Origin: Dissulfurispira thermophila
GTDB taxonomy: Bacteria; Nitrospirota; Thermodesulfovibrionia; Thermodesulfovibrionales; Dissulfurispiraceae
Length of the DNA stretch: 64,000 nucleotides
NCBI RefSeq assembly: GCF_014701235.1
Contig: NZ_AP022873.1
Location: 2,294,001 to 2,358,000, forward strand
Direction: 5' to 3'
Made by a program: the position numbers and the translations under genes
Notes under the pieces: model-generated
Told to the model about the DNA's origin: nothing
Seen by the model: the letters and a program-made list of their open reading frames with translations, nothing else
Database searches by the model: none
Shown: piece by piece, positions 1 through 64,000 of the stretch
How the letters are laid out: each line of letters opens with the position of its first letter
Position numbering within the stretch: the stretch's first letter is position 1

Positions 1-144
1 TTCGAAATAAAGGTCTCTGAAATATTCATATCAAGATCAAAAGGCATAGCAGGTAAGAATCACATGAGTGCCTTAAACCCTGTATTTATAATCACAGGAG
101 AAAAGGGTGACACATGGGAGAAAAATATTCCCACAGCGAGATAA
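1..144 (+). CDS. cbiT: Cobalt-precorrin C15-methyltransferase (decarboxylating) CbiT, 3' end only
   Basis: Only the last 47 codons are inside the window; frame 1 is open from base 1 to a TAA at 142-144. The residues include SRSK, AGKNHMSALNPV and FIITGEK, which resemble the C-terminal strand of CbiT/CobL-type precorrin methylases, the enzymes that methylate C15 and decarboxylate the C12 acetate in anaerobic cobalamin synthesis. The neighbours are cbiL, cbiF, cbiG and cbiH on the same strand, which supports the assignment. The end overlaps the longest possible start of cbiL. The identification rests on a short tail and its context. Confidence 0.6.
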   Translation, partial: FEIKVSEIFISRSKGIAGKNHMSALNPVFIITGEKGDTWEKNIPTAR

Positions 145-902
145 GTATGATAGGCAGGCTTTATGTCATAGGGGTTGGACCAGGAGACCCTGAGTTACTG
201 ACATTAAAGGGATTCAGGATACTCAGGGAGGTCTCATGTATATGTGTACCAAAAGGAAGAGAGGATGGCAGCAGCCTTGCATTGTCTATAGTGCAAAAGG
301 TTATGAATCTTGATAACAAGGAGATTATCGAAGCCTATTTCCCCATGAGAAAGACGAAGCAGCCCCAAGTTGCAAAAGCAGACCCTTCCATCGTCACATC
401 AGAGTTTCAGGCCTCTGAGCTTGATATGAGATGGCAGGAGACCATAGAAACTATTTGCACCAGATTGAATAAAGGCATTGATATAGCATTCATCACCATC
501 GGAGACCCTACAATTTATAGTACCTTCTTCTATCTATACGATAAACTTCTTGAGCTCAATCCTGAACTCAGGATAGAAATAATCCCTGGTGTATCATCCA
601 TAAATGCCTCGGCAGCAAAGGCAGACATCTCCCTTGGTCTTGCTGATGAGAAGATAGCAATCCTTCCTGCAACTTATACGGATAACATAAAAGATGTCCT
701 TGACAGGTTTGACACCATTGTTCTCATGAAGGTTCACAGGGTATTTGATAAGGTCTTGAACATCCTTGATGAAATGAATCTGACTGATAATGCAGTTTAT
801 GTCTTACGGGCAGGTATGGATGGTGAGAAGATTTTTAAAAATATAAGGGATGTTAAAGAAAGTGACCTCGATTATTTTTCACTGGTAATAATCAAGAAAT
901 GA
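114..902 (+). CDS. cbiL: Cobalt-precorrin-2 C20-methyltransferase CbiL
   Basis: This enzyme transfers a methyl group from SAM to C20 of cobalt-precorrin-2 (factor II) in the anaerobic B12 pathway. The tetrapyrrole-methylase fold shows the N-terminal GVGPGDPELLTLKG loop (residues 20-33), a central GDPTIYST motif near residue 130, and IIPGVSSINASAA near 160. At 262 residues it is slightly longer than usual. The family normally begins at the MIGRLYVIG equivalent, so an ATG at 147, just past the cbiT stop, is a good alternative start. The ATG at 114 has a purine-rich ribosome site (AAGGG) six bases upstream. It overlaps cbiF by four bases. Confidence 0.9.
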   Translation: MGEKYSHSEISMIGRLYVIGVGPGDPELLTLKGFRILREVSCICVPKGREDGSSLALSIVQKVMNLDNKEIIEAYFPMRKTKQPQVAKADPSIVTSEFQASELDMRWQETIETICTRLNKGIDIAFITIGDPTIYSTFFYLYDKLLELNPELRIEIIPGVSSINASAAKADISLGLADEKIAILPATYTDNIKDVLDRFDTIVLMKVHRVFDKVLNILDEMNLTDNAVYVLRAGMDGEKIFKNIRDVKESDLDYFSLVIIKK

Positions 903-1654
903 GCAAGGTATATTTCATAGGCGCAGGACCAGGCGATCCTGAATTGATAACAATTAAAGGCAGAAAAGTCCTTGATAGTGCCGATGTTGTTATTTATGCC
1001 GGGAGCCTTGTTAATCCTGAACTGTTGAAGGGTATAAAGGCAGAGATACATGACTCCTCTAAACTCACTCTCGATGAAATCATAGATGTCATTAAAAATG
1101 CCATCAATAAAAACAAGATAGTTGCGAGATTGCATACAGGCGATACATCCTTTTACAGTGCAATATCAGAACAGATAGAACGATTAAGAAAACTAAATAT
1201 TGAATACGAAGTCATTCCCGGCGTATCTTCAGCAATGGCAGGAGCAGCAATACTCGGGCAAGAACTCACTATACCTGAAATAAGTCAAACAGTTATATTT
1301 ACACGACTCGAAGGGAAAACCCCTGTTCCTGAAAGTGAGAAGTTGAGTGAATTAGCAAAACACAAAGCAACAATGGTAATTTTTTTGAGTGTGGGAATGG
1401 TAGAGAAAGTAAAAGATGAGCTCTTGCAAGGATATTCAGAAAACACACCTATTGTAATTGTGGAAAAAGCTACATGGCCTGAACAGAGGATAATTAGAGG
1501 GATACTTAAAGACATTGACACTGTCGTAAAAGATTCAGGCATAAAGAAGACAGCCTTAATATATGTTGGTGAATCTTTAATGGCATCAGTAAAATCCCTC
1601 GGTAAAGAATCTAAATTGTATGACAAGGATTTCAAACATGGATATAGAGAGTAA
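899..1654 (+). CDS. cbiF: Cobalt-precorrin-4 C11-methyltransferase CbiF
   Basis: This SAM-dependent tetrapyrrole methylase methylates C11 of cobalt-precorrin-4. Motifs are FIGAGPGDPELITIKG at residues 6-21, the CbiF-typical VVIYAGSLVNPELL that follows it, RLHTGDTSFYSAISEQ near 80, and VIPGVSSAMAGAA near 105. The length (251 residues) is normal for CbiF/CobM. Its ATG overlaps the cbiL stop (ATGA), indicating translational coupling. The 3' end overlaps the start of the cbiG-cbiH fusion. Confidence 0.93.
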   Translation: MSKVYFIGAGPGDPELITIKGRKVLDSADVVIYAGSLVNPELLKGIKAEIHDSSKLTLDEIIDVIKNAINKNKIVARLHTGDTSFYSAISEQIERLRKLNIEYEVIPGVSSAMAGAAILGQELTIPEISQTVIFTRLEGKTPVPESEKLSELAKHKATMVIFLSVGMVEKVKDELLQGYSENTPIVIVEKATWPEQRIIRGILKDIDTVVKDSGIKKTALIYVGESLMASVKSLGKESKLYDKDFKHGYRE

Positions 1655-3647
1655 AAAGCAGAAGACAGAAGTCAGAAGTCAGGAGTCAGGGGATAATATT
1701 TTTATCTTTTTTATAACTTTAAATGCTAAGAGGCTTGCTGAAAGTCTAAGGGGGCTTTATCATGATGCCCAGATCCTGAAATTTAAATCAGAAACTGTCT
1801 CTGAAGTATGGAACAAAGGCAGAAGTCTCATTTTCATAATGGCAACAGGCATTGTGGTAAGGACCATTGCCCCTCTTATAAAAGACAAAAAGACGGACCC
1901 GGCGGTTGTTGTCTTAGATGAGAAAGGGAAATTTGCTATAAGCCTTTTGAGCGGACATCTTGGTGGAGCAAATGAAATGGCAAGAGAGATTGCAGGGTTT
2001 CTCGGAGCCAAGGCAGTCATTACCACCTCATCGGATATAAATAACCTTCCCTCCATAGACCTCTGGGCAAAAGGAAATGGCCTGTTAATTGAGAATGAAG
2101 ACCTGTTACCACGGGTTAGCACTGATTTAATAAATAATGGGAGTTTAAAGGTTTATTCAGATATTGAGATAGAATTACCAGATGAGTTTAAAAAGGTATC
2201 AAGAACTGAAGAGGCAGATATTGTCATTACTAATTCTTCAGTCTTTAGCACCTTTACCCCAAAAAATCTCAGGATTTTTTGGGGACCTCGTCTTCAGCCT
2301 TCAGCCTTAATATTGAGACCGAAAAATCTTGTCCTTGGAATTGGCTGTAATAGCGGCACGACTGCAGAAGAGATAGAAGAGGCAGTCCGTTCAGTCCTTA
2401 ATGAAAACAACCTGTCATTTCTATCTATCCATTCAATTGCAACTATAGATATAAAGGCTAATGAAAAGGGTCTAAAGGAATTTTCAGAAAAATATGATTT
2501 CAAAATAAACATTTATACACCTGATGAGTTAAATGCAGTAGTCAGCCTTTATCCTTCATCATTCAGCCTTTCAGATGCAGCATTTAATGCAACAGGTGCA
2601 TATGCAGTTGCTGAGCCAGCAGCACTCCTTGGAGCGCAGGGGGGACTCTGTCCCTCCCGCGTGACCCCTGATAAAACAATGGGGAACCTTCGTCCTAAAC
2701 TCCTTGTGTCAAAACATAAGATCGGAAATGTGACAGTAGCAGTAGCAGAATACAGTGTTATAGATGGAGTGGAGAATGACAGATGGGGTCCCCAGAAAGT
2801 CGTAGAATTTCTGGGGAGGGTCGCATCAGAAATTAAGAGACCAAAGCTCTATATTGTCGGCACAGGGCCTGGAGGAATAGAACATATAACCCCCTATGCG
2901 CAGGATGCCATAAGAAAGTCAGATGTAATTGTTGGATATGGAACATATCTCGATCTGATAAAGGATTTAATTAAAGATAAAGAGGTTGTTTCAACTGGCA
3001 TGACGCAGGAGATTGATAGGTGCAAAAAAGCAATTGAACTTGCACTATCAGGAAAGACTGTATCTGTAATAAGCGGAGGCGACCCTGGTATATATGCAAT
3101 GGCAGGTCTGGTGTTTGAGGTCATTAAAGAGCGTGATGGGTTATCAGTAATCAGTAATCAGTTAAAAGATTTAAATCCATTACCCATCACCCATTACCCA
3201 TCACTTTCTGTTGAGGTTATCCCTGGCATATCTGCTCTGAATGCCTGTGCTGCAAGACTCGGTGCACCACTCATGCATGACTTTGCAGTAATAAGCCTTT
3301 CAGACAGGCTCACAGATTGGGATTTAATAGAGAAAAGACTCATCGCTGCAGCAATGTCAGACTTTGTAACGGTTATATATAATCCTAAGAGCATGGGAAG
3401 GCCTGGGCATATTAATAGAGCAAGGGATATATTCCTCAGACACAGAAGCACCGAAACACCTGTAGGCATAGTAAAGGGTGCAATGAGAGAAAATGAAAAA
3501 ATCATTATCACAAATCTAAGAGACATGCTTAATTATGACATTGATATGCAAACAACAGTAATCATAGGAAACTCCCAGACATTCATCTGGAACAATTACA
3601 TGATTACGCCGAGGGGATATGAGAAAAAGTTCGAGAATGCAACATAG
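1638..3647 (+). CDS. cbiGH: CbiG-CbiH fusion: cobalt-precorrin-5A hydrolase / cobalt-precorrin-3B C17-methyltransferase
   Basis: The N-terminal half is CbiG, which opens the delta-lactone and releases acetaldehyde; it shows LSGHLGGANEMAREIA, ITTSSDINNLPSIDLWA and a CbiG C-terminal domain (LVLGIGCNSGTTAEEI). The C-terminal half is CbiH, starting at LYIVGTGPGGIEHITPYA and containing GGDPGIYAMAG and VIPGISALNACAA. An ATG at 1620 would lengthen it by six residues, but 1638 has an AAGGA site eight bases upstream. Odd points are that the first residues and an insert before VEVIPG are encoded by 7-bp tandem repeats (1660-1694, 3143-3163, 3180-3204). CbiG and CbiH act close together in the pathway. 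Confidence 0.9.
   Translation: MDIESKKQKTEVRSQESGDNIFIFFITLNAKRLAESLRGLYHDAQILKFKSETVSEVWNKGRSLIFIMATGIVVRTIAPLIKDKKTDPAVVVLDEKGKFAISLLSGHLGGANEMAREIAGFLGAKAVITTSSDINNLPSIDLWAKGNGLLIENEDLLPRVSTDLINNGSLKVYSDIEIELPDEFKKVSRTEEADIVITNSSVFSTFTPKNLRIFWGPRLQPSALILRPKNLVLGIGCNSGTTAEEIEEAVRSVLNENNLSFLSIHSIATIDIKANEKGLKEFSEKYDFKINIYTPDELNAVVSLYPSSFSLSDAAFNATGAYAVAEPAALLGAQGGLCPSRVTPDKTMGNLRPKLLVSKHKIGNVTVAVAEYSVIDGVENDRWGPQKVVEFLGRVASEIKRPKLYIVGTGPGGIEHITPYAQDAIRKSDVIVGYGTYLDLIKDLIKDKEVVSTGMTQEIDRCKKAIELALSGKTVSVISGGDPGIYAMAGLVFEVIKERDGLSVISNQLKDLNPLPITHYPSLSVEVIPGISALNACAARLGAPLMHDFAVISLSDRLTDWDLIEKRLIAAAMSDFVTVIYNPKSMGRPGHINRARDIFLRHRSTETPVGIVKGAMRENEKIIITNLRDMLNYDIDMQTTVIIGNSQTFIWNNYMITPRGYEKKFENAT
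1660..1694 (+). repeat. Heptanucleotide array inside cbiG (five units)
   Basis: Five consecutive 7-bp units (AGAAGAC, AGAAGTC, AGAAGTC, AGGAGTC, AGGGGAT) lie at the 5' end of the reading frame. They encode a hydrophilic Lys/Glu/Arg/Gln-rich stretch between the start codon and the first beta strand of the CbiG domain. Confidence 0.85.
3143..3204 (+). repeat. Two heptanucleotide arrays inside the CbiH domain
   Basis: Three ATCAGT(A/T) units (3143-3163) and three and a half TTACCCA/TCACCCA units (3180-3204) lie close together. They encode an insert of roughly 20 residues between the GDPG-containing segment and VEVIPGISALNA. As far as I recall, CbiH proteins have only a few residues there. The reading frame is kept. 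Confidence 0.8.
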
Positions 3648-4974
3648 CTCGGAAGGGCAGAAGGAAAAAACTTCCGTACTTCCGCACATCCGATCTTCCG
3701 CGCTATGTGACTCCAGAGCTAAGATTGCCTTTTTATGGGATGAATCGTTTCTCTGGGGACTGATGGCATATAAGGCCTTAAAGGCAAATAACCTGTCTTT
3801 TGAGCTTATAACTTCTGAGGATATAAGAAAAGGCTGTCTTAAGGATTACAAGATGCTCTTTGTTCCTGGCGGTTGGGCATCGAATAAATTAAAAACACTT
3901 GGCAATGAAGGAATAAATGAAATAAGGAATTTTGTGAATAGAGGCGGAAATTATCTGGGTTTTTGCGGAGGGGCTGGTCTTGCAACACTTGACGGCATAG
4001 GACTTTTAAACATAAAGAGGATGCCCACAGGCCAGAGAGTGCCGAGTTTCAGTGGAAGGATTTATCTGAATATAAATGAACATCCTGTATGGAATAGCCT
4101 TGAGCCTTCAGCCTTCAGCCTTCAGCCTATTTTTCACGCATGGTGGCCATCTCAGTTTTTAATAAAAGACAAAGACATTAAAATACTTGCCACATACGGA
4201 GATGCCTTACCTGATTCATTCAGTTCAGATTTGAATGTTGGAGATGTGCAAGCCAACAGGGGCTGGTCAGAACTGGAAGATGCATATAAAATCAATCTCA
4301 ATCCAGATAGATTGAAAAATGAGCCAGCCATAGTAGAAGGCAATTTTGGCAAAGGAAAGGTTATTCTATCACTAATCCACTTTGACACGCCAGACGATGA
4401 AAATGGAGCAGCAGTCTTAAAGAATTTGTGGAAATACCTTGGGGGAACAGAAATGCAAGAGAGCAGAAAAACAGAGATAAAGACTTCCGATCCCCTGAGT
4501 TTCCAAACCTCCGAGCTTGTAGCTTACATCGAGAACACCGTTGATGACCTTATATCTCTTGGCATTCGCAATTTTCTCTGGTTCTGGAGAAATCCGATGC
4601 TTTTACAGTGGCGGAGAGGAGTAAGAGGGCTTGAATACTGCACATTACATATAATAGTAAAAGAAATCGCAGAAATGCTTAAAAAACAGCATACAGAATA
4701 TAGCATACAGGATATAGACTTAGACAAAATCAAAGAATTACTCATACCATTTGTAGAAAAAGCAAAACAACTTCTGATAATGGAGAGAATTGCTATGCAA
4801 AATGGATATATTACATACGAAAAATGTAATAACCCTCAAATACAGAACATGCGAATAGAGCTTTTTGGAAACTCAAAGAGTCATGGTGGATTATTCAAAA
4901 AACTCATAGATGAATTAGATAACAATTTATACATATTATTAAAAAAAACAGGAGGACATAATGACGCAAATTGA
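3619..4974 (+). CDS. Glutamine-amidotransferase-like (BPL_N-type) protein in the cobalamin operon, function unknown
   Basis: About residues 33-230 look like the amidotransferase-like fold of biotin-protein-ligase N-terminal (BPL_N) proteins: KIAFLWDES, MLFVPGGWASNKL, and GGNYLGFCGGAGLA with a cysteine at the nucleophile elbow, then VWNSL, FHAWWPSQF and GKGKVILSLIHFDTPDD. The C-terminal 170 residues are helical and unrecognised. The first 30 residues are low-complexity and partly encoded by 8-bp repeats (3671-3700); a second array sits at 4097-4131. It overlaps the fusion gene by 29 bases and the ThiC-family gene by 14. Placement suggests a role linked to tetrapyrrole or lower-ligand synthesis, but nothing in the sequence proves it. 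Confidence 0.6.
   Translation: MRKSSRMQHSSEGQKEKTSVLPHIRSSALCDSRAKIAFLWDESFLWGLMAYKALKANNLSFELITSEDIRKGCLKDYKMLFVPGGWASNKLKTLGNEGINEIRNFVNRGGNYLGFCGGAGLATLDGIGLLNIKRMPTGQRVPSFSGRIYLNINEHPVWNSLEPSAFSLQPIFHAWWPSQFLIKDKDIKILATYGDALPDSFSSDLNVGDVQANRGWSELEDAYKINLNPDRLKNEPAIVEGNFGKGKVILSLIHFDTPDDENGAAVLKNLWKYLGGTEMQESRKTEIKTSDPLSFQTSELVAYIENTVDDLISLGIRNFLWFWRNPMLLQWRRGVRGLEYCTLHIIVKEIAEMLKKQHTEYSIQDIDLDKIKELLIPFVEKAKQLLIMERIAMQNGYITYEKCNNPQIQNMRIELFGNSKSHGGLFKKLIDELDNNLYILLKKTGGHNDAN
4097..4131 (+). repeat. Heptanucleotide array GCCTTCA (five units) inside a coding region
   Basis: Units GCCTTGA, GCCTTCA, GCCTTCA, GCCTTCA and GCCTATT run head to tail within the amidotransferase-like gene. They encode a Glu-Pro-Ser-Ala-Phe-Ser-Leu-Gln run. 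The same unit occurs at 2292-2310 in the cbiG part of the fusion gene. Confidence 0.85.
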
Positions 4975-6262
4975 AAAGGCAGCAAATGGAGAACTCACAG
5001 CCGAGATAATAAAGGTAGCAACAGATGAAGGGCTTGAGCCTGAAATTATAAAGGCACGTGTTGCAGCAGGAAAAATCGTAATCCCTTCTAATAAAAACAG
5101 AAAGCAGAAAATCGTGGGCATAGGCAAAGGACTCCGCACAAAGATAAATGCATCTATTGGCACATCAACAGACATTGCAGACCTTCTTATGGAGGTAAAA
5201 AAAGCAAGGATTGCTGAGCAGTACGGTGCTGATACACTCATGGATTTAAGCGTTGGAGGTGATATTCGAGGAATTAGAAGGGCTGTCATGGAGACTGTTG
5301 ACCTCCCTGTAGGTACTGTTCCCCTTTATGAGGCATTTGCAATTGCTATAGAGAAATATGGTGGAGCTGTAAACATGCCCGAAGAGTTATTATGGGATAT
5401 ACTGGAAATGCAGTGCGAAGAAGGAGTTGCATTTATGGCAATACACTGCGGCATTAATCTCATGACTATAGACCGCCTAAAAAAACAAGGTTATCGTTAT
5501 GGAGGATTAGTATCAAAAGGTGGCTCATATCTCACAGCATGGATGCTTCATAATAACAAAGAAAACCCTTTATATGAGAAATTTGACAGGGTCGTTGAAA
5601 TATTGAAAAAACATGATGTTGTATTGAGCCTCGGAAATGGCTTTAGAGCAGGCGCAATACATGATTCATCAGATAGGGTACAGATTCAAGAACTGATAAT
5701 CAACTGCGAACTCGCAGAGATAGGAAAAAGCATGGGATGTCAGACAATGGTAGAAGGACCAGGGCATATCCCTATTGACGAAATAGAGGCTAATGTGATC
5801 CTTGAAAAAAAGATGAGTGGAGAATCGCCATTTTATATGTTAGGCCCTATAACTACTGATATTGCACCTGGATACGATCATATAACATCAGCTATCGGTG
5901 CGGCACTTTCATCAGCTTATGGCGCTGATTTTATTTGCTATGTCACTCCTGCAGAGCATCTGGGATTGCCTTTTCCTGAAGATGTTAAACAGGGTGTTAT
6001 TGCAGCAAGGATTGCTGCACACATCGGCGATATGGTGAAGCTAAGGAAACGAGACAAAGACAAAGAGATGTCTATTGCAAGAAGAGACCTCAACTGGCAT
6101 AAGCAGTTTGAGTTGGCAATCACAAAAGATGAAGCGGTAAGGATCAGAGACGAGAGACAACCTTCAGCCGAAGACTCATGCACTATGTGCGGGCAGTTCT
6201 GCGCATCAAGAATTTTGAAGGGTATGTTTGATACCGAGATAAGGAGCGGGGGAAAGTGCTAA
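4961..6262 (+). CDS. thiC: ThiC-family radical-SAM enzyme: phosphomethylpyrimidine synthase ThiC or 5-hydroxybenzimidazole synthase BzaF
   Basis: ThiC-family enzymes rearrange aminoimidazole ribotide. ThiC gives the thiamine pyrimidine; BzaF gives 5-hydroxybenzimidazole, a B12 lower-ligand precursor in anaerobes. Seen here are MDLSVGGDIRGIRRAV, MAIHCGINL, VSKGGSYL, MVEGPGHIPIDEIEAN, LGPITTDIAPGYDHI, CYVTPAEHLGLP, and the C-terminal cluster cysteines C407-X2-C410-X3-C414. The loop normally read as SLGDGLRPG in ThiC is SLGNGFRAG here. The gene is the last in a cobalamin operon, has a strong AGGAGG site, overlaps the preceding gene, and shows no obvious thiamine riboswitch. These points lean toward BzaF. 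The family call is firm and the product is not. Confidence 0.85.
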   Translation: MTQIEKAANGELTAEIIKVATDEGLEPEIIKARVAAGKIVIPSNKNRKQKIVGIGKGLRTKINASIGTSTDIADLLMEVKKARIAEQYGADTLMDLSVGGDIRGIRRAVMETVDLPVGTVPLYEAFAIAIEKYGGAVNMPEELLWDILEMQCEEGVAFMAIHCGINLMTIDRLKKQGYRYGGLVSKGGSYLTAWMLHNNKENPLYEKFDRVVEILKKHDVVLSLGNGFRAGAIHDSSDRVQIQELIINCELAEIGKSMGCQTMVEGPGHIPIDEIEANVILEKKMSGESPFYMLGPITTDIAPGYDHITSAIGAALSSAYGADFICYVTPAEHLGLPFPEDVKQGVIAARIAAHIGDMVKLRKRDKDKEMSIARRDLNWHKQFELAITKDEAVRIRDERQPSAEDSCTMCGQFCASRILKGMFDTEIRSGGKC

Positions 6263-6323
6263 AGCACAGAAGATTTAATAAAGTCATATGGTTTTTTAAT
6301 TACTGAATTAGCAGATTTTTTTA

Positions 6324-6353
6324 TTGACAAGTATAGCTTATAATTGGTATAAA
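6324..6353 (+). promoter_or_regulatory. Sigma-70 type promoter with extended -10, for the dsrHEF-tusA operon
   Basis: TTGACA at 6324-6329 and TATAAA at 6348-6353 are separated by 18 bases, with TGG directly before the -10 (extended -10). It lies in the 205-base gap after the ThiC-family gene and about 115 bases ahead of the dsrH-like start, leaving a long leader. Confidence 0.6.
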
Positions 6354-6467
6354 GTCATACTTGTGCAGTAATTTTCATTATGGATTTATGACATTTATTT
6401 GCTGCTATATTTTGCAAATACAGTCTGCATGTCAGACTTTTAAATTCATAAAATAGGAGGTGTTAAG

Positions 6468-6764
6468 ATGAAACTTGGTGTCTTTATGAGTGATTTCAGG
6501 ACAGGGTCTGATATCATCGACAGGCTGAATGCTGAAAAACTTGGTATTATCTTCGTTGGCAACGGTATCTATCACGCAACCGTCAAGGAAAATGGCAAAA
6601 CATCCAATGTCCTCGACAAATCAGCAACTTTTTATGCTCTTACAGAAGACCTCGAAAGCAGGGGTTTTAGTTCTGCAAACCTGGACAGCCGTGTAAAGCC
6701 TGTCACTTATAGTGATGTAGTTGACCTTATTTTCAATGATTATGAAAAAATAATATGGATATAG
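6468..6764 (+). CDS. dsrH: DsrH/TusB-like sulfur-relay protein
   Basis: A 98-residue protein of the DsrH/TusB fold, part of the DsrEFH complex that receives persulfide sulfur and passes it to TusA and DsrC. Seen are VGNGIYHATV, TFYALTEDLESRGF and a C-terminal VTYSDVVDLI followed by a tryptophan, the pattern of TusB/DsrH. There is no cysteine anywhere in the protein, so the sulfur-binding cysteine of the Allochromatium protein (Cys20) is missing. It has a good AGGAGG site and starts a run of four co-directional genes. Gene order (H before E and F) differs from the usual dsrEFH. Confidence 0.65.
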   Translation: MKLGVFMSDFRTGSDIIDRLNAEKLGIIFVGNGIYHATVKENGKTSNVLDKSATFYALTEDLESRGFSSANLDSRVKPVTYSDVVDLIFNDYEKIIWI

Positions 6765-6780
6765 GAGGAAGGAGGCAATT

Positions 6781-7143
6781 ATGGGAAAATTGACTATAGG
6801 CTGCTTTGCATCACTAGTCGGCTCTGTATCTTTAGACTTTGCAGTCAAACTTTCAGATGCAGCAGTTAAAAAAGGGCACAAAGTAGATTTATGGGTATCA
6901 GGAAACGCCACAATGTTATCAAAAAAAGGGCAAAAGGCATTTAAAGATTATTCACACCTTGCCAAAACACTGACAGAACTCTTTGCAACAGGGAATTTTC
7001 AGGCAACCGCATGCGAGGCATGTGCAGAAGCAAGGGGCTATCATAAGGATGACACAATGGAAGGCTGGAAAAGACACAGCATGGACTGGTATCTTGCAAG
7101 CTGTTTCAGTGCAGATAGAGTCCTTCATATAGGAGGTGATTAA
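6781..7143 (+). CDS. dsrE: DsrE-like sulfurtransferase subunit
   Basis: A 120-residue DsrE-family protein. The N-terminal strand (LTIGCFASLVGS) and helix are followed by KVDLWVSGNATM and ATACEACAEARGY. The first cysteine of the latter motif is residue 78, the same position as the sulfur-accepting Cys78 known for Allochromatium DsrE; a second cysteine is at 81. It probably exchanges sulfur with TusA and DsrC in the cytoplasm. It is 16 bases behind the DsrH-like gene, with a GGAGG site, and its stop sits just after the ribosome site of the next gene. Confidence 0.75.
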   Translation: MGKLTIGCFASLVGSVSLDFAVKLSDAAVKKGHKVDLWVSGNATMLSKKGQKAFKDYSHLAKTLTELFATGNFQATACEACAEARGYHKDDTMEGWKRHSMDWYLASCFSADRVLHIGGD

Positions 7144-7144
7144 T

Positions 7145-7558
7145 ATGGCAACAAAAAGACTCGGCTTCATAGTAAGGTCACTTCCATACAAAACAGAGGC
7201 TTCAAGACTTGCAATGACTCATGCAATAGCAAGTCAGACAGTAGAGATATATCTCGAAGATGGTGATATGGTTGAGCCTGTTGTATGCTTTATTGGAGAT
7301 GGCGTACTCAACTGCCTCAAAAGTCAACAGGCAATGAAACACTATGGCATAACAAGCCTTGAGCAGCATGTAAAGAATGGACTCCTCCTTGACTTAAAGA
7401 TAATGATATGCAAAGAAGACATTGAAAAATTGGGCATTAAAGAAGACTCCTTGATAATGGATGCAGAGGATATTGGAGGAGAAACAAAGGCACAGATAGT
7501 GCCTTATAGCGAAATTCAAAAAGAGATGGACTCTGTAGACCATCTCTTGTTCTGTTAA
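7145..7558 (+). CDS. dsrF: DsrF/TusC-like sulfurtransferase subunit
   Basis: The protein (137 residues from this start) shows the TusC/DsrF pattern: a basic N-terminus followed by LGFIVRSLPYKTEASRLAM, a central CFIGDGVLNCLKSQQ and a C-terminal VDHLLFC. DsrF is the structural partner of DsrE and DsrH in the heterohexamer. A GTG at 7136 would extend it by three residues but lies inside the AGGAGGTGAT ribosome site, so the ATG at 7145 is the start. It follows dsrE after one base. Confidence 0.72.
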   Translation: MATKRLGFIVRSLPYKTEASRLAMTHAIASQTVEIYLEDGDMVEPVVCFIGDGVLNCLKSQQAMKHYGITSLEQHVKNGLLLDLKIMICKEDIEKLGIKEDSLIMDAEDIGGETKAQIVPYSEIQKEMDSVDHLLFC

Positions 7559-7579
7559 AATAACTTTCAGGAGGAAAAA

Positions 7580-7828
7580 ATGGCTCTAAAAGATCAAACA
7601 CCAACAGAGACCCTTGATGTTCTGGGAAGGGTATGTCCTTACCCGCTTGTTCTTACAAAAAAACAACTCGAGAAAATGGCCAGTGGCTCTATTCTCAAAA
7701 TTCTATGCGATGCCCCTGCATCTGCTGAAGACTCTATCCCGAGATTTGCTGAAAAACAAGGCTATGAGTTTGAATCAGTAAAGTTAGAGGATAAAGGCTA
7801 CTGGGAGCTGTATATCAAGAAAAGTTAA
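7580..7828 (+). CDS. tusA: Sulfur carrier protein TusA
   Basis: An 82-residue TusA/SirA-family carrier. The defining CPYP motif is present (GRVCPYPLVLTKKQLEKM, cysteine near residue 19), followed by the short beta strand LKILCDAPASAEDSIPRFAEKQGYEF. TusA carries persulfide sulfur between sulfurtransferases, DsrEFH and DsrC. It is the last gene of the operon, with AGGAGG upstream and a strong terminator 12 bases after its stop. Confidence 0.92.
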   Translation: MALKDQTPTETLDVLGRVCPYPLVLTKKQLEKMASGSILKILCDAPASAEDSIPRFAEKQGYEFESVKLEDKGYWELYIKKS

Positions 7829-7833
7829 TAAAT

Positions 7834-7870
7834 AAAAAAAGGCGGCTGGAAATTCCAGCCGCCTTTTTTT
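7834..7870. terminator. Bidirectional rho-independent terminator between convergent tusA and the ferredoxin gene
   Basis: A perfect stem GGCGGCTGG (7841-7849) / CCAGCCGCC (7855-7863) has a 5-base loop. It is preceded by seven A (7834-7840) and followed by seven T (7864-7870), so it can end transcription on both strands. Confidence 0.95.
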
Positions 7871-7883
7871 ATCGCTCACACCA

Positions 7884-8069
7884 TCACATCTCAGTTATGG
7901 TAATTGCACCCGGTGCACACACCTGAAGGCATGTCTCACAGAAAACACACTCAGATGACTGATATGGATCAGACTTTCCATCTACCATTCTGAATACACC
8001 CTGTGGACAGTTATTTACGCATTCCTCGCATCCTTCGCATTTAGCCACATCAACTGCTACGAGATACAT
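7884..8069 (-). CDS. Small 2[4Fe-4S] ferredoxin, last gene of the Dsr island
   Basis: A 61-residue ferredoxin with two cluster motifs: CEGCEECVNNCP near residues 11-22 and CVFCETCLQVC near 41-51. It probably shuttles electrons in the cytoplasm; proximity to dsrMKJOP suggests delivery to or from DsrAB or DsrK. It has an AGGAGG site, follows dsrP after 74 bases and ends at the bidirectional terminator. Confidence 0.9.
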   Translation of the reverse strand: MYLVAVDVAKCEGCEECVNNCPQGVFRMVDGKSDPYQSSECVFCETCLQVCAPGAITITEM

Positions 8070-8143
8070 CTAATCACCTCCTGTAAAAATAATCTGTATA
8101 ATTTAAAAAATTTAATTCAAAAATGTCCAATACTTTCTAACAA

Positions 8144-9337
8144 TCAGTGTTCTAATTCAATTCCTGCTGTCTCTTCCCTGACAGAAACAGCAACTTTATA
8201 TAATATCGTAAGCACCAGAAAACCAACAGCCCAGACACTGATGGTAATTATTGTCTCAGGCAGTGTAGGCCAGTATTCTGTTACCTTTTCAAACATGTTT
8301 GGCACAAAACCACCGATGATAAGACCAAACCCTTTGTCTATCCATAGAGATACAAATAAGGCTATACATGCAAGTGCCAACATGCTCTCGTTCCTTCTTA
8401 TAGATGGGAAAATAAGAAGCACAAGGGATACTATTGCAAGGATTGACGATGTCCACATCAGCGGAACGAGTTTTGCATGCCCTTCAAGCCCAAGATACAA
8501 GTATTTAAAAGGATGCGTATGTCCTGGTATTGAACTATATACTGCTGTAAAAACCTCCAGCAACAGGAAAAATACATTGGCAATCATAGCATATGTGACA
8601 ATCTTGCCTATAGCCTGTATTGGCTCTCTACCCGGATCAAATTTCGTGAATTTTCTTACAATCAATGCAAGAATTATAAGAAGTGCCGGTCCACCTGCAA
8701 ATGCAGATGCAAGAAATCGAGCAGCCATGATTGCACTCAGCCAGAAATGCCTTCCCGGAAGTCCTGCATACAGAAATGCAGTTACAGTATGAATACTAAC
8801 AGCCCATGGTATCGAAAGATATATTAAAGGTTTCACCCATGAAGCAGGCTTTGTTCCCTTTTTATCAGCATGCAATGTTGCCCAGCCTATTATTATATTA
8901 AGCGTTAAGTAACCGCCAAGAACAACACTGTCCCAAAACATTATAGAGTTTGGTGTAGGATGAAGCACTACATTCATTATCCTCATAGGTTGTCCCATAT
9001 CAACAAAAATAAACAAGATACACATTGTCACTGCAGAAACAGCAAGAAATTCCCCAAGGATAACGATCTTACCAAATTTTTTAAAATCATGCAGATAATA
9101 GGGTATAACCAGCATAACTGCAGATGCAGCCACACCAACAAGAAATGTGAACTGCCCAATGTACAGTCCCCATGAAACATCCCTACTCAATCCTGTTATA
9201 CCCAGACCCAGTTTGAATTGTTGCAAATATGTAATAAAACCTATGCCAACAACAGCAAGCAAAAAGAATACCCATGTCCAATATCTTTTGCCTCCAACTA
9301 ACGCCTTCTCAAGCATTGCTTTCACCTCCTGATACAA
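8144..9337 (-). CDS. dsrP: DsrP, NrfD-family membrane quinone-interacting subunit
   Basis: A 397-residue polytopic membrane protein with about ten hydrophobic segments, NrfD/PsrC type, for example LYIGQFTFLVGVAASAVML and FLASAFAGGPALLIILALI. DsrP is the integral membrane subunit of DsrMKJOP that exchanges electrons with the quinone pool through periplasmic DsrO. It overlaps dsrO by 29 bases, which marks translational coupling. The length agrees with DsrP. Confidence 0.93.
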   Translation of the reverse strand: MYQEVKAMLEKALVGGKRYWTWVFFLLAVVGIGFITYLQQFKLGLGITGLSRDVSWGLYIGQFTFLVGVAASAVMLVIPYYLHDFKKFGKIVILGEFLAVSAVTMCILFIFVDMGQPMRIMNVVLHPTPNSIMFWDSVVLGGYLTLNIIIGWATLHADKKGTKPASWVKPLIYLSIPWAVSIHTVTAFLYAGLPGRHFWLSAIMAARFLASAFAGGPALLIILALIVRKFTKFDPGREPIQAIGKIVTYAMIANVFFLLLEVFTAVYSSIPGHTHPFKYLYLGLEGHAKLVPLMWTSSILAIVSLVLLIFPSIRRNESMLALACIALFVSLWIDKGFGLIIGGFVPNMFEKVTEYWPTLPETIITISVWAVGFLVLTILYKVAVSVREETAGIELEH

Positions 9338-10124
9338 CTGAAGTTGGTATGTCTAAAATGTAATAAACAACAGGGCGGGTGCCAAGTTCTGCCTTTCTCC
9401 TGATAGTATAGTTTGTATTAAGAAGCCTTCTAACTTCCGAATTTGGATCTGCAATATCTCCAAATGTCAGTGCGCCATTAGATGCTTCTACACAAGCGGG
9501 TATCTGTCCTTTAGCAAGCCTCTCTTCGCAAAAAGTACACTTCTCTACAACACCTATCATTCTTGTTGGATATTCAGGATTTGGCTCCTTAATGGCTGGT
9601 CTCGGATCCCTATAATTAAAGCTCCTTGCCCCAAAAGGACAGGCTGCCATACAATATCTGCATCCAATGCATCTATGGAGGTCCTGCATCGTGATACCAT
9701 CTTTTCTTTTAAATGTAGCCTTTGTGGGGCAAACCCTCACGCATGGAGGATTTTCACAGTGGTTGCAGAGCAGAATAAAAGGTTTATGCTTCATACTTTC
9801 AGGCATAAACTCGTTTTCCTGACCAGGAAACGCATGCTCAAATGTATCTGCCCAAATCCATTTGATCTCGTCTTTTGGATTACCGAAATCTGGGACATTA
9901 TGAATTTTATGACAGGCATCGATAACTTTTCTATAATCTTCTTCGGTTTTAAATCTTCTCATATCAACGACCATTGCCCACTGTTTTGCCTTTAATAATT
10001 CCTTTGTCTGTAAAAACTGAGAAGCCTCAAGAAATTCTCCAGGCCTACTCAGAATCCAGCCTACACCAATTCCAATAGTTGAAAATCCTGCTATTTTTAA
10101 AAACTCTCTTCTATCCATGCTCAT
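9309..10124 (-). CDS. dsrO: DsrO, periplasmic iron-sulfur protein with Tat signal
   Basis: The N-terminus MSMDRREFLKIAGFSTIGIG is a twin-arginine signal peptide, so the folded protein is exported to the periplasm. Cluster-binding cysteines follow: CNHCENPPCVRVCPTKAT, CIGCRYCMAACPFGAR and CTFCEERLAKGQIPACVEA, the FdhB/DmsB-like arrangement. It carries electrons between DsrJ and DsrP. It overlaps dsrJ (ATGA, four bases) and dsrP. Length 271 is normal. Confidence 0.95.
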   Translation of the reverse strand: MSMDRREFLKIAGFSTIGIGVGWILSRPGEFLEASQFLQTKELLKAKQWAMVVDMRRFKTEEDYRKVIDACHKIHNVPDFGNPKDEIKWIWADTFEHAFPGQENEFMPESMKHKPFILLCNHCENPPCVRVCPTKATFKRKDGITMQDLHRCIGCRYCMAACPFGARSFNYRDPRPAIKEPNPEYPTRMIGVVEKCTFCEERLAKGQIPACVEASNGALTFGDIADPNSEVRRLLNTNYTIRRKAELGTRPVVYYILDIPTSVVSGGESNA

Positions 10125-10519
10125 AACTGTTTCTCCTTTGGCTCAATATGACAGGTCCAGCAGTAAGGTTTTACTGCTGCATAGTTGTGGCATTTGTCGC
10201 AAAACTCCTTTTTGTTAGAATGACAGTTCATACATGTATTTTGAAGACTTATCTTGAATTCCTTACCTTCTGAGTTTATATACACCCTTTTGCCTTCACG
10301 AATTGCAAAATCTCTCCAGTTATTCAACAACTGCATATGCTCTGCCCTCATAAAATCCTTTGGCTCCACACACTTTTTTTCAGACAGTTGCTGAATAACA
10401 GGGGTATCCAGTTTTGGTTCTGGTTTTGCACTAACCTTGCCAATATTGTTATAAAAGGGAAATGCTGCAAAAAGCACAAAAATAACTATCCCTACCAGAA
10501 TTTTGCCACCATCGTACAT
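10121..10519 (-). CDS. dsrJ: DsrJ, triheme cytochrome c
   Basis: A 132-residue exported protein with an N-terminal membrane anchor or uncleaved signal (ILVGIVIFVLFAAFPFYNNIG) and three CXXCH heme motifs: CMNCH, CDKCH and CWTCH. DsrJ is the periplasmic cytochrome of the DsrMKJOP complex. It shares one base with the dsrK stop and overlaps dsrO, so the block is tightly coupled. Confidence 0.95.
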   Translation of the reverse strand: MYDGGKILVGIVIFVLFAAFPFYNNIGKVSAKPEPKLDTPVIQQLSEKKCVEPKDFMRAEHMQLLNNWRDFAIREGKRVYINSEGKEFKISLQNTCMNCHSNKKEFCDKCHNYAAVKPYCWTCHIEPKEKQL

Positions 10520-12144
10520 TATTCAGCGCCCTCCTTTTCCGTAGATTTTTGGGGAAGTGGTTCACCACGCAGATCTGTAGTCCTTTCTTTCTCTCCCTTC
10601 ATTACAAGGGCATTAGCTAAAAGCTCATGAATTCCGGCAACTGCTGTGCCAGGCACCCAATAGTCCATAGATGCCTGCAATGTGGCCCTGTCAATAGCAC
10701 AAATGTTTGCAAGCATATTTACACCGTAATGGTCACGAACATATTTCACTGCATTTGCCCTCGGCAACCCTCCCCTCATTCTCAACTCCATATTCTCAGA
10801 GGCATTCAGACCCGTGCCACTCCCGCAGCAGAAGGTCTTTTCCCTTATAGTATTTTCAGGCATTTCATAAAAATGGTTGCATACATTCTTAATAACATAT
10901 CTTGGTTCTTCAAACATTCCCATACCGCGAGCAACATTACAAGAATCGTGGAATGTAACCCTTAGATGGTCATTTCTGCTCGGATCAAGTTTGAGCTTAC
11001 CATGCTTTATCAGATCTGCTGCAAACTCTATGACATGAATCATTTTTAATGACTTTGCATTCTCAAATACAGTCCCGGTTATAGGAGATTTAGGCACCTC
11101 GAGAAAATCCGCTGGGCCATTCCATGTATCCATGTACTGGTGCAGCACTCTCCACATATGACCACATTCGCCACCAAGTATCCACTTTACGCCCAGCCTC
11201 TTTGCCTCAGCATAAATCTTGTAATTAAGTCTTTTTGCCATTTCATTTGATGTAAAGAAGCCGAAGTTTCCTCCTTCTGATGCATATGTGCTCCATGTAT
11301 AATCAAGTCCCAGTTCATGAAACAACATGAGATACCCCATTGCAGTATAAACTCCCGGCACCCCAAAGAGATCTCCTGAAGGGGTAACAAACAGTATCTC
11401 AGCGCCCTTTCTGTTAAATGTAGGATTTATCCTGATACCTGTAATGGTTTCTATATCATCAAGCATAAATTCAATATTACTCTTTATGGTATGAGGCTCA
11501 AGACCAAGATGATTACCCTTCATATAACAGTTTGCAACAGGCCCTGCAATCCATCCTAACTGTAAGCCGAGGAGATTGGTTAATTCTCTGCCCATCATTG
11601 TAATTTCTGCCTGATCAATTCCATAAGGGCAAAATACAGAACAGCGGCGGCATTCAGTGCACTGGTAATAGTAATACCAGAGTTCCTTTAATACATCCTC
11701 TGTCAACTCCCTTGCACCAGCTGTTTTTCCGAATATCTTTCCTCCTGTGGTGAAATACTTTCTATACACAGACCTTAGAAGTTCTGCCCTTAAGACAGGC
11801 ATATTTTTAGGGTCACCTGTGCCAAGATAGAAATGACATTTATCAGCACAAGCACCACATCTCACACAGATATCCATAAAAACATGGAAGGAACGATATT
11901 TCTGTAATCTCTCTTTTATGCCACTTAAAACGATTTCCTTCCAGTTCTCCGGGAGATTCCAGTTCTCATCAGTAGGCTTCCATTCATGGATATTAGGAAA
12001 GCCCACCGTTTCTAAATCCTTTGCCTTTGCTGGATGGCAATACATATGTTCTCTGATTTCCACAGGGGTATCCATCCAGTCTGTCTTTGGTGTTTTAAAA
12101 TTGATTTTTAATAAATCAGCAGGTTTTGCAGTAAATTTTGCCAT
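10519..12144 (-). CDS. dsrK: DsrK, HdrD-like iron-sulfur subunit
   Basis: A 541-residue cytoplasmic HdrD-like protein. Ferredoxin-type motifs CVRCGACADKCHFYLG and CTECRRCSVFCPYGID occupy the first 190 residues. The C-terminal half holds HDSCNVARG and FCCGSGTGL, matching the CCG-type motif that binds the catalytic 4Fe-4S cluster in heterodisulfide reductases. DsrK is taken to reduce the DsrC trisulfide or disulfide. It sits two bases after dsrM, and the acidic tail is about the family length. Confidence 0.95.
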   Translation of the reverse strand: MAKFTAKPADLLKINFKTPKTDWMDTPVEIREHMYCHPAKAKDLETVGFPNIHEWKPTDENWNLPENWKEIVLSGIKERLQKYRSFHVFMDICVRCGACADKCHFYLGTGDPKNMPVLRAELLRSVYRKYFTTGGKIFGKTAGARELTEDVLKELWYYYYQCTECRRCSVFCPYGIDQAEITMMGRELTNLLGLQLGWIAGPVANCYMKGNHLGLEPHTIKSNIEFMLDDIETITGIRINPTFNRKGAEILFVTPSGDLFGVPGVYTAMGYLMLFHELGLDYTWSTYASEGGNFGFFTSNEMAKRLNYKIYAEAKRLGVKWILGGECGHMWRVLHQYMDTWNGPADFLEVPKSPITGTVFENAKSLKMIHVIEFAADLIKHGKLKLDPSRNDHLRVTFHDSCNVARGMGMFEEPRYVIKNVCNHFYEMPENTIREKTFCCGSGTGLNASENMELRMRGGLPRANAVKYVRDHYGVNMLANICAIDRATLQASMDYWVPGTAVAGIHELLANALVMKGEKERTTDLRGEPLPQKSTEKEGAE

Positions 12145-12146
12145 AT

Positions 12147-13139
12147 TTACTCCTTTTCCACAGGTATTTCAGCCATTTTCATTTTTTCCCTGAATTCTTC
12201 CTCATATTCCTCATATGTATGAACCTTAACAGGATAATTCCATGGGTTAATGCGTCTGTATTCACGACTATTACCTGTAAGATTTCTTGTAGGACTGAGG
12301 AAGACCCCGCCCATATGCACGAGCTTACTAAATGGAAAATACGCAAAGAGGGTGCTCACGAGGAATAAATGAATATAAAATATTACACCTATTCCCTTTG
12401 GAATAACAGGATTAAAACTTACGAGCCCCATTGTGAGTTCTTTAACTGCCACTACATCTGTTTTGAGGAAATAACGCATCAGTATCCCTGTTGTCGCAAT
12501 CCCAATTATTAGGAAAAGAGGGAAATAATCTGCTTGAAGAGATATATATCGCACCTGCGGAATATAGACCCTTCTTAAGAAGAGAAAAGTTACAGCAGCA
12601 AGCAGTATTATTCCTGTCATAAAAAGCCTCGGAATACCTATCTGCAGAAAACCATCAAAGGTCTCAAGGAGATGGAGAAAAGATGGCGTTGGCTCTGCAA
12701 ACAATCTTATATGCCGCAGCAAGACAATCAAAAATGAGTAATGAAAGGCAATGCCTGCAAGCCACAGCCATTTATCAGAACCATAAATAAACCGTGAACT
12801 ATCCTTCAGTTCTCCCTTGATGTTTCTAAACAATGACCTGAAAAATAGCACTTCCAGCGCCATTCTGCCAATAACATGTAATGTAGTTGATGGATTCTCA
12901 AGCTTATTCTGCTTTATCCATGGAAGGGTTTTCTGCTGTCCACAGGTAGTCACTATAGAGAATGGTACAGGTGACTTAGCCCATTTAATGACACGATATA
13001 TAATCCCTATAATGAAAATTAAAACAGCAGCATAGGGAACAACCACTCCAAAAAGGGATTGCAGATTAGCCCCACCCACGCCAATCATGGCAAGAAGAAC
13101 AAGCACTATTACTGCAAAAAAAGGAAACAATATCTTCAT
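12147..13139 (-). CDS. dsrM: DsrM, cytochrome b-type membrane subunit (NarI/HdrE-like)
   Basis: A 330-residue membrane protein with about six hydrophobic helices and a cytoplasmic C-terminal tail. It resembles NarI-type diheme cytochromes, with candidate heme-ligand histidines in IAFHYSFLIVLLRHIRLF and FYIHLFLVSTLFAYFPFSKLVHM. It oxidises menaquinol and hands electrons to DsrK. It directly abuts the RsbRD_N gene (no spacer) and precedes dsrK. Confidence 0.93.
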   Translation of the reverse strand: MKILFPFFAVIVLVLLAMIGVGGANLQSLFGVVVPYAAVLIFIIGIIYRVIKWAKSPVPFSIVTTCGQQKTLPWIKQNKLENPSTTLHVIGRMALEVLFFRSLFRNIKGELKDSSRFIYGSDKWLWLAGIAFHYSFLIVLLRHIRLFAEPTPSFLHLLETFDGFLQIGIPRLFMTGIILLAAVTFLFLRRVYIPQVRYISLQADYFPLFLIIGIATTGILMRYFLKTDVVAVKELTMGLVSFNPVIPKGIGVIFYIHLFLVSTLFAYFPFSKLVHMGGVFLSPTRNLTGNSREYRRINPWNYPVKVHTYEEYEEEFREKMKMAEIPVEKE

Positions 13140-13730
13140 CTACTCACCTCTCTCTGTTTTATTACCTTGTGAAATTATATCTTCAAGGTCAATATCACGA
13201 TACTTTGCCTCGAATATACGATTTGCCCTTTCCACAAGCTTTGATGTCATATTCCTGAGTTCATTAGCCTTAAGGTCATAAATTTTTTCCCTGCACTCCA
13301 TGTATATATCAAAAGATAACAATAATAGGCTATCCACCCAGTGCTCAAATGCCGATAATTCATCATTCAATTGCTCCTTGTACATCGCGCCATTTATCTC
13401 TCCCCTGACGACTCTTTTCAATTCAACAATAAAGGCAAGGGCATGTGAAGGCAAAAAATCCTGAATCGCCCTTATCCTTATAATTTCATCGAGGGATTTT
13501 TTCATAGTGTCTATCTCTGAACCACTTAAAAATAGATCTAAAACAGACTCCATCCCTCTATAAATAGTGCTTCCTACAGGGTTGGCAAATTGATCTTTTT
13601 GTTTCTTGAGGAATATTGCAGTGTCATGAGGATATGTCTCTAATATCATGTCAAACCATTTGTCTAAAATAACCTGTTTTTTTTCTGACAGGAGTTCATT
13701 CAGGCTCGTCATATCCTGCAAAACTGACAC
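13140..13730 (-). CDS. RsbRD_N domain protein upstream of dsrM
   Basis: A 196-residue helical protein resembling the N-terminal domain of RsbT co-antagonist proteins (VILDKWFDMILETYP, ALAFIVELKRVVRG). Proteins of this type commonly precede dsrM in sulfate reducers; a sensory or assembly role is guessed and no catalytic motif is visible. The start is uncertain: GTG at 13730 lies right behind a GGAGGAGG site, while TTG at 13721 and ATG at 13712 are alternatives. Confidence 0.75.
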   Translation of the reverse strand: MSVLQDMTSLNELLSEKKQVILDKWFDMILETYPHDTAIFLKKQKDQFANPVGSTIYRGMESVLDLFLSGSEIDTMKKSLDEIIRIRAIQDFLPSHALAFIVELKRVVRGEINGAMYKEQLNDELSAFEHWVDSLLLLSFDIYMECREKIYDLKANELRNMTSKLVERANRIFEAKYRDIDLEDIISQGNKTERGE

Positions 13731-13754
13731 CCCTCCTCCCTTTCAAAAGTTATT

Positions 13755-13803
13755 GAGTTATTACCCAATTACTCATTTACTTGATTACTTATTTTAGTTA
13801 CTT
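13755..13803. repeat. Intergenic heptanucleotide array (seven degenerate units)
   Basis: Between the RsbRD_N gene and dsrC, seven 7-bp units built on TTACT/GAGTTAT (GAGTTAT, TACCCAA, TTACTCA, TTTACTT, GATTACT, TATTTTA, GTTACTT) follow each other. They lie inside the leader of the dsrM operon. Confidence 0.7.
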
Positions 13804-13848
13804 AAACTATATTTAGGTTGCATATCATTACAGTTTTGTCCAAGGCTG

Positions 13849-13872
13849 GCACCCCTCAGGGGGTACCAGACC
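13849..13872 (-). promoter_or_regulatory. Stable hairpin between dsrC and the RsbRD_N-dsrM operon
   Basis: On the minus strand CTGGTACCCC pairs with GGGGTGCCAG around a CTGA loop (ten pairs, one G-U). No T-run follows, so it is more likely an mRNA processing or stability element at the dsrC 3' end than a classical terminator. Confidence 0.5.
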
Positions 13873-13891
13873 TTAAACATTATCCAATTAA

Positions 13892-14227
13892 CTACACGCA
13901 ACCTGTTGGTTTTGGAAGTCCCGCATATCTACATGCCTGTTTCGCAGGTCCATCAGGAAAGAGTTCGTAAAGGTATTTTGTATTACCTTTCTCCGGACCC
14001 ATAACCTTGGCGATTTCCTTTACGAGGATCTTTATCATTGGAGCGATCTGATATTTTGCATAGTAATCTCTGAGGAAGTTAATGACTTCCCAGTGTGCCT
14101 CTGTAAGCTCGAGACCATCATTTTTTGCCATCTGGATACCAAGCTCCTTTGTCCAGTCATCAAGATTTACAAGATAACCATCCTCATCCACCTCGATTTG
14201 TTTCCCCTGAAAATCAATTGTTGGCAT
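13892..14227 (-). CDS. dsrC: DsrC, sulfur-carrier substrate of sulfite reductase
   Basis: A 111-residue DsrC/TusE-family protein. The flexible C-terminal arm CRYAGLPKPTGCV contains both redox cysteines, Cys99 and Cys110, separated by ten residues as in true DsrC. DsrAB forms the trisulfide on these residues, which DsrMKJOP then reduces. It has an AGGAGG site and its own promoter, so it can be made in excess of DsrAB. Confidence 0.97.
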   Translation of the reverse strand: MPTIDFQGKQIEVDEDGYLVNLDDWTKELGIQMAKNDGLELTEAHWEVINFLRDYYAKYQIAPMIKILVKEIAKVMGPEKGNTKYLYELFPDGPAKQACRYAGLPKPTGCV

Positions 14228-14269
14228 TGTACTACCTCCTTTCTTTGTTTTAATGTGCTAAAGATTGTA

Positions 14270-14298
14270 ATTATACTACTTTGAAGGCTTTTATTCAA
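14270..14298 (-). promoter_or_regulatory. dsrC promoter
   Basis: On the minus strand TTGAAT (14298-14293) and TATAAT (14275-14270) are 17 bases apart. The -10 lies 42 bases upstream of the dsrC ATG. Confidence 0.65.
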
Positions 14299-14371
14299 AA
14301 TCAAAAAAACAAAAGTGGTAAGAAAATAATATAGACCCGCAAGCAAGGTCAAATAAAATAATATTATAGTT

Positions 14372-15439
14372 TTATTTATTCTGCTTATAAATCATCGATT
14401 TCACCGAGTCTATAGCAATTTCAGCAACTGTCTTTTGTGCCAGATCACCGTTTTGATAGAAATGGATGAGGCTCTTATCAGAAGTTAGTTTATTGATATC
14501 CTCTATAAAACTATTCTCATTGAGAATACCTATAGTCCATGCAGCATAGCCCCTGACAGCAGGATTTTTATCTGTTATCATATGCTGCATATCTTTCAAT
14601 ATAAATCGAACAAGGTCAGGTCTCACAGAAGCTATCCGTCCCATAGCCCAAACTACCCCCGGCCTGAACATCTCCTCTTCTTTAAAAGACCAGACAATTG
14701 GAATAATATCAGCAAATTCGTCAGGATTGCTTCTGATAATCTCTCCAAGCATCTCTGCTGCAGACCATCCGATGCCGCCTGACTCCTCCCCCATAGACCA
14801 CAAAAGCCTTCGTATTGTATCTCTCACGACATCCATCTTTTCCTTTGACAGCTCACCTGCTACAACTCCCATTGCCTCTATAGCCCTCCATGCCGATACC
14901 TCATCCTTTTCATACGCAAGTGATATCAGGTGCCGTATTACACCTTTATCGTTCCTTGCCATGTCTGCAATCTCGGTGTAGGATTGTGATATAAGAGCAT
15001 CTTTAATTCTTTCTTTTAAATGTCGTTTTAAAGACGATGACGAGTAACGAGTAACAGGTAGCAAGTTTTCTTGGCTGCTATCTGCTGATAGACGGTTGCT
15101 GTCTTTTGTGTTTTGGCTTCCATGTTTTACAAAAATAAGCTTTCTCTTCATTTCACTCACGCCTGCTGAATAAATCTTCATATGAGTTTTTAAATCATAA
15201 TCCATATCTTTTGTCTGATAATCAATATCCTCGCCCATCAATTCTATTTCCCAGTTGCCTCTTGCCAATGCAAGTGCCTCCATGTATGCCTCACCTGCAT
15301 TATGCCCTGTAGGGTCACACACATAAACTGCCCCACAGTTACACCTTCCACTTAAGATTTCTCCAAACTCCGTCTTTGTTGTCTCTGGACGAACAACATA
15401 TCTTCCACAAAATGGACATTCAGGTGGATATTTATTCAT
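14372..15439 (-). CDS. Zinc-ribbon plus HEAT-repeat protein between dsrN and dsrC (DVU0298-like)
   Basis: A 355-residue protein. The N-terminus has a zinc-ribbon-like set of cysteines (CPFC at 8-11, CNC near 34, then YVCDPTGHNAGEAYMEALALA). The C-terminal 220 residues are helical repeats of the HEAT type (VSAWRAIEAMGVVAGEL, GIGWSAAEMLGEII, GVVWAMGRIAS, VRGYAAWTIGIL). I recall similar proteins (DVU0298 type) next to Dsr genes in sulfate reducers, but the function is unknown; a scaffold or DsrAB maturation role is conceivable. The linker between the halves is partly encoded by a heptanucleotide array. It overlaps dsrN by four bases. Confidence 0.7.
   Translation of the reverse strand: MNKYPPECPFCGRYVVRPETTKTEFGEILSGRCNCGAVYVCDPTGHNAGEAYMEALALARGNWEIELMGEDIDYQTKDMDYDLKTHMKIYSAGVSEMKRKLIFVKHGSQNTKDSNRLSADSSQENLLPVTRYSSSSLKRHLKERIKDALISQSYTEIADMARNDKGVIRHLISLAYEKDEVSAWRAIEAMGVVAGELSKEKMDVVRDTIRRLLWSMGEESGGIGWSAAEMLGEIIRSNPDEFADIIPIVWSFKEEEMFRPGVVWAMGRIASVRPDLVRFILKDMQHMITDKNPAVRGYAAWTIGILNENSFIEDINKLTSDKSLIHFYQNGDLAQKTVAEIAIDSVKSMIYKQNK
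15033..15060. repeat. Heptanucleotide array inside the HEAT-repeat gene (four units)
   Basis: Units GACGATG, ACGAGTA, ACGAGTA and ACAGGTA (plus-strand reading) encode a Val-Thr-Arg-Tyr-Ser-Ser linker between the zinc ribbon and the HEAT repeats. Confidence 0.75.
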
Positions 15440-16878
15440 TTCGCCTCCTTGAATTCCTTTGCCTTATTTATAAGCCCTTTCACCCACTCCTCTGCACCAA
15501 GGGCATGGACATGAGTATAAGTTGCAAATACATTTTTATAACATATTCCATCCTGCTTATCCTTTATACCATGCCCTCTCTTCATTTTAAAAGCAAAATA
15601 TATATGCTCTTTTATTTCATTCACAGCAGAGTAATGAAACTCATGTCCATGCAAAACTGTTCCTATTGGATAAAATGGGTTGTCTTTTTCTACTTCAACA
15701 ATTGTGTAGCCATGCGCCTGCGGTTTTTTCCTCATTTCAAAGGTTATCGGGAAAATCCCTACCATTGGATACCTGTTATCACCAACTACAATTGACTCTC
15801 CAAGAAACATAAGTCCTCCACACTCTGCATATATGGGAAGGCCTTTTTCTGCGGCATTAAAAACAGATTCCCGAAAATCTTTATTTTTTGCAAGTCTTAT
15901 AGCATTTGTCTCAGGAAATCCTCCACCTATATAAAGCGCATCAATATCAGGCAGGTGATTATCTTCGAGGGCATTTACTTCAATAATATCTGCACCATTT
16001 TTTTGGAGTTCTTCAATATTTTCAGGATAATAAAACTGAAATGCAGAGTCTCTGATTACACCGATTCTCACCACTTCTCGAGCATCGGGAGTTCTTCTGC
16101 TCTTCTGTCCTCTATCTTCTGTCCTCTGTCCTATGGTATCTAAAGTTTGACGCCTCATACTTGACACCCCATTTATATTCAATGGCTCTGCCTGCATTGC
16201 TATACTCAAGGTCCTGTCAATATCAATATATTTTTTTGCTATATCTTCTGCAAATAAGACAGCCTTTTTTACATCATGATGCTCGTGATATGGTGTTAAT
16301 CCCATATGCCGTTCAGGAAACTCTTCTGAATTCAATCTCGGTATTGCACCAATCACAGGTACCGAACAGTACCTTTCTATAGATGCCCGCACTACTGACT
16401 CATGACGGCTTCCTGCGACCTGATTTAAAACTATCCCTTTTATGCTTACATCCCTGTCAATGTCTATGCATCCCAATACTATTGCTGCTGCTGTCCTCGT
16501 CATCTTTGTGCAATCAACAATAAGTATCACAGGAGATTTTAAGAGTTTTGCCAACTCAGCAGTACTGTATGAGCCTTCTGCATCCATACCATCATATAAT
16601 CCTCTATTGCCTTCTATAACTGCTATATCGCCCGTAAAATGCATAGTAAAGGAGTTTAGAATATTCTCTTTTGGTATAAGAAATGGATCAAGATTATAAC
16701 ATGGATTCTTGGCAGCAACAGAAAGCCATCCTGCGTCTATAAAGTCAGGGCCTTTTTTGAATGGAACGACCTCCATGCCTTTTTGAGACCTTAATGCAGC
16801 AATCACGCCGAGGGAAAGCGTTGTTTTTCCGCTGCCACCTCTGACACCAGCAATAATCAGCCTTGGGTAATTATTCAT
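15436..16878 (-). CDS. dsrN: DsrN, siroheme/cobyrinate a,c-diamide synthase
   Basis: A 480-residue CbiA-family ATP- and glutamine-dependent amidase. The N-terminus carries a P-loop (GVRGGSGKTTLS), then PFKKGPDFID and VIEGNRGLYDGMD. The C-terminal class I amidotransferase domain has YIGGGFPE and YAECGGLMFLGES with the nucleophile cysteine. In Dsr loci it amidates siroheme for DsrAB; since this genome also makes cobalamin, it could serve both pathways. A 7-bp repeat array (16103-16137) encodes the linker between the two domains. A TATAAT box 11 bases before the ATG suggests a nearly leaderless mRNA. Confidence 0.88.
   Translation of the reverse strand: MNNYPRLIIAGVRGGSGKTTLSLGVIAALRSQKGMEVVPFKKGPDFIDAGWLSVAAKNPCYNLDPFLIPKENILNSFTMHFTGDIAVIEGNRGLYDGMDAEGSYSTAELAKLLKSPVILIVDCTKMTRTAAAIVLGCIDIDRDVSIKGIVLNQVAGSRHESVVRASIERYCSVPVIGAIPRLNSEEFPERHMGLTPYHEHHDVKKAVLFAEDIAKKYIDIDRTLSIAMQAEPLNINGVSSMRRQTLDTIGQRTEDRGQKSRRTPDAREVVRIGVIRDSAFQFYYPENIEELQKNGADIIEVNALEDNHLPDIDALYIGGGFPETNAIRLAKNKDFRESVFNAAEKGLPIYAECGGLMFLGESIVVGDNRYPMVGIFPITFEMRKKPQAHGYTIVEVEKDNPFYPIGTVLHGHEFHYSAVNEIKEHIYFAFKMKRGHGIKDKQDGICYKNVFATYTHVHALGAEEWVKGLINKAKEFKEAK
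16103..16137. repeat. Heptanucleotide array inside dsrN (five units)
   Basis: Units TTCTGTC, CTCTATC, TTCTGTC, CTCTGTC and CTATGGT on the plus strand encode, on the minus strand, a charged Gln-Arg-Thr-Glu-Asp-Arg-Gly linker between the P-loop and amidotransferase domains. Confidence 0.85.
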
Positions 16879-16910
16879 AAATAGATTTTATTATACTCCA
16901 AACATCCATA

Positions 16911-16949
16911 AAAACAAAAAGGCAGTCTACCATTTCTTGGTGGACTGCC
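16911..16949 (-). terminator. Terminator between dsrD and dsrN
   Basis: A 12-bp stem (16921-16932 with 16938-16949, one G-T pair, 5-base loop) is followed on the minus strand by TTTTTGTTTT. It should end or reduce transcription from dsrABD before dsrN. A TATAAT box (16896-16891 on the minus strand) directly downstream can restart it. Confidence 0.85.
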
Positions 16950-16995
16950 ATATCTAAGACAAAATCTTATCTCTTATCCGCTAACTTACTCAATC

Positions 16996-17018
16996 TTTGA
17001 GAGACTATGTCTCTCAAA
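16996..17018. repeat. Perfect 10-bp inverted repeat in the dsrD-dsrN gap
   Basis: TTTGAGAGAC and GTCTCTCAAA are separated by TAT. No poly-T follows on either strand. Role unknown. Confidence 0.6.
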
Positions 17019-17039
17019 CTCTCTTCGGGCTATTGAAAA

Positions 17040-17109
17040 TTTAAACTTCAAACTTTGAATTTTAAACCTTTAGCTTTGAATCGTCAAAGCCTGTCTTCAG
17101 CCTTCAACT
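17040..17109. repeat. Intergenic heptanucleotide array (about ten units)
   Basis: Ten degenerate 7-bp units built on TTTAAAC, TTTGAAT and TTCAGCC run from 17040 to 17109, ending just before the dsrD stop codon. They fill most of the gap between dsrD and the terminator. Confidence 0.8.
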
Positions 17110-17119
17110 CTATAGCCTA

Positions 17120-17335
17120 TTATTTGGGCGGTATCTCTACAAAGCTACCACCAAAGTATGTATAAATAAGCTTGCCCTCATCAATAAGGTCCTTTAATGC
17201 ATCCTTTACTTCATCCCTTGAGATACCGAGATCTGTTGAGATTGTTTTTTGAATATCACTTGACTTGAGCTTTTTCTTCCCCATAGACTTTTCTACCAAC
17301 TCATAAATCTTTTTCTTTACTTCTTCCTTTTCCAT
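17120..17335 (-). CDS. dsrD: DsrD, winged-helix activator of dissimilatory sulfite reductase
   Basis: A 71-residue lysine-rich winged-helix protein (KLKSSDIQKTISTDLGISRDEVKDALKDLID, then GKLIYTYFGG). DsrD is known as an activator of DsrAB and is considered a marker of the reductive pathway. It follows dsrB in the classical dsrABD order. An intercistronic hairpin separates it from dsrB. Confidence 0.9.
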   Translation of the reverse strand: MEKEEVKKKIYELVEKSMGKKKLKSSDIQKTISTDLGISRDEVKDALKDLIDEGKLIYTYFGGSFVEIPPK

Positions 17336-17359
17336 CTCGCACCCCTCTCTTTCGGTTTA

Positions 17360-17404
17360 GGTTAAGGCTAAGGTCAAAAATTTTTCTCTACCTCAGCCTC
17401 AACC
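17360..17404 (-). promoter_or_regulatory. Intercistronic hairpin between dsrB and dsrD
   Basis: On the minus strand GGTTGAGGCTGAGGT pairs with ACCTTAGCCTTAACC (15 pairs, two of them G-T) around a 15-base A/T-rich loop. With no U-run after the stem, it probably protects the dsrAB message or sets the dsrAB:dsrD ratio. The arms also show 7-bp periodicity. Confidence 0.6.
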
Positions 17405-17420
17405 ATAACCTGTTAAAATT

Positions 17421-18491
17421 TTACCATTTAAATGTTGCTGCTGTCCTAAATGTCTCCCTTGCGATAACAAAATCATCAATATGCTGGAATGTAAATGGCA
17501 AACCTGTAACCTTAAAGAATTTTTCCCAGCCTATTCTCTCTATCCATTCGCCTACTCTCTCATGTTTCTTTGCATCTGCAACATAGGCATCAAGGATTTT
17601 TCTTACTGTTGAAGTAACCTCTGGCCACCTTGGAGGGTTATTCTTAATAAAAGGAACAGCTAACTTTGAAAATTTCGGATTACTCCTGAGATTACCCACC
17701 TTGCCACCTACCACAATTGCAACTCCATCGTACTCAGGGTCATGGATTTCAATAGGAGGACAGACTGTAAAGCAGTTTCCGCAATACATACACTTATCAG
17801 CATTAATCTTAACGCTTTTCTTTGCTGGATCAGGACTTATCGCACCTGTCGGGCATGCAGCAATTGTTGATGGCACCTCACACATATTTTTTACCTTATC
17901 ATGATCAATTGTCGGCACCTTCCTATGAACAGCCACAACAGCTATATCAGAACAGTGAACAGCACCGCACATGTTAACGCAGCATGCTACTGCCATCCTC
18001 ACCTTGTTAGGTGTTTCCTTTGTTGTAAAGTAATCAGCAAATTCATCCATCAATACCTTAACAAGTCCTGATGCATCTGATGCCGCAGAGTGACAGTGTA
18101 TCCATCCTTGTGTATGGACAATATTGCTTATCCTGCTTCCAATGCCGCCCATCATGTACTTCTTTTGTTTGAGTTCATTCTGAAGAGGTTCAAGATTTTT
18201 CTCATCAGATACAAGAAACTCAACATTATTTCTCGTTGTCCACCTGATATAGCCTCCACAGTATTTTTCTGCTATATCTGCTAAATCCCTTATTGTATCA
18301 GTGCTAAGAAGCCTTGGTGATGCTACCCTCACTGACCATATTTTATCACCGCTATTTGCAACATGAACCATCACACCCGGACTCAGGACTTCATGGTACT
18401 TCCAGTCTCCATAGTTTTTCTGGATAACTGGAGGCAAGAAATCCTTATAATGAGGTGGACCTATATCTGTTCTTCTCTGTGGTAATGCCAT
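17421..18491 (-). CDS. dsrB: Dissimilatory sulfite reductase beta subunit DsrB
   Basis: A 356-residue beta subunit. It shows [57 protein letters not shown] and [19 protein letters not shown], the cysteine region that binds the siroheme-linked 4Fe-4S cluster. A ferredoxin domain follows (CPTGAI, then [12 protein letters not shown]). It catalyses six-electron sulfite reduction with DsrA and DsrC. It lies 35 bases behind dsrA with an AGGAGG site. Confidence 0.97.
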
Positions 18492-18526
18492 AAAAATTCC
18501 TCCTTTATTAAAGTATATTTTAAAGC

Positions 18527-19711
18527 TTATTTCTGTAAATCTGCCTCTGTCCAGAAGAAGAATGGGTCTCTTCTTGGCTCCTTAACCTGTTGAGGCTGCG
18601 GTTCAACGCCAATATATTCAAGGAACTCTCTCATGCCCTTTCTGATTATAAGCTCACCAATTCTTTCTCTGTTCTTTCCATGCTCATCCCAGAACTCCCA
18701 CATCTTTCTGATGAGGTCCTTGAATTCATCATACGGCGGTTCCATTTTCATAAACGGAACAATTACCCATGAGAGTGTTGCACCTATAACAAATGGTGCC
18801 TTACTACCAATAAGGATTGTTGCACCCTTCTCGCCAGTTGGCTTTAAAGCCTTTGTCATCTTTGCGATACAGTGCATACATCTCACACAATCTGCATCAT
18901 TTATTTTAAGCTCTTTTCCATCATAGCTCATGCACTTACTCGGGCACATATTCACAATCTCTTCCTGAATATTCATGCCCTTCTTTGCATAATTAGCAAC
19001 CTCTGACTGATCAATTGCTATATTACCCTTCCATGTTCCAATTATTGAGCAGTCTGCACGGGCAATAGATGCTATACAGTCAACTGCACATCCTGCTGTC
19101 TTGAATTTAAACTTATAAGGAAAAGCAGGTCTATGCATTTCATCCTGCCATTCCTGTGTAATGCTATAAGTAATATCAAGTGTATCAATATTAGACCATT
19201 CACATCTTGCTGGTCCAACACAGCAACTCGGTGTCCTTAAAGCAGAACCAGAACCACCAAGATCCCATCCACGGGATGAGAATTCAGCAAATACCGGCTC
19301 GAGATTTTCTGTGTTTGTTCCGAGCAGAACAAGATCGCCTGTAGAACCGTGAAAGTTTGTAAGACCACTTCCATATTTATCCCAGATGTCACATGCCTCT
19401 TTAAGAAATTTTGATGTGTAGAAAAAACCGGCAATGGAATTGATTCTTACAGTATGAAAGTTTGCAACATTGGGGAATTCCTCTGGAAGAGATGAATACC
19501 TTCCAATAACTCCTGAACCATAACCGCGGACACCAACGATGCCGCCATGCTTCCAATAACCACGTTTGTCCCTGTATGACTTTTCAAGCTGGCCAAGCTC
19601 ATCAGCAGCCATATCATTCTTTGCTGCCGCTTTCTTAATTTCTGTCACGAAGCTTGGAAATGGACCTTTTTCCAGTTCGTCTAACAGGGGGGTCTCATAC
19701 TTCTTTGGCAT
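18527..19711 (-). CDS. dsrA: Dissimilatory sulfite reductase alpha subunit DsrA
   Basis: A 394-residue alpha subunit with the N-terminal [15 protein letters not shown] typical of DsrA. The siroheme-cluster cysteines appear as CVGPARC (CX5C) and CAVDC (CX3C), and a ferredoxin insert as [10 protein letters not shown] and [11 protein letters not shown]. It is first in the dsrABD unit, preceded by GAGGAGG. Whether it belongs to the reductive or oxidative clade needs a tree; dsrD next to it points to reductive. Confidence 0.97.
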
Positions 19712-19814
19712 AAAATCCTCCTCTTTATTTGATTTTTAAGACTTAAGAATCCACCAAAAAGGCATTACAGGCTAATATAGAAAGGCAGAAATCGTCAAAT
19801 AAAAAAAATTTATC

Positions 19815-19842
19815 ATTATATTAGCTTTATTTTTAATTTTAA
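19815..19842 (-). promoter_or_regulatory. Candidate dsrA promoter
   Basis: On the minus strand TTAAAA (19842-19837), 16 bases, and TATAAT (19820-19815) precede dsrA by about 103 bases. The -35 is weak; the call rests on the perfect -10 in the divergent gap with smc. Confidence 0.4.
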
Positions 19843-19859
19843 CTTGACCGTTCTATCAC

Positions 19860-22800
19860 ATGGTGCGTAAAATGAATAGCATTATGAAAATCAAACAAAT
19901 CGAGCTTATTGGTTTCAAATCCTTTGCTGACAGGACATTATTTCCTCTGCACAGCGGCATTACATGCATTGTGGGACCAAATGGCTGCGGAAAGAGCAAT
20001 ATAGTCGACGCATTCAGATGGGTGCTCGGGGAACAAAGTGCAAAAAGCCTGCGCGGTGAAAAAATGGAAGAAGTTATATTTCAAGGTTCCGCTACAAAAA
20101 AACAAAAAGGGATGGCAGAGGTCATCCTCACACTTTCACAGTCCAGACAATCATCTTTAAGCAATATAAGCAGCGGAAATGGTTCAAACGAAGATGCCCA
20201 TGATGAAATTCATGTTGCCAGAAGGCTGTACAGGTCAGGTGAAAGCGAATATATACTAAACAAAAAACAGTGCAGACTTAAGGACATAAGAGATATATTT
20301 CTTGACACAGGTCTTGATGTAAAAAGTTATTCAATACTCGACCAGGGCAAAATAGGAGAAATAATTAACACAAGACCCCTCGAAAGACGTTTCCTTATAG
20401 AAGAAGTTGCGGGGGTAATGAAATACAAGGTCAGAAAAGCAGAGGCCATTTCAAAACTCGAATCATCAAAACAGAATTTGCAGAGAATAAATGACATTAT
20501 ATATGAAGTAAAGCGACAGATAAACAGCCTCGACAGACAAGTAAAAAAAGCCGAGCGATACAAAAGATTGGTTAGCGAACTAAAAGATATTGAACTCAGA
20601 ACAGCAAAAAGGGAGCACACAAGACTCTCAACAATACTAAAAGAACTCCTGTCAGAGATTGATAAATTAAAAGAATCAGATGCATCACAGAGGAGTGAAC
20701 TCTCCACATTAGAAAACCTCATAGAAGCTAAGCGACTCGAACTTGCAGAAAGGGAGAAGGTCCTATCAGAAATTGAAAATACCCTGCACGAAAAAGAGCG
20801 ATCTATATCAGATTCTGAAAAGCGCATAGCGGTGCTAAAAGCAAACATAGAAAACAAAAAGTCAGATATAAACAGGCTTGCCATCCAGCAAGAAGAGATA
20901 AAAAATAAAAAAGAGGAACTCTCCGTGAAGATTTCAGAACTCAATGAGGCAGAAAACACTCTGATGTCTAATATAGAGAATATATCTATAGAGTTGAGTG
21001 AGAAGAAAGATTGGATAACAGACATAGAGACGGAGATTACTAATAAGGAATCTGATATAGAACATCAAAGGAAAGAGCTTTTCAGTATATCGGAAAAACT
21101 CAGCAACAAGAAAAATGAGTTTCACAAACTCCAATCATCTCTTGAAAATATGAAATATCGTGAATCGATTGCCCTTAAGGACATAGAAACTATAAAATCA
21201 GGAATGAATGATCTCGAAATATTAATCAAGGAAGCAGAAGAATCCATAAAAACAAAGACCTATGAATACCAGCAACTCAAATCTGAAAAAGACGCTTTAA
21301 GCATGCAAATAGTTAGTTTAAAAGAAGACATCGAGAATAAAAAGATACTAATAACACAAGAAAGACAAGATATTGCCTCAAATATATCACGACTCAATTC
21401 ATTAAAGGAATTAATAGTAGATAAATCTCTCGCAGATTTTATATCAGAAGGCCACAACAAATATAGAGTTTTATCAGATATTATCAGTGCGGATAAAGGC
21501 TATGAAATAGCTATCGAGGCTGCTATCTCAGAGAAAATCAATGCATTGATAATAGATAATATCGAAGATGCTATTTCAGTAGTAGATATTATCAAAGAAA
21601 AAAATCTTGGCAGGACAGCAATATTATACAGAGGACAGAAGACAGAGACAACAGATAACAAGGGACAGACGATAACAAGTATTAATCATGATAACATTAT
21701 TGGCAAGGCATCAAACTTTGCAACATTCGAGGATAATGAAGTCAAGGAAAAGGTATTTGGCATAACAGATACTACTTATATAGTAAAAGACTTACAAACC
21801 GCTATAGAAATCCTTTTCACACATTCCCACATTTGCACATTCACCCATCCCGTTCATCTTGTTACACTCGATGGGGAAATTATAACCAGCGACGGGTGGC
21901 TATTTGCAGGGCACGGAAAGGATATTTTAAAGAGAAAAAGAGAGATAAGAGAACTTGAGCAGAAGATTGAAGGGCAACAGATTAGAATAAAAGATATGGA
22001 GTCAGACCTCGAGTCTTACAACAATAATCTGATAAGCAAAAAAGACTCTCTAAAAAATATAGAAGACATGGTCATCAAAACAGAAAAACAACTTTCTCTT
22101 ATAGAACATTCCCTGAGAAATTATAGAGAAGAAATGGACAGAAAACATAGAAAACTCTCCTTCCTGAATACCGAATTAACTAATATCTTACAGGAAATGG
22201 GATCTTTAAAAGACATTCTCATATCAAAAACAGAAGAAATCAATACACTCGAAAAAGAATTTAATCAGGTCAATGATAACATAACAGCCTTACAGGAATC
22301 TCTTTCGTCTATAAAAGAGAATTATGAAGATGCAAGAACACACCTTACTGAATTAAAACTTTCTATGGCATCATACAGAGAAAAAATAGATGCAATCAAA
22401 AAACAAAAGGATGCAATCAGTGACACCTTAATAGAATTTGAAAATAAAAAAGAGCAAGCTATAAAAGAGATTCTTGATGCAGAAGAAAAAATAAAAGAAT
22501 CAACTATCGAACTCCAGAGACTTGAAGATGAAATAAAATCTACTGTTATCGAGGTTGATAACATACAGGTTGAGCGGACAAAATTAAAAGACACCATTAG
22601 CTCCGAAAATCAAGAAATAATTTCAAAAAGCAACCTGTTAAGAAATATCAGGGCTCAGATAGATGAAATATCCCAGCAGATAACTGATATTAACTCAAAG
22701 ATAGTTGAAAACAGCATCAGGATAGAAAATATCGAAATATCCATAAATCAAAAATATGGGGTTGATATAAAAACGCTTGCAATAGAAACAGACGAATTCG

Positions 22801-23465
22801 ATGCATTAGAAGATGAAAATAAAATCAATGAACTCAACACAAAGATACGGGAACTCGGGCCTGTAAACTTGGGCACTATAGAAGAATATGAAGAACTCAA
22901 AAACCGCTATGATTTTCTGACAAAACAACAACAGGACCTGACCATGTCCATTGCAGAGCTTGAAGAGGCAATAAGTAGGATAAACACAACAACAAGACGA
23001 AAGCTCAGGGAGGCATATGATTTATTAAGGACAAAATTCTCTGATGTCTTCACAAACCTTTTTGGGGGTGGAAAGGCAGATATCATCCTTACTGATGAAG
23101 ATAATATCCTCGAATCAGGACTGGACATAATAGCACAGCCTCCGGGCAAAAAACTTCAGAATATTAATCTGCTTTCAGGCGGCGAAAAGGCTCTGACATC
23201 TCTTGCCCTTCTATTTGCAGGATTCTTGATAAAGCCAAGCCCTCTCTGTATTCTCGACGAGGTGGACGCGCCTCTGGATGAGTCCAATACCGTTAGATTT
23301 GCTCAAATGATAAAGGAACTTTCCAGAGAAACACAGTTCATTGTTATCACGCACAACAGGACAACAATGGAAATTGCTGATTATCTTTATGGAATCACGA
23401 TGGAAGAGCCGGGTGTATCAAAAGCAATTTCCTTGCAATTTGCTGATGTAGTAAATATAAACTGA
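19860..23465 (+). CDS. smc: Chromosome segregation ATPase SMC
   Basis: A 1201-residue SMC. The Walker A GPNGCGKSN is at 39-47; long coiled coils surround a hinge near 530-690 (ADKGYEIAIEAAISEKINALI, TLDGEIITSDGWLFAG); the ABC signature LSGGEKA is at 1105-1111 and Walker B ILDEVDAPLDE at 1131-1141. It organises and helps segregate the chromosome. Family members start at MKIKQIELIGFKSFAD, so ATG codons at 19872 or 19884 are possible starts. The hinge has an insert encoded by heptanucleotide repeats (21630-21671). Confidence 0.97.
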   Translation: MVRKMNSIMKIKQIELIGFKSFADRTLFPLHSGITCIVGPNGCGKSNIVDAFRWVLGEQSAKSLRGEKMEEVIFQGSATKKQKGMAEVILTLSQSRQSSLSNISSGNGSNEDAHDEIHVARRLYRSGESEYILNKKQCRLKDIRDIFLDTGLDVKSYSILDQGKIGEIINTRPLERRFLIEEVAGVMKYKVRKAEAISKLESSKQNLQRINDIIYEVKRQINSLDRQVKKAERYKRLVSELKDIELRTAKREHTRLSTILKELLSEIDKLKESDASQRSELSTLENLIEAKRLELAEREKVLSEIENTLHEKERSISDSEKRIAVLKANIENKKSDINRLAIQQEEIKNKKEELSVKISELNEAENTLMSNIENISIELSEKKDWITDIETEITNKESDIEHQRKELFSISEKLSNKKNEFHKLQSSLENMKYRESIALKDIETIKSGMNDLEILIKEAEESIKTKTYEYQQLKSEKDALSMQIVSLKEDIENKKILITQERQDIASNISRLNSLKELIVDKSLADFISEGHNKYRVLSDIISADKGYEIAIEAAISEKINALIIDNIEDAISVVDIIKEKNLGRTAILYRGQKTETTDNKGQTITSINHDNIIGKASNFATFEDNEVKEKVFGITDTTYIVKDLQTAIEILFTHSHICTFTHPVHLVTLDGEIITSDGWLFAGHGKDILKRKREIRELEQKIEGQQIRIKDMESDLESYNNNLISKKDSLKNIEDMVIKTEKQLSLIEHSLRNYREEMDRKHRKLSFLNTELTNILQEMGSLKDILISKTEEINTLEKEFNQVNDNITALQESLSSIKENYEDARTHLTELKLSMASYREKIDAIKKQKDAISDTLIEFENKKEQAIKEILDAEEKIKESTIELQRLEDEIKSTVIEVDNIQVERTKLKDTISSENQEIISKSNLLRNIRAQIDEISQQITDINSKIVENSIRIENIEISINQKYGVDIKTLAIETDEFDALEDENKINELNTKIRELGPVNLGTIEEYEELKNRYDFLTKQQQDLTMSIAELEEAISRINTTTRRKLREAYDLLRTKFSDVFTNLFGGGKADIILTDEDNILESGLDIIAQPPGKKLQNINLLSGGEKALTSLALLFAGFLIKPSPLCILDEVDAPLDESNTVRFAQMIKELSRETQFIVITHNRTTMEIADYLYGITMEEPGVSKAISLQFADVVNIN
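21630..21671 (+). repeat. Heptanucleotide array in the SMC hinge coding region
   Basis: Six degenerate 7-bp units (AGAGGAC, AGAAGAC, AGAGACA, ACAGATA, ACAAGGG, ACAGACG) encode a polar Gln-Lys-Thr-Glu-Thr-Thr-Asp insert. Confidence 0.7.
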
Positions 23466-23484
23466 AATTTGCCAAGGCAAATGA

Positions 23485-23510
23485 AATTGCTGATAAAAAT
23501 CGGCAATTTT
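23485..23510 (+). terminator. Weak terminator after smc
   Basis: AATTGCTGAT (23485-23494) pairs with ATCGGCAATT (23499-23508) around AAAA, followed by TT. A second perfect hairpin, ATTTGCC/GGCAAAT, lies at 23467-23482 directly after the smc stop. Confidence 0.5.
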
Positions 23511-23514
23511 AAAG

Positions 23515-23543
23515 TTTACAAAAAAATAATTTTATCCTATACT
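23515..23543 (+). promoter_or_regulatory. Promoter of the RRM gene
   Basis: TTTACA (23515-23520), 17 bases, TATACT (23538-23543). Transcription would start near 23550, upstream of the terminator-like hairpin in the leader. Confidence 0.7.
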
Positions 23544-23568
23544 ATAGATAGCTTTTTTAAAGTTAGGG

Positions 23569-23602
23569 ATCCCCGGAGACTTTAAAAGCCCGGGGATTTT
23601 TT
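23569..23602 (+). promoter_or_regulatory. Terminator-like hairpin in the leader of the RRM gene (candidate attenuator)
   Basis: ATCCCCGG (23569-23576) pairs with CCGGGGAT (23590-23597) around a 13-base loop and runs into TTTTTT (23597-23602). It lies between the promoter and the RRM start at 23630, so it could control expression by premature termination or by protein binding. Confidence 0.6.
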
Positions 23603-23629
23603 ATTCCAGCCAAAAAAAGGGGAAAGACC

Positions 23630-23962
23630 ATGAGTAAAAAGATTTATGTAGGCAACATCTCGTTTAAGGCAACAACGGATGACATCAGGGAACTCTTCTC
23701 GAAACAGGGGGAAGTAGAGTCAGTTAATATAATAACTGATCAGCATACAGGCCGACCAAAAGGATTTGGCTTTGTTGAAATGGCATCAGAGGAAGATGCC
23801 AAAAAAGCAATAGCAGCACTTAATGGTTCTGTATTTATGGAAAGAACACTTTCTGTTGCTGAAGCAAAACCACAACAACCCAGAGAAAGAAGAGGCGGTT
23901 TTGAAAAAAGAAGAGGTGGTTTTAGTGGAGGTAGAGGCACAGGGAGAGGCCGTAGGACATAA
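23630..23962 (+). CDS. RRM-domain RNA-binding protein with Arg-Gly tail
   Basis: A 110-residue protein with one RNA-recognition motif: RNP2 IYVGNI at 5-10 and RNP1 KGFGFVEM at 44-51, both intact. The last 30 residues are an Arg/Gly-rich tail (RRGGF repeats). Single-RRM proteins of this kind in cyanobacteria and other bacteria are often cold-induced RNA chaperones; here the role is inferred. It has its own promoter and a structured leader, which suggests autoregulation. An unusual inverted-repeat cluster follows the gene. Confidence 0.9.
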   Translation: MSKKIYVGNISFKATTDDIRELFSKQGEVESVNIITDQHTGRPKGFGFVEMASEEDAKKAIAALNGSVFMERTLSVAEAKPQQPRERRGGFEKRRGGFSGGRGTGRGRRT

Positions 23963-24028
23963 CCCAGAAGTTCGAAAAAACGAAAGCTTAAAAGAAGTTG
24001 AACTATCTTATACAAAAAGTTCAACATT

Positions 24029-24086
24029 GTTTAACATTGTTCAAATAGTTCAATATGGAACAATGTTAAACTATATTTGAACAATG
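24029..24086. repeat. Overlapping competing inverted repeats downstream of the RRM gene
   Basis: GTTTAACATTGTTC (24029-24042) is the exact complement of 24058-24071. CATTGTTCAAATA (24035-24047) is the exact complement of 24074-24086. The left arms share eight bases, so only one stem can form at a time. The surrounding bases repeat TTCAA/AACATTG words. Confidence 0.8.
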
Positions 24087-24147
24087 TCTGTATAGCTCAA
24101 AACTTCTGCTCTTTGCCCTTTGTTGTAAGCATGCTGTATAATCTTAT

Positions 24148-25500
24148 ATGAAAAACTCTTTGCTTTCTGGTATCCAAATATCTACTGATAAAGAAGACCT
24201 CATATGTTACAGTTTCGATGCATCCATTGCAGAATCAGCACTTCCAGAGGCAGTTGCATGGCCCAAAAACACTAATGAAGTAATAAGGCTTATCAAATAT
24301 GCTAATGAAAATAATCTTTCCATAATACCTCGAGGGGCAGGTACAGGCATGGCAGGGGCATCTGTTCCTTCTGCAAATTGCATTGTCTTGAGTTTTGAGA
24401 AAATGCGTAAGATACTCGATGTTGACACAAAAAATATGACCGTGGTTGTAGAACCGGGTATCGTGAACAGAAGACTTCAGAAAGAAATGGAGTATCTTGG
24501 TTATTTTTATCCACCAGACCCTGCAAGTATGAATATATGTACAATCGGAGGAAATGTGGCAACAAATGCAGGAGGACCAAGGGCGCTAAAATATGGTGTT
24601 ACAAGAAATTACATAATGGAAATAGAGGCAGCTATCGCTGACGGAAAACTTATAACTACAGGTGGAAGAACTTATAAAAAAGCTGTTGGCTATGATTTAA
24701 GAAATCTCCTTATAGGTTCTGAAGGAACTCTTGCTATTTCTACAAAGATATGTCTTAAAATACTCCCCCTTCCTGAAGATATAATGACCCTCCTTGTGTT
24801 TTTCAAAAATATCGAGGCATCAGGGATAGCTATATCAAAGATAATATCAGCAAAGATAATTCCGAGAACAATGGAATTTATGGATAGATTTGCAATAGAA
24901 GCAATAGAAAATTACAAACCAACAGGACTTCCCCTGGATATTGCAGCACTGCTTCTTATAGAGCTTGATGGATACCCTGCTACAATTAAAAAAGAGGCAG
25001 AACGGATAGTTGATATATGCCATTCCCTTGGTGGAGAGGCTACAGTTGCAGAGGATGACATGGCAAGGGAAAGGCTCTGGGAGGCAAGGAGGTCAATATC
25101 ACCTGCCCTTTATCACATCAAGCCAACAAAGATAAATGAAGATATTGTTGTGCCGAGGGATAAGATCCCATTAATACTCACTGAACTGCAGAGGATTTCA
25201 GAAGAAACCAGAATAAAAATCATCAGCTTCGGCCATGCAGGCGACGGCAACATCCATGTGAATGTGATGGTGGATAGAGACAACAAAGAAGAATATGCAA
25301 AAGGCTGGGAGATCATAAAAAAGATTTTCGAGATAACACTTAAGCTCGGTGGGTCGATTTCAGGAGAGCATGGGATAGGCATTACAAAGGCACCTTACAT
25401 CAATATGGAAATTAAAGAAAAAGAGCTTGAATTAATGAAAGGCATCAAAGGGATATTTGATCCGAGGGGAATAATGAATCCAGGAAAGATACTTGGGTAA
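24148..25500 (+). CDS. FAD-linked oxidase of the GlcD/D-lactate dehydrogenase family
   Basis: A 450-residue flavoprotein. The PCMH-type FAD domain shows PRGAGTGMAGASVP, VVVEPGIVNRRLQ, GNVATNAGGPRALKYG and GSEGTLA. The C-terminal cap holds GHAGDGNIHVNVM and SGEHGIGITKAPY. It likely oxidises D-lactate, glycolate or a related 2-hydroxy acid. No iron-sulfur partner (GlcF) is adjacent, so the electron acceptor is unknown. It starts near a TATAAT-like box with no clear ribosome site. Confidence 0.85.
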   Translation: MKNSLLSGIQISTDKEDLICYSFDASIAESALPEAVAWPKNTNEVIRLIKYANENNLSIIPRGAGTGMAGASVPSANCIVLSFEKMRKILDVDTKNMTVVVEPGIVNRRLQKEMEYLGYFYPPDPASMNICTIGGNVATNAGGPRALKYGVTRNYIMEIEAAIADGKLITTGGRTYKKAVGYDLRNLLIGSEGTLAISTKICLKILPLPEDIMTLLVFFKNIEASGIAISKIISAKIIPRTMEFMDRFAIEAIENYKPTGLPLDIAALLLIELDGYPATIKKEAERIVDICHSLGGEATVAEDDMARERLWEARRSISPALYHIKPTKINEDIVVPRDKIPLILTELQRISEETRIKIISFGHAGDGNIHVNVMVDRDNKEEYAKGWEIIKKIFEITLKLGGSISGEHGIGITKAPYINMEIKEKELELMKGIKGIFDPRGIMNPGKILG

Positions 25501-25594
25501 GCATGAAAATATGTTAAAATAATTCGAACTATGAGCTATCAGCTAATTCAAATCGTTTGACGCTCAATTACTTAAAAAGTGAGGTATATCCCAT

Positions 25595-28012
25595 ATGTCG
25601 CCACAAAATACATTCATAAGCATAGAAGAAGAGATGAAGTCCAGCTACCTCGATTATGCAATGAGCGTAATTATCGGCAGGGCATTGCCAGAGGTAAGAG
25701 ATGGGCTGAAACCTGTACAAAGAAGAATATTGTATGCCATGTTCAGAGAAGGACTCCTTCCCGGTAAGAAGTATTCAAAATGTGCTGGTGTTGTTGGTGA
25801 AGTCTTAAAAAAATACCACCCGCACGGCGATACAGCAGTCTATGATGCACTCGTAAGGCTTGCCCAGGACTTTAACATGAGATACCCACTTGTAGATGGA
25901 CAGGGGAATTTTGGCTCCATAGATGGCGACCCCGCTGCTGCGTACAGATACACAGAGGCAAGGCTTGCAAAGATAGCAGAGGAACTCCTATCTGATATAG
26001 ACAAAAAAACAGTAGACTTCACTCCCAATTTTGATGAGACAACAGAAGAGCCTGTTGTCTTGCCAACAAAAATTCCAAATCTACTCATAAATGGCTCTGC
26101 TGGGATAGCCGTTGGGATGGCTACAAATATACCTCCACATAATCTTAAAGAGGTTGTAGATGGACTAATAATGCTTCTTGAAAATCCTGATATTACAATT
26201 AACGACCTGATGGCTGCAATTAAAGGTCCTGATTTTCCAACAGGTGCAATAATTTATGGTACTGGAGGAATAATTGAAGCCTATACTCACGGCAGGGGAT
26301 TAATAAAAGTAAGAGCAAAAGTAAGGATTGAGAGGGAAGCAAAAGGAGGAGACAGCATAATAATATCAGAACTTCCATATCAAGTAAATAAGGCAAGGCT
26401 TATAGAAAAAATAGCAGAACTTGTCCGTGAAAAGCGTATAGAAGGAATATCTGATATAAGAGATGAATCAGACAGAGACGGAATAAGGATAGTCATAGAA
26501 TTAAAACGAGGGGAGGTTCCGCAAATAATTCTGAATAATCTATATAAACACACCCAGATGGAATCCACATTTGGAATAATTATGTTAGCGCTTGTTAACG
26601 GACAACCCCATATACTTAATCTGAAAAGGATGCTCGGATATTTCTTACAACACAGAAGAGATGTTATTTTACGGAGAACAAGGTTTGAATTAAAAAAAGC
26701 AGAAGAAAAGGCACACATCCTTGAAGGACTGAAAATTGCCCTCGACCATTTAGACGCAATAATAACCCTCATAAGAAACTCAAAAACACCAGAGGAAGCA
26801 AAAAATGGCATGGTAACAAAATATCCTCTGACAGCAATTCAAGCACAGGCAATACTTGATATGAAACTCCAGAGATTAACAGGACTTGAAAGGGAAAAGA
26901 TTGTAAAAGACTATGAGGATACACTAAAGGAGATAGAGAGATTAAAAGAGATTTTAGGGAGTGAAAAACTCGTCTCAAAAATTATAAAAGATGAACTGTC
27001 AGAAATAAAAAACAAATATGGAGATGAAAGAAAAACAGAAATTTTAGCAGAGACGACAGAATTGACAATAGAAGACCTTATCACAGAAGAAGACATGGTC
27101 ATCACGCTTTCACACAATGGTTATATAAAAAGAAATCCACTCTCTATTTACAGAAGCCAGCGTCGCGGTGGTAAGGGTTTAACTGGAATGGAAACAAAAG
27201 AAGAGGACTATGTAGAGCAATTGTTTATAGGCTCTACGCATGACTATATGCTATTTTTCAGTAACATGGGAAGGCTTTACTGGAAAAAAATATACGAAAT
27301 ACCGGAAGCAGGAAGGACAGCAAAGGGCAAGGCACTTGTTAATCTGTTACCTATTACAGAAGGGGAAAGGATAACAACGGCACTGAATGTCAAAGACTTT
27401 AAAGAGGGATTCCTTGTTATGTTCACAAAAAATGGCATAGTCAAGAAAACAGCATTGCACGAATATAGCAATCCAAGGAGCAAAGGAATAATAGCTGTAA
27501 CTCTTGATGAAGGAGATGAACTTATTGCTGTAAAAAGGACAACAGGGAAAAATGATTTAATTATAGGCACAAAGAGCGGACTTGCTGCAAGGTTTAAGGA
27601 AGAAGATGTTAGGGATGTTGGAAGAACAGCCAGGGGTGTTATAGGAATAAGGCTGTCAAAGGGAGATGAAGTAGTGTCTGCTGATGTTATAGAAGAAAAC
27701 ACAAATCTTTTAACTGTTACAGAAAAAGGTCTCGGCAAAAGAACCAAGACAGAAGAATATCCTGTTCACGGTAGGGGAGGAAAAGGAGTTATATCCATAA
27801 AACTCACAGAAAAAAGCGGCAACGCAGTAGGACTCCTTCAGGTAAAGGACGAAGATGAAATAGTCTTGATAACAAATTCAGGGAAACTAATAAGAACAAA
27901 AGCTAACAGCATCTCTGTTCAGGGCAGAAATACACAAGGGGTCAAACTCATGGATTTAGAGGCTGATGACAGGATTGTAAGTGTAGGCAGGGTAGTAGAG
28001 GAAGATCAATAA
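25595..28012 (+). CDS. gyrA: DNA gyrase subunit A
   Basis: An 805-residue type IIA topoisomerase subunit. Seen are [43 protein letters not shown] (quinolone region), the catalytic tyrosine in [11 protein letters not shown], and a C-terminal beta-pinwheel with the GyrA box QRRGGKG near residue 520. The box distinguishes gyrase from topoisomerase IV. gyrB is not in the window. Confidence 0.96.
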
Positions 28013-28026
28013 TCCCAATAAGATAA

Positions 28027-28096
28027 ATGGAAGATGGAAGATGCAAGATGGAAGATAGAAGATGCAAGATGGAAGATGCAAGATGGAAGATGGAAA
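28027..28096 (+). repeat. Intergenic heptanucleotide array ATGGAAG (ten units)
   Basis: Ten head-to-tail units of ATGGAAG/ATGCAAG/ATAGAAG run from 28027 to 28096. Most units contain an ATG preceded by GGAAG-like purines, in all three frames in turn. The array runs into the start of a small membrane-protein gene. Confidence 0.95.
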
Positions 28097-28281
28097 AAAA
28101 TGACACCTTAATATTTATATTTATACTCGGCTTGTTTGGACTTAACTGGCCATTTCTGGAGATTTTTCATGTTAATATAACTGAATACTTATTTGCATTT
28201 TGGCTTATTTTTATAATTCTAATAGCACTTGTAGTCTCCAGGGCAGAGGACAAAAAAGATAAATTTAGAGCAAATGGGTAA
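28090..28281 (+). CDS. Small two-helix membrane protein upstream of the sensor kinase
   Basis: A 63-residue protein from the ATG at 28090. Two hydrophobic segments are seen: TLIFIFILGLFGLNWPFLEIF and ITEYLFAFWLIFIILIALVV, followed by a charged tail (SRAEDKKDKF). The frame is open upstream to 28027 through the repeat array, which would add 21 charged residues; I take the last array ATG as the start. It sits just before a symporter-type histidine kinase, which often has such a small membrane partner. Confidence 0.65.
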   Translation: MEKNDTLIFIFILGLFGLNWPFLEIFHVNITEYLFAFWLIFIILIALVVSRAEDKKDKFRANG

Positions 28282-28319
28282 ATGGGTATATGAGTTTTTA
28301 CCCATAACCTGTTTTTAAA

Positions 28320-31300
28320 ATGTTTGCATCGTATAATCTTTTCTTCATAGTCCTGTGTTATCTCCTGCTTCTCTTTGCGGTTGCATATTATGCAGAAAAA
28401 AAAGAGAAAGCTGGAAAAAGCATTGTCAACAACCCCTATATTTACTCCCTTTCACTTGCGGTCTACTGCACCTCATGGACATTCTATGGGAGTGTTGGAA
28501 AGGCTGCAACATCAGGACTCTCCTTTTTGACTACATATCTGGGTCCTACACTCATAGCTGCTATATGGCTCGTTGTGTTAAAAAAAGTTGTAAAGATAGC
28601 AAAAACAAACAGGATTACAACCATATCTGACTTCATAGGTTCAAGATACGGCAAGTCTCTCTCCCTCTCAGCTATTGTAACAATAGTTGCAGTTGTAGGA
28701 ATCGCTCCATATCTTGGATTACAAATAAAGGCAATCATAAGCACATTCACAATAATATCAGGTGAGGCAAAAGGTAGTTCTGCTGCTGGGCTGTTCATTA
28801 CATTAATACTCGGCATTTTTGCAATCATGTTCGGTGCCAGACGACTCGACTCATCAGAAAGGCACGGAGGTCTTGTCTTTGCCATTGCATTTGAGTCTAT
28901 TGTAAAACTAATTGCATTTATCATCGTAGGCATTTTTGTTACTTATGGGTTGTTTAAAGGATTTGGTGACATATTCGACAAGATCAAGGATTCTGAGTAC
29001 TCTGTTTTGCTCTTCCTCGGAACAGGAACAGGAACAGATTATTCTGAATGGTTTGCCCTCCTTTTTCTCTCAATGATGGCTATCATGTTTCTGCCGAGAC
29101 AATTCCAGATGGCTGTTGTTGAAAACTATGACGAATCCCACATAACAAAAGCTGCTTGGCTATTTCCACTATATCTTCTTCTGATGAACATATTTGTATT
29201 GCCCATTGCTTTTGGGGGCTTACTCCTTGGAGGTGCAGGGAAAGACGCAGATTATTTTGTCCTTACCCTACCCCTGAATTACGGAAAACAATATCTTTCT
29301 CTCTTGGCTTTTATAGGTGGTTTTTCTGCTGCAACGGGTATGATAATTGTTGAGGCATTAGCATTGAGCACAATGGTGATGAATAGCATAATCACGCCTG
29401 CTCTTCTAAATTTCCATAATGCCCCCAAATTTCCTATTATTATTTTGAATATAAAGAGACTTATAATCCTTGGCATTATTTTTCTCGGCTACTTTTTTGC
29501 CATATCAATTGGGGAATTTTATAGTCTCGTGGATATGGGTCTCAAGTCCTTTGAGGCTGTAACACTATTTGCACCTGCTTTTCTTCTTGGACTCTATTGG
29601 AAAAAAGGCACAAAGGCAGGTGCAATAACAGGCATTACTGTAGGCTTTGTAGTATGGTTCTACACTCTCATAATACCTGCTCTCATTAAGGCAGGAATTA
29701 TAAAAAATATAGGGCTTATTGGATCCATGATTGATTCTAAAATGCTTAATCCCATAAGTCTCTTTGGAATAAAAGGGCTTGGAAAGTGGGGAAATTCCTT
29801 GTTTTGGAGCATGTTGTTTAATTTGATGTTTTATATCGGCATATCTATCTTCACAAAGCAATCAAAGGATGAGGAAATACAATCCCTCATATTTGTAGAA
29901 TCTTATGAGAAAGCAAAAACCCTCGCACATAGTAGCTCATATACTGTCTCTGATATAGAAGATATACTCGCCCAATATTTGGGTAAGCATGAAGCAAAGG
30001 AAGCAATACGAATCTTTTTGCTGAAAAAGAAAAGAAAACAAGATGAGCTAACATCAAAGGAACTCTTTGAGTTAAGAAATGAAGCAGAAAAAATACTATC
30101 AGGAGCGATTGGCTCATCTATAGCAGCTATCATATTCGAAAACAAACTCGTTCTCACAGAAAAGGAAAGAGGTGAACTTTCCCAGTCTATAAAGCACATA
30201 ACTGAAAATCTAAGGCTCTCCCGCCAGGAACTGGCAGATGCAAACAGGGAACTCTCATATCTAAAAGAGTTTAGCGAGAATATCATAGAAAGTGCACCCA
30301 TAGGCATTACCACTGTTGATTCATTGCTAAGGGTTAGATACTGGAACAAAGAAATGGAAATAATTACAGGAATTAAAAAATCAGATGCATTTAACAACTC
30401 CCTAATCCTTCTGCTTCCGTGGATTCCTGGCAATGCCCTTTTAGAAAACGAACCAAAAGAAATTGTATTCCATACGCCATCGCATCAGATATTTAAGATA
30501 AATATCAGTCCGTTTAAAGATCCATCAGGTTATCTTGCTGGCGGATATATAGTCATTCTTGAAGACATAACAGAAAAGAAAAAAATGGAGGAACAACTAT
30601 TTCAGACATCTAAATTAGCCAGCATAGGCAAATTAACGGCTGGTATTTCACATGAGATCGGCAATCCACTTGCATCAATATCTTCTCTTGTGCAAGAACT
30701 CATGTTGCTAAATTTAGACCATACAGCCACTATTCAGTCTTCAATAACTTTAGGAAAAGAATTTGACAATAGCGAAATAGACTTCATAAATGAATCTCTA
30801 AAGACTATAAATAGCCATATAGAGCGCATTGCAAGAATAGTCCGCAGTCTTGGAGATTTCGCAAGAATATCATCAACAGAAAAAACCGCTTCAAATATAT
30901 CAGAAATATTAGATCGCACAATCAACTTAGTAAAATACGACAAAAGGTTCAAAAATATACACCTCGACATAGAAATAGGAGATATCCCAAGATTGATAGT
31001 TAATCCTGACCAAATACAACAGGTATTCCTGAACCTGATTCTTAATGCACTTGATGCTATGCCAGAAGGCGGAAGGTTGTACATCAAAATAAAAAAAGCA
31101 GGGAATTTTATAGAGCTTATTTTCCATGACACTGGTGTCGGAATAGACGAATCTGTAATGGATAAGATATTCGACCCATTCTTTACCACAAAGCCATTTG
31201 GGAAAGGCACGGGATTAGGCTTAAGCATCTGCTATGGTATAATCAGAGAGCACAACGGCACAATTACTGCAAAAAGCAAAAAGGGAGAGGGAACAACTTT

Positions 31301-31322
31301 TGTCATAAAGTTGCCAATATAA
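28320..31322 (+). CDS. Sodium:solute-symporter-type sensor histidine kinase (CbrA-like)
   Basis: A 1000-residue hybrid. The first 500 residues form about 13 transmembrane helices of the SSS transporter family (YSLSLAVYCTSWTFYGSVGKAA, MAIMFLPRQFQMAVVEN). A coiled-coil linker and a PAS domain (IIESAPIGITTVDSLLRVRYWN) follow. The HisKA box is SHEIGNPLASISSL near 776, and the ATPase domain has NLILNALDAMPEGG, DTGVGI and GKGTGLGLSI. The input domain may sense or transport a small organic solute. It is five bases from its response regulator. Confidence 0.93.
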   Translation: MFASYNLFFIVLCYLLLLFAVAYYAEKKEKAGKSIVNNPYIYSLSLAVYCTSWTFYGSVGKAATSGLSFLTTYLGPTLIAAIWLVVLKKVVKIAKTNRITTISDFIGSRYGKSLSLSAIVTIVAVVGIAPYLGLQIKAIISTFTIISGEAKGSSAAGLFITLILGIFAIMFGARRLDSSERHGGLVFAIAFESIVKLIAFIIVGIFVTYGLFKGFGDIFDKIKDSEYSVLLFLGTGTGTDYSEWFALLFLSMMAIMFLPRQFQMAVVENYDESHITKAAWLFPLYLLLMNIFVLPIAFGGLLLGGAGKDADYFVLTLPLNYGKQYLSLLAFIGGFSAATGMIIVEALALSTMVMNSIITPALLNFHNAPKFPIIILNIKRLIILGIIFLGYFFAISIGEFYSLVDMGLKSFEAVTLFAPAFLLGLYWKKGTKAGAITGITVGFVVWFYTLIIPALIKAGIIKNIGLIGSMIDSKMLNPISLFGIKGLGKWGNSLFWSMLFNLMFYIGISIFTKQSKDEEIQSLIFVESYEKAKTLAHSSSYTVSDIEDILAQYLGKHEAKEAIRIFLLKKKRKQDELTSKELFELRNEAEKILSGAIGSSIAAIIFENKLVLTEKERGELSQSIKHITENLRLSRQELADANRELSYLKEFSENIIESAPIGITTVDSLLRVRYWNKEMEIITGIKKSDAFNNSLILLLPWIPGNALLENEPKEIVFHTPSHQIFKINISPFKDPSGYLAGGYIVILEDITEKKKMEEQLFQTSKLASIGKLTAGISHEIGNPLASISSLVQELMLLNLDHTATIQSSITLGKEFDNSEIDFINESLKTINSHIERIARIVRSLGDFARISSTEKTASNISEILDRTINLVKYDKRFKNIHLDIEIGDIPRLIVNPDQIQQVFLNLILNALDAMPEGGRLYIKIKKAGNFIELIFHDTGVGIDESVMDKIFDPFFTTKPFGKGTGLGLSICYGIIREHNGTITAKSKKGEGTTFVIKLPI

Positions 31323-31326
31323 TCTA

Positions 31327-32673
31327 ATGGCTGAAAGAATACTAATAGTTGAAGACGAAGAGACCTTATGTGCCTCTTTAAAGAGGGTATTTCTAAGAGA
31401 TGGTTATGAAGTTGAAACAGCAGATAATGCAGAGTTAGCATTAGAAATCCTCGATAAAGATATATATGATATAGTAATCACAGACATCATTCTGCCGGGA
31501 ATCAATGGCATCGAACTCCTCAAAAGAATAAAAGAAAAATTCCCTGAGCATGTTGTAATAATAATCACAGCCTATGCCTCCTTAGAAACTGCTGTTGAAG
31601 CCCTCAGAGCAGGTGCTTACGATTATGTGGTAAAACCAATCATACATGAAGAGATAAAACAGATTGTAAAAAATGCACTTAGGCAAAAGTCTCTTCATGT
31701 AGAAAACATCTTGCTAAAGAAACAAATAAAAAGACATTATGACTTCAGTAAAATAATAGGTGAAAGCAATATAATGCAGCAAATAATCAATGAGGTTAAA
31801 AAAATTTCAGATGCGAGAAGCAATGTGCTTTTACTTGGAGAGACAGGCACAGGAAAAGAACTCATTGCAAGGGCAATACACTTTAACAGCAATAGGGCAG
31901 ATAAACCCTTTCTCCCAATAAATTGTAGTGCCATTCCTGAAAATCTTCTTGAATCAGAGCTCTTTGGTCATGTAAAGGGTGCCTTTACAGGTGCGATAAC
32001 ATCTAAAAAAGGGCTTTTCGAGGAGGCAAATGGAGGCACTATATTTCTTGACGAGATAGGAGATCTAAGCCCAAGTCTTCAATCAAAACTCCTAAGAGCG
32101 ATTGAGGACCACGAGATAAGGCCAGTAGGCGGAACACAGGGTATTAAGGTCAATATAAGATTTATATCTGCTACAAATAAAAATATAGAAGATGCTGTGA
32201 AATACGGTAGTTTCAGAGAAGACCTCTTTTATCGGATAAATGTAATTACGATAAAACTTCCTCCTTTGAGAGAAAGGAGGGAAGACATAGATCTACTGGC
32301 AAAATATTTTTTGCAGAAATATTCCAGTGAACTCGGCAAGCCCATTAATAGTATAGATAAAGAAGCACTGGAAATGCTCAAGACATATCACTGGCCCGGC
32401 AATATCAGAGAACTGCAAAACATAATAGAAAGGGCTATTCTTATAGCAGAAAATGGAATTATAAAGGCAGAGCATTTACCCGATGGCATAAAAGCAAAGG
32501 ACCCATTCACACTTTCAGCTATTAATGATAAACTCTCTATAGAAGACTACACAAAGAAATTTATACAGAGATACCAAAATGAATTTAATGAGCAGCAACT
32601 TGCAGATATGCTCGGGATCACGAGAAAGTCACTCTGGGAAAAGAGGAAGAAATGGGGAATAACGAGGGAATAA
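31327..32673 (+). CDS. NtrC-family sigma-54-dependent response regulator
   Basis: A 448-residue regulator. The receiver has the phospho-acceptor Asp53 (DIVITDIILPG) and Lys in DYVVKP. The AAA+ domain shows Walker A GETGTGKE, the sigma-54 contact GAFTGA, and Walker B GGTIFLDEIGDL. A Fis-type helix-turn-helix ends the protein (QQLADMLGITRKSLWEKRKKW). It forms a two-component pair with the preceding kinase, and its 3' end overlaps the formate dehydrogenase start by 22 bases, so this operon may be a target. Confidence 0.95.
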   Translation: MAERILIVEDEETLCASLKRVFLRDGYEVETADNAELALEILDKDIYDIVITDIILPGINGIELLKRIKEKFPEHVVIIITAYASLETAVEALRAGAYDYVVKPIIHEEIKQIVKNALRQKSLHVENILLKKQIKRHYDFSKIIGESNIMQQIINEVKKISDARSNVLLLGETGTGKELIARAIHFNSNRADKPFLPINCSAIPENLLESELFGHVKGAFTGAITSKKGLFEEANGGTIFLDEIGDLSPSLQSKLLRAIEDHEIRPVGGTQGIKVNIRFISATNKNIEDAVKYGSFREDLFYRINVITIKLPPLRERREDIDLLAKYFLQKYSSELGKPINSIDKEALEMLKTYHWPGNIRELQNIIERAILIAENGIIKAEHLPDGIKAKDPFTLSAINDKLSIEDYTKKFIQRYQNEFNEQQLADMLGITRKSLWEKRKKWGITRE

Positions 32674-34760
32674 GAAAAATCCTCACTGTCTGCCCATATT
32701 GTGGGTGCGGATGTGGTCTCTACCTCCATGTAGAAAATGGAAAGATTACAGGTGTATCTCCCAGCAGATCCCATCCTGTAAACAAGGGAAGCCTGTGCGT
32801 AAAAGGCTGGAATGCCTATGAGTTCATTGCGCACCCTGACAGACTGAAATATCCGATGATAAAGCAGAATGGAGCATTTAAAAGGGCATCATGGGATGAT
32901 ACCCTCAATTTTGTAGCAACGCGCCTTGATGAAATAAAAAAGAAATATGGCCCTGACTCCATAGGCATCCTCAGTTCAGCAAAATGCACAAATGAAGAAA
33001 ACTATCTTATGATGAAATTTGCAAGGGCAGTTATAGGAACAAACAACATAGACCACTGTGCAAGACTATGTCATTCATCAACAGTAGGAGGGCTTGCAGC
33101 AGCATTTGGTTCAGGAGCAATGACAAACTCTATAGACGAGATCTCTCATGCAAAAGTACTATTTGTAATAGGTTCCAATACAACAGAACAGCATCCAATG
33201 ATAGCAATGCACATGCTCGAAGCTGTTGATAGAGGTGCAACATTAATAGTGGCAGACCCAAGAAGGACAAAAATTGCAGAATTTGCCCATATACATCTCA
33301 GGCAGAAGAGCGGCACAGATGTTGCCCTTCTTATGGGAATAATGAATGTTATAGTAAACGAAGGGCTTGTGGACATAGATTTTGTGAGAAGAAGAACAGA
33401 AAACTTTGATGCATTTGAAAATGTCCTGAGACGATATCCGCCTTCTGTTGTTGAAGGCATCACAGGTGTCAGGGAATACGATATAAGGAGAGTTGCAAGA
33501 ATATATGCTATGGAAAAACGTTCCATGCTCTTTTATGCAATGGGCATCACACAGCATATAACAGGCACTGATAATGTAAGGGCATGTGCCAACCTCGTAA
33601 TGCTCACGGGACACATAGGATTACCAATGTCAGGCCTCAATCCTTTGAGAGGGCAGAACAATGTTCAGGGTGCATGCGACATGGGTGCGCTGCCAAATGT
33701 TTATTCAGGCTACCAGACAGTAACGGACCCAAGGGTAAGAAAAAAGTTCCAAATGGCATGGAAACGAAAACTTCCTCAAAACCCGGGTCTCACATTGATG
33801 GAAATGATGGAAAAGGCATATGTCGGCAGCCTAAAGGCAATGTACATAATGGGAGAAAATCCTCTAATCTCAGACCCAGACCTTAACCTTTTAAGGAAGG
33901 CTCTGGAAAGGCTCGATTTTCTGGTGGTTCAGGATATATTCCCAAATGAGACATCAGAGCATGCAGATGCAATACTGCCTGCATCATCTTATGCTGAAAA
34001 GGATGGGACATTTACAAATACAGAAAGAAGGGTTCAACTCATCAGAAAGGCCATAGAACCAATAGGGGAATCAAAGCCAGACTGGGAGATTATCTGCGAA
34101 CTCTCAAACAAGATGGGATATAAGATGAATTATAGGGGAACTTATGAAATAATGGAAGAAATAGCCCTGCTGACACCTTCTTATGGCGGCATACTGCATC
34201 ACAGGCTATCTGACGGATTTGGTTTGCAATGGCCATGCAATGACATAAAGCATACAGGGACGCAATACCTACACAGAAAAAAGTTTGCAAGGGGTCTCGG
34301 CACATTTATTACAGTGGACTTCATGCCTCCTGATGAGCCTCCAGACAGTGAATACCCATTCCTGCTTACAACAGGTAGAATCTATTTTCGTTATCACACA
34401 GCAACAATGTGCAAAAGAACTGCTGTGCTCGAGAGAGAAGAACCTGAATCCTTTATAGAGATAAATCCTGATGATGCTGAAAGATTGGGTATAAGGAATA
34501 GATCTATGGTCAAGGTGAGTTCAAGAAGAGGCGAAATTGAGATCAAGGCATGTGTTACCAATAAAACACCAGAAGGCATTGTCTTTATACCATTCCATTT
34601 CAGAGAATCTGCCGCGAATATCCTCACCAATCCAGCAACAGACCCTTCTGCAAAGATACCTGAATATAAGGTGTGTGCTGTGAAAGTAGAACCCCTTCAC
34701 AGACCACAAAAAATAAGGAGGATTCCATCTGTAGATCTTGAGGCATTGAGGATTACATGA
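32652..34760 (+). CDS. Molybdopterin formate dehydrogenase catalytic subunit, FdhF-like with cysteine at the metal
   Basis: A 702-residue molybdenum/tungsten bis-MGD enzyme. The N-terminal 4Fe-4S ligands are in CPYCGCGCG and GSLCVKGW. The metal ligand is Cys140 in ARLCHSSTV, where E. coli FdhF has selenocysteine 140, followed by His141. MGD contacts appear in GSNTTEQHP, QNNVQGACDMGALPN and GENPLISDPD. It oxidises formate or reduces CO2. It is co-transcribed with two electron-transfer genes whose starts overlap, which implies a soluble formate:NAD(P) or ferredoxin complex. Confidence 0.88.
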   Translation: MGNNEGIRKILTVCPYCGCGCGLYLHVENGKITGVSPSRSHPVNKGSLCVKGWNAYEFIAHPDRLKYPMIKQNGAFKRASWDDTLNFVATRLDEIKKKYGPDSIGILSSAKCTNEENYLMMKFARAVIGTNNIDHCARLCHSSTVGGLAAAFGSGAMTNSIDEISHAKVLFVIGSNTTEQHPMIAMHMLEAVDRGATLIVADPRRTKIAEFAHIHLRQKSGTDVALLMGIMNVIVNEGLVDIDFVRRRTENFDAFENVLRRYPPSVVEGITGVREYDIRRVARIYAMEKRSMLFYAMGITQHITGTDNVRACANLVMLTGHIGLPMSGLNPLRGQNNVQGACDMGALPNVYSGYQTVTDPRVRKKFQMAWKRKLPQNPGLTLMEMMEKAYVGSLKAMYIMGENPLISDPDLNLLRKALERLDFLVVQDIFPNETSEHADAILPASSYAEKDGTFTNTERRVQLIRKAIEPIGESKPDWEIICELSNKMGYKMNYRGTYEIMEEIALLTPSYGGILHHRLSDGFGLQWPCNDIKHTGTQYLHRKKFARGLGTFITVDFMPPDEPPDSEYPFLLTTGRIYFRYHTATMCKRTAVLEREEPESFIEINPDDAERLGIRNRSMVKVSSRRGEIEIKACVTNKTPEGIVFIPFHFRESAANILTNPATDPSAKIPEYKVCAVKVEPLHRPQKIRRIPSVDLEALRIT

Positions 34761-35812
34761 AAGAAGAATTCATACTCAATAAAAATCATCTCTCATATTG
34801 GTTGAGACAAATCAGAAAAAATAGAGAACTTATCGGCCCTATGATAAATGGCGGTAATGATATAGTCTTTAAGAGCGTGGAAAAAATACACGAGATTGCA
34901 CTTAACTGCACTGCATCTCTGCCATCTCCAAAAGAATTCCTCTTTCCACAATATGAACCAATGCTCAAAATGCATCACCCATCAAGTATTAATCGTCAAG
35001 AAATAATAGACCTCTCAGACAAAACTAAAAGGGTCATATTCGGCGTGAGGTCATGCGACATCTCTGCACTCGCATTATTAGATAAATTCTATCTTGAAGG
35101 CTATAAAGACCCTTACTATTCAGAGAGAAGAAAAAACACCATTTTCATATCAATTGTGTGCAATAATCCTGACCCTACATGTTTCTGCATAGGATTAAAA
35201 ACAGGGCCTTATTTAGAAAATGGTTTTGACATACAGATCACAGACTTGGGCGATAGATACTTTTTACAGGCAGACTCACAAGAAGGCAAAAAAGCAGTAA
35301 GGTCAATGTCATTTCTTTTTAGCAGACCTAAAAAAGCAGATTACGAAGATCAGTATGAGGTATTTCTCAGTTCAAAGGCAAGATTTCATAAAAGAATAAA
35401 TTTAGAGGGTATAAGGCAGATAATTCTTTCAGGAAAAATAAGAGATGATTTCTGGCAGCATGTCTCGGAAAGGTGTTTTGAATGTGGGGGCTGTGTATAT
35501 GAATGCCCTCTTTGCACATGCTTTACTGTAATAGATAGGCAATACAGCGGCAGCACTGAAAGAATAAGGCTGTGGGATACATGCATGTTCAAAGGGTTTA
35601 CACGAATGACAGGAGGAGTACTGCCCAACGAAAAAATGGTCAAAAGGACAAAGAGGTGGTATTACCATAAATTGATTTATTATCCAGAAACATTGGGCAG
35701 TTTTGGATGTGTTGGGTGTGGAAGATGCACTATAACATGCCCTGGAAAAATTGATATGGCATCCACTGCAGCAAAATTAAAAAGTCTTGCCATAATAGAT
35801 GGGGAGTTATAA
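34757..35812 (+). CDS. 4Fe-4S electron-transfer subunit, sulfhydrogenase-beta/AsrA-like
   Basis: A 351-residue protein of the HydB/AsrA type. The N-terminal two thirds are characteristic (VIFGVRSCDISALALLDKFY, ISIVCNNPDPTCFC). The C-terminus has two cluster motifs: CFECGGCVYECPLCTC and CVGCGRCTITCPGKID. Such subunits connect a catalytic subunit to an FAD/NAD(P) subunit. The ATG overlaps the FdhF-like stop and its stop shares one base with the next start, so the three probably form one complex. Confidence 0.85.
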   Translation: MKEEFILNKNHLSYWLRQIRKNRELIGPMINGGNDIVFKSVEKIHEIALNCTASLPSPKEFLFPQYEPMLKMHHPSSINRQEIIDLSDKTKRVIFGVRSCDISALALLDKFYLEGYKDPYYSERRKNTIFISIVCNNPDPTCFCIGLKTGPYLENGFDIQITDLGDRYFLQADSQEGKKAVRSMSFLFSRPKKADYEDQYEVFLSSKARFHKRINLEGIRQIILSGKIRDDFWQHVSERCFECGGCVYECPLCTCFTVIDRQYSGSTERIRLWDTCMFKGFTRMTGGVLPNEKMVKRTKRWYYHKLIYYPETLGSFGCVGCGRCTITCPGKIDMASTAAKLKSLAIIDGEL

Positions 35813-36651
35813 TGAAAAATCATATAACAAACAGAAAGGCAAACAGCAATATATACCTTCCCCTGAACGGAAAAATTGAGGAAATTAAAGAACTTACCAA
35901 TGATGTAAGACTATTAAAAATAAGAACAGAATCAGCAATTGATTATAAACCAGGGCAGTTTTTTATGATCTCTGTCTGGGGTGCTGGTGAGGTTCCAATA
36001 TCAGCAACATCACTATACAAAGGAAATACAACAATAGAATTATGCATCAGAAAGACAGGTATTGTAACCACTGCAATACATTCTTTAGAAGTAGGCCAAT
36101 CAATCGGCATAAGAGGACCTTTTGGAAATGGTTTTCCATTAGATATACCAAGAGGTAAAGATGTTATCATAGTTGCAGGTGGAATAGGAATAGCTCCACT
36201 AAGACCCATTATAAAATACCTAATAAACAATAAATACGAGTTAGGTCGAGTAACACTACTTTACGGTTCAAGAACTCCTGATGAGATTATATTCAAGGAT
36301 GAGACAGAACAATGGAAAGAAAGCGGAATATCAGTAATCTTAACAGTAGATAAAGGAAACGATAGCTACAGCGGGAATGTGGGATTTGTAACAAATCTCT
36401 GGCATACGGTACGCGCAGATTTTAAAAATGCAATTGCTTATATATGCGGTCCAGAAGTTATGATCAAAGCTGCCATGAGGGACCTTTTCTTTTTCGGCAT
36501 GTCAGATGAGAAAATAATCACAACATTAGAAGCACACATGAAATGTGGGGTTGGTAAATGTGGTCATTGCTATACAGGTCCAAAATACATATGCACAGAT
36601 GGTCCTGTTTTTTCTTACAAGCAGATCAAAGAACAATCCATTCTAATGTAA
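35812..36651 (+). CDS. FAD/NAD(P)-binding diaphorase subunit with C-terminal 2Fe-2S site, HydG/AsrB-like
   Basis: A 279-residue ferredoxin-reductase-fold protein. The FAD domain shows YKPGQFFMISVWGAGEVP and IGIRGPFGNGF; the NAD domain has VAGGIGIAPLRPI and YICGPEVM; the C-terminus has CGVGKCGHCYTGPKYIC, the 2Fe-2S site of the PyrK/HydG group. It probably exchanges electrons between NAD(P)H and the iron-sulfur subunit before it. It ends the formate dehydrogenase operon. Confidence 0.88.
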   Translation: MKNHITNRKANSNIYLPLNGKIEEIKELTNDVRLLKIRTESAIDYKPGQFFMISVWGAGEVPISATSLYKGNTTIELCIRKTGIVTTAIHSLEVGQSIGIRGPFGNGFPLDIPRGKDVIIVAGGIGIAPLRPIIKYLINNKYELGRVTLLYGSRTPDEIIFKDETEQWKESGISVILTVDKGNDSYSGNVGFVTNLWHTVRADFKNAIAYICGPEVMIKAAMRDLFFFGMSDEKIITTLEAHMKCGVGKCGHCYTGPKYICTDGPVFSYKQIKEQSILM

Positions 36652-36695
36652 GCATTGCATGTATAGCCTGCACTAATCATCTTGAAATGCATATA

Positions 36696-36797
36696 TTATT
36701 CCAGTTCTATAAACCCAAAAAATGCAGTTGAATTAGGTATACCTGTAAAACCAAGCCAGTCAAGGCATTTTGGATTTGTGCTATATTTACCTTGCAT
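36696..36797 (-). CDS. Putative 33-residue small protein with strong ribosome site
   Basis: An ORF too short for usual gene finders: start ATG at 36797, preceded by AAAGGAGG eight bases away, TAA at 36696-36698. The peptide begins MQGKYSTNPKCLDWLGFTGI and ends with FFGFIELE; it has one cysteine and no obvious signal. It lies opposite to the flanking genes in an otherwise repeat-filled gap. It could be a real small protein, a leader peptide or the start of a decayed gene. Confidence 0.4.
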   Translation of the reverse strand: MQGKYSTNPKCLDWLGFTGIPNSTAFFGFIELE

Positions 36798-36905
36798 ACT
36801 TTTGTCCTCCTTTCGTTTGGTCTCAATTGCTTTGTAATCAGTTGATTCTACTACAAAAGGAGAACATATTTAGTTGCTAAATTTATTTTGGGACACATCT
36901 GTCCA

Positions 36906-36969
36906 AAATAAGAGATGCTTCACTTCGAGATTCTTCAGTCGCTTCGCTCCTTCAGAATGACAGATAGTG
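36906..36969. repeat. 64-bp dispersed repeat, copy 1
   Basis: This stretch (containing GAGATTCTTCAGTCGCTTCG and CAGAATGACAGATAG) recurs at 54634-54697 with a single mismatch. Related inverted words (GTCATTCCTTCG, ATCATTCTGAT) continue to about 37110, making a long imperfect palindrome. Confidence 0.9.
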
Positions 36970-37180
36970 TGTTTGTCATTCCTTCGTTTCACTCAGGATG
37001 GCGTCTGAGCCCTTCGCTTTTTATCATTCTGATCGTAGCGAAAAATCTCGTAGTTCCGCTCAGGGCAGGCTCCGCGAAGTAATCTAATAAGATTGCCACG
37101 CACTTATTACTTCTATCGGCAATTTTAGGTGATATATGGCTTATAGTCCATCACTTTATTTTATGTTATAATGACATCAA
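36970..37180. other. Repeat-derived gap without recognisable gene
   Basis: After the 64-bp repeat, 36970-37110 holds inverse-orientation relatives of it (for example TGTCATTCCTTCG and CTCAGGATGGCG). From 37111 to 37180 I see no gene or signal. Confidence 0.5.
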
Positions 37181-37306
37181 ATAGAAGATGGAAAATGGAA
37201 GATGGAAGATGGGAAATAGAAGATGGAAAATGGAAGATGGAAGATGGGAAATGGAAGATGGGAAATGGAAAATGGAAAATGGAAGATGGAAGATGGGAAA
37301 TGGAGT
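37181..37306 (+). repeat. Intergenic heptanucleotide array ATGGAAG/ATGGGAA (18 units)
   Basis: Eighteen consecutive 7-bp units, the longest array in the window. Most units carry an ATG. A larger period is visible: ATAGAAG, ATGGAAA, ATGGAAG, ATGGAAG, ATGGGAA occurs twice in a row, showing block duplication. Confidence 0.95.
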
Positions 37307-37393
37307 TTTAGCTTAAGGCCTTTTACTTTTGCCATGACCTTTGCTGCAGTATCTATAATAGGACTTCTTGGAAAGATATTCAGGCTTTTTTAA
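37265..37393 (+). CDS. Putative 42-residue membrane peptide whose start lies in the repeat array
   Basis: The frame opens at the ATG of the thirteenth repeat unit and ends at TAA 37391-37393. The N-terminal 13 residues are repeat-encoded (MENGKWKMEDGKW); the remainder, RPFTFAMTFAAVSIIGLLGK then IFRLF, looks like one membrane helix. The arrangement resembles the gene at 28090. Expression is unproven. Confidence 0.35.
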   Translation: MENGKWKMEDGKWSFSLRPFTFAMTFAAVSIIGLLGKIFRLF

Positions 37394-37433
37394 TTTGATT
37401 TAAAGATACAAAAGTATAGTGAACGAAATAAAA

Positions 37434-37503
37434 TGTCATTACGAATGAAGCAAAATAATCTCATACCTTGAGATTGCTTCAGGCTATTGCCATCGCAATG
37501 ACA
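37434..37503. repeat. 70-bp inverted-repeat element with TGTCATT ends
   Basis: The ends TGTCATTACGA and TCGCAATGACA are inverted repeats with one mismatch. TGTCATTGCGA-type palindromes are common intergenic repeats in many bacteria. It lies just upstream of the dehydrogenase start. Confidence 0.65.
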
Positions 37504-37519
37504 ACTTTCTAAAGAAAAA

Positions 37520-38488
37520 ATGAAGAAGGTCCTTTATTTTGAAATATTAAATTATAAAAAAGAGAATCTTGAGCTTTTGAAGAAAAACTTTGAACTGGTT
37601 ATCCTTAATAATCCATCACAAATAACCCCTGACATCCTGAAGGATATATCTGTGATATTTGCACCATTAGGCTATTACTTTGGAGAGGATATTTTTTCCA
37701 TGTCTCCTGACCTAAAAGTGATTGCAACCAATACAACCGGCGTTCCTCATATTGATGTTGAACTTGCAGCAGCAAGAGGCATTCATATTATTTCATTAAG
37801 GGATGAAAAAGAATTTCTCAATACAATTACACCCACGGCAGAATTAACGATGGGATTGATAATCAATATCACGAGAAATGTAATCTCTGCAATAAAATCT
37901 GTTCTTGATGGCAAGTGGAGCAGATGGGAATTCGGGGGGCAGGCGATGCTTTCAAGGATGTCTATCGGCATCGTAGGTCTTGGGAGACTTGGCAAGATGG
38001 TGGCAAAATATGCAACTGCATTTGGCATGGATATATCTTATTATGACCCTTTTATTACACATGATCTACAATGGATATATAAGAGATGTGAGAGTATAGA
38101 GGAACTGGTTTCAAATGTTGATATAGTTTCTGTGCATATACCAATGAATAAAGAAAATAGACATTTTTTTAATAGAGGTGTTTTTTCTAAATTTAAGAAG
38201 GGTTCTTATTTTATAAACACTGCGAGAGGTGAGGTAGTGGATTCAGAGGCACTTATTGATGCATTAGAAAAAGGTATTATCAAAGGCGCTGCACTGGATG
38301 TGTTAGATGGTGAGTTCGAGCCAGACTTTTCTGAAAGGGTGTTATCACATTCTTTAGTAAGATATGCTCAAACGCATGATAATCTTATTATCACGCCTCA
38401 TATTGCAGGCTCAACAGAGGACGCATGGTATCTTACACAGCGATATGTTATAGAACAAACTATTGAGTATGTAAGGAGATTTCAATGA
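37520..38488 (+). CDS. D-isomer-specific 2-hydroxyacid dehydrogenase (phosphoglycerate-dehydrogenase-like)
   Basis: A 322-residue NAD-dependent dehydrogenase. The Rossmann motif GIVGLGRLGKMVAKY lies near residue 152. Catalytic regions are INTARGEVVDSEAL (Arg), a following Asp/Glu segment (ALDVLDGEFEPD) and ITPHIAGSTEDAW (His). The substrate is unknown; coupling with a CMP-sugar synthetase gene (four-base overlap) suggests surface-sugar precursor metabolism rather than serine synthesis. Confidence 0.85.
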   Translation: MKKVLYFEILNYKKENLELLKKNFELVILNNPSQITPDILKDISVIFAPLGYYFGEDIFSMSPDLKVIATNTTGVPHIDVELAAARGIHIISLRDEKEFLNTITPTAELTMGLIINITRNVISAIKSVLDGKWSRWEFGGQAMLSRMSIGIVGLGRLGKMVAKYATAFGMDISYYDPFITHDLQWIYKRCESIEELVSNVDIVSVHIPMNKENRHFFNRGVFSKFKKGSYFINTARGEVVDSEALIDALEKGIIKGAALDVLDGEFEPDFSERVLSHSLVRYAQTHDNLIITPHIAGSTEDAWYLTQRYVIEQTIEYVRRFQ

Positions 38489-39180
38489 AGGTCTTGGGAA
38501 TAATTCCGGCAAGAGGCGGCTCAAAAAGGATACCTAATAAAAACATCTATCCACTGGGAGGCATTCCCCTTATATGCCATTGTCTGAGAATAGCTAAAAA
38601 AAGTCCTTCCATTGACAGACTTGTTGTTTCAACAGAAGACTTGGCTATAGCAGAGGTTGCTAAAAAAGAGGGTGTCGAGATTATCAAGAGACCTGTTGAA
38701 TTGGCTCAGGATAATACTCCAACACTGCCTGTGATAAAGCATGTGATTAATGAACTGGATAAGACAGGTTTTCATGCTGATATTATCCTTACGATTCAGC
38801 CTACATATCCTTTTATAACAGTGGATAACATAGAGAAGGCTATAAGAGTTTTTTTTGAAATCGATGATATTGACTCAGTAACAACAGTTAAAAAGGCACC
38901 TTTTCACTATCATCCTTATAATGCAAGAAAGATAAATAAAGACGGTACAATCTCTTTTATGTTTCCTGAAGAAAAAAAGAGATGCCCCAACAGTCAATCT
39001 GCACCACCTGTCTATTTTTTCGGAAACCTCTATGCATCTAAAAGGGCTACGATATTCGAAAAAGACTCTCTTTATGGCGAAAGATCTTTTCCTGTAGAAG
39101 TTAGTAATATCGAGGGTTTTGATATTGATGATATGTTTGACATGGAAATGGCTGAGTGGCTGTTGACAAGAAAGAGATAA
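38485..39180 (+). CDS. CMP-sugar synthetase of the acylneuraminate cytidylyltransferase family
   Basis: A 231-residue nucleotidyltransferase with the CTP-binding loop IIPARGGSKRIPNKNI at the N-terminus, LVVSTED, and the C-terminal GFDIDDMFDMEMAEWLL. It activates a nonulosonic acid or similar acidic sugar as its CMP derivative. It overlaps the preceding dehydrogenase by four bases. No nonulosonate synthase (NeuB) is in view. Confidence 0.88.
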   Translation: MKVLGIIPARGGSKRIPNKNIYPLGGIPLICHCLRIAKKSPSIDRLVVSTEDLAIAEVAKKEGVEIIKRPVELAQDNTPTLPVIKHVINELDKTGFHADIILTIQPTYPFITVDNIEKAIRVFFEIDDIDSVTTVKKAPFHYHPYNARKINKDGTISFMFPEEKKRCPNSQSAPPVYFFGNLYASKRATIFEKDSLYGERSFPVEVSNIEGFDIDDMFDMEMAEWLLTRKR

Positions 39181-39368
39181 AATTAAAATGGATATCCGGC
39201 AAAAAGGCATCTCATATAATTGCGAATATATTAAGCCATCTTGCCGAAAAAGAGCGGGATATTAAGTGCCTTGCCGAAGAGGCTCTTAATAAATATAAAG
39301 AGCTTACAATGTTGTATACCCTTAATGAAAAGATGACTATGTCTTTAGAACATGTAGATTATTTTTGA
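39156..39368 (+). pseudogene. Truncated signalling-protein fragment (linker before a GAF/PP2C-type domain)
   Basis: A 70-residue frame overlapping the cytidylyltransferase end. The segment LAEEALNKYKELTMLYTLNEKM resembles the coiled linker that leads into GAF domains of RsbU-type phosphatases and sensor proteins, but the frame stops immediately after it. Nothing of the expected domain follows; about 60 bases later comes tRNA-Lys. I read it as the stump of a longer gene, though a real short protein cannot be excluded. Confidence 0.5.
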
Positions 39369-39382
39369 GAAATGCCGGGTCC

Positions 39383-39412
39383 TTGACGATTACCGAGTAT
39401 ATTTTGTATTGT
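39383..39412 (+). promoter_or_regulatory. Candidate tRNA-Lys promoter
   Basis: TTGACG (39383-39388), 18 bases, TATTGT (39407-39412), ending 17 bases before the tRNA. Confidence 0.4.
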
Positions 39413-39429
39413 AACTATCTATTACTTGT

Positions 39430-39502
<73 letters not shown>

Positions 39503-39521
39503 CTCAAAAAACTCTATAAAA

Positions 39522-40247
39522 TTAAACACCTCTTGTCAATCTTTCAATAAGCGGAAAAGGCAGACCATATATCCTCATTTTATCCTGAGTCTTTTTTATA
39601 TTGTATTCTACTCGAAAAAGCTCTACAGATATATCATCAATGATTGCATAACATGCCCTCGGGTCACCATCTCTTGGTTGACCTACACTTCCTACATTTA
39701 TGATATATCTTTCTGTCTCTCCGATTCCTACCTTGCTTTTGTATGTCCGCATCTCGCCTGATAATATCCGCTCAATTATAAATGGCTGATGGCTATGCCC
39801 TAATAGGCATATTTTATTATCAAAATAATGAAAGTTAACCTCTGCATCCCAGAGGGTCAAGAGATAATGCCAACTTTCAGGTTCTTTTGGTGTCGAATGC
39901 ACGAGGAATATCTTTTTGTTTTCTATCTCTTTATATATTGGAAATGTCCTCATTATTTCAAGATGTTCTTTGCTTATTTTTTCCTTTGTCCATAAGATTG
40001 CTGCTTTTGCGTATGGATTAAAAAAATCTATATCTATCAATCCAAGCACTGCATGATCGTGGTTTCCTGCGAGGAGGATTTGGCATTCGGCATTCAAGAT
40101 ATTTATGCATTCATCAGGATCTGGACCATAACCAACAGCATCACCAAGAAAGACTATGTCAGCAATTTTTTTCTTTTTAATATCTTTCAGGACAGCCTTG
40201 AGTGCCTCGAGATTTCCATGGACATCTGAGATAACAGCATATCTCAT
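39522..40247 (-). CDS. Metallophosphoesterase, YfcE/diadenosine-tetraphosphatase-like
   Basis: A 241-residue calcineurin-like phosphoesterase. Metal-binding motifs are DVHGN (residues 8-12), GDAVGYGPDP, GNHDHAV and, toward the C-terminus, HSTPKEP and LGHSHQPF. It hydrolyses a phosphodiester or phosphomonoester; the substrate is unknown. It overlaps nusB by four bases on the same strand. Confidence 0.88.
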   Translation of the reverse strand: MRYAVISDVHGNLEALKAVLKDIKKKKIADIVFLGDAVGYGPDPDECINILNAECQILLAGNHDHAVLGLIDIDFFNPYAKAAILWTKEKISKEHLEIMRTFPIYKEIENKKIFLVHSTPKEPESWHYLLTLWDAEVNFHYFDNKICLLGHSHQPFIIERILSGEMRTYKSKVGIGETERYIINVGSVGQPRDGDPRACYAIIDDISVELFRVEYNIKKTQDKMRIYGLPFPLIERLTRGV

Positions 40248-40687
40248 TTTTCAAAATGTTCTTTTGCTATCTTATCGAGAATGCCATTAATAAATGCTGC
40301 TGATTCTGATGTAGAATACTTTTTTGCAATCTCAATCGCCTCGTTAATTGTTACAGCATCAGGGATGTCTTTTCTAAATAATAATTCATATGTGGCAAAT
40401 CTCAATATGTTTCTATCAATGCAGTTCATCCTTGAGATTTTCCATTTCTGAGCTGTTTTTTGAATTAGCATATCTATTTCTTTAAGGTTTTCAATAGTCC
40501 CTGTAATTATGTCTTCTGCAAAGACCTTTGTATCGAGGTCTTTTTCTCCTGTATCTGCCCAAAATTGGTCAAGATTATTCCTGACATCAGAAAGGCCTTT
40601 TGTCCTATTATTTTTTGCCGATACCTTTATAAAGTCAATTCTGTAAAGAAACTGCAGTGCATATTCTCGTGCCTTTCTCCTTTTCAT
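40244..40687 (-). CDS. nusB: Transcription antitermination factor NusB
   Basis: A 147-residue all-helical NusB: N-terminal RRKAREYALQFLYRIDF, C-terminal ILRFATYELLFRKDIPDAVTINEAIEIAKKYS and FINGILDKI. It acts with NusE in antitermination of rRNA operons. It is 27 bases behind ribH, the pairing common in bacteria. Confidence 0.95.
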   Translation of the reverse strand: MKRRKAREYALQFLYRIDFIKVSAKNNRTKGLSDVRNNLDQFWADTGEKDLDTKVFAEDIITGTIENLKEIDMLIQKTAQKWKISRMNCIDRNILRFATYELLFRKDIPDAVTINEAIEIAKKYSTSESAAFINGILDKIAKEHFEK

Positions 40688-40714
40688 TATCTCCTCAACC
40701 CTATCCTTGACCCC

Positions 40715-41176
40715 CTAAATCTTTCTAATCACCTGTGCCATTTCTATTGCTGTAATTGCTGCATCCCATCCTTTATTGCCTGCTTTTGTCCCAGCCCTTT
40801 CAACAGCCTGCTCAATGGTATCAGATGTTATTACGCCAAAGGCTATTGGAATTCCTGTTTCCATAGATGCCGCTGCTATGCCTTTTGATACTTCTGCTGC
40901 AACATAATCAAAATGTGGTGTTGCGCCTCTTATAACTGTGCCAAGACAAATAATTGCATTATATATACCTTTTGATGCCATTGTCTTTGCAATAAGTGGA
41001 ATCTCAAATGACCCAGGAACCTTTACTACCTCTATGTCGTCTTCTTTTGCGCCATGTCTTACGAGTGCATCTATAGCGCCATCAAGAAGTCTTGATGTAA
41101 TAAAGTCATTAAATCTGCTTACAATAATACCAAATCTTAGACCCTTTGCTTGAAGATCTCCTTCTATTATTTTCAT
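40715..41176 (-). CDS. ribH: 6,7-dimethyl-8-ribityllumazine synthase
   Basis: A 153-residue lumazine synthase. Seen are [72 protein letters not shown] and [15 protein letters not shown]. It condenses ribityl-aminopyrimidine with dihydroxybutanone phosphate in riboflavin synthesis. The partner ribBA lies at 50406. It has an AGGAGGG site. Confidence 0.97.
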
Positions 41177-41216
41177 AGAAACCCTCCTGATTAAAATTTA
41201 TGCATATTTTAGCATA

Positions 41217-42344
41217 CTATGGATAAAACAACTCGAATCTCCTTGTCCTGATGCTTATAAGTATGCCTGCTGCAGCAAAATTACTCAAGAGTGCTGTGCC
41301 TCCGTAGCTCATAAAAGGCAAGGGCACTCCTACTACAGGCATTATCCCAAGAGTCATCCCTATATTAACGCAGAAATATATGAAGAACATACAAGTTATC
41401 CCGAGTGCAGTCAGTCTCCCAAATTCATCTTTTGCCTTTATTGCTGTATCTAACCCTCTTAAAAATAATACCAAGTAGATTCCAAGTAGCACGATGCTCC
41501 CTATAAAGCCCCACTCTTCTGCAAAAACAGAGAATATAAAGTCTGTATGTTTTTCAGGCAAAAACCTCAATGGCCCCTGTGTCCCTTTCAAGTAGCCTTT
41601 TCCAAAAAAACCACCTGAACCTATAGAGACCTTTGACTGGTTGATATGATAACCTATACCAGCAGGGTCTACATCAGGGTCAATAAATGCTGTGAGTCGA
41701 TTTTTTTGATAATCTTTCAATCCCTCCCAAAAGATGTGTCCAAGAAATGGAATGGATATTAGACTGATAATTACTATCGCTGTTATTATTTTTTTACTTA
41801 TTCCTTTTGAAAGAGAAAGCACCACGAATAAAGACATAAGGAGAATGGCAGTTCCAAGGTCTGGCTGCTTGATCAGCAGTATCAATGGCAAAATACCAAA
41901 TAAAAACAGATTTTTTATAGAAATTTTATCAACATAATTTCTGCTCATATTTGTCAGATAAGATGAAAAAACGAGTATAAAGAATATTCTGAAGAATTCA
42001 GATGGCTGAAATGAGATAGGACCTATGCTCAACCATCTCTGGGCTCCCATACTTGTTCTACCAATGAAGAGGACAATCAAAAGGAGGAGAATACCCAGTC
42101 CGTATAAGGGATAGGAAAGCCTGTAAAACCATATATAGTCAAAGGATACAATAACAAATAAAACACCTGTACTTATAAAAAGCCATAATATCTGCTTTAA
42201 ATAAAAGTCAGGATGTTCTTCACTCCCAAGTGGAGGTCTTGTTGCACTATAAATAGTCATTATTCCTATAATAGCAAGGGACATAATGAGTGAGAAGGTT
42301 ATCCAGTCAAAATTTTTAATCAATCTCCTATCAATTTTCACCAT
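41217..42344 (-). CDS. rodA: Peptidoglycan glycosyltransferase RodA (SEDS family)
   Basis: A 375-residue membrane protein with about ten helices. SEDS signatures include QRWLSIGPISFQPSEFFRI, IKQPDLGTA, GGFFGKGYLKGTQG, FLPEKHTDFIFSVFAEEWGF and a C-terminal PLPFMSYGGT. It polymerises lipid II for cell elongation with PBP2. Its start overlaps the mrdA 3' end by 14 bases. Confidence 0.95.
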   Translation of the reverse strand: MVKIDRRLIKNFDWITFSLIMSLAIIGIMTIYSATRPPLGSEEHPDFYLKQILWLFISTGVLFVIVSFDYIWFYRLSYPLYGLGILLLLIVLFIGRTSMGAQRWLSIGPISFQPSEFFRIFFILVFSSYLTNMSRNYVDKISIKNLFLFGILPLILLIKQPDLGTAILLMSLFVVLSLSKGISKKIITAIVIISLISIPFLGHIFWEGLKDYQKNRLTAFIDPDVDPAGIGYHINQSKVSIGSGGFFGKGYLKGTQGPLRFLPEKHTDFIFSVFAEEWGFIGSIVLLGIYLVLFLRGLDTAIKAKDEFGRLTALGITCMFFIYFCVNIGMTLGIMPVVGVPLPFMSYGGTALLSNFAAAGILISIRTRRFELFYP

Positions 42345-44124
42345 GCTGTAACTCCTGATTCCTACTCCTCGGGTCTTGACTCGTAACTCTTGGCTTTTGA
42401 CCCTTGAGGTACGCCTCTATTGCCCTCTTTGCTATTGGTGCTGCAACTGCACCTCCACTTCCTCCATGCTCTACAAAAACAGAAATCGCTATCTCAGGTC
42501 TATCAACAGGGGCAAATGCCACGAACCATGCATGGTCCGTAAACCGCTCGCCTGAGAGCCCTTTTTTCTTTCCAACAACTTGTGCTGTCCCTGTTTTCCC
42601 GGCAACAACAGTTAAAAATGACTTTGCCCCCTGTGCTGTACCATTTGGTTCATTAACAACACCAGACAGGGCTTCTTTTATTATTTTTATAGTCTCTTGC
42701 CTTAGGGGTATTATTCCTTGTAGTGATTGATTATTCTTTATCAATGACGGCTTATATATTTTTCCACCATTGGCAAAGGTTGCTGTCATTAGAGCCATCT
42801 GCATCGGCGTTGCAGTAATAAACCCCTGCCCTATAGATGAAATAAATGTATCTCCAAGATACCATGGGAGATGTTTCTTTTGTTTTTTCCATTCTGTATT
42901 TGGAATCAACCCCCTTTTCTCTTTTACAGGCATGAGATCAATACCTGTCTCTTTCCCGAGACCAAAAGCAGTTGCATACTTGTAGATTCTGTCTATTCCA
43001 AGCCTTTTACCTAACTCATAAAAATACACATCACATGACTCGACAATAGCCCTATGAAAATCAACAAGCCCATGCCCACCTTTTTTCCAGCACCCAAATG
43101 TCCACCTGCCATAATTTATCCCTCCTGTGCAATTGACCTTTGCATCAAGATTTATGACACCTTCTTCGAGAGCTGCTATTGCAGTTATTATCTTGAATGT
43201 AGAGCCGGGTGGATATTGACTCTGTATTGCCCTATTCAGCATAGGTTTCTTTTTATCTTCCATAAGAGACTTCCATGCATTTGCAGTTATCCCCATTGAA
43301 AACACGTTGGGGTCAAAAGAAGGGAGGCTTTCAAGAGCAAGTATCTCCCCTGAATCAGGTTTTATTGCTACAAGTGCACCTGCCTTATCTCCAAAGGCAT
43401 CTTCAACAGCCTTTTGGATATTTATATCAATGCTGAGATTGATGTCAGTGCCTTTAACAGGAGGTCTTTCCTGTATCTTTCTGAGTTCTCTCCCGAGTGC
43501 ATCCACCTCTATAATCCTTTCTCCCGGAATTCCACGAAGTTGGCTGTCAAAAAGGGCTTCAACTCCCCACTGACCTATTAATGCATCTGGTGGAAAATGC
43601 CTTAATTCAGGGTTATTCAATTGGGACGAGGTTATCTTGCCAAGATAACCGATTATATGTGCCCCTACCTTTCCAAAAAGGTACTCTCTACCAACATCTG
43701 TCTCTACAAAAAGACCAGGAAAATCAGACCTCCTTGCCTCTATGCGGGCTATCTCCTCAAAAGTCAGTCCTTGCTTGAGTTTTACAGGGACAAACGGACT
43801 ATTATCTTTTCTGTACAATTTTTCTTCAACCTCTTTTTTGCTAAGACCCAGAATTGCTGAAAGGGAATCTATATCAATTCCTTTGAAATTGTCAGTAGTT
43901 ATGGAAACACTAAAAAAGGGGATATTTTTTACGAGAGGTGTCCCGTTTCTATCATATATAATGCCTCTCGGTGCAGGGGTCTTTAATATACGCAATCTAT
44001 TGTCTTCTGACAGCCTTTTGTATTTATCGCTGTCAAGTATCTGAAGCTGCCAGAGACGAAAGCACAAGATTAATAATATCCCAATAATAATGTAAGAGCC
44101 TAATTGTATTCTCTTTACGATCAT
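42331..44124 (-). CDS. mrdA: Penicillin-binding protein 2, elongation transpeptidase
   Basis: A 597-residue class B PBP. It has an N-terminal membrane anchor (GSYIIIGILLILCFRLWQL), a pedestal with APRGIIYDRNGTPLV, and a transpeptidase domain with the active serine in PPGSTFKI, an SCD motif (VESCDVYFYELG), and the KTG box AGKTGTAQV. It crosslinks peptidoglycan with RodA. The last 20 or so residues are encoded by eight heptanucleotide units and look dispensable. It follows mreD by one base. Confidence 0.95.
   Translation of the reverse strand: MIVKRIQLGSYIIIGILLILCFRLWQLQILDSDKYKRLSEDNRLRILKTPAPRGIIYDRNGTPLVKNIPFFSVSITTDNFKGIDIDSLSAILGLSKKEVEEKLYRKDNSPFVPVKLKQGLTFEEIARIEARRSDFPGLFVETDVGREYLFGKVGAHIIGYLGKITSSQLNNPELRHFPPDALIGQWGVEALFDSQLRGIPGERIIEVDALGRELRKIQERPPVKGTDINLSIDINIQKAVEDAFGDKAGALVAIKPDSGEILALESLPSFDPNVFSMGITANAWKSLMEDKKKPMLNRAIQSQYPPGSTFKIITAIAALEEGVINLDAKVNCTGGINYGRWTFGCWKKGGHGLVDFHRAIVESCDVYFYELGKRLGIDRIYKYATAFGLGKETGIDLMPVKEKRGLIPNTEWKKQKKHLPWYLGDTFISSIGQGFITATPMQMALMTATFANGGKIYKPSLIKNNQSLQGIIPLRQETIKIIKEALSGVVNEPNGTAQGAKSFLTVVAGKTGTAQVVGKKKGLSGERFTDHAWFVAFAPVDRPEIAISVFVEHGGSGGAVAAPIAKRAIEAYLKGQKPRVTSQDPRSRNQELQHGEN
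42353..42408. repeat. Heptanucleotide array encoding the PBP2 C-terminal tail (eight units)
   Basis: Eight 7-bp units (TCCTGAT, TCCTACT, CCTCGGG, TCTTGAC, TCGTAAC, TCTTGGC, TTTTGAC, CCTTGAG on the plus strand) lie at the mrdA 3' end, just before the overlap with rodA. They encode a polar Arg/Gln/Ser-rich tail. Confidence 0.8.
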
Positions 44125-44125
44125 A

Positions 44126-44635
44126 TTAACTCGTTAGCCTGAATTTTTTAGGCTTCAATATTATACCAAATGGAATACTGACAACGATCTGCATAACAGT
44201 AGTCTTTAATACATCAATAATATTTATATTCATACCTGTAAAGATAACTCGAAAACCTGCTACAATAATTTCATCGAGCATTGTAAAAAAGGCAAGGATT
44301 ATTACGCCAAGAAACAGTGTCCACTTAAAGACAACCTCTGTAAAGATTACAACTGTCAAAAAACCAATTAAACCTTTGCTGAAAAAATTAGGACCTATAA
44401 TTGAACCCGTGAGCATATCTTCTACAAGACCGACAAGAGCACCGAAAATCATACTCTTTATCTCTGCTCTATTGCCAAAATAAATATCTGTCCTGAAGTG
44501 GCGAGACAGACTTCGCAGCCCGAAGAAATATACCATCACTACAGATAGATTTAAAGGCCTACCAGCAATAGAAATCTGTGTCTGGATAAGAAAAGTTAGA
44601 AAAATAAAAAACACAATTTTGAATGTGGATTTCAT
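44126..44635 (-). CDS. mreD: Rod-shape-determining protein MreD
   Basis: A 169-residue hydrophobic protein with about five membrane helices, between mreC and mrdA. Sequence such as FFGLRS, ALVGLVEDMLTGSIIGPNFFSKGLIGFL fits the poorly conserved MreD family. It works in the elongasome. Position in the mreBCD-mrdA-rodA order is the strongest evidence. It is spaced two bases from mreC and one from mrdA. Confidence 0.88.
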   Translation of the reverse strand: MKSTFKIVFFIFLTFLIQTQISIAGRPLNLSVVMVYFFGLRSLSRHFRTDIYFGNRAEIKSMIFGALVGLVEDMLTGSIIGPNFFSKGLIGFLTVVIFTEVVFKWTLFLGVIILAFFTMLDEIIVAGFRVIFTGMNINIIDVLKTTVMQIVVSIPFGIILKPKKFRLTS

Positions 44636-44637
44636 AA

Positions 44638-46445
<1,808 letters not shown>

Positions 46446-46454
46446 TTAAACCTC

Positions 46455-46886
46455 CTATCCTTCCACTACCTTTGTATTAGCTATATCATCTCCCAATCTC
46501 ATACCTTCTTTATTTCCCAGCATTAGAAGGAACTCCAATAAAAAAACAACAATAACAAATAACCATCCGATAAATGGCAGCTTATATAACAGCAACGTCA
46601 CTATTATTGGTATATTCCTCAGCACAGAGTCTCTGAAGTTTCCGGCTCTGCCGGTGGGAAGGGAAATTACTCTCAATTTTAATACCTTCTTCCCTATGCT
46701 CCTGCCATCAAAAAGGCCATCACTAATAAGAAGATAAATAAGACCGGCGAGATACCCTACCCGAGGTATTGTGCTGGCTACTGTAGCTATAATAATAAAA
46801 TCCAATAGTTTTGCTATAACTCTCAGCAGCAAACTTGCCTTTACGCTCTCCTCAGGCATTGTTAATACTATCAGATGATATGGCAT
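46455..46886 (-). CDS. RDD-family membrane protein
   Basis: A protein of about 143 residues with three hydrophobic segments and the RDD pattern (LLRVIAKLLDFIII, then DGRSIGKKVLKLRVI and a second DSVLRN arginine). Function is unknown in most members; some act in ion exchange. The start is uncertain: TTG at 46904, ATG at 46886 and ATG at 46859 are all in frame, none with a clear ribosome site. It probably heads the mre operon. Confidence 0.72.
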   Translation of the reverse strand: MPYHLIVLTMPEESVKASLLLRVIAKLLDFIIIATVASTIPRVGYLAGLIYLLISDGLFDGRSIGKKVLKLRVISLPTGRAGNFRDSVLRNIPIIVTLLLYKLPFIGWLFVIVVFLLEFLLMLGNKEGMRLGDDIANTKVVEG

Positions 46887-46904
46887 TTTTTCAATAGGCA
46901 ACAA

Positions 46905-47004
46905 TCCATTTAGCCCATAGTTTAAAGGGAAAAGGTCAATTTAGGGTGAAGGAGTGAATCGCCGAAGGCGGTAGCCCAATCTTCAGCCTAAAGCCTAATT
47001 TTAT
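46905..47004. other. Gap upstream of the RDD gene
   Basis: I see no gene here. The stretch holds one copy of the GAATCGCCGAAGGCG palindrome (46956-46970) and a few CTTCAGC/CTAAAGC 7-bp words before the 162-bp element begins. Confidence 0.5.
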
Positions 47005-47166
47005 ATGACAGACACTGCTCAAAGTCTTTTAAAAGTGTTGGTTCAAGCGTATATGAGGAGACTATAAATGTATTACCCAACAAGTATCCGCTAATAGGTG
47101 GTGACGGATTCAAGATAGATGTGGTTGCAAGTGCCAAGTTTAAAGCCTTTTCGCAGCATCTGTCAT
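47005..47166 (+). mobile_element. 162-bp element with terminal inverted repeats, copy A
   Basis: It starts ATGACAGACACTGCTCAAAG and ends with the inverse of ATGACAGATGCTGCGAAAAG (TIR of about 20 bp, four mismatches). An element of equal length and about 90 percent identity by eye lies inverted at 51699-51860. A third end (ATGACAGATACTGCGAAAAG) follows at 47231-47250. A frame is open through both copies, ending SAxFKAFSQ. MITE-like; no transposase in view. Confidence 0.75.
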
Positions 47167-47204
47167 CTACTCTGGCACTTATATTTGAATTTTGAATCTT
47201 AAAT

Positions 47205-47250
47205 CGCCGAAGGCGTAAGGCTATTTTTAGATGACAGATACTGCGAAAAG
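47205..47250. repeat. CGCCGAAGGCG palindrome and a solo element end
   Basis: CGCCGAAGGCG (47205-47215) is itself a small palindrome preceded by TTTGAAT-type heptads. The solo end ATGACAGATACTGCGAAAAG occupies 47231-47250 and could pair with the right end of copy A. Confidence 0.7.
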
Positions 47251-47350
47251 ATAGGTTATAGAGTGGTAAATTTTGTTTTAATATGCTACTATACGCAAAA
47301 ATACAATATATTATCACCTGAAGTTATTATTGAAAAATTAAATATGCCTA

Positions 47351-47379
47351 TTGGCAGATTTAAGAAAATAGTATATATT
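47351..47379 (+). promoter_or_regulatory. Candidate promoter of the secreted Ig-like protein gene
   Basis: TTGGCA (47351-47356), 17 bases, TATATT (47374-47379), 71 bases before the start. A second TATACT lies at 47395-47400 without a good -35. Confidence 0.45.
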
Positions 47380-47450
47380 TACAGATGTTTATGCTATACT
47401 TTTTGTTAATAAACTTAAAATAAATTTATCCTTTTACAGGGGGTTCTATT

Positions 47451-49190
47451 ATGAGAAGATTTGGTATGAGATTTCTCATTTTTTTGCAATTGATTGCAGC
47501 CATAATAGCGGTAATTCCTTCATCTGTGCATTCCGGCGAGATCGTCATAAAACCTGGAAAATTCGACCATTTTAATATCTCCATGCCTGATAAAATAATA
47601 GCAGGTGAAGATGTTGCAATAAAATTGCAAGCAGTAGACGCCTTTAATAATGTTATCACCAATTTCGGAGAGACAGGAAAAGAATTTCATGCAACAGTCA
47701 CTGGCTCTGCCTCAATAAATCCTGCAACATTTAAATCAACAGCCTTTGTGAATGGGACCCTGACGCTAACTGTTTCAGATAAAGTTGCTGAGACCATTAA
47801 TCTTTCTGTGAAGGAAAGCGGCATTCCTATTCCTATCATGTCAAAGGATTTAATTATAACCCCAAATAAACTCAGCTCATTTATGATAAAAGGACCGAGA
47901 ACTGCCCATGCAGGTGAAAAATTCGATATAAAAATTATTGCAAAGGATTCATTTGGAAATACTGTGTTAGAACCGATCTTTGGGAAAAATATGAATCTTA
48001 TTTTCAAGGGTAATGCTGAACCAAAAGTTGATATGCCTTCAATCCCTGACTTTAAAAATGGTATATGCTCAATCACGCTTGTATCACAAAAGGCAGGCAC
48101 TGCAATAGTTGAGGCAAAGGATTTGATAACAGGGAGTTCAGGAACAAGTGAAAAGATCGAAATAACAAGCGGCCCTGTAAATTCATTCAGGGTCTTTGTT
48201 CCCAAAGAGGTTATCGCGGGTGAGCCCTTTGAGGTATCAGTAGTAGCTGTTGATCGCTTTGGTAATGTTGTATCGAATTATTCATCAATAGGCAGTGGGA
48301 TAGCAATTGCATCATCAGGGAAATTAAAACCCTTTCCATCCTCTTTACCCGCCTATGAATTCGTAAACGGACAGGCCAAATTCGATCTCAGATATGATGC
48401 AGCAGAAGATATAACTATAACCATTACAGAGATAGGCAAAGCACAGAAAGGTACAAGCGAAAGCATAAAAGTGATCTCTCCTATACCAGAAAGATATGAG
48501 ATTACAACTCCAGATTCTGCAGTAGCGGGGCAGAAATTCAAGATAAAAATAACAGTTTATAACCAGCTTGGAAATGTAATCAGAAATTACAATTTAGTAG
48601 GCCCTGATGTTCAGCTTTCCACAACCGGGACAGGAACACTCTTGCCAAACAGGATACCTGCATCTGAGTTTGTGAATGGTACAGCAGTAGTCGAGGTGCA
48701 GTATAACAAGTCAGAAGCCTTCGCAATTACCGCCGGCCCTGTAAAAACCCCTGCTGTAAAAAAAGTAGCAGCCGCACCATCTAAACAGCCCTCAAAGACA
48801 GTAACACATGCAAAAGAGACGAAAAAGTCAAAAAAAGATAAAGAAAAGAAAGCAGAGGCAAGGACACTTGAAATTACAAATGTATCTCTTGTTGAACCAA
48901 AGAAAAAATCTACCATCTCGATACATATCCCAAATCTTGACTCAACAGTAAAATATAGTGCATTTACAGAAACAATAGAAGGTAAAAAATGGATTATTGT
49001 CAAGATAAAACCAGCCGTTAGTAAAATAGAAAAAACCATAAAGTTCGAGTCATCTTTTGTTGGCAATGTTATGGTAGAAGAAGACAAAAAAGATAAAGGT
49101 GCTGTGCTTGTTAAAATTGAACAATTAAAACCTGCAAGATTTCATGTGGCAAAAGAGAAAAATACCCTTGTCGTTACTTTGAAACACTAA
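47451..49190 (+). CDS. Secreted protein with Ig-like repeats and a C-terminal AMIN-like domain
   Basis: A 579-residue exported protein: signal peptide over residues 1-28 (FLIFLQLIAAIIAVIPSSVHS). Four similar beta-sandwich repeats follow, each starting near F-x-[IV]-x-x-P and containing AG[EQ]xFx[IV]x[IV]xAxDxFGNVV-type motifs (near 45, 150, 250 and 350). A lysine-rich linker (KKSKKDKEKKAEA) leads to a 110-residue C-terminal domain resembling AMIN domains (ITNVSLVEPKKKSTISIHI). It is likely periplasmic or envelope-bound, perhaps glycan-binding. The exact role is unknown. Confidence 0.65.
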   Translation: MRRFGMRFLIFLQLIAAIIAVIPSSVHSGEIVIKPGKFDHFNISMPDKIIAGEDVAIKLQAVDAFNNVITNFGETGKEFHATVTGSASINPATFKSTAFVNGTLTLTVSDKVAETINLSVKESGIPIPIMSKDLIITPNKLSSFMIKGPRTAHAGEKFDIKIIAKDSFGNTVLEPIFGKNMNLIFKGNAEPKVDMPSIPDFKNGICSITLVSQKAGTAIVEAKDLITGSSGTSEKIEITSGPVNSFRVFVPKEVIAGEPFEVSVVAVDRFGNVVSNYSSIGSGIAIASSGKLKPFPSSLPAYEFVNGQAKFDLRYDAAEDITITITEIGKAQKGTSESIKVISPIPERYEITTPDSAVAGQKFKIKITVYNQLGNVIRNYNLVGPDVQLSTTGTGTLLPNRIPASEFVNGTAVVEVQYNKSEAFAITAGPVKTPAVKKVAAAPSKQPSKTVTHAKETKKSKKDKEKKAEARTLEITNVSLVEPKKKSTISIHIPNLDSTVKYSAFTETIEGKKWIIVKIKPAVSKIEKTIKFESSFVGNVMVEEDKKDKGAVLVKIEQLKPARFHVAKEKNTLVVTLKH

Positions 49191-49221
49191 TAAAAGACAA
49201 GTAACAAAAATAATCAAGAGG

Positions 49222-49262
49222 TTATAGGCTATAGATAAAACTCTATGGCCTATAATCTGTTT
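49222..49262 (+). terminator. Terminator-like hairpin after the Ig-like protein gene
   Basis: TTATAGGCTATAG (49222-49234) pairs with CTATGGCCTATAA (49243-49255), 13 pairs with one T-G, 8-base loop, followed by TCTGTTT. Confidence 0.6.
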
Positions 49263-49324
49263 TGCTACTTTATCAGTGAGCCCTTGCTTAAAGGGACTTT
49301 GTCTCTCAAGGCTTAAACTTAATT

Positions 49325-50239
49325 ATGGGATTCTTAGACAAACTAAAATCAAGTCTTACAAAGACAAAAAAGAATATTGTTGAAAGGGTTGAGTCAATAC
49401 TTCTTGGCAGAAGTATTGACGAATCAGTTATTGATGACATTGAAGAAGTTCTCATAACATCAGATGTTGGAACCGAGGCAACAAACGAAATAATCACTCT
49501 TCTCAGAGAAAAAATAAAAGTAGGCGAGATAAAGAATTCGGAAGATGTAAGGTCTTATTTGAAGACTGAGATGGCTTTATTGCTTGGTAAACCACAGCCT
49601 CTTATCCCATTTGGAGAAAAGCCTTTTGTGATTTTAGCTGTTGGCGTTAATGGTGTAGGCAAGACCACAACTATTGGCAAGCTTGCGTCAAGATTCATAT
49701 CAGAAGGAAACTCTGTAATCCTTGCTGCAGCAGATACATTCAGGGCTGCTGCAATTGAGCAACTCGAGATATGGGCAAAGCGATCAGGAGCAGATATAAT
49801 AAAGCATCAGAGCGGCTCTGACCCTGCTGCTGTTGCCTTTGATGCAGTAGAGGCTGCGAAAGCAAGGGGAGTCGATATAGTGATTATTGATACAGCGGGA
49901 AGACTCCATACAAAGAGCCAATTAATGGATGAACTTAAAAAGATCAACCGTGTTATAAAAAAATCCATACCTGATGCACCACAAGAGATTTTACTTATAG
50001 TAGATGCCACCACAGGGCAGAACGCATTAAGACAGGCACAAATATTCAACGAGGCAATAGGAATAACGGGCATTGCCCTTACAAAACTCGACGGCACTGC
50101 AAAAGGTGGGATTATCTTTGCAATAAAAAAGGAGCTTGGCATACCTGTGAGGCTTATAGGTGTTGGTGAAGGAGTTGATGATCTAAAGGACTTTGACCCA
50201 GAGGACTTTGTTGCAGCACTGTTTGACTATAATCAGTAA
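49325..50239 (+). CDS. ftsY: Signal recognition particle receptor FtsY
   Basis: A 304-residue SRP-type GTPase. The N domain occupies residues 1-85; the G domain has the P-loop GVNGVGKTTTIGKLA, DTFRAAA, DTAGR and TKLDGTAKGG. It docks ribosome-SRP complexes at the membrane. The long acidic A domain seen in E. coli is absent, as in many bacteria. No good ribosome site precedes the ATG. Confidence 0.96.
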   Translation: MGFLDKLKSSLTKTKKNIVERVESILLGRSIDESVIDDIEEVLITSDVGTEATNEIITLLREKIKVGEIKNSEDVRSYLKTEMALLLGKPQPLIPFGEKPFVILAVGVNGVGKTTTIGKLASRFISEGNSVILAAADTFRAAAIEQLEIWAKRSGADIIKHQSGSDPAAVAFDAVEAAKARGVDIVIIDTAGRLHTKSQLMDELKKINRVIKKSIPDAPQEILLIVDATTGQNALRQAQIFNEAIGITGIALTKLDGTAKGGIIFAIKKELGIPVRLIGVGEGVDDLKDFDPEDFVAALFDYNQ

Positions 50240-50311
50240 TCAAGAAAAACTGACACAGCTAATTGCTAACTTAAATGCCTTTTTGCGAATTTAGGTTTGA
50301 GTAATGCCTTG

Positions 50312-50320
50312 TGGTATAAT
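50312..50320 (+). promoter_or_regulatory. Extended -10 element of the tRNA-Arg promoter
   Basis: TGG followed by TATAAT (50315-50320) lies 11 bases before the tRNA; no good -35 is visible at 16-18 bases. Confidence 0.5.
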
Positions 50321-50331
50321 CTATAAGAATA

Positions 50332-50405
50332 GCGCCTGTAGCTCAGTGGATTAGAGCATCGGCCTCCGGAGCCGAGGGTCGGGGGTTCGAATCCTCTCAG
50401 GCGCG
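50332..50405 (+). tRNA. tRNA-Arg (anticodon CCG)
   Basis: The acceptor stem GCGCCTG pairs with CAGGCGC, discriminator G. The anticodon stem TCGGC/GCCGA encloses CTCCGGA with anticodon CCG. The T arm contains GGTTCGAATCC. CCA is not encoded. It abuts the end of convergent ribBA. Confidence 0.97.
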
Positions 50406-51620
50406 TTAAACATTTTCGAGCATATGCCCTAACTTCTTTTTCTTTGTTTTCAGATAAACAATATTTTTATCATGGGGTTTTGATTCCACTGATACCCTTT
50501 CAACGACCTTAAGACCATAACCTTCGAGTCCTACTATTTTCTTAGGATTATTTGTCATAAGCCTCATTTTTCTGACACCAAGATCAACGAGTATCTGTGC
50601 ACCAATACCGTAGTCGCGAAGATCAGGCTTAAACCCAAGTTTAATATTAGCCTCCACAGTGTCAAGTCCTTTATCTTGAAGTTCGTAAGCCTTTAGTTTA
50701 TTGGCAAGCCCTATGCCTCGTCCTTCTTGTCTCATATAAAGAAGCACTCCCTTGCCCTCTTTTCTTATCATATCCATTGCCTTGTGCAACTGGTCTCCGC
50801 AGTCGCACCTCTTTGAACCAAAGACATCTCCTGTAAGGCATTCAGAATGGACTCTAACAAGGACTTTATCATCGGGCTTAATCTCTCCTTTTACAAGTGC
50901 TATATGAATATTTGGATCAACATCATTTGCATATGCTATGGCTGTAAAGTCACCTCCATACTCTGTTGGCATCTGGACAGTAGCAATCCTCCTTACAAAC
51001 CTTTCTGTCCTCATTCTGTACTGGATAAGGTCTTTTACTGTTATTATCTTCATGCGATGCCTTTCTGCAAATTCCATCAGTTGCGGAACTCGTGCCATTG
51101 TCCCGTCGTCATTCATTATCTCGCATATAACACCTGCAGGATACATCCCCGCAAGTCGGGCAAGGTCAACAGAGCCCTCGGTCTGGCCTGCCCTCTGCAA
51201 GACCCCCCCTGGTTTTGCCCTGAGAGGAAATACATGTCCGGGTCTTGCAAGGTCTTCTGGTTTTGTTTGTGGATTTATTGCTGTAAGTATAGTAACAGCC
51301 CTGTCATATGCAGATATTCCTGTTGAAACACCTTTTTTAGCCTCAATAGATACTGTAAATGCAGTGCCAAATGAAGATGTATTATCATCTGTCATCATAG
51401 GGAGTTTCAGTTCTTCAACTCTTTGAGGGGTAAGAGAAAGGCAAATAAGTCCCCTACCATATTTTGCCATGAAGTTTATTGCCTCCGGGGTAATCTTTTC
51501 AGCAGCCATACACAGGTCACCTTCGTTTTCTCTATCTTCATCATCAACAAGGATAACCATCTTTCCTTTTGCTATATCTTCAATAGCCTCTTCTATAGTA
51601 TTGAATTTATATTTTTCCAT
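50406..51620 (-). CDS. ribBA: Bifunctional DHBP synthase / GTP cyclohydrolase II
   Basis: A 404-residue fusion. The RibB half shows [35 protein letters not shown], and [23 protein letters not shown]. The RibA half, from about residue 207, has the zinc cysteines in [18 protein letters not shown] and [20 protein letters not shown]. It makes both precursors that RibH needs. The stop lies directly against tRNA-Arg. I see no FMN riboswitch in its leader. Confidence 0.96.
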
Positions 51621-51647
51621 TTTTATTCCTCCTCAACCTTAACCTGT

Positions 51648-51860
51648 CTTTTCGCAGTGTCTGTCATCTAAAATCAGCTTAATCCAGTTATCAATTAGAT
51701 GACAGATACTGCGAAAAGGCTTTAAACTCCGCACTTGTAACTACATCTATCTTGAATCCGTCACCACCTATTAGTGAATACTTGTTGAGTAATACATTTA
51801 TAGTCTCCTCATATACACTTGAACCAACACTTTTTAAAGCCTTTGAGCAGTGTCTGTCAT
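51648..51860 (-). mobile_element. 162-bp terminal-inverted-repeat element, copy B, with solo end
   Basis: Copy B occupies 51699-51860 in inverse orientation to copy A. A solo end lies at 51648-51667. The order element, spacer, third end is therefore the same as in copy A, but the spacers (31 and 64 bp) differ in sequence. A frame of 62 codons is open across copy B on the minus strand (51691-51879), without a ribosome site or known domain. Confidence 0.75.
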
Positions 51861-51957
51861 CTAATAACCTCAATATCAAAGCCTAAAGGGACCATGTCCC
51901 TATTGAGTATAACAAATATGTGGAAAAAACTGAAAGTTCTGGTATAATTAGTTCAAT
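51861..51957 (+). promoter_or_regulatory. Hairpin and extended -10 promoter before the GAF gene
   Basis: AGGGAC/GTCCCT around CAT forms a small hairpin near 51885-51900. TGG-TATAAT (TATAAT at 51943-51948) lies only nine bases before the ATG at 51958, so the message would be nearly leaderless. Confidence 0.45.
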
Positions 51958-52818
51958 ATGGAACAGCTTTCTTTAAAACAGGATAAGTTTTTTGACATTC
52001 TAAGCACCATACTCTCCACCCTTGATATAGACGAGGTGCTCACAACTGTTGTCAAAGAGATAAAAACACTCCTTAGTGCTGACAGATGCACCCTTTTTCT
52101 TGTTGATAAAGACAATAATGAGCTTTACTCAAAGGTCCTTCAGGCAGACAATCTCGTAGAAATAAGGGTTCCAATTACTCGCAGCAGCCTTGCGGGCTAT
52201 ACATCTATGACAGGGAATGTCCTGAATATAAAGGATGCCTATGATAACAAAGAGCTAAAATCTATAGACAGTGAATTGTGTTTTGACAAGAGATGGGATG
52301 AAAAGAGCGGCTATAGAACAAAAAGTGTCCTTGCAATTCCTGTGAAGGCAAAAGGCGAGATTGTAGGAGTATTTCAGGCACTCAATAAACCTGATGGTTT
52401 TTCTGACATGGATATTCAAATAATGGAGCAACTCGCATTTCTCCTTGGTATTGCTGTTAATAATGCACTCTCATATCAGATCATTGAAGAAGAGAAAAAG
52501 CTCAGGGAATATATTATTGATGATATAGAAGAAGGCATCTGCATTATTGATGCAAAAAAAAGGATTATATCTTCAGCAAACAGATTCCTGGAAGTAATGA
52601 GCGGCATGCGGTATTTAGTAGATAATATGATCGGGCATGATTTTTTTGAAATATTCCCCCAGCTTTCAGATACACAGTTAGAAGAAAAAGTGAATGAGGC
52701 AATTAGAGACGGATTCAAAAAAATAGCACTGCTCGAAGTACTAGAGGTAAAAATCATTCCTTATCTGGATGAAAAAGCAAAGGTCAGGAAATTAATACTC
52801 ATTTTTACGAGGGTATAG
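51958..52818 (+). CDS. GAF-domain protein with C-terminal PAS-like region
   Basis: A 286-residue cytoplasmic protein. The GAF domain spans about 10-175 (FDILSTILSTLDIDEVLTTVVKEIKTLLSADRCTLFLVD, SVLAIPVKAKGEIVGVFQALNK). The rest resembles a PAS domain (DDIEEGICIIDAKKRIISSANRFLEVMSG). No output domain is present, so it probably signals through a partner. Its stop overlaps the GTG start of the secretion ATPase by one base, which suggests it regulates pilus or secretion assembly. Confidence 0.82.
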   Translation: MEQLSLKQDKFFDILSTILSTLDIDEVLTTVVKEIKTLLSADRCTLFLVDKDNNELYSKVLQADNLVEIRVPITRSSLAGYTSMTGNVLNIKDAYDNKELKSIDSELCFDKRWDEKSGYRTKSVLAIPVKAKGEIVGVFQALNKPDGFSDMDIQIMEQLAFLLGIAVNNALSYQIIEEEKKLREYIIDDIEEGICIIDAKKRIISSANRFLEVMSGMRYLVDNMIGHDFFEIFPQLSDTQLEEKVNEAIRDGFKKIALLEVLEVKIIPYLDEKAKVRKLILIFTRV

Positions 52819-54551
52819 TGGCATTTAAAAGACCGACAGGGAAAAGTTTTGAAGAACTGCTCATAGAAAAGGGCATCCTGACAAAAGAGAAACTACAGGA
52901 ACTCCTTACAAAAGTAACAAAAGAAAAAAAGAGCCTTGAACAGCTTTTGTTGGAGTCAGGATTTTCTGAAGAAAAGATAGCTGCTGTAAAGGCAGAATAT
53001 CTTGGATATGAATTCATTGACCTTTCATCCTATCCACAGCCGCCTGCTGATTTATTAAAACACATAAAGCCTGCATATGCAAAAAACTACAAGGTAATTC
53101 CTATAAGATATGAAGATGATGTCCTAACTGTTGCAATGGCTGAGCCAAGAGATTTCATGGCGCTTGAGGAGGTTATTCGCCTTTATAAAGATGCAAAGTT
53201 CAGGATAAAGGACTCCAGAGTCATTATGACCACAACAAAACAACTCTTTTCTGCCATAGAAAAATTTTATGCCTTACCAAAAGAAGAAATAGGGATGGGG
53301 AACATATTGTCCCAACTTGCAGAGACTTATAAGCCTGAAATAGAAGTAGCAGAGGTTGCAAGGGAAGATGCCACAGAAAACAGCGCACCAATTGTAATGC
53401 TTGCAAATAAGATAATTGAAGAGGCATTTCAGAAAAGGACAAGCGATATACACCTTGAACCCGCGATAGACCACCTGCGTGTCAGGTACCGCATAGATGG
53501 GGAGCTAACAGAGGTGATGCGTGTGCCAAGATATGCGCAAGATGCACTTATTACAAGATTTAAGATAATGTCTGACATGAGGATAGATGAAAGGCGCCAG
53601 CCACAGGATGGAAGAATAGACTTTACCAAGTATAATCCAGCAGTTGAGATAGACCTCCGTGTCTCTACTGTTCCAACACCTCATGGAGAAGACATAGTAA
53701 TGAGGATACTCGATAAAAAGAGTTCTATCCTTTCTCTGGATATGCTCGGATTCAATGAACACAACATGAAATTGTATAAAGATGCAATAGCCTCTCCATA
53801 CGGCATTATCCTCCATGTAGGACCCACGGGGAGCGGAAAAACAACAGCGCTTTATGCTGCACTGAAGTCTATGGACACGCCTGATGTAAAGATAGTCACT
53901 GCTGAAGACCCTGTTGAATATACACTTGGGGGGCAGATTATACAGAGCAATATAAACCCTGCAGCAGGTTATACATTTGCAAAGGCAATAAGGGCATTTA
54001 TGAGGCATGACCCTGACATTATCTTGATAGGAGAAATCAGAGACCTTGAAACAGCAAAGACCGCTGTAGAGGCATCATTGACAGGGCATCTTGTTTTTTC
54101 CACCCTTCACACAAATGATGCTGTAGGCACTGTCACAAGACTTACAGAGATGGGCATAGAATCATATCTCGTTGCTGACTCCCTGCTTTTGGTCTGTGCA
54201 CAGAGGCTTATGAGAAGGATATGCAAGAAGTGCAAGGAATCTTATATTGCAACAGACGAAGAAGAGGAGATCACAAAAGGAGACATCAAAGCCGGGACAA
54301 CACTTTACAAAGGAAAAGGCTGTGATGCATGTGAAGGCACAGGATACAAGGGACGCACGGGTGTTTATGAAATACTATCTATGAACAGAAAACTCCGAAG
54401 CCTTTTGATAAAAGGTGCATCAACAGAGGAATTAAGAAAGGCAGCCATCGAAACAGGTATGAGGACACTCAGACAAGATGCAATAGAAAAGGCCCTGACA
54501 GGTGTCAGCACTGTAGAAGAGGTTGTATCAACTACACTGGCAGAAGCATAA
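52818..54551 (+). CDS. Type II secretion / type IV pilus assembly ATPase (GspE/PilB)
   Basis: A 577-residue ATPase starting at GTG. The N-terminal GspE_N region (residues 10-160) contains the LLVESGF-like segment and LSSYPQPPADLLKHI. The ATPase core has Walker A GPTGSGKTTALYAAL, the Asp box TAEDPVEY, Walker B DPDIILIGEIRD and HTNDAVGTVTRL. Zinc cysteines follow (CKKCKESY, CDACEGTGYKGRTG). It powers pilus or pseudopilus extension. Other pilus genes are not in the window, so PilB and GspE cannot be separated. Confidence 0.92.
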   Translation: MAFKRPTGKSFEELLIEKGILTKEKLQELLTKVTKEKKSLEQLLLESGFSEEKIAAVKAEYLGYEFIDLSSYPQPPADLLKHIKPAYAKNYKVIPIRYEDDVLTVAMAEPRDFMALEEVIRLYKDAKFRIKDSRVIMTTTKQLFSAIEKFYALPKEEIGMGNILSQLAETYKPEIEVAEVAREDATENSAPIVMLANKIIEEAFQKRTSDIHLEPAIDHLRVRYRIDGELTEVMRVPRYAQDALITRFKIMSDMRIDERRQPQDGRIDFTKYNPAVEIDLRVSTVPTPHGEDIVMRILDKKSSILSLDMLGFNEHNMKLYKDAIASPYGIILHVGPTGSGKTTALYAALKSMDTPDVKIVTAEDPVEYTLGGQIIQSNINPAAGYTFAKAIRAFMRHDPDIILIGEIRDLETAKTAVEASLTGHLVFSTLHTNDAVGTVTRLTEMGIESYLVADSLLLVCAQRLMRRICKKCKESYIATDEEEEITKGDIKAGTTLYKGKGCDACEGTGYKGRTGVYEILSMNRKLRSLLIKGASTEELRKAAIETGMRTLRQDAIEKALTGVSTVEEVVSTTLAEA

Positions 54552-54633
54552 AATAATTTATAACTGAAAATCGGTGAAGTGATAAAGAGGTTAGCCATTC
54601 GGATTAATTTAAGATTTAAAGTTCAGGCTTTGA

Positions 54634-54697
54634 AAATAAGAGATGCTTCACTTCGAGATTCTTCAGTAGCTTCGCTCCTTCAGAATGACAGATAGTG
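54634..54697. repeat. 64-bp dispersed repeat, copy 2
   Basis: It differs from copy 1 at 36906-36969 in one base. It lies in the 331-base gap between the secretion ATPase and the cyclase. Confidence 0.9.
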
Positions 54698-54720
54698 AAG
54701 GGGTGAAGAGGTGAAGGGGA

Positions 54721-54846
54721 TAACGTCTTCGGTGATTCAAAGTTGAAGGTTTAAAGTTTAAGATTTGAGATTTAAAATTCAAGATTGGATTTTATCTTCA
54801 GCTATTTGAATTTTGAATTTTAAATCTTGAATCGCCGAAGACGTAA
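54721..54846. repeat. Palindromic 126-bp element with CGTCTTCGG ends, filled with heptads
   Basis: CGTCTTCGGTGATTCAA (54724-54740) and TTGAATCGCCGAAGACG (54827-54843) are inverted repeats with one mismatch. Between them lie A/T-rich 7-bp words (TTTAAAG, TTTAAGA, TTTGAGA, TTTGAAT). Single ends with CGCCGAAGGCG occur at 46956, 47205 and 63736. This element and the 64-bp repeat fill most of 54552-54882; I see no gene there. Confidence 0.75.
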
Positions 54847-54888
54847 GAGGGAATGCTCATTAACTCATATATCATATGAACTTTGAGT

Positions 54889-56841
54889 ATGAAAAACAAA
54901 ACAGCTATTTTCATAGGATTATTCATTACAATTGTTTTTGCTGTATTAATGCTCCTCAAGCTATCCCCTCTTGAAACACTCGAAGAAAAGCTCCTTGATT
55001 ATAGATTTATTACCAGAGGAACCATCAGCCCTCCAGATAATATTGTTATTGCAGCAATTGATGAAAAAAGCATAGAAAAACTTGGTAGATGGCCATGGGA
55101 TAGAGACAGGATTGCAATGCTTGTTGACAAACTAAATAATACAGGTGCTGGAATAATAGTCTTTGACATAATATATAGCGAGAAAGAGAAAAATGACCTA
55201 CTGCTTGGCAATGCTATTAACAACGCTGGAAATGTGCTCATGCCCATTGTCTTTGATTTTGAAAGAGACTCTTCAAAGCCAGAAAACGAGGTGCTTTTAA
55301 ATTCAGCATTTGTGTCAATAGAAAATCCTGAGATGTTTAATAAATATAATCCAATCATGGCAAAAAGTGCTCTTATGCCTGTAGATAATATCATAAAAAA
55401 TGTGATGGGACTTGGACATATCAACATGTTTCCAGATAGTGACGGCACACTAAGATGGGAATCCCTGATAATTGGATATAAAGGTTATCTATATCCATCT
55501 ATTACGCTACAGGCTGCAGCCTTTTATTTAGGCATTCCTCATGAAAAGATTGTTGTAAAGGCAACAGAAGGCATAAGATTTGGCAAAAGATTTATTCCAA
55601 CCGATAGATGGGGGCGGATGCTCATAAATTATTATGGCTCTAATCAAACATTCAAGCACATCTCTATTTCTGACATCCTCGAAGACAAAATCAGTCAAGA
55701 AGAGATAAGCGGCAAAATAGTGCTTATTGGTGCAACTGCTGTTGGCATTTATGATTTAAGGGTCACACCATTTTCTCCTGCAATGCCCGGGATAGAAAAG
55801 CATGCAAGTGTCATAGCATCGATCCTTGAAAACAGATTTTTAAAGGCATCCTCAAAAACAATAAATCTGATTATTCTTTTTTTGTCAGGCAGCCTTTTTT
55901 CTATTCTCATTCCAAGATTCAAGGCAACGGGGGCATCTGTAGTCACAGGCATTACCATGATGCTCATACTTTTGTCAGGCTACTACCTTTTTGTTAAGAA
56001 TGGTCTCTGGATAAACATTTCATATCCTTTAATCAATATACTCTTTACATTCATGGGTGTCACAGCATATAACTATGCAGTAGAAGAAAAACATGCAAGG
56101 AAAATCAGGGCAATGTTTTCAAGCTATGTAACAGAAAAAGTTGTAAATGAATTGATAAAAAATCCGGACATGGCTAAACTTGGCGGTGAAAGAAGAGAGG
56201 TAACTGTTCTTTTTTCAGATGTCAGGGGGTTCACATCCCTTTCAGAAAAACACTCTCCAGAGGAAGTAGTTGCCATACTAAATGAATACCTCGGGGAGAT
56301 GACCGATATAATATTCAGGTGGGAAGGCACTCTCGATAAATTCATTGGTGATGCAATACTTGCATTCTGGGGGGCACCAATGCCGCAGCCAAATCATGCA
56401 GAGCTTGCTGTCAAGTGTGCACTGAACATGATAAAAAGGCTTGAAGAACTCCAGCAAAAATGGAAGGCAGAAGGCAAGCCTGTTTTAGACTGTGGGATTG
56501 GCATAAACACAGGTGAGGTGCTTGTGGGAAATATCGGTGCAGAAGGCAAGAAAATGGACTATACTGTTATTGGAGACCATGTGAATTTAGGCTCGAGGAT
56601 CGAAGGTCTCACAAGAAAATATAATGTCCACATATTGATAACAGAATTTACACTCGAGAAAATAAAAGACCTTGTAGCAGAAGGGCGTCTTTACAGGGCA
56701 GCAATAGAAGGGCTTGAAAAGGTTGCAGTCAAAGGAAAGGAGAGACCTGTTGAGATTTATGAGATAAGATCACTCCAGCAGGGCGAGGAGTCAAAGATTA
56801 CAGAATGCAGAGAAGAAGTTGTTGTCATGAAAGAGAAATAA
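54889..56841 (+). CDS. CHASE2-domain adenylate/guanylate cyclase
   Basis: A membrane protein of 650 residues from the ATG at 54889 (TTG at 54883 is an alternative). An N-terminal helix leads to a periplasmic CHASE2 sensor (EEKLLDYRFITRG, IVIAAIDEKSIEKLGRWPWDR, GKIVLIGATAVGIYDLRVTPF), then three membrane helices near 330-400. The class III cyclase domain has VTVLFSDVRGFTSLSE, DKFIGDAILAFWGAP and VIGDHVNLGSRIEGL; both metal-binding aspartates are present. It makes cAMP or cGMP in response to an external cue. It is convergent with the Skp gene, one base apart. Confidence 0.93.
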   Translation: MKNKTAIFIGLFITIVFAVLMLLKLSPLETLEEKLLDYRFITRGTISPPDNIVIAAIDEKSIEKLGRWPWDRDRIAMLVDKLNNTGAGIIVFDIIYSEKEKNDLLLGNAINNAGNVLMPIVFDFERDSSKPENEVLLNSAFVSIENPEMFNKYNPIMAKSALMPVDNIIKNVMGLGHINMFPDSDGTLRWESLIIGYKGYLYPSITLQAAAFYLGIPHEKIVVKATEGIRFGKRFIPTDRWGRMLINYYGSNQTFKHISISDILEDKISQEEISGKIVLIGATAVGIYDLRVTPFSPAMPGIEKHASVIASILENRFLKASSKTINLIILFLSGSLFSILIPRFKATGASVVTGITMMLILLSGYYLFVKNGLWINISYPLINILFTFMGVTAYNYAVEEKHARKIRAMFSSYVTEKVVNELIKNPDMAKLGGERREVTVLFSDVRGFTSLSEKHSPEEVVAILNEYLGEMTDIIFRWEGTLDKFIGDAILAFWGAPMPQPNHAELAVKCALNMIKRLEELQQKWKAEGKPVLDCGIGINTGEVLVGNIGAEGKKMDYTVIGDHVNLGSRIEGLTRKYNVHILITEFTLEKIKDLVAEGRLYRAAIEGLEKVAVKGKERPVEIYEIRSLQQGEESKITECREEVVVMKEK

Positions 56842-57360
56842 TCACTGCTTGTCATAGAGTTTCATTATTTTTTGTGTGATGTCAACACTGCCTTTTACAT
56901 GCACGATGCCTGCTGCATTTTTCTCAAATATAATTGTGTAGCCATCTTTTTCTGCTATCGTCTTTATAATAGCCTGTATATCAGTGAAAGCCTTTTTTAA
57001 GAGTTCAGCATCTTTTTTGCGAAGCTCTATTTCAATGTCTTCATTAAGCCTTCTGAGTTCCTTTATCTCATTAGCAAGTCTTTCTTCTAAGTTCTTTCTT
57101 TCCTCAGGAGGAAGTGTCATGGATTCTTTTTTGAGCCTTTCTTCGACCTGTCGCACAGCTTGTTGTTTTTCAGAGAGGATCTTCTTTTTTGCATCTACCT
57201 CTTGAAGCATCTGTTTGCGATAGACATTTATTGTCTTTGAGTCCCTCATTATTTGCTGAATGTCAAAAACACCGATTTTAAGATTTTCAGCAAATAGGTC
57301 AAATATAGTGAATAGCAATAAAAAACAAACAGCAGATAATACGAACAAAGACCTTCTCAT
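56842..57360 (-). CDS. OmpH/Skp-family periplasmic chaperone
   Basis: A 172-residue protein with an N-terminal signal (LFVLSAVCFLLLFTIFDLFAE), a beta strand LKIGVFDIQQIMRDS, a long charged coiled coil (RQVEERLKKESMTLPPEERKNLEERLANEIKEL) and the returning segment YTIIFEKNAAGIVHVKGSVDIT. It carries outer-membrane proteins across the periplasm. Its neighbour, a large FecR surface protein with an outer-membrane barrel gene, may be a client. Confidence 0.88.
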   Translation of the reverse strand: MRRSLFVLSAVCFLLLFTIFDLFAENLKIGVFDIQQIMRDSKTINVYRKQMLQEVDAKKKILSEKQQAVRQVEERLKKESMTLPPEERKNLEERLANEIKELRRLNEDIEIELRKKDAELLKKAFTDIQAIIKTIAEKDGYTIIFEKNAAGIVHVKGSVDITQKIMKLYDKQ

Positions 57361-57385
57361 TATTTTCTCCTTATTCTGTTTTCAC

Positions 57386-57517
57386 CTACGAAGTTCTGCA
57401 AGCATGTACATAATCTGATCTAATCTCGTCTTTTATCTCTTTTGTCCTCTCATCAACCACATCATAAATCAACTCCAGAGTGACCTTTTTTACTAAATGC
57501 TTTATGCTTGACTGCAT
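57386..57517 (-). CDS. Putative 43-residue small protein
   Basis: Start ATG at 57517 with GGAGG five bases upstream, TAG at 57386-57388. The peptide is highly charged (KKVTLELIYDVVDERTKEIK then DEIRSDY) and helical, like the first turn of a coiled-coil protein. It could be a real small protein or the 5' remnant of one. It lies between the FecR gene and skp on the same strand. Confidence 0.4.
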   Translation of the reverse strand: MQSSIKHLVKKVTLELIYDVVDERTKEIKDEIRSDYVHACRTS

Positions 57518-57542
57518 AACTGCCTCCACAATTTATTGTTAA

Positions 57543-57633
57543 GTGGGTTTCACGAAATTCGTAATCCTTACCCCTCACCCTATCCCTCTCCCCAACGGGG
57601 AGAGGGAATTTTTTAATTTTGTGAAACCCTATT
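57543..57633. repeat. Nested palindromic repeat (outer GGGTTTCAC, inner CCCTCTCCCC)
   Basis: The outer arms GGGTTTCACGAAATT and AATTTTGTGAAACCC enclose a perfect 10-bp inner hairpin CCCTCTCCCC-AAC-GGGGAGAGGG followed by AATTTTTT. The inner part is of a type widespread in bacterial intergenic regions. It may also act as a plus-strand terminator. Confidence 0.75.
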
Positions 57634-57734
57634 ATTGTTAACCCAAATTTAGCAATACCTTAGAGTCGAACTCTCCTGCTCTGCTTAAGGGCAACTTCAG
57701 TATCACCTTTTGCATTCATTGCCACATCACTACC

Positions 57735-60700
57735 CTATCTTGCCGTTCCTGCTGCTGTGCCTGAGAAGGTGCTTGTGCCTGTATCATATGTTCCAGCACC
57801 TGCACCATTCACAGTCAAGCTATTATTTGGGGAACTGCCAAGATTTATTCCTGTGCCGTTTATTGTTGCCATCCACTTGTTATTTGCCCATGCCTGTGGA
57901 GTAAAATCAACGCTCCCAGCAGAGCCGCCGCTTAAACTAACCGCTGTTCCGATGGTTGGGGCTGCACTATATGTCCCGCTTACACTTCCTGTTGCCCACA
58001 TTGTTGCCTTCTCTCCACTCTGGTTAGCAAGGAAAATCACATCATTCATATTCACTGTTAGATTATTGCCGCTTCCGCTAAAATTAGCCCTTCCAACTTC
58101 TACAACAGGGATATTCAGGTTTTTCAATGCCTGCTGCGCAGCAGTCAGGTTTGTGCCTGTTTGATTACATGTGCCATTAGGACATGCCATTGAAAGCAGT
58201 TTGTTTGTCTCAATCCACACGCCTGTTGATACTGCCTGCCATGTAGCACTAGTAGCATCAAATGTGCCTTTCAACTCTCCAGCATAGATGCCTGTCTTTG
58301 GTGTGCCTGTGATATCAGCAAAATATCCCCTCTGTGTTGCAATGAGGTTCTGGTCAGCACTCGGTCCCCATTTTGTGCCCCATGTCTCGATATTGATAAT
58401 AGCGTTTCCAGCCTGAACTGCTGAGGTTTGTGGCAAAAGCTCCAATGTCCAATAATTAGTTGTGTAAGCAATATCCCATGTCCCTGCTAAATACATCTGA
58501 TAGATTCCCCAGTCCTGTCCTGTTATATTTGCATCCTTCCATTGAGTATTGCCTAATAATACGCTTGCACTGCCATATAAATTAGAATAGGTTGCATCAC
58601 TATAAAAATTTATGTTGCCATTAGGCGATATTGTCTCTCCTGTATCATGAATTGCGAGATAATTTCCTGCAAAATTAGCTGGCACTATGTTTGTATCTGA
58701 GCCCATCTGTACTGTATAGCCATTGAGGTCTAATGACCAGTAACCCTCGCTGAGAAGGTCGATAGAGTAAACATAGTAATCGTGAGTGTCAGATTTTGCA
58801 CCCCTTAGAATACCTATGTTTTTGTCAGGGTCAACATAAAGTGCATAAAATGCAGCGTCTATTCTGCCCATGCCTGTAGAGGTATCTATAGGTAATTGAT
58901 ACCCTCCTACCCAGCCATAGTATGAGCCTCCATCTGTTGTTGTCATGCCACCCTGGAGATAATTATATGGCTCTATTGACCAATACCATACATGAGGATT
59001 ATTCACACTATCAAGAGGGCTATGCACACCAATAAACTCAAATTCAAATGGATTTGATGCACTTACAGGCAGGTTCCAGATAGAGAAACTTGCCATTACT
59101 CCCCACAGAGTGCCTTCTGATGTCTTATATGTCCCATCCCATCCGGTAAGGTCAATTAAAATCTGACTCAAAGCATTTGCAGGTTCTGCAAAGCCTACTG
59201 CTGTGCCTGAGAAGGTGCTTGTGCTCGTATCATATGTTCCAGCACTAACTCCAAAAAACCATCCCTGAAGGATATTGCTATCAACTGTTCCACCTACAAA
59301 CTCAATATCAGCAAGATAGTTATTTGATTCCCATCTCTTTATGCTGAAGCTACCAAATAGTGTGTCATTATTATTTCCGTCATTTCCGCCTTCCAGATAT
59401 GCCTTTACAGAAGTGTTTATAGTGCCGCTATAGGCCCCTGCCACTTTATTTGCAATCCATATCTTTGGAAACTCATTTGCATTGTATGCAAAAAATCTCA
59501 CGGCATCGGTACTCTCTGGATTAGTCCCGTCTCCTACTTCTAAAGCAATATTATTTCCATTTACCCCTCCACCTCCAGAAAGTAGCAGTCTTGTGCCAAC
59601 CTCAATAGAGGGAAATCCAAGACTGCTCAGTTTTTCTCTTCCTCCTCCTGTTGATGTATCATCTACCATCTGACGAAACACCCCTGTTTTTATCCATGCA
59701 CCAGTAGTTGCTGCACCAAGAGCTTGTAAATCATCATTATATGCACCATAAGTATCTCCGTGAAGCACTGCTGTAAATGGACTACCACCCACTACGCCAA
59801 AATCCCATGTAGCCCATGCACCATTGCCTCTGCCTGTGAGCTTACCACCTGCCCATGTATCTCCCCTTGTTGCATAGGTTATGATGTTTTGCAAATTATT
59901 ACTACCATCCTTCCAGTATGCCCTCATGCCTAAAAGATAGTTTTTATTTGCAAGAGACGGAGTATATTTAGCCTTTGAAAGGAAATTAAATGTTCCCCAG
60001 TCAAGGATACCACTTTTTTCTTTTAATCCACTGATTTTCAAGTCCCAATCCACCCTGTTACTTGATCCATCCCAACTTTCCTGGACATTTAATTTTGTTA
60101 TCAAGTCATCTGTTGATTTTGCAAAACCTCCCCATGATTCATTATCAAAACCAGAACCAAAACCACTCCAGTAAATATCCTGTCCATAAGAAATCTCATT
60201 ATATATGTTGTCATAAATCGTAGTTCCTGCTAAATCATCTAAAGTCCAGTCAGATGTGCCAAGCCCAACCCTGTTTATTGTGCCTGATGCATCAAACATA
60301 TAAATATCAGGATAGTTTGTTCCGCTGAATGAGCCTTTTAATATGCCTGCCCCGGCATCTTTGTCAATATATGCTGCATAGAGCAAGCCCTGTTTAGAAC
60401 TATTTGCTATTGTGTCTATGCCAATCATATAACCATAGTATGTGCCATTGTCATATGCTGCCCTGCGATTATTACCTGTAGCACTATAGTCTACTGGTTG
60501 TATTGGTGTGCTCCAAAAGAGATTGTAGTTTGAGCTTTCAATCTTACCTATCATTGTCAGGGGGATATTAGTGCCACTGCCTGACCACAGGCTTGTTGTG
60601 TCTCCCATGTAAAAAAAGAGACTATAACTACTATATGGGGAAAAATCACTCCCTATATAATTACTTAAAATGCCTGAAGATCCGCCTCCAGACTCAGAAT

Positions 60701-63700
60701 AATCAGTAACATATTTTAGCGGCTCTTCATTATATGTGCCAATGGTTGTGCCTGAATATGTGCTACTTTCAAATATACCAAGGAAGTCTCCAGTAAATGA
60801 GCCTTTTGCTTGCCTTCCAATGTATGTGCCTGTCACCTGACCTGTAAAAGTGCCATTTGATGCATTCCAAGCAGAGCCTGACAAATTGCCGATCCAATAA
60901 CTATCTACATCCCCATTGAGATCAGTTGTATATCCACCTGCTTTTGCTGTATAGTTTGATGTTGGTATAGAAGAGTATGTGCCAGTAAAATAATTGTAAA
61001 AAATACCCCATGGAAGCACATTGCCATTTGCATCTGCGTATATCTTAATATCATGCCCATATAAATCGCCTGCTTGAATATCTCCGGCGCTGAAATAGCC
61101 CATCCATCCTGTTGTATATTCATTTGCTCCATCAAATTTCAATGCACTCCCAGAGTATGCAAAAGTTGTATTAACAATGTTGTCAGGTCCATATGTTGTG
61201 CTTCCTGTTTTTTGTTGTGATGAGAGTGTGCCGCTTAGTTCGTACATGTTTATGCCTTTATACACATTTCCACTTAGCAGACTTGATGTTATCATGCCTG
61301 TTGATCCATCATTTTTGATATATAGTCCAACTGCCTTTGCAAGCATTGAGCTATAGTCACTTCTACCCACTATGCCTGATGTAATTAGATAAAACGCCCC
61401 ATCAGAAGTGTCTGCACTGCTCATTGTCCTGCCATAAAAGTCCATTGTGAATAATCCACTATTATCCTGATACGGATAGGTATCGTCTAATTTCCCCATG
61501 CTCTTAAAAGATGGAGATGGTAAATACAAGCTATACATACCACCTGCAAGCCCACCGGTAATATTACTATTGATAGAAATACCATCATCATTATACAAAT
61601 CAACAATTTCTCCGAATCCACCCTCCTTAAACTTTGCCATATAAAGCATTGGGGAGACATTCTTTGTGCCAGCTCCTGCCATGTAATAGTTGCCACCTGT
61701 CGGGCTACTACTATATATTCCTGTGTATGAAACAGATGTTGTCCCTATTAATCCAAGAGGCTTTCCATCAGGGTTGCCATCAAAATTTATATCAGCATTT
61801 TCTTTTAGTTCCATGTAATTTGCTATTTTACTCAGTGTGAATTTGCCTGATAAATTATCTGTAAAAGAACCATTTTCTACCTGATAAGACGAAAAACCTG
61901 CACTGGTATCAATAATAGCCTGGCCCATTGGTCCTGTTACACTCGTTATAGAATTGGCGTTTGAATAGCCTGAGCCTACTGCAACATCCTGCCAGAGACC
62001 AAGATATGAATTATTTGCAACTGATGGATTGAGATTCCACAATGTAGCGCTATGATTTGAAGAGCCAAATGATATATTTCCATTAGGCGTAAATATAGAC
62101 CAACTGTCAGGAAATGTAAAATGATTTGACACTATATTTTCACTTATAGCTGAAGGCAGAGGGCTTAAATTTGTGCCTGTCAATGGTGCCTTTGACCATG
62201 AGCCACTGCCTGTGAGGGTATCGCCTGAAAGAGAACCAGAGAGATCAGCCCTTATAAAGCCAATAATATTATCCTCTATATAAAATCCTGCCAGATGCTC
62301 ATATGCAAGATTCGCATATGTATCTGCCTGTGTAGTTGTGCCTGCAAAAATGCCATAAAATGCACCATTTTTATCTGTTGTGCCACTGAATTCTCCGCCC
62401 CATAGATTATAGCCACTTGGATTACTGTAACCTGTTAATGTAAAACCGCCAGTCCCAGAAGCTCCATTATATGGGAAAGAGCCACTCAATGTAGCAGCGC
62501 TGTAAGAGCCTGTAACCTTTGCAGGGTTATTGTCAAAAAAATACCTTAACATAGAACCAGTAAAATTAGTTGTAGTAGTTGTTGTAGTTGTTATAGTTGT
62601 TATCTCTGTTATAGGTGGCGGTGGCGGTGGTGGAGGCACATATGTGGTAGTGGTGATGTCGGTAGTAGTTGATGGTGGAGGAGGGGCAAATGGGTCCATT
62701 GTTGGCGGTGGCGGTGCAGCAACAGTTGTTGTTGCATCAGTTGTGGTGGTGGTAGTTGTTGTAGTAGTGCCAGTAGCTGTATCAGTGGTTGGAGTTGCTG
62801 TTATAGCGGTTGTTGATTCTTGCTGTGCTGTAGTAGGTGCAGCCTCCTGAGTCGTTGACTCTGCCTGTGCTGTAGTAGGTGCAGCCTCCTGAGTCGTTGA
62901 CTCTGCCTGTGCTGTAGTAGGTGCAGCCTCTTGAGTTGTTGACTCTGCCTGTGCTGTAGTAGGTGCAGCCTCCTGAGTTGCAGGCTTGCTTTCTTCTGCC
63001 TTTGCAGTTTTTGGTGTGTCTTCTTTTTTGTCTTCTGTCCTGTCCTTTGGTTTTTCAGCAATAGTTATATCTTTTTCGTGTTTTTGTTTTTCTTCTTCTG
63101 TCGCTGGCTTTGGTGGTGCTGGGGGTCTGTTTTCTGCTACTGTTGTCATATGTCCTGCTGCTACAACTACCTTTTGTTCAGGAAATTTTGGGTTATATGT
63201 CTCAACCCTGCCTTCTTTTACTAAGACCCCTGTAACTCCTCTTTCATGAAATGTAAAATACTCTGTGCCTCTTACTCCAGCAACTGCTACAGGGGTGCGG
63301 ATTTCAAATTTATTTGCTGTTGGAGACTCAGCAATGCGCTGGGTTACCCTCTTGTCAACCTTTGCCTCTACTTTACCCCTCGGCATATCCATTACAGCCT
63401 TGCTCTGTCCATCAAGAGAATATTCTGTAATGTCTATTCTACTCCTCTGTGCTATTTTCAGGACATTTCCATCATTAAAAACAACCTCTGCCTTTGAGTT
63501 GCTTTTTGTCCTTATAATGTCCTTTACATTGATTACATCACCAACCTTAGCTGCTATTGCCGGGAGTTTGCCGTCTCTCAATATCTCTACCTGTCCTTCC
63601 ATGCGAGTAATCTTGCCTATTGACGCCTCTGCATTAACAGCAAAAAGAGAGATATAAAAGGCAAAGAGCATAGAGCAGAAGGCATAAAAACAGAGGCTTT

Positions 63701-63767
63701 GAGCCTTAAGCCTTGAACTTTGAACTCTAAACTTTGAATCGCCGAAGGCGTGCGATACCTGACCCAT
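57735..63767 (-). CDS. Very large FecR-domain surface/exported protein
   Basis: A protein of 2010 residues from the ATG at 63767, which has AGGAGG six bases upstream; a longer frame to 63836 lacks a ribosome site. A hydrophobic signal segment (FYAFCSMLFAFYISLFAVNAEA) is followed by a FecR domain (ASIGKITRMEGQVEILRDGKLP, GDVINVKDIIRTKSNSKAEV, RTPVAVAGVRGTEYF). Next come a Lys/Glu-rich linker, 14-residue repeats TTQEAAPTTAQAES, poly-Thr and poly-Pro tracts, then about 1570 residues of Gly/Ser/Thr/Tyr-rich beta repeats (GTYDTSTSTFSGTA-like). Probably a passenger displayed via the barrel protein encoded just before it. The signal region contains repeat-derived codons. Confidence 0.75.
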   Translation of the reverse strand: MGQVSHAFGDSKFRVQSSRLKAQSLCFYAFCSMLFAFYISLFAVNAEASIGKITRMEGQVEILRDGKLPAIAAKVGDVINVKDIIRTKSNSKAEVVFNDGNVLKIAQRSRIDITEYSLDGQSKAVMDMPRGKVEAKVDKRVTQRIAESPTANKFEIRTPVAVAGVRGTEYFTFHERGVTGVLVKEGRVETYNPKFPEQKVVVAAGHMTTVAENRPPAPPKPATEEEKQKHEKDITIAEKPKDRTEDKKEDTPKTAKAEESKPATQEAAPTTAQAESTTQEAAPTTAQAESTTQEAAPTTAQAESTTQEAAPTTAQQESTTAITATPTTDTATGTTTTTTTTTTDATTTVAAPPPPTMDPFAPPPPSTTTDITTTTYVPPPPPPPPITEITTITTTTTTTTNFTGSMLRYFFDNNPAKVTGSYSAATLSGSFPYNGASGTGGFTLTGYSNPSGYNLWGGEFSGTTDKNGAFYGIFAGTTTQADTYANLAYEHLAGFYIEDNIIGFIRADLSGSLSGDTLTGSGSWSKAPLTGTNLSPLPSAISENIVSNHFTFPDSWSIFTPNGNISFGSSNHSATLWNLNPSVANNSYLGLWQDVAVGSGYSNANSITSVTGPMGQAIIDTSAGFSSYQVENGSFTDNLSGKFTLSKIANYMELKENADINFDGNPDGKPLGLIGTTSVSYTGIYSSSPTGGNYYMAGAGTKNVSPMLYMAKFKEGGFGEIVDLYNDDGISINSNITGGLAGGMYSLYLPSPSFKSMGKLDDTYPYQDNSGLFTMDFYGRTMSSADTSDGAFYLITSGIVGRSDYSSMLAKAVGLYIKNDGSTGMITSSLLSGNVYKGINMYELSGTLSSQQKTGSTTYGPDNIVNTTFAYSGSALKFDGANEYTTGWMGYFSAGDIQAGDLYGHDIKIYADANGNVLPWGIFYNYFTGTYSSIPTSNYTAKAGGYTTDLNGDVDSYWIGNLSGSAWNASNGTFTGQVTGTYIGRQAKGSFTGDFLGIFESSTYSGTTIGTYNEEPLKYVTDYSESGGGSSGILSNYIGSDFSPYSSYSLFFYMGDTTSLWSGSGTNIPLTMIGKIESSNYNLFWSTPIQPVDYSATGNNRRAAYDNGTYYGYMIGIDTIANSSKQGLLYAAYIDKDAGAGILKGSFSGTNYPDIYMFDASGTINRVGLGTSDWTLDDLAGTTIYDNIYNEISYGQDIYWSGFGSGFDNESWGGFAKSTDDLITKLNVQESWDGSSNRVDWDLKISGLKEKSGILDWGTFNFLSKAKYTPSLANKNYLLGMRAYWKDGSNNLQNIITYATRGDTWAGGKLTGRGNGAWATWDFGVVGGSPFTAVLHGDTYGAYNDDLQALGAATTGAWIKTGVFRQMVDDTSTGGGREKLSSLGFPSIEVGTRLLLSGGGGVNGNNIALEVGDGTNPESTDAVRFFAYNANEFPKIWIANKVAGAYSGTINTSVKAYLEGGNDGNNNDTLFGSFSIKRWESNNYLADIEFVGGTVDSNILQGWFFGVSAGTYDTSTSTFSGTAVGFAEPANALSQILIDLTGWDGTYKTSEGTLWGVMASFSIWNLPVSASNPFEFEFIGVHSPLDSVNNPHVWYWSIEPYNYLQGGMTTTDGGSYYGWVGGYQLPIDTSTGMGRIDAAFYALYVDPDKNIGILRGAKSDTHDYYVYSIDLLSEGYWSLDLNGYTVQMGSDTNIVPANFAGNYLAIHDTGETISPNGNINFYSDATYSNLYGSASVLLGNTQWKDANITGQDWGIYQMYLAGTWDIAYTTNYWTLELLPQTSAVQAGNAIINIETWGTKWGPSADQNLIATQRGYFADITGTPKTGIYAGELKGTFDATSATWQAVSTGVWIETNKLLSMACPNGTCNQTGTNLTAAQQALKNLNIPVVEVGRANFSGSGNNLTVNMNDVIFLANQSGEKATMWATGSVSGTYSAAPTIGTAVSLSGGSAGSVDFTPQAWANNKWMATINGTGINLGSSPNNSLTVNGAGAGTYDTGTSTFSGTAAGTAR
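62824..62977. repeat. 42-bp tandem repeat (about 3.7 copies) in the FecR gene
   Basis: Units begin at 62824, 62866, 62908 and 62950 and differ in only a few bases. Each encodes 14 residues (Thr-Thr-Gln-Glu-Ala-Ala-Pro then TTAQAES). Likely length-variable. Confidence 0.9.
63690..63750. repeat. Heptads and a CGCCGAAGGCG end inside the FecR gene 5' region
   Basis: GAATCGCCGAAGGCG (63736-63750) adjoins 7-bp words (ACTTTGA, ACTCTAA, CCTTGAA). Translated, they give the GDSKFRVQSSRLKAQS stretch ahead of the hydrophobic signal core, so part of the signal-peptide n-region is repeat-derived. Confidence 0.7.
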
Positions 63768-63777
63768 AATATACCTC

Positions 63778-64000
63778 CTAAAACTCATAGTTAATACCAA
63801 AGCCATATATGTTTTTCCTGTAGTCATATATGGCAAAATTAGAATCAGCCCGAGTGTATGAGTAGTTAAGATTTAGATTCAGACCCTCCAAGATCTCATA
63901 AACAATGCTTGCATTTGCATTATAGAGCTTATCCCTCCTTTTTGTTGGGATAGATGGATAGCCATTTGTGCCTGTCCCTGAGATTGTGTGGATATTTTTA
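63778..64000 (-). CDS. Outer-membrane beta-barrel protein, C-terminal end only
   Basis: The last 73 codons are in the window, ending with TAG at 63778-63780. The residues alternate polar and aromatic (LNLNLNYSYTRADSN, then YRKNIYGFGINYEF) and the final residue is phenylalanine, the signature of BAM-assembled outer-membrane barrels. The stop is ten bases from the start of the FecR gene, so the two are probably one operon, suggesting a barrel-plus-passenger pair. Confidence 0.7.
   Translation of the reverse strand, partial: KNIHTISGTGTNGYPSIPTKRRDKLYNANASIVYEILEGLNLNLNYSYTRADSNFAIYDYRKNIYGFGINYEF

What the first reader, a model, noticed from the sequence alone, without database searches (positions are those of the whole stretch)
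28027..28281. Repeat array that supplies start codons and ribosome-like sites to a small membrane protein
Each ATGGAAG unit holds an ATG preceded by purines (GGAAG), and successive units shift frame. Gain or loss of one unit changes which ATG is in frame with the downstream helix protein. This could act as a phase-variable translation switch.
Basis: inference. Interest (0 to 1): 0.55.

Follow-up and report, generated by a model that had tools for sequence, protein, structure and literature searches.

The report
Seven-base repeat swallowing a start codon
A run of about ten imperfect seven-base repeats, one of many such runs in this bacterium's genome, sits exactly where a small membrane-protein gene begins, so that the gene's start codon is the repeat's last unit; it is real and unusual, but it cannot work as the simple on/off switch that was proposed.

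Summary
The array is real: ten ATGGAAG-type units at 28027-28095. The rest of the stated range is the ORF. It lies between gyrA and a 63-residue helical membrane protein, followed by an SLC5-PAS-histidine kinase and an NtrC-type regulator: the layout of Pseudomonas cbrX-cbrA-cbrB. Homologues fix the true start at ATG 28090, the last unit. That ATG stays in frame whatever the unit number, so gain or loss of a unit cannot switch the gene off; it only changes upstream in-frame ATGs (N-terminal extensions) and out-of-frame decoys. The array is absent at the same place in all 25 other loci with the small gene, including two same-genus species where the gene overlaps or nearly abuts gyrA. Best reading: a recent, species-specific heptad array that replaced stop/start coupling to gyrA by an unstructured purine-rich leader. 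Phase variation is untested and unlikely here (longest perfect tract 17 bp). The wider lead is stronger: this genus carries many period-7/8 arrays in junctions and inside genes. One CobJ loop holds such arrays, with different words, in 9 of 18 species compared.

The parts
28027..28095 (+). Heptad array, ten ATGGAAG-type units (last one ATGGAAA, running into the gene)
   Evidence: TRF; pattern counts; unit list
28090..28281 (+). CbrX-like small membrane protein gene, 63 aa, conserved start ATG 28090 in the last array unit
   Evidence: Homologues; structure model
28027..28281 (+). Longest ORF from the first array ATG (84 aa); residues 1-21 coded by the array, no counterpart in homologues
28083..28103 (+). 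Out-of-frame mini-ORF MEDGKK with the best-spaced GGAAG site, overlapping the true start
28076..28111 (+). Out-of-frame mini-ORF of 11 codons overlapping the true start
28272..28295 (+). Short period-8 array AAATGGGT x2 + ATATGAGT; the small gene's stop codon (28279-28281) lies in it; ACCCAT at 28300-28305 could pair with it
   Evidence: lag 8, score 11, 0 of 300 shuffles; sequence
25595..28012 (+). gyrA, upstream neighbour
   Evidence: NF004043, TIGR01063 above cut-off
28320..31322 (+). SLC5 - PAS - histidine kinase (CbrA-like)
31327..32673 (+). NtrC-type sigma-54 response regulator (CbrB-like)
37181..37303 (+). Second ATGGAAG array of the window, intergenic; shares 50 identical flanking bases with an array at 998 kb of the genome

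Best explanation
The array is one of a genome-wide class of short period-7 (and period-8) tandem arrays. In this species only, one such array lies between gyrA and a cbrX-like gene, with the gene's own ATG as its final unit. In the seven other gyrA-linked relatives the small gene's start overlaps gyrA's end or lies 6 nt behind it, so translation there is probably coupled to gyrA. Here that coupling is replaced by a 77-nt gap filled by an unstructured, purine-rich leader with weak GGAAG sites and several ATGs. Ribosomes most likely start mainly at ATG 28090, some at in-frame ATG 28048 or 28069 (14 or 7 extra residues), and some are lost at out-of-frame ATGs such as 28083. The output is a steady, perhaps lowered, level of the small protein and, by coupling as in Pseudomonas, of the kinase. 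Shown: the array, its absence in relatives, the conserved start, the operon order, low predicted RNA structure. Inferred: loss of coupling, start choice, effect on the kinase.
For: Absent at the 5' side of the small gene in the other 25 of 26 loci, with gyrA and small gene overlapping or 6 nt apart in the seven other gyrA-linked ones (read). M1 invariant among 18 aligned homologues and equal to 28090; in G002 a stop codon lies two codons before the only ATG. RNA of 27990-28130 folds less well than 200 of 200 shuffles, z +2.31. Period-7 arrays abundant in this genus. A second gene (23S_rRNA_IVP) likewise starts in the last unit of an ATGGAAT array.
Against: No expression data. The conserved start 28090 has no well-spaced Shine-Dalgarno-like site, whereas 28048 (in frame) and 28083 (out of frame) have one, so the main start might be elsewhere. 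Whether gyrA and the small gene are one transcript is not shown; the coupling in relatives is inferred from overlap only.
Confidence: 0.6

Rival explanations
1. Phase-variable switch or rheostat: slippage changes the unit number, the first array ATG (14 nt behind gyrA's stop) goes in or out of frame, and the level of small protein and kinase changes.
For: First ATG is in frame only when the units upstream of 28090 are a multiple of three, as now with nine. Two paralogous arrays of the same word with 50 of 50 identical adjoining flank bases match in only 5 of 17 units, so units do turn over. NeuO is a proven heptad switch (PMC3046976, passages).
Against: ATG 28090 is in frame at every unit number. 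Tract imperfect, 17 bp perfect at most, while the NeuO and hmw1A cases have a single repeated heptanucleotide unit. The gene is a regulator's small partner, not a surface antigen. No population data.
Confidence: 0.1
2. Neutral debris: the array spreads or expands by itself, and here landed in a tolerant junction without effect.
For: Species-specific (1 of 26 loci); arrays of unrelated words at many sites, about half of them inside ORFs.
Against: It puts five out-of-frame ATGs and about 63 nt between two genes that overlap or nearly abut in relatives, which should alter initiation to some degree (inference).
Confidence: 0.2
3. Landing site for an RNA-binding regulator such as CsrA or ribosomal protein S1, as MacGregor proposed for TAACTGA arrays: six ANGGA motifs in an open leader cover the start codon.
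For: Six A-N-GGA motifs in 28013-28110; the genome has one CsrA gene above the family cut-off; leader poorly structured. That ANGGA is the CsrA core motif is recalled, not from a call.
Against: The motif follows from the word itself and is also present in the intergenic array at 37 kb. CsrA sites usually sit in hairpin loops (recalled), and this leader has none.
Confidence: 0.1

Closest known systems
TAACTGA heptamer arrays of marine Beggiatoaceae (MacGregor 2015, PMC4679880; abstract, part 1 of section 5 and sections 10, 15, 24 read)
   Same: Seven-base direct repeats, most in front of start codons, mixed with variant units; species-specific; a role in translation proposed
   Different: Different word; TAACTGA has stops in all frames and ends before the start codon, whereas this word contains the start codon and is open; here many words occur in one genome
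NeuO poly-psi heptanucleotide switch of E. coli K1 (PMC3046976, passages)
   Same: Heptanucleotide array at the 5' end of a gene, reading as a repeated heptapeptide in all frames
   Different: NeuO's array lies after the start codon, so unit number sets on/off; here it lies before and up to the start codon, so it cannot
Heptad and octad elements of Geobacter metallireducens (PMC2700814, passages) and GGGNATC repeats of Xanthomonas/Nostoc (PMC4692102, passages)
   Same: Short tandem arrays of period 7 or 8, between and inside genes, partly as inverted pairs
   Different: There each family has one word spread over many sites; here the word differs between sites and between species at one site
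CbrX-CbrA-CbrB of Pseudomonas (PMC6591292, PMC13022988, passages and section 5 of the former)
   Same: Small helical membrane protein of about 58 aa just upstream of an SLC5-PAS-histidine kinase, then an NtrC-type regulator
   Different: Behind gyrA in 8 of 26 loci here; sequence kinship of the small protein with CbrX not shown; ligand unknown; PMC8871633 (abstract) calls CbrAB unique to Pseudomonadaceae

Membership tests
Phase-variable translational contingency locus (NeuO type) | Unit number decides whether the full-length protein can be read | tested here: not met
   ATG 28090 in frame for 0-12 units
Phase-variable translational contingency locus (NeuO type) | Long perfect repeat prone to slippage | tested here: not met
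   Longest perfect period-7 tract 17 bp; unit list
Phase-variable translational contingency locus (NeuO type) | Unit number varies within the species | not testable with these tools
   One genome per species held; no reads
Bacterial heptad tandem arrays (kind, not a homologous family) | Period-7 direct repeats well above chance | tested here: met
TAACTGA repeats | Unit sequence TAACTGA | tested here: not met
   Unit is ATGGAAG
TAACTGA repeats | Located at or just before start codons | tested here: met
   For this array and one more of the same word; the sampled arrays as a whole: 16 of 46 intergenic, 7 of 46 near a possible start
CbrXAB | SLC5 transporter domain joined to PAS and histidine kinase | tested here: met
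CbrXAB | Small membrane peptide encoded directly upstream of the kinase | tested here: met
   26 of 28 full-length loci; helical model
CbrXAB | Small peptide homologous in sequence to CbrX | tested here: inconclusive
   No Pfam/NCBIfam family; PDB profile search found no CbrX chain; CbrX letters not at hand
CbrXAB | Translational coupling of small gene to kinase | not testable with these tools
   Close spacing or overlap in many relatives; 38 nt in the window

The most novel reading that the evidence does not exclude
These lineages have an active process that writes tandem arrays of fixed period (7 or 8 nt) but free word, often as two inverted arms, into permissive places such as operon junctions and protein loops, and rewrites them between species. 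At gyrA-cbrX it took in a start codon and so rewired translation of a transceptor-kinase operon, with a frame-dependent output graded by unit number.
Probability: 0.15. Interest if true: 0.75.

Novelty: new variant of a known kind. Interest (0 to 1): 0.4.

Why it matters
Heptamer arrays are over-represented in many bacteria but hardly studied (PMC4692102, passages read), and how they arise is open. Here is a case that can be dated: sister species without the array, one species with it, at a junction whose earlier arrangement can be read. It shows that an open, ATG-bearing heptad can take over a start codon without breaking the gene, and it gives a simple reporter test. The same genus offers an orthologous CobJ loop where the period is kept while the word changes, which makes the origin of such arrays testable by comparison.

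Tried and rejected
On/off phase switch: rejected on frame logic. Array-coded N-terminus as a conserved domain: rejected, none of the 17 homologues aligned with the window's protein has it. Array as a terminator, attenuator hairpin or promoter: not supported; the leader is less structured than shuffles and the promoter scan of 27700-28700 found no more than chance (2 found, 2.6 expected; the two terminator-like sites, 0.6 expected, are on the other strand inside gyrA). Array as half of an inverted pair: no complementary arm seen beside it in the sequence, unlike about a quarter of the arrays (22 of 92 at score 10 or more against 29 of 552 with swapped flanks). Pfam, NCBIfam and a PDB profile search did not name the small protein. 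ATGGAAG as a word shared by relatives: rejected, only 4 of the 175 other genomes searched in the order have a match, one each. Finding the Pseudomonas CbrX sequence for comparison: not found in what I searched.

Weak points of my own tests. The lag scans and ORF classes rest on crude ORF calls and thresholds that I chose; two of the 20 sampled stretches (990001, 2274001) were chosen because they hold known ATGGAAG arrays. In one search my rule preferred a start about 19 codons before the NWP motif. In some searches I aligned 18 and 15 of the 26 small proteins; I left out the rows with TTG starts. In one search, 7 of 25 CobJ loci had no motif match and were dropped. In one search the window-wide comparison used a grid that missed the array in question.

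Full report
WHAT IS THERE. The window lies in a single-contig genome of 2,370,875 bases. The best named relatives found by the kinase are mostly labelled Nitrospirota; the closest (87% identity) is a Thermodesulfovibrionales MAG. At 28027-28095 stand ten seven-base units: ATGGAAG, ATGGAAG, ATGCAAG, ATGGAAG, ATAGAAG, ATGCAAG, ATGGAAG, ATGCAAG, ATGGAAG, ATGGAAA. The two-unit pattern with one mismatch is found 14 times in the window against 0.06 expected.

THE GENES. Upstream is gyrA (25595-28012). Downstream are a small ORF, a 1000-residue protein with sodium:solute symporter, PAS, HisKA and HATPase domains (28320-31322), and a sigma-54-type response regulator (31327-32673). This is the layout of Pseudomonas cbrX-cbrA-cbrB (PMC6591292 section 5 and passages, PMC13022988 passages). 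PDB chain 10ed_A ('histidine kinase', 606 aa) matches residues 6-608; that it is the CbrA construct is my inference.

WHERE THE SMALL PROTEIN STARTS. A search of 60 genomes gave 28 loci with a full-length kinase, the window's included; 26 of 28 have a small ORF with an NWP or GWP motif before the kinase. Aligned (18 of 26), they share M1, W20, P21, W38 and I42, and M1 is window ATG 28090. In G002, the closest relative, a stop codon lies two codons before the only ATG, which fixes the start there without any rule of mine. The structure model is helical (3-18, 21-25, 30-62; mean pLDDT 75.4, pTM 0.45). So the gene's start codon is the last array unit, and the 21 array-coded residues before it have no counterpart.

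WHAT THE ARRAY CHANGED. In 8 of the 26 loci the small gene follows gyrA (my reading). In six of the seven others the start overlaps gyrA's end (L013, L019, L021, L022, L032, L037) and in one (L012) it follows after 6 nt. In the window the gap is 77 nt and mostly filled by the array. No other locus of the 26 has a period-7 array at the 5' side. The array is therefore most simply a derived, species-specific gain. The RNA of 27990-28130 folds less well than all 200 shuffles (z +2.31): an open purine-rich leader. A fourth genus member, G003, has lost most of the small gene and the kinase behind gyrA, so the operon is dispensable.

THE SWITCH IDEA. Counting frames for 0 to 12 units in front of it, ATG 28090 is always in frame; other in-frame ATGs rise from 0 to 4, out-of-frame ones from 0 to 7, and the very first ATG is in frame only when the units are a multiple of three. 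At present there are four in-frame and five out-of-frame array ATGs. The GGAAG of each unit abuts the next ATG, so only the ATG one unit further gets normal spacing; for 28090 that site reads GCAAG, for in-frame 28048 and out-of-frame 28041, 28062 and 28083 it reads GGAAG. Hence unit changes could tune, not toggle. NeuO, the known heptad switch, has its array after the start codon (PMC3046976, passages). The tract here is imperfect, at most 17 bp perfect. For instability speaks that two other arrays of this word share 50 identical flanking bases yet match in only 5 of 17 units.

A WIDER CLASS. In 464 kb sampled, TRF gives 45 period-7 rows, and period 7 is not among the periods listed for five local shuffles. 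A lag scan gives 16 segments at lag 7 in 400 kb, 0 at lags 4-6, 3 at lag 8; two same-genus genomes give 6 and 16 per 80 kb; of eight more distant genomes three give 2, 1 and 1 and five give 0; the shuffled control gives 0. Words differ widely. Of 46 arrays (periods 7 and 8) in this genome's sample, 16 are intergenic (8% of random points), 21 inside ORFs (77%), 7 near a possible start and 2 near a stop. A second gene, of the 23S_rRNA_IVP family, also starts in the last unit of an ATGGAAT array at 2282034-2282063 of the genome. At one loop of CobJ, 18 orthologues of the family could be compared (7 of 25 loci had no motif match): 9 carry arrays of period 7 or 8, each 0 of 500 shuffles, with different words, and 9 of the 18 fold better than all but at most 4 of 200 shuffles. 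Precedents: Geobacter heptads and octads, GGGNATC in Xanthomonas and Nostoc, TAACTGA in Beggiatoaceae. My paper searches for heptamer repeats in Nitrospirota showed none in their listings (listings only).

VERDICT. A real, species-specific heptad array has taken in the start codon of a CbrX-like gene. Most likely it replaces gyrA coupling by an open leader with several start sites; as an on/off switch it fails on frame logic; as a graded effect, or as a CsrA-type binding site, it is untested. The array belongs to a known kind, in a variant whose word contains the start codon. The strongest lead for others is the arrays that keep period and place but not their word.

Noticed in passing
window 3126-3209 (CobJ loop) and loci L202-L226: Orthologous loop of CobJ holds in-frame tandem arrays of period 7 or 8 with different words in 9 of 18 species compared, mostly as hairpin arms, and no array in the others.
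   Followed up: partly
L076 8034-8063 (genome 2282034-2282063): Second gene, a 23S_rRNA_IVP-family protein, whose start codon is the last unit of an ATGGAAT-type array; the gene in front appears to end inside the same array.
   Followed up: partly
genome 2279435-2331304: Six of the seven ATGGAAG-like arrays seen lie within 52 kb, one of them inside a cobalamin-type gene in frame (2286853-2286951), one between two genes before a GGAGG-led start (2279439); nearly all point one way (48 forward, 2 reverse matches).
   Followed up: partly
window 37130-37180 and genome 997958-998007: Two arrays of this word share an identical 50-base left flank with a TATAAT-like box but different right flanks, as if copied from one side.
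   Followed up: partly
window 36910-36969 and 54638-54697: Nearly identical dispersed repeat (AAGAGATGCTTCACTTCGAGATTCTTCAG...CAGAATGACAGATAGTG) beside array sites in two places.
   Followed up: no
window 54730-54860: Two period-7 arrays facing each other, framed by an inverted repeat (CGTCTTCGG...CCGAAGACG).
   Followed up: no
loci L011-L038: A small-protein / SLC5-kinase / NtrC-type regulator cassette resembling cbrXAB is widespread in this order, although an abstract (PMC8871633) calls CbrAB unique to Pseudomonadaceae.
   Followed up: partly
L054 (G003), just after gyrA: In a same-genus species the small gene and most of the kinase are deleted; a short stretch like the kinase's middle follows gyrA directly.
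   Followed up: no
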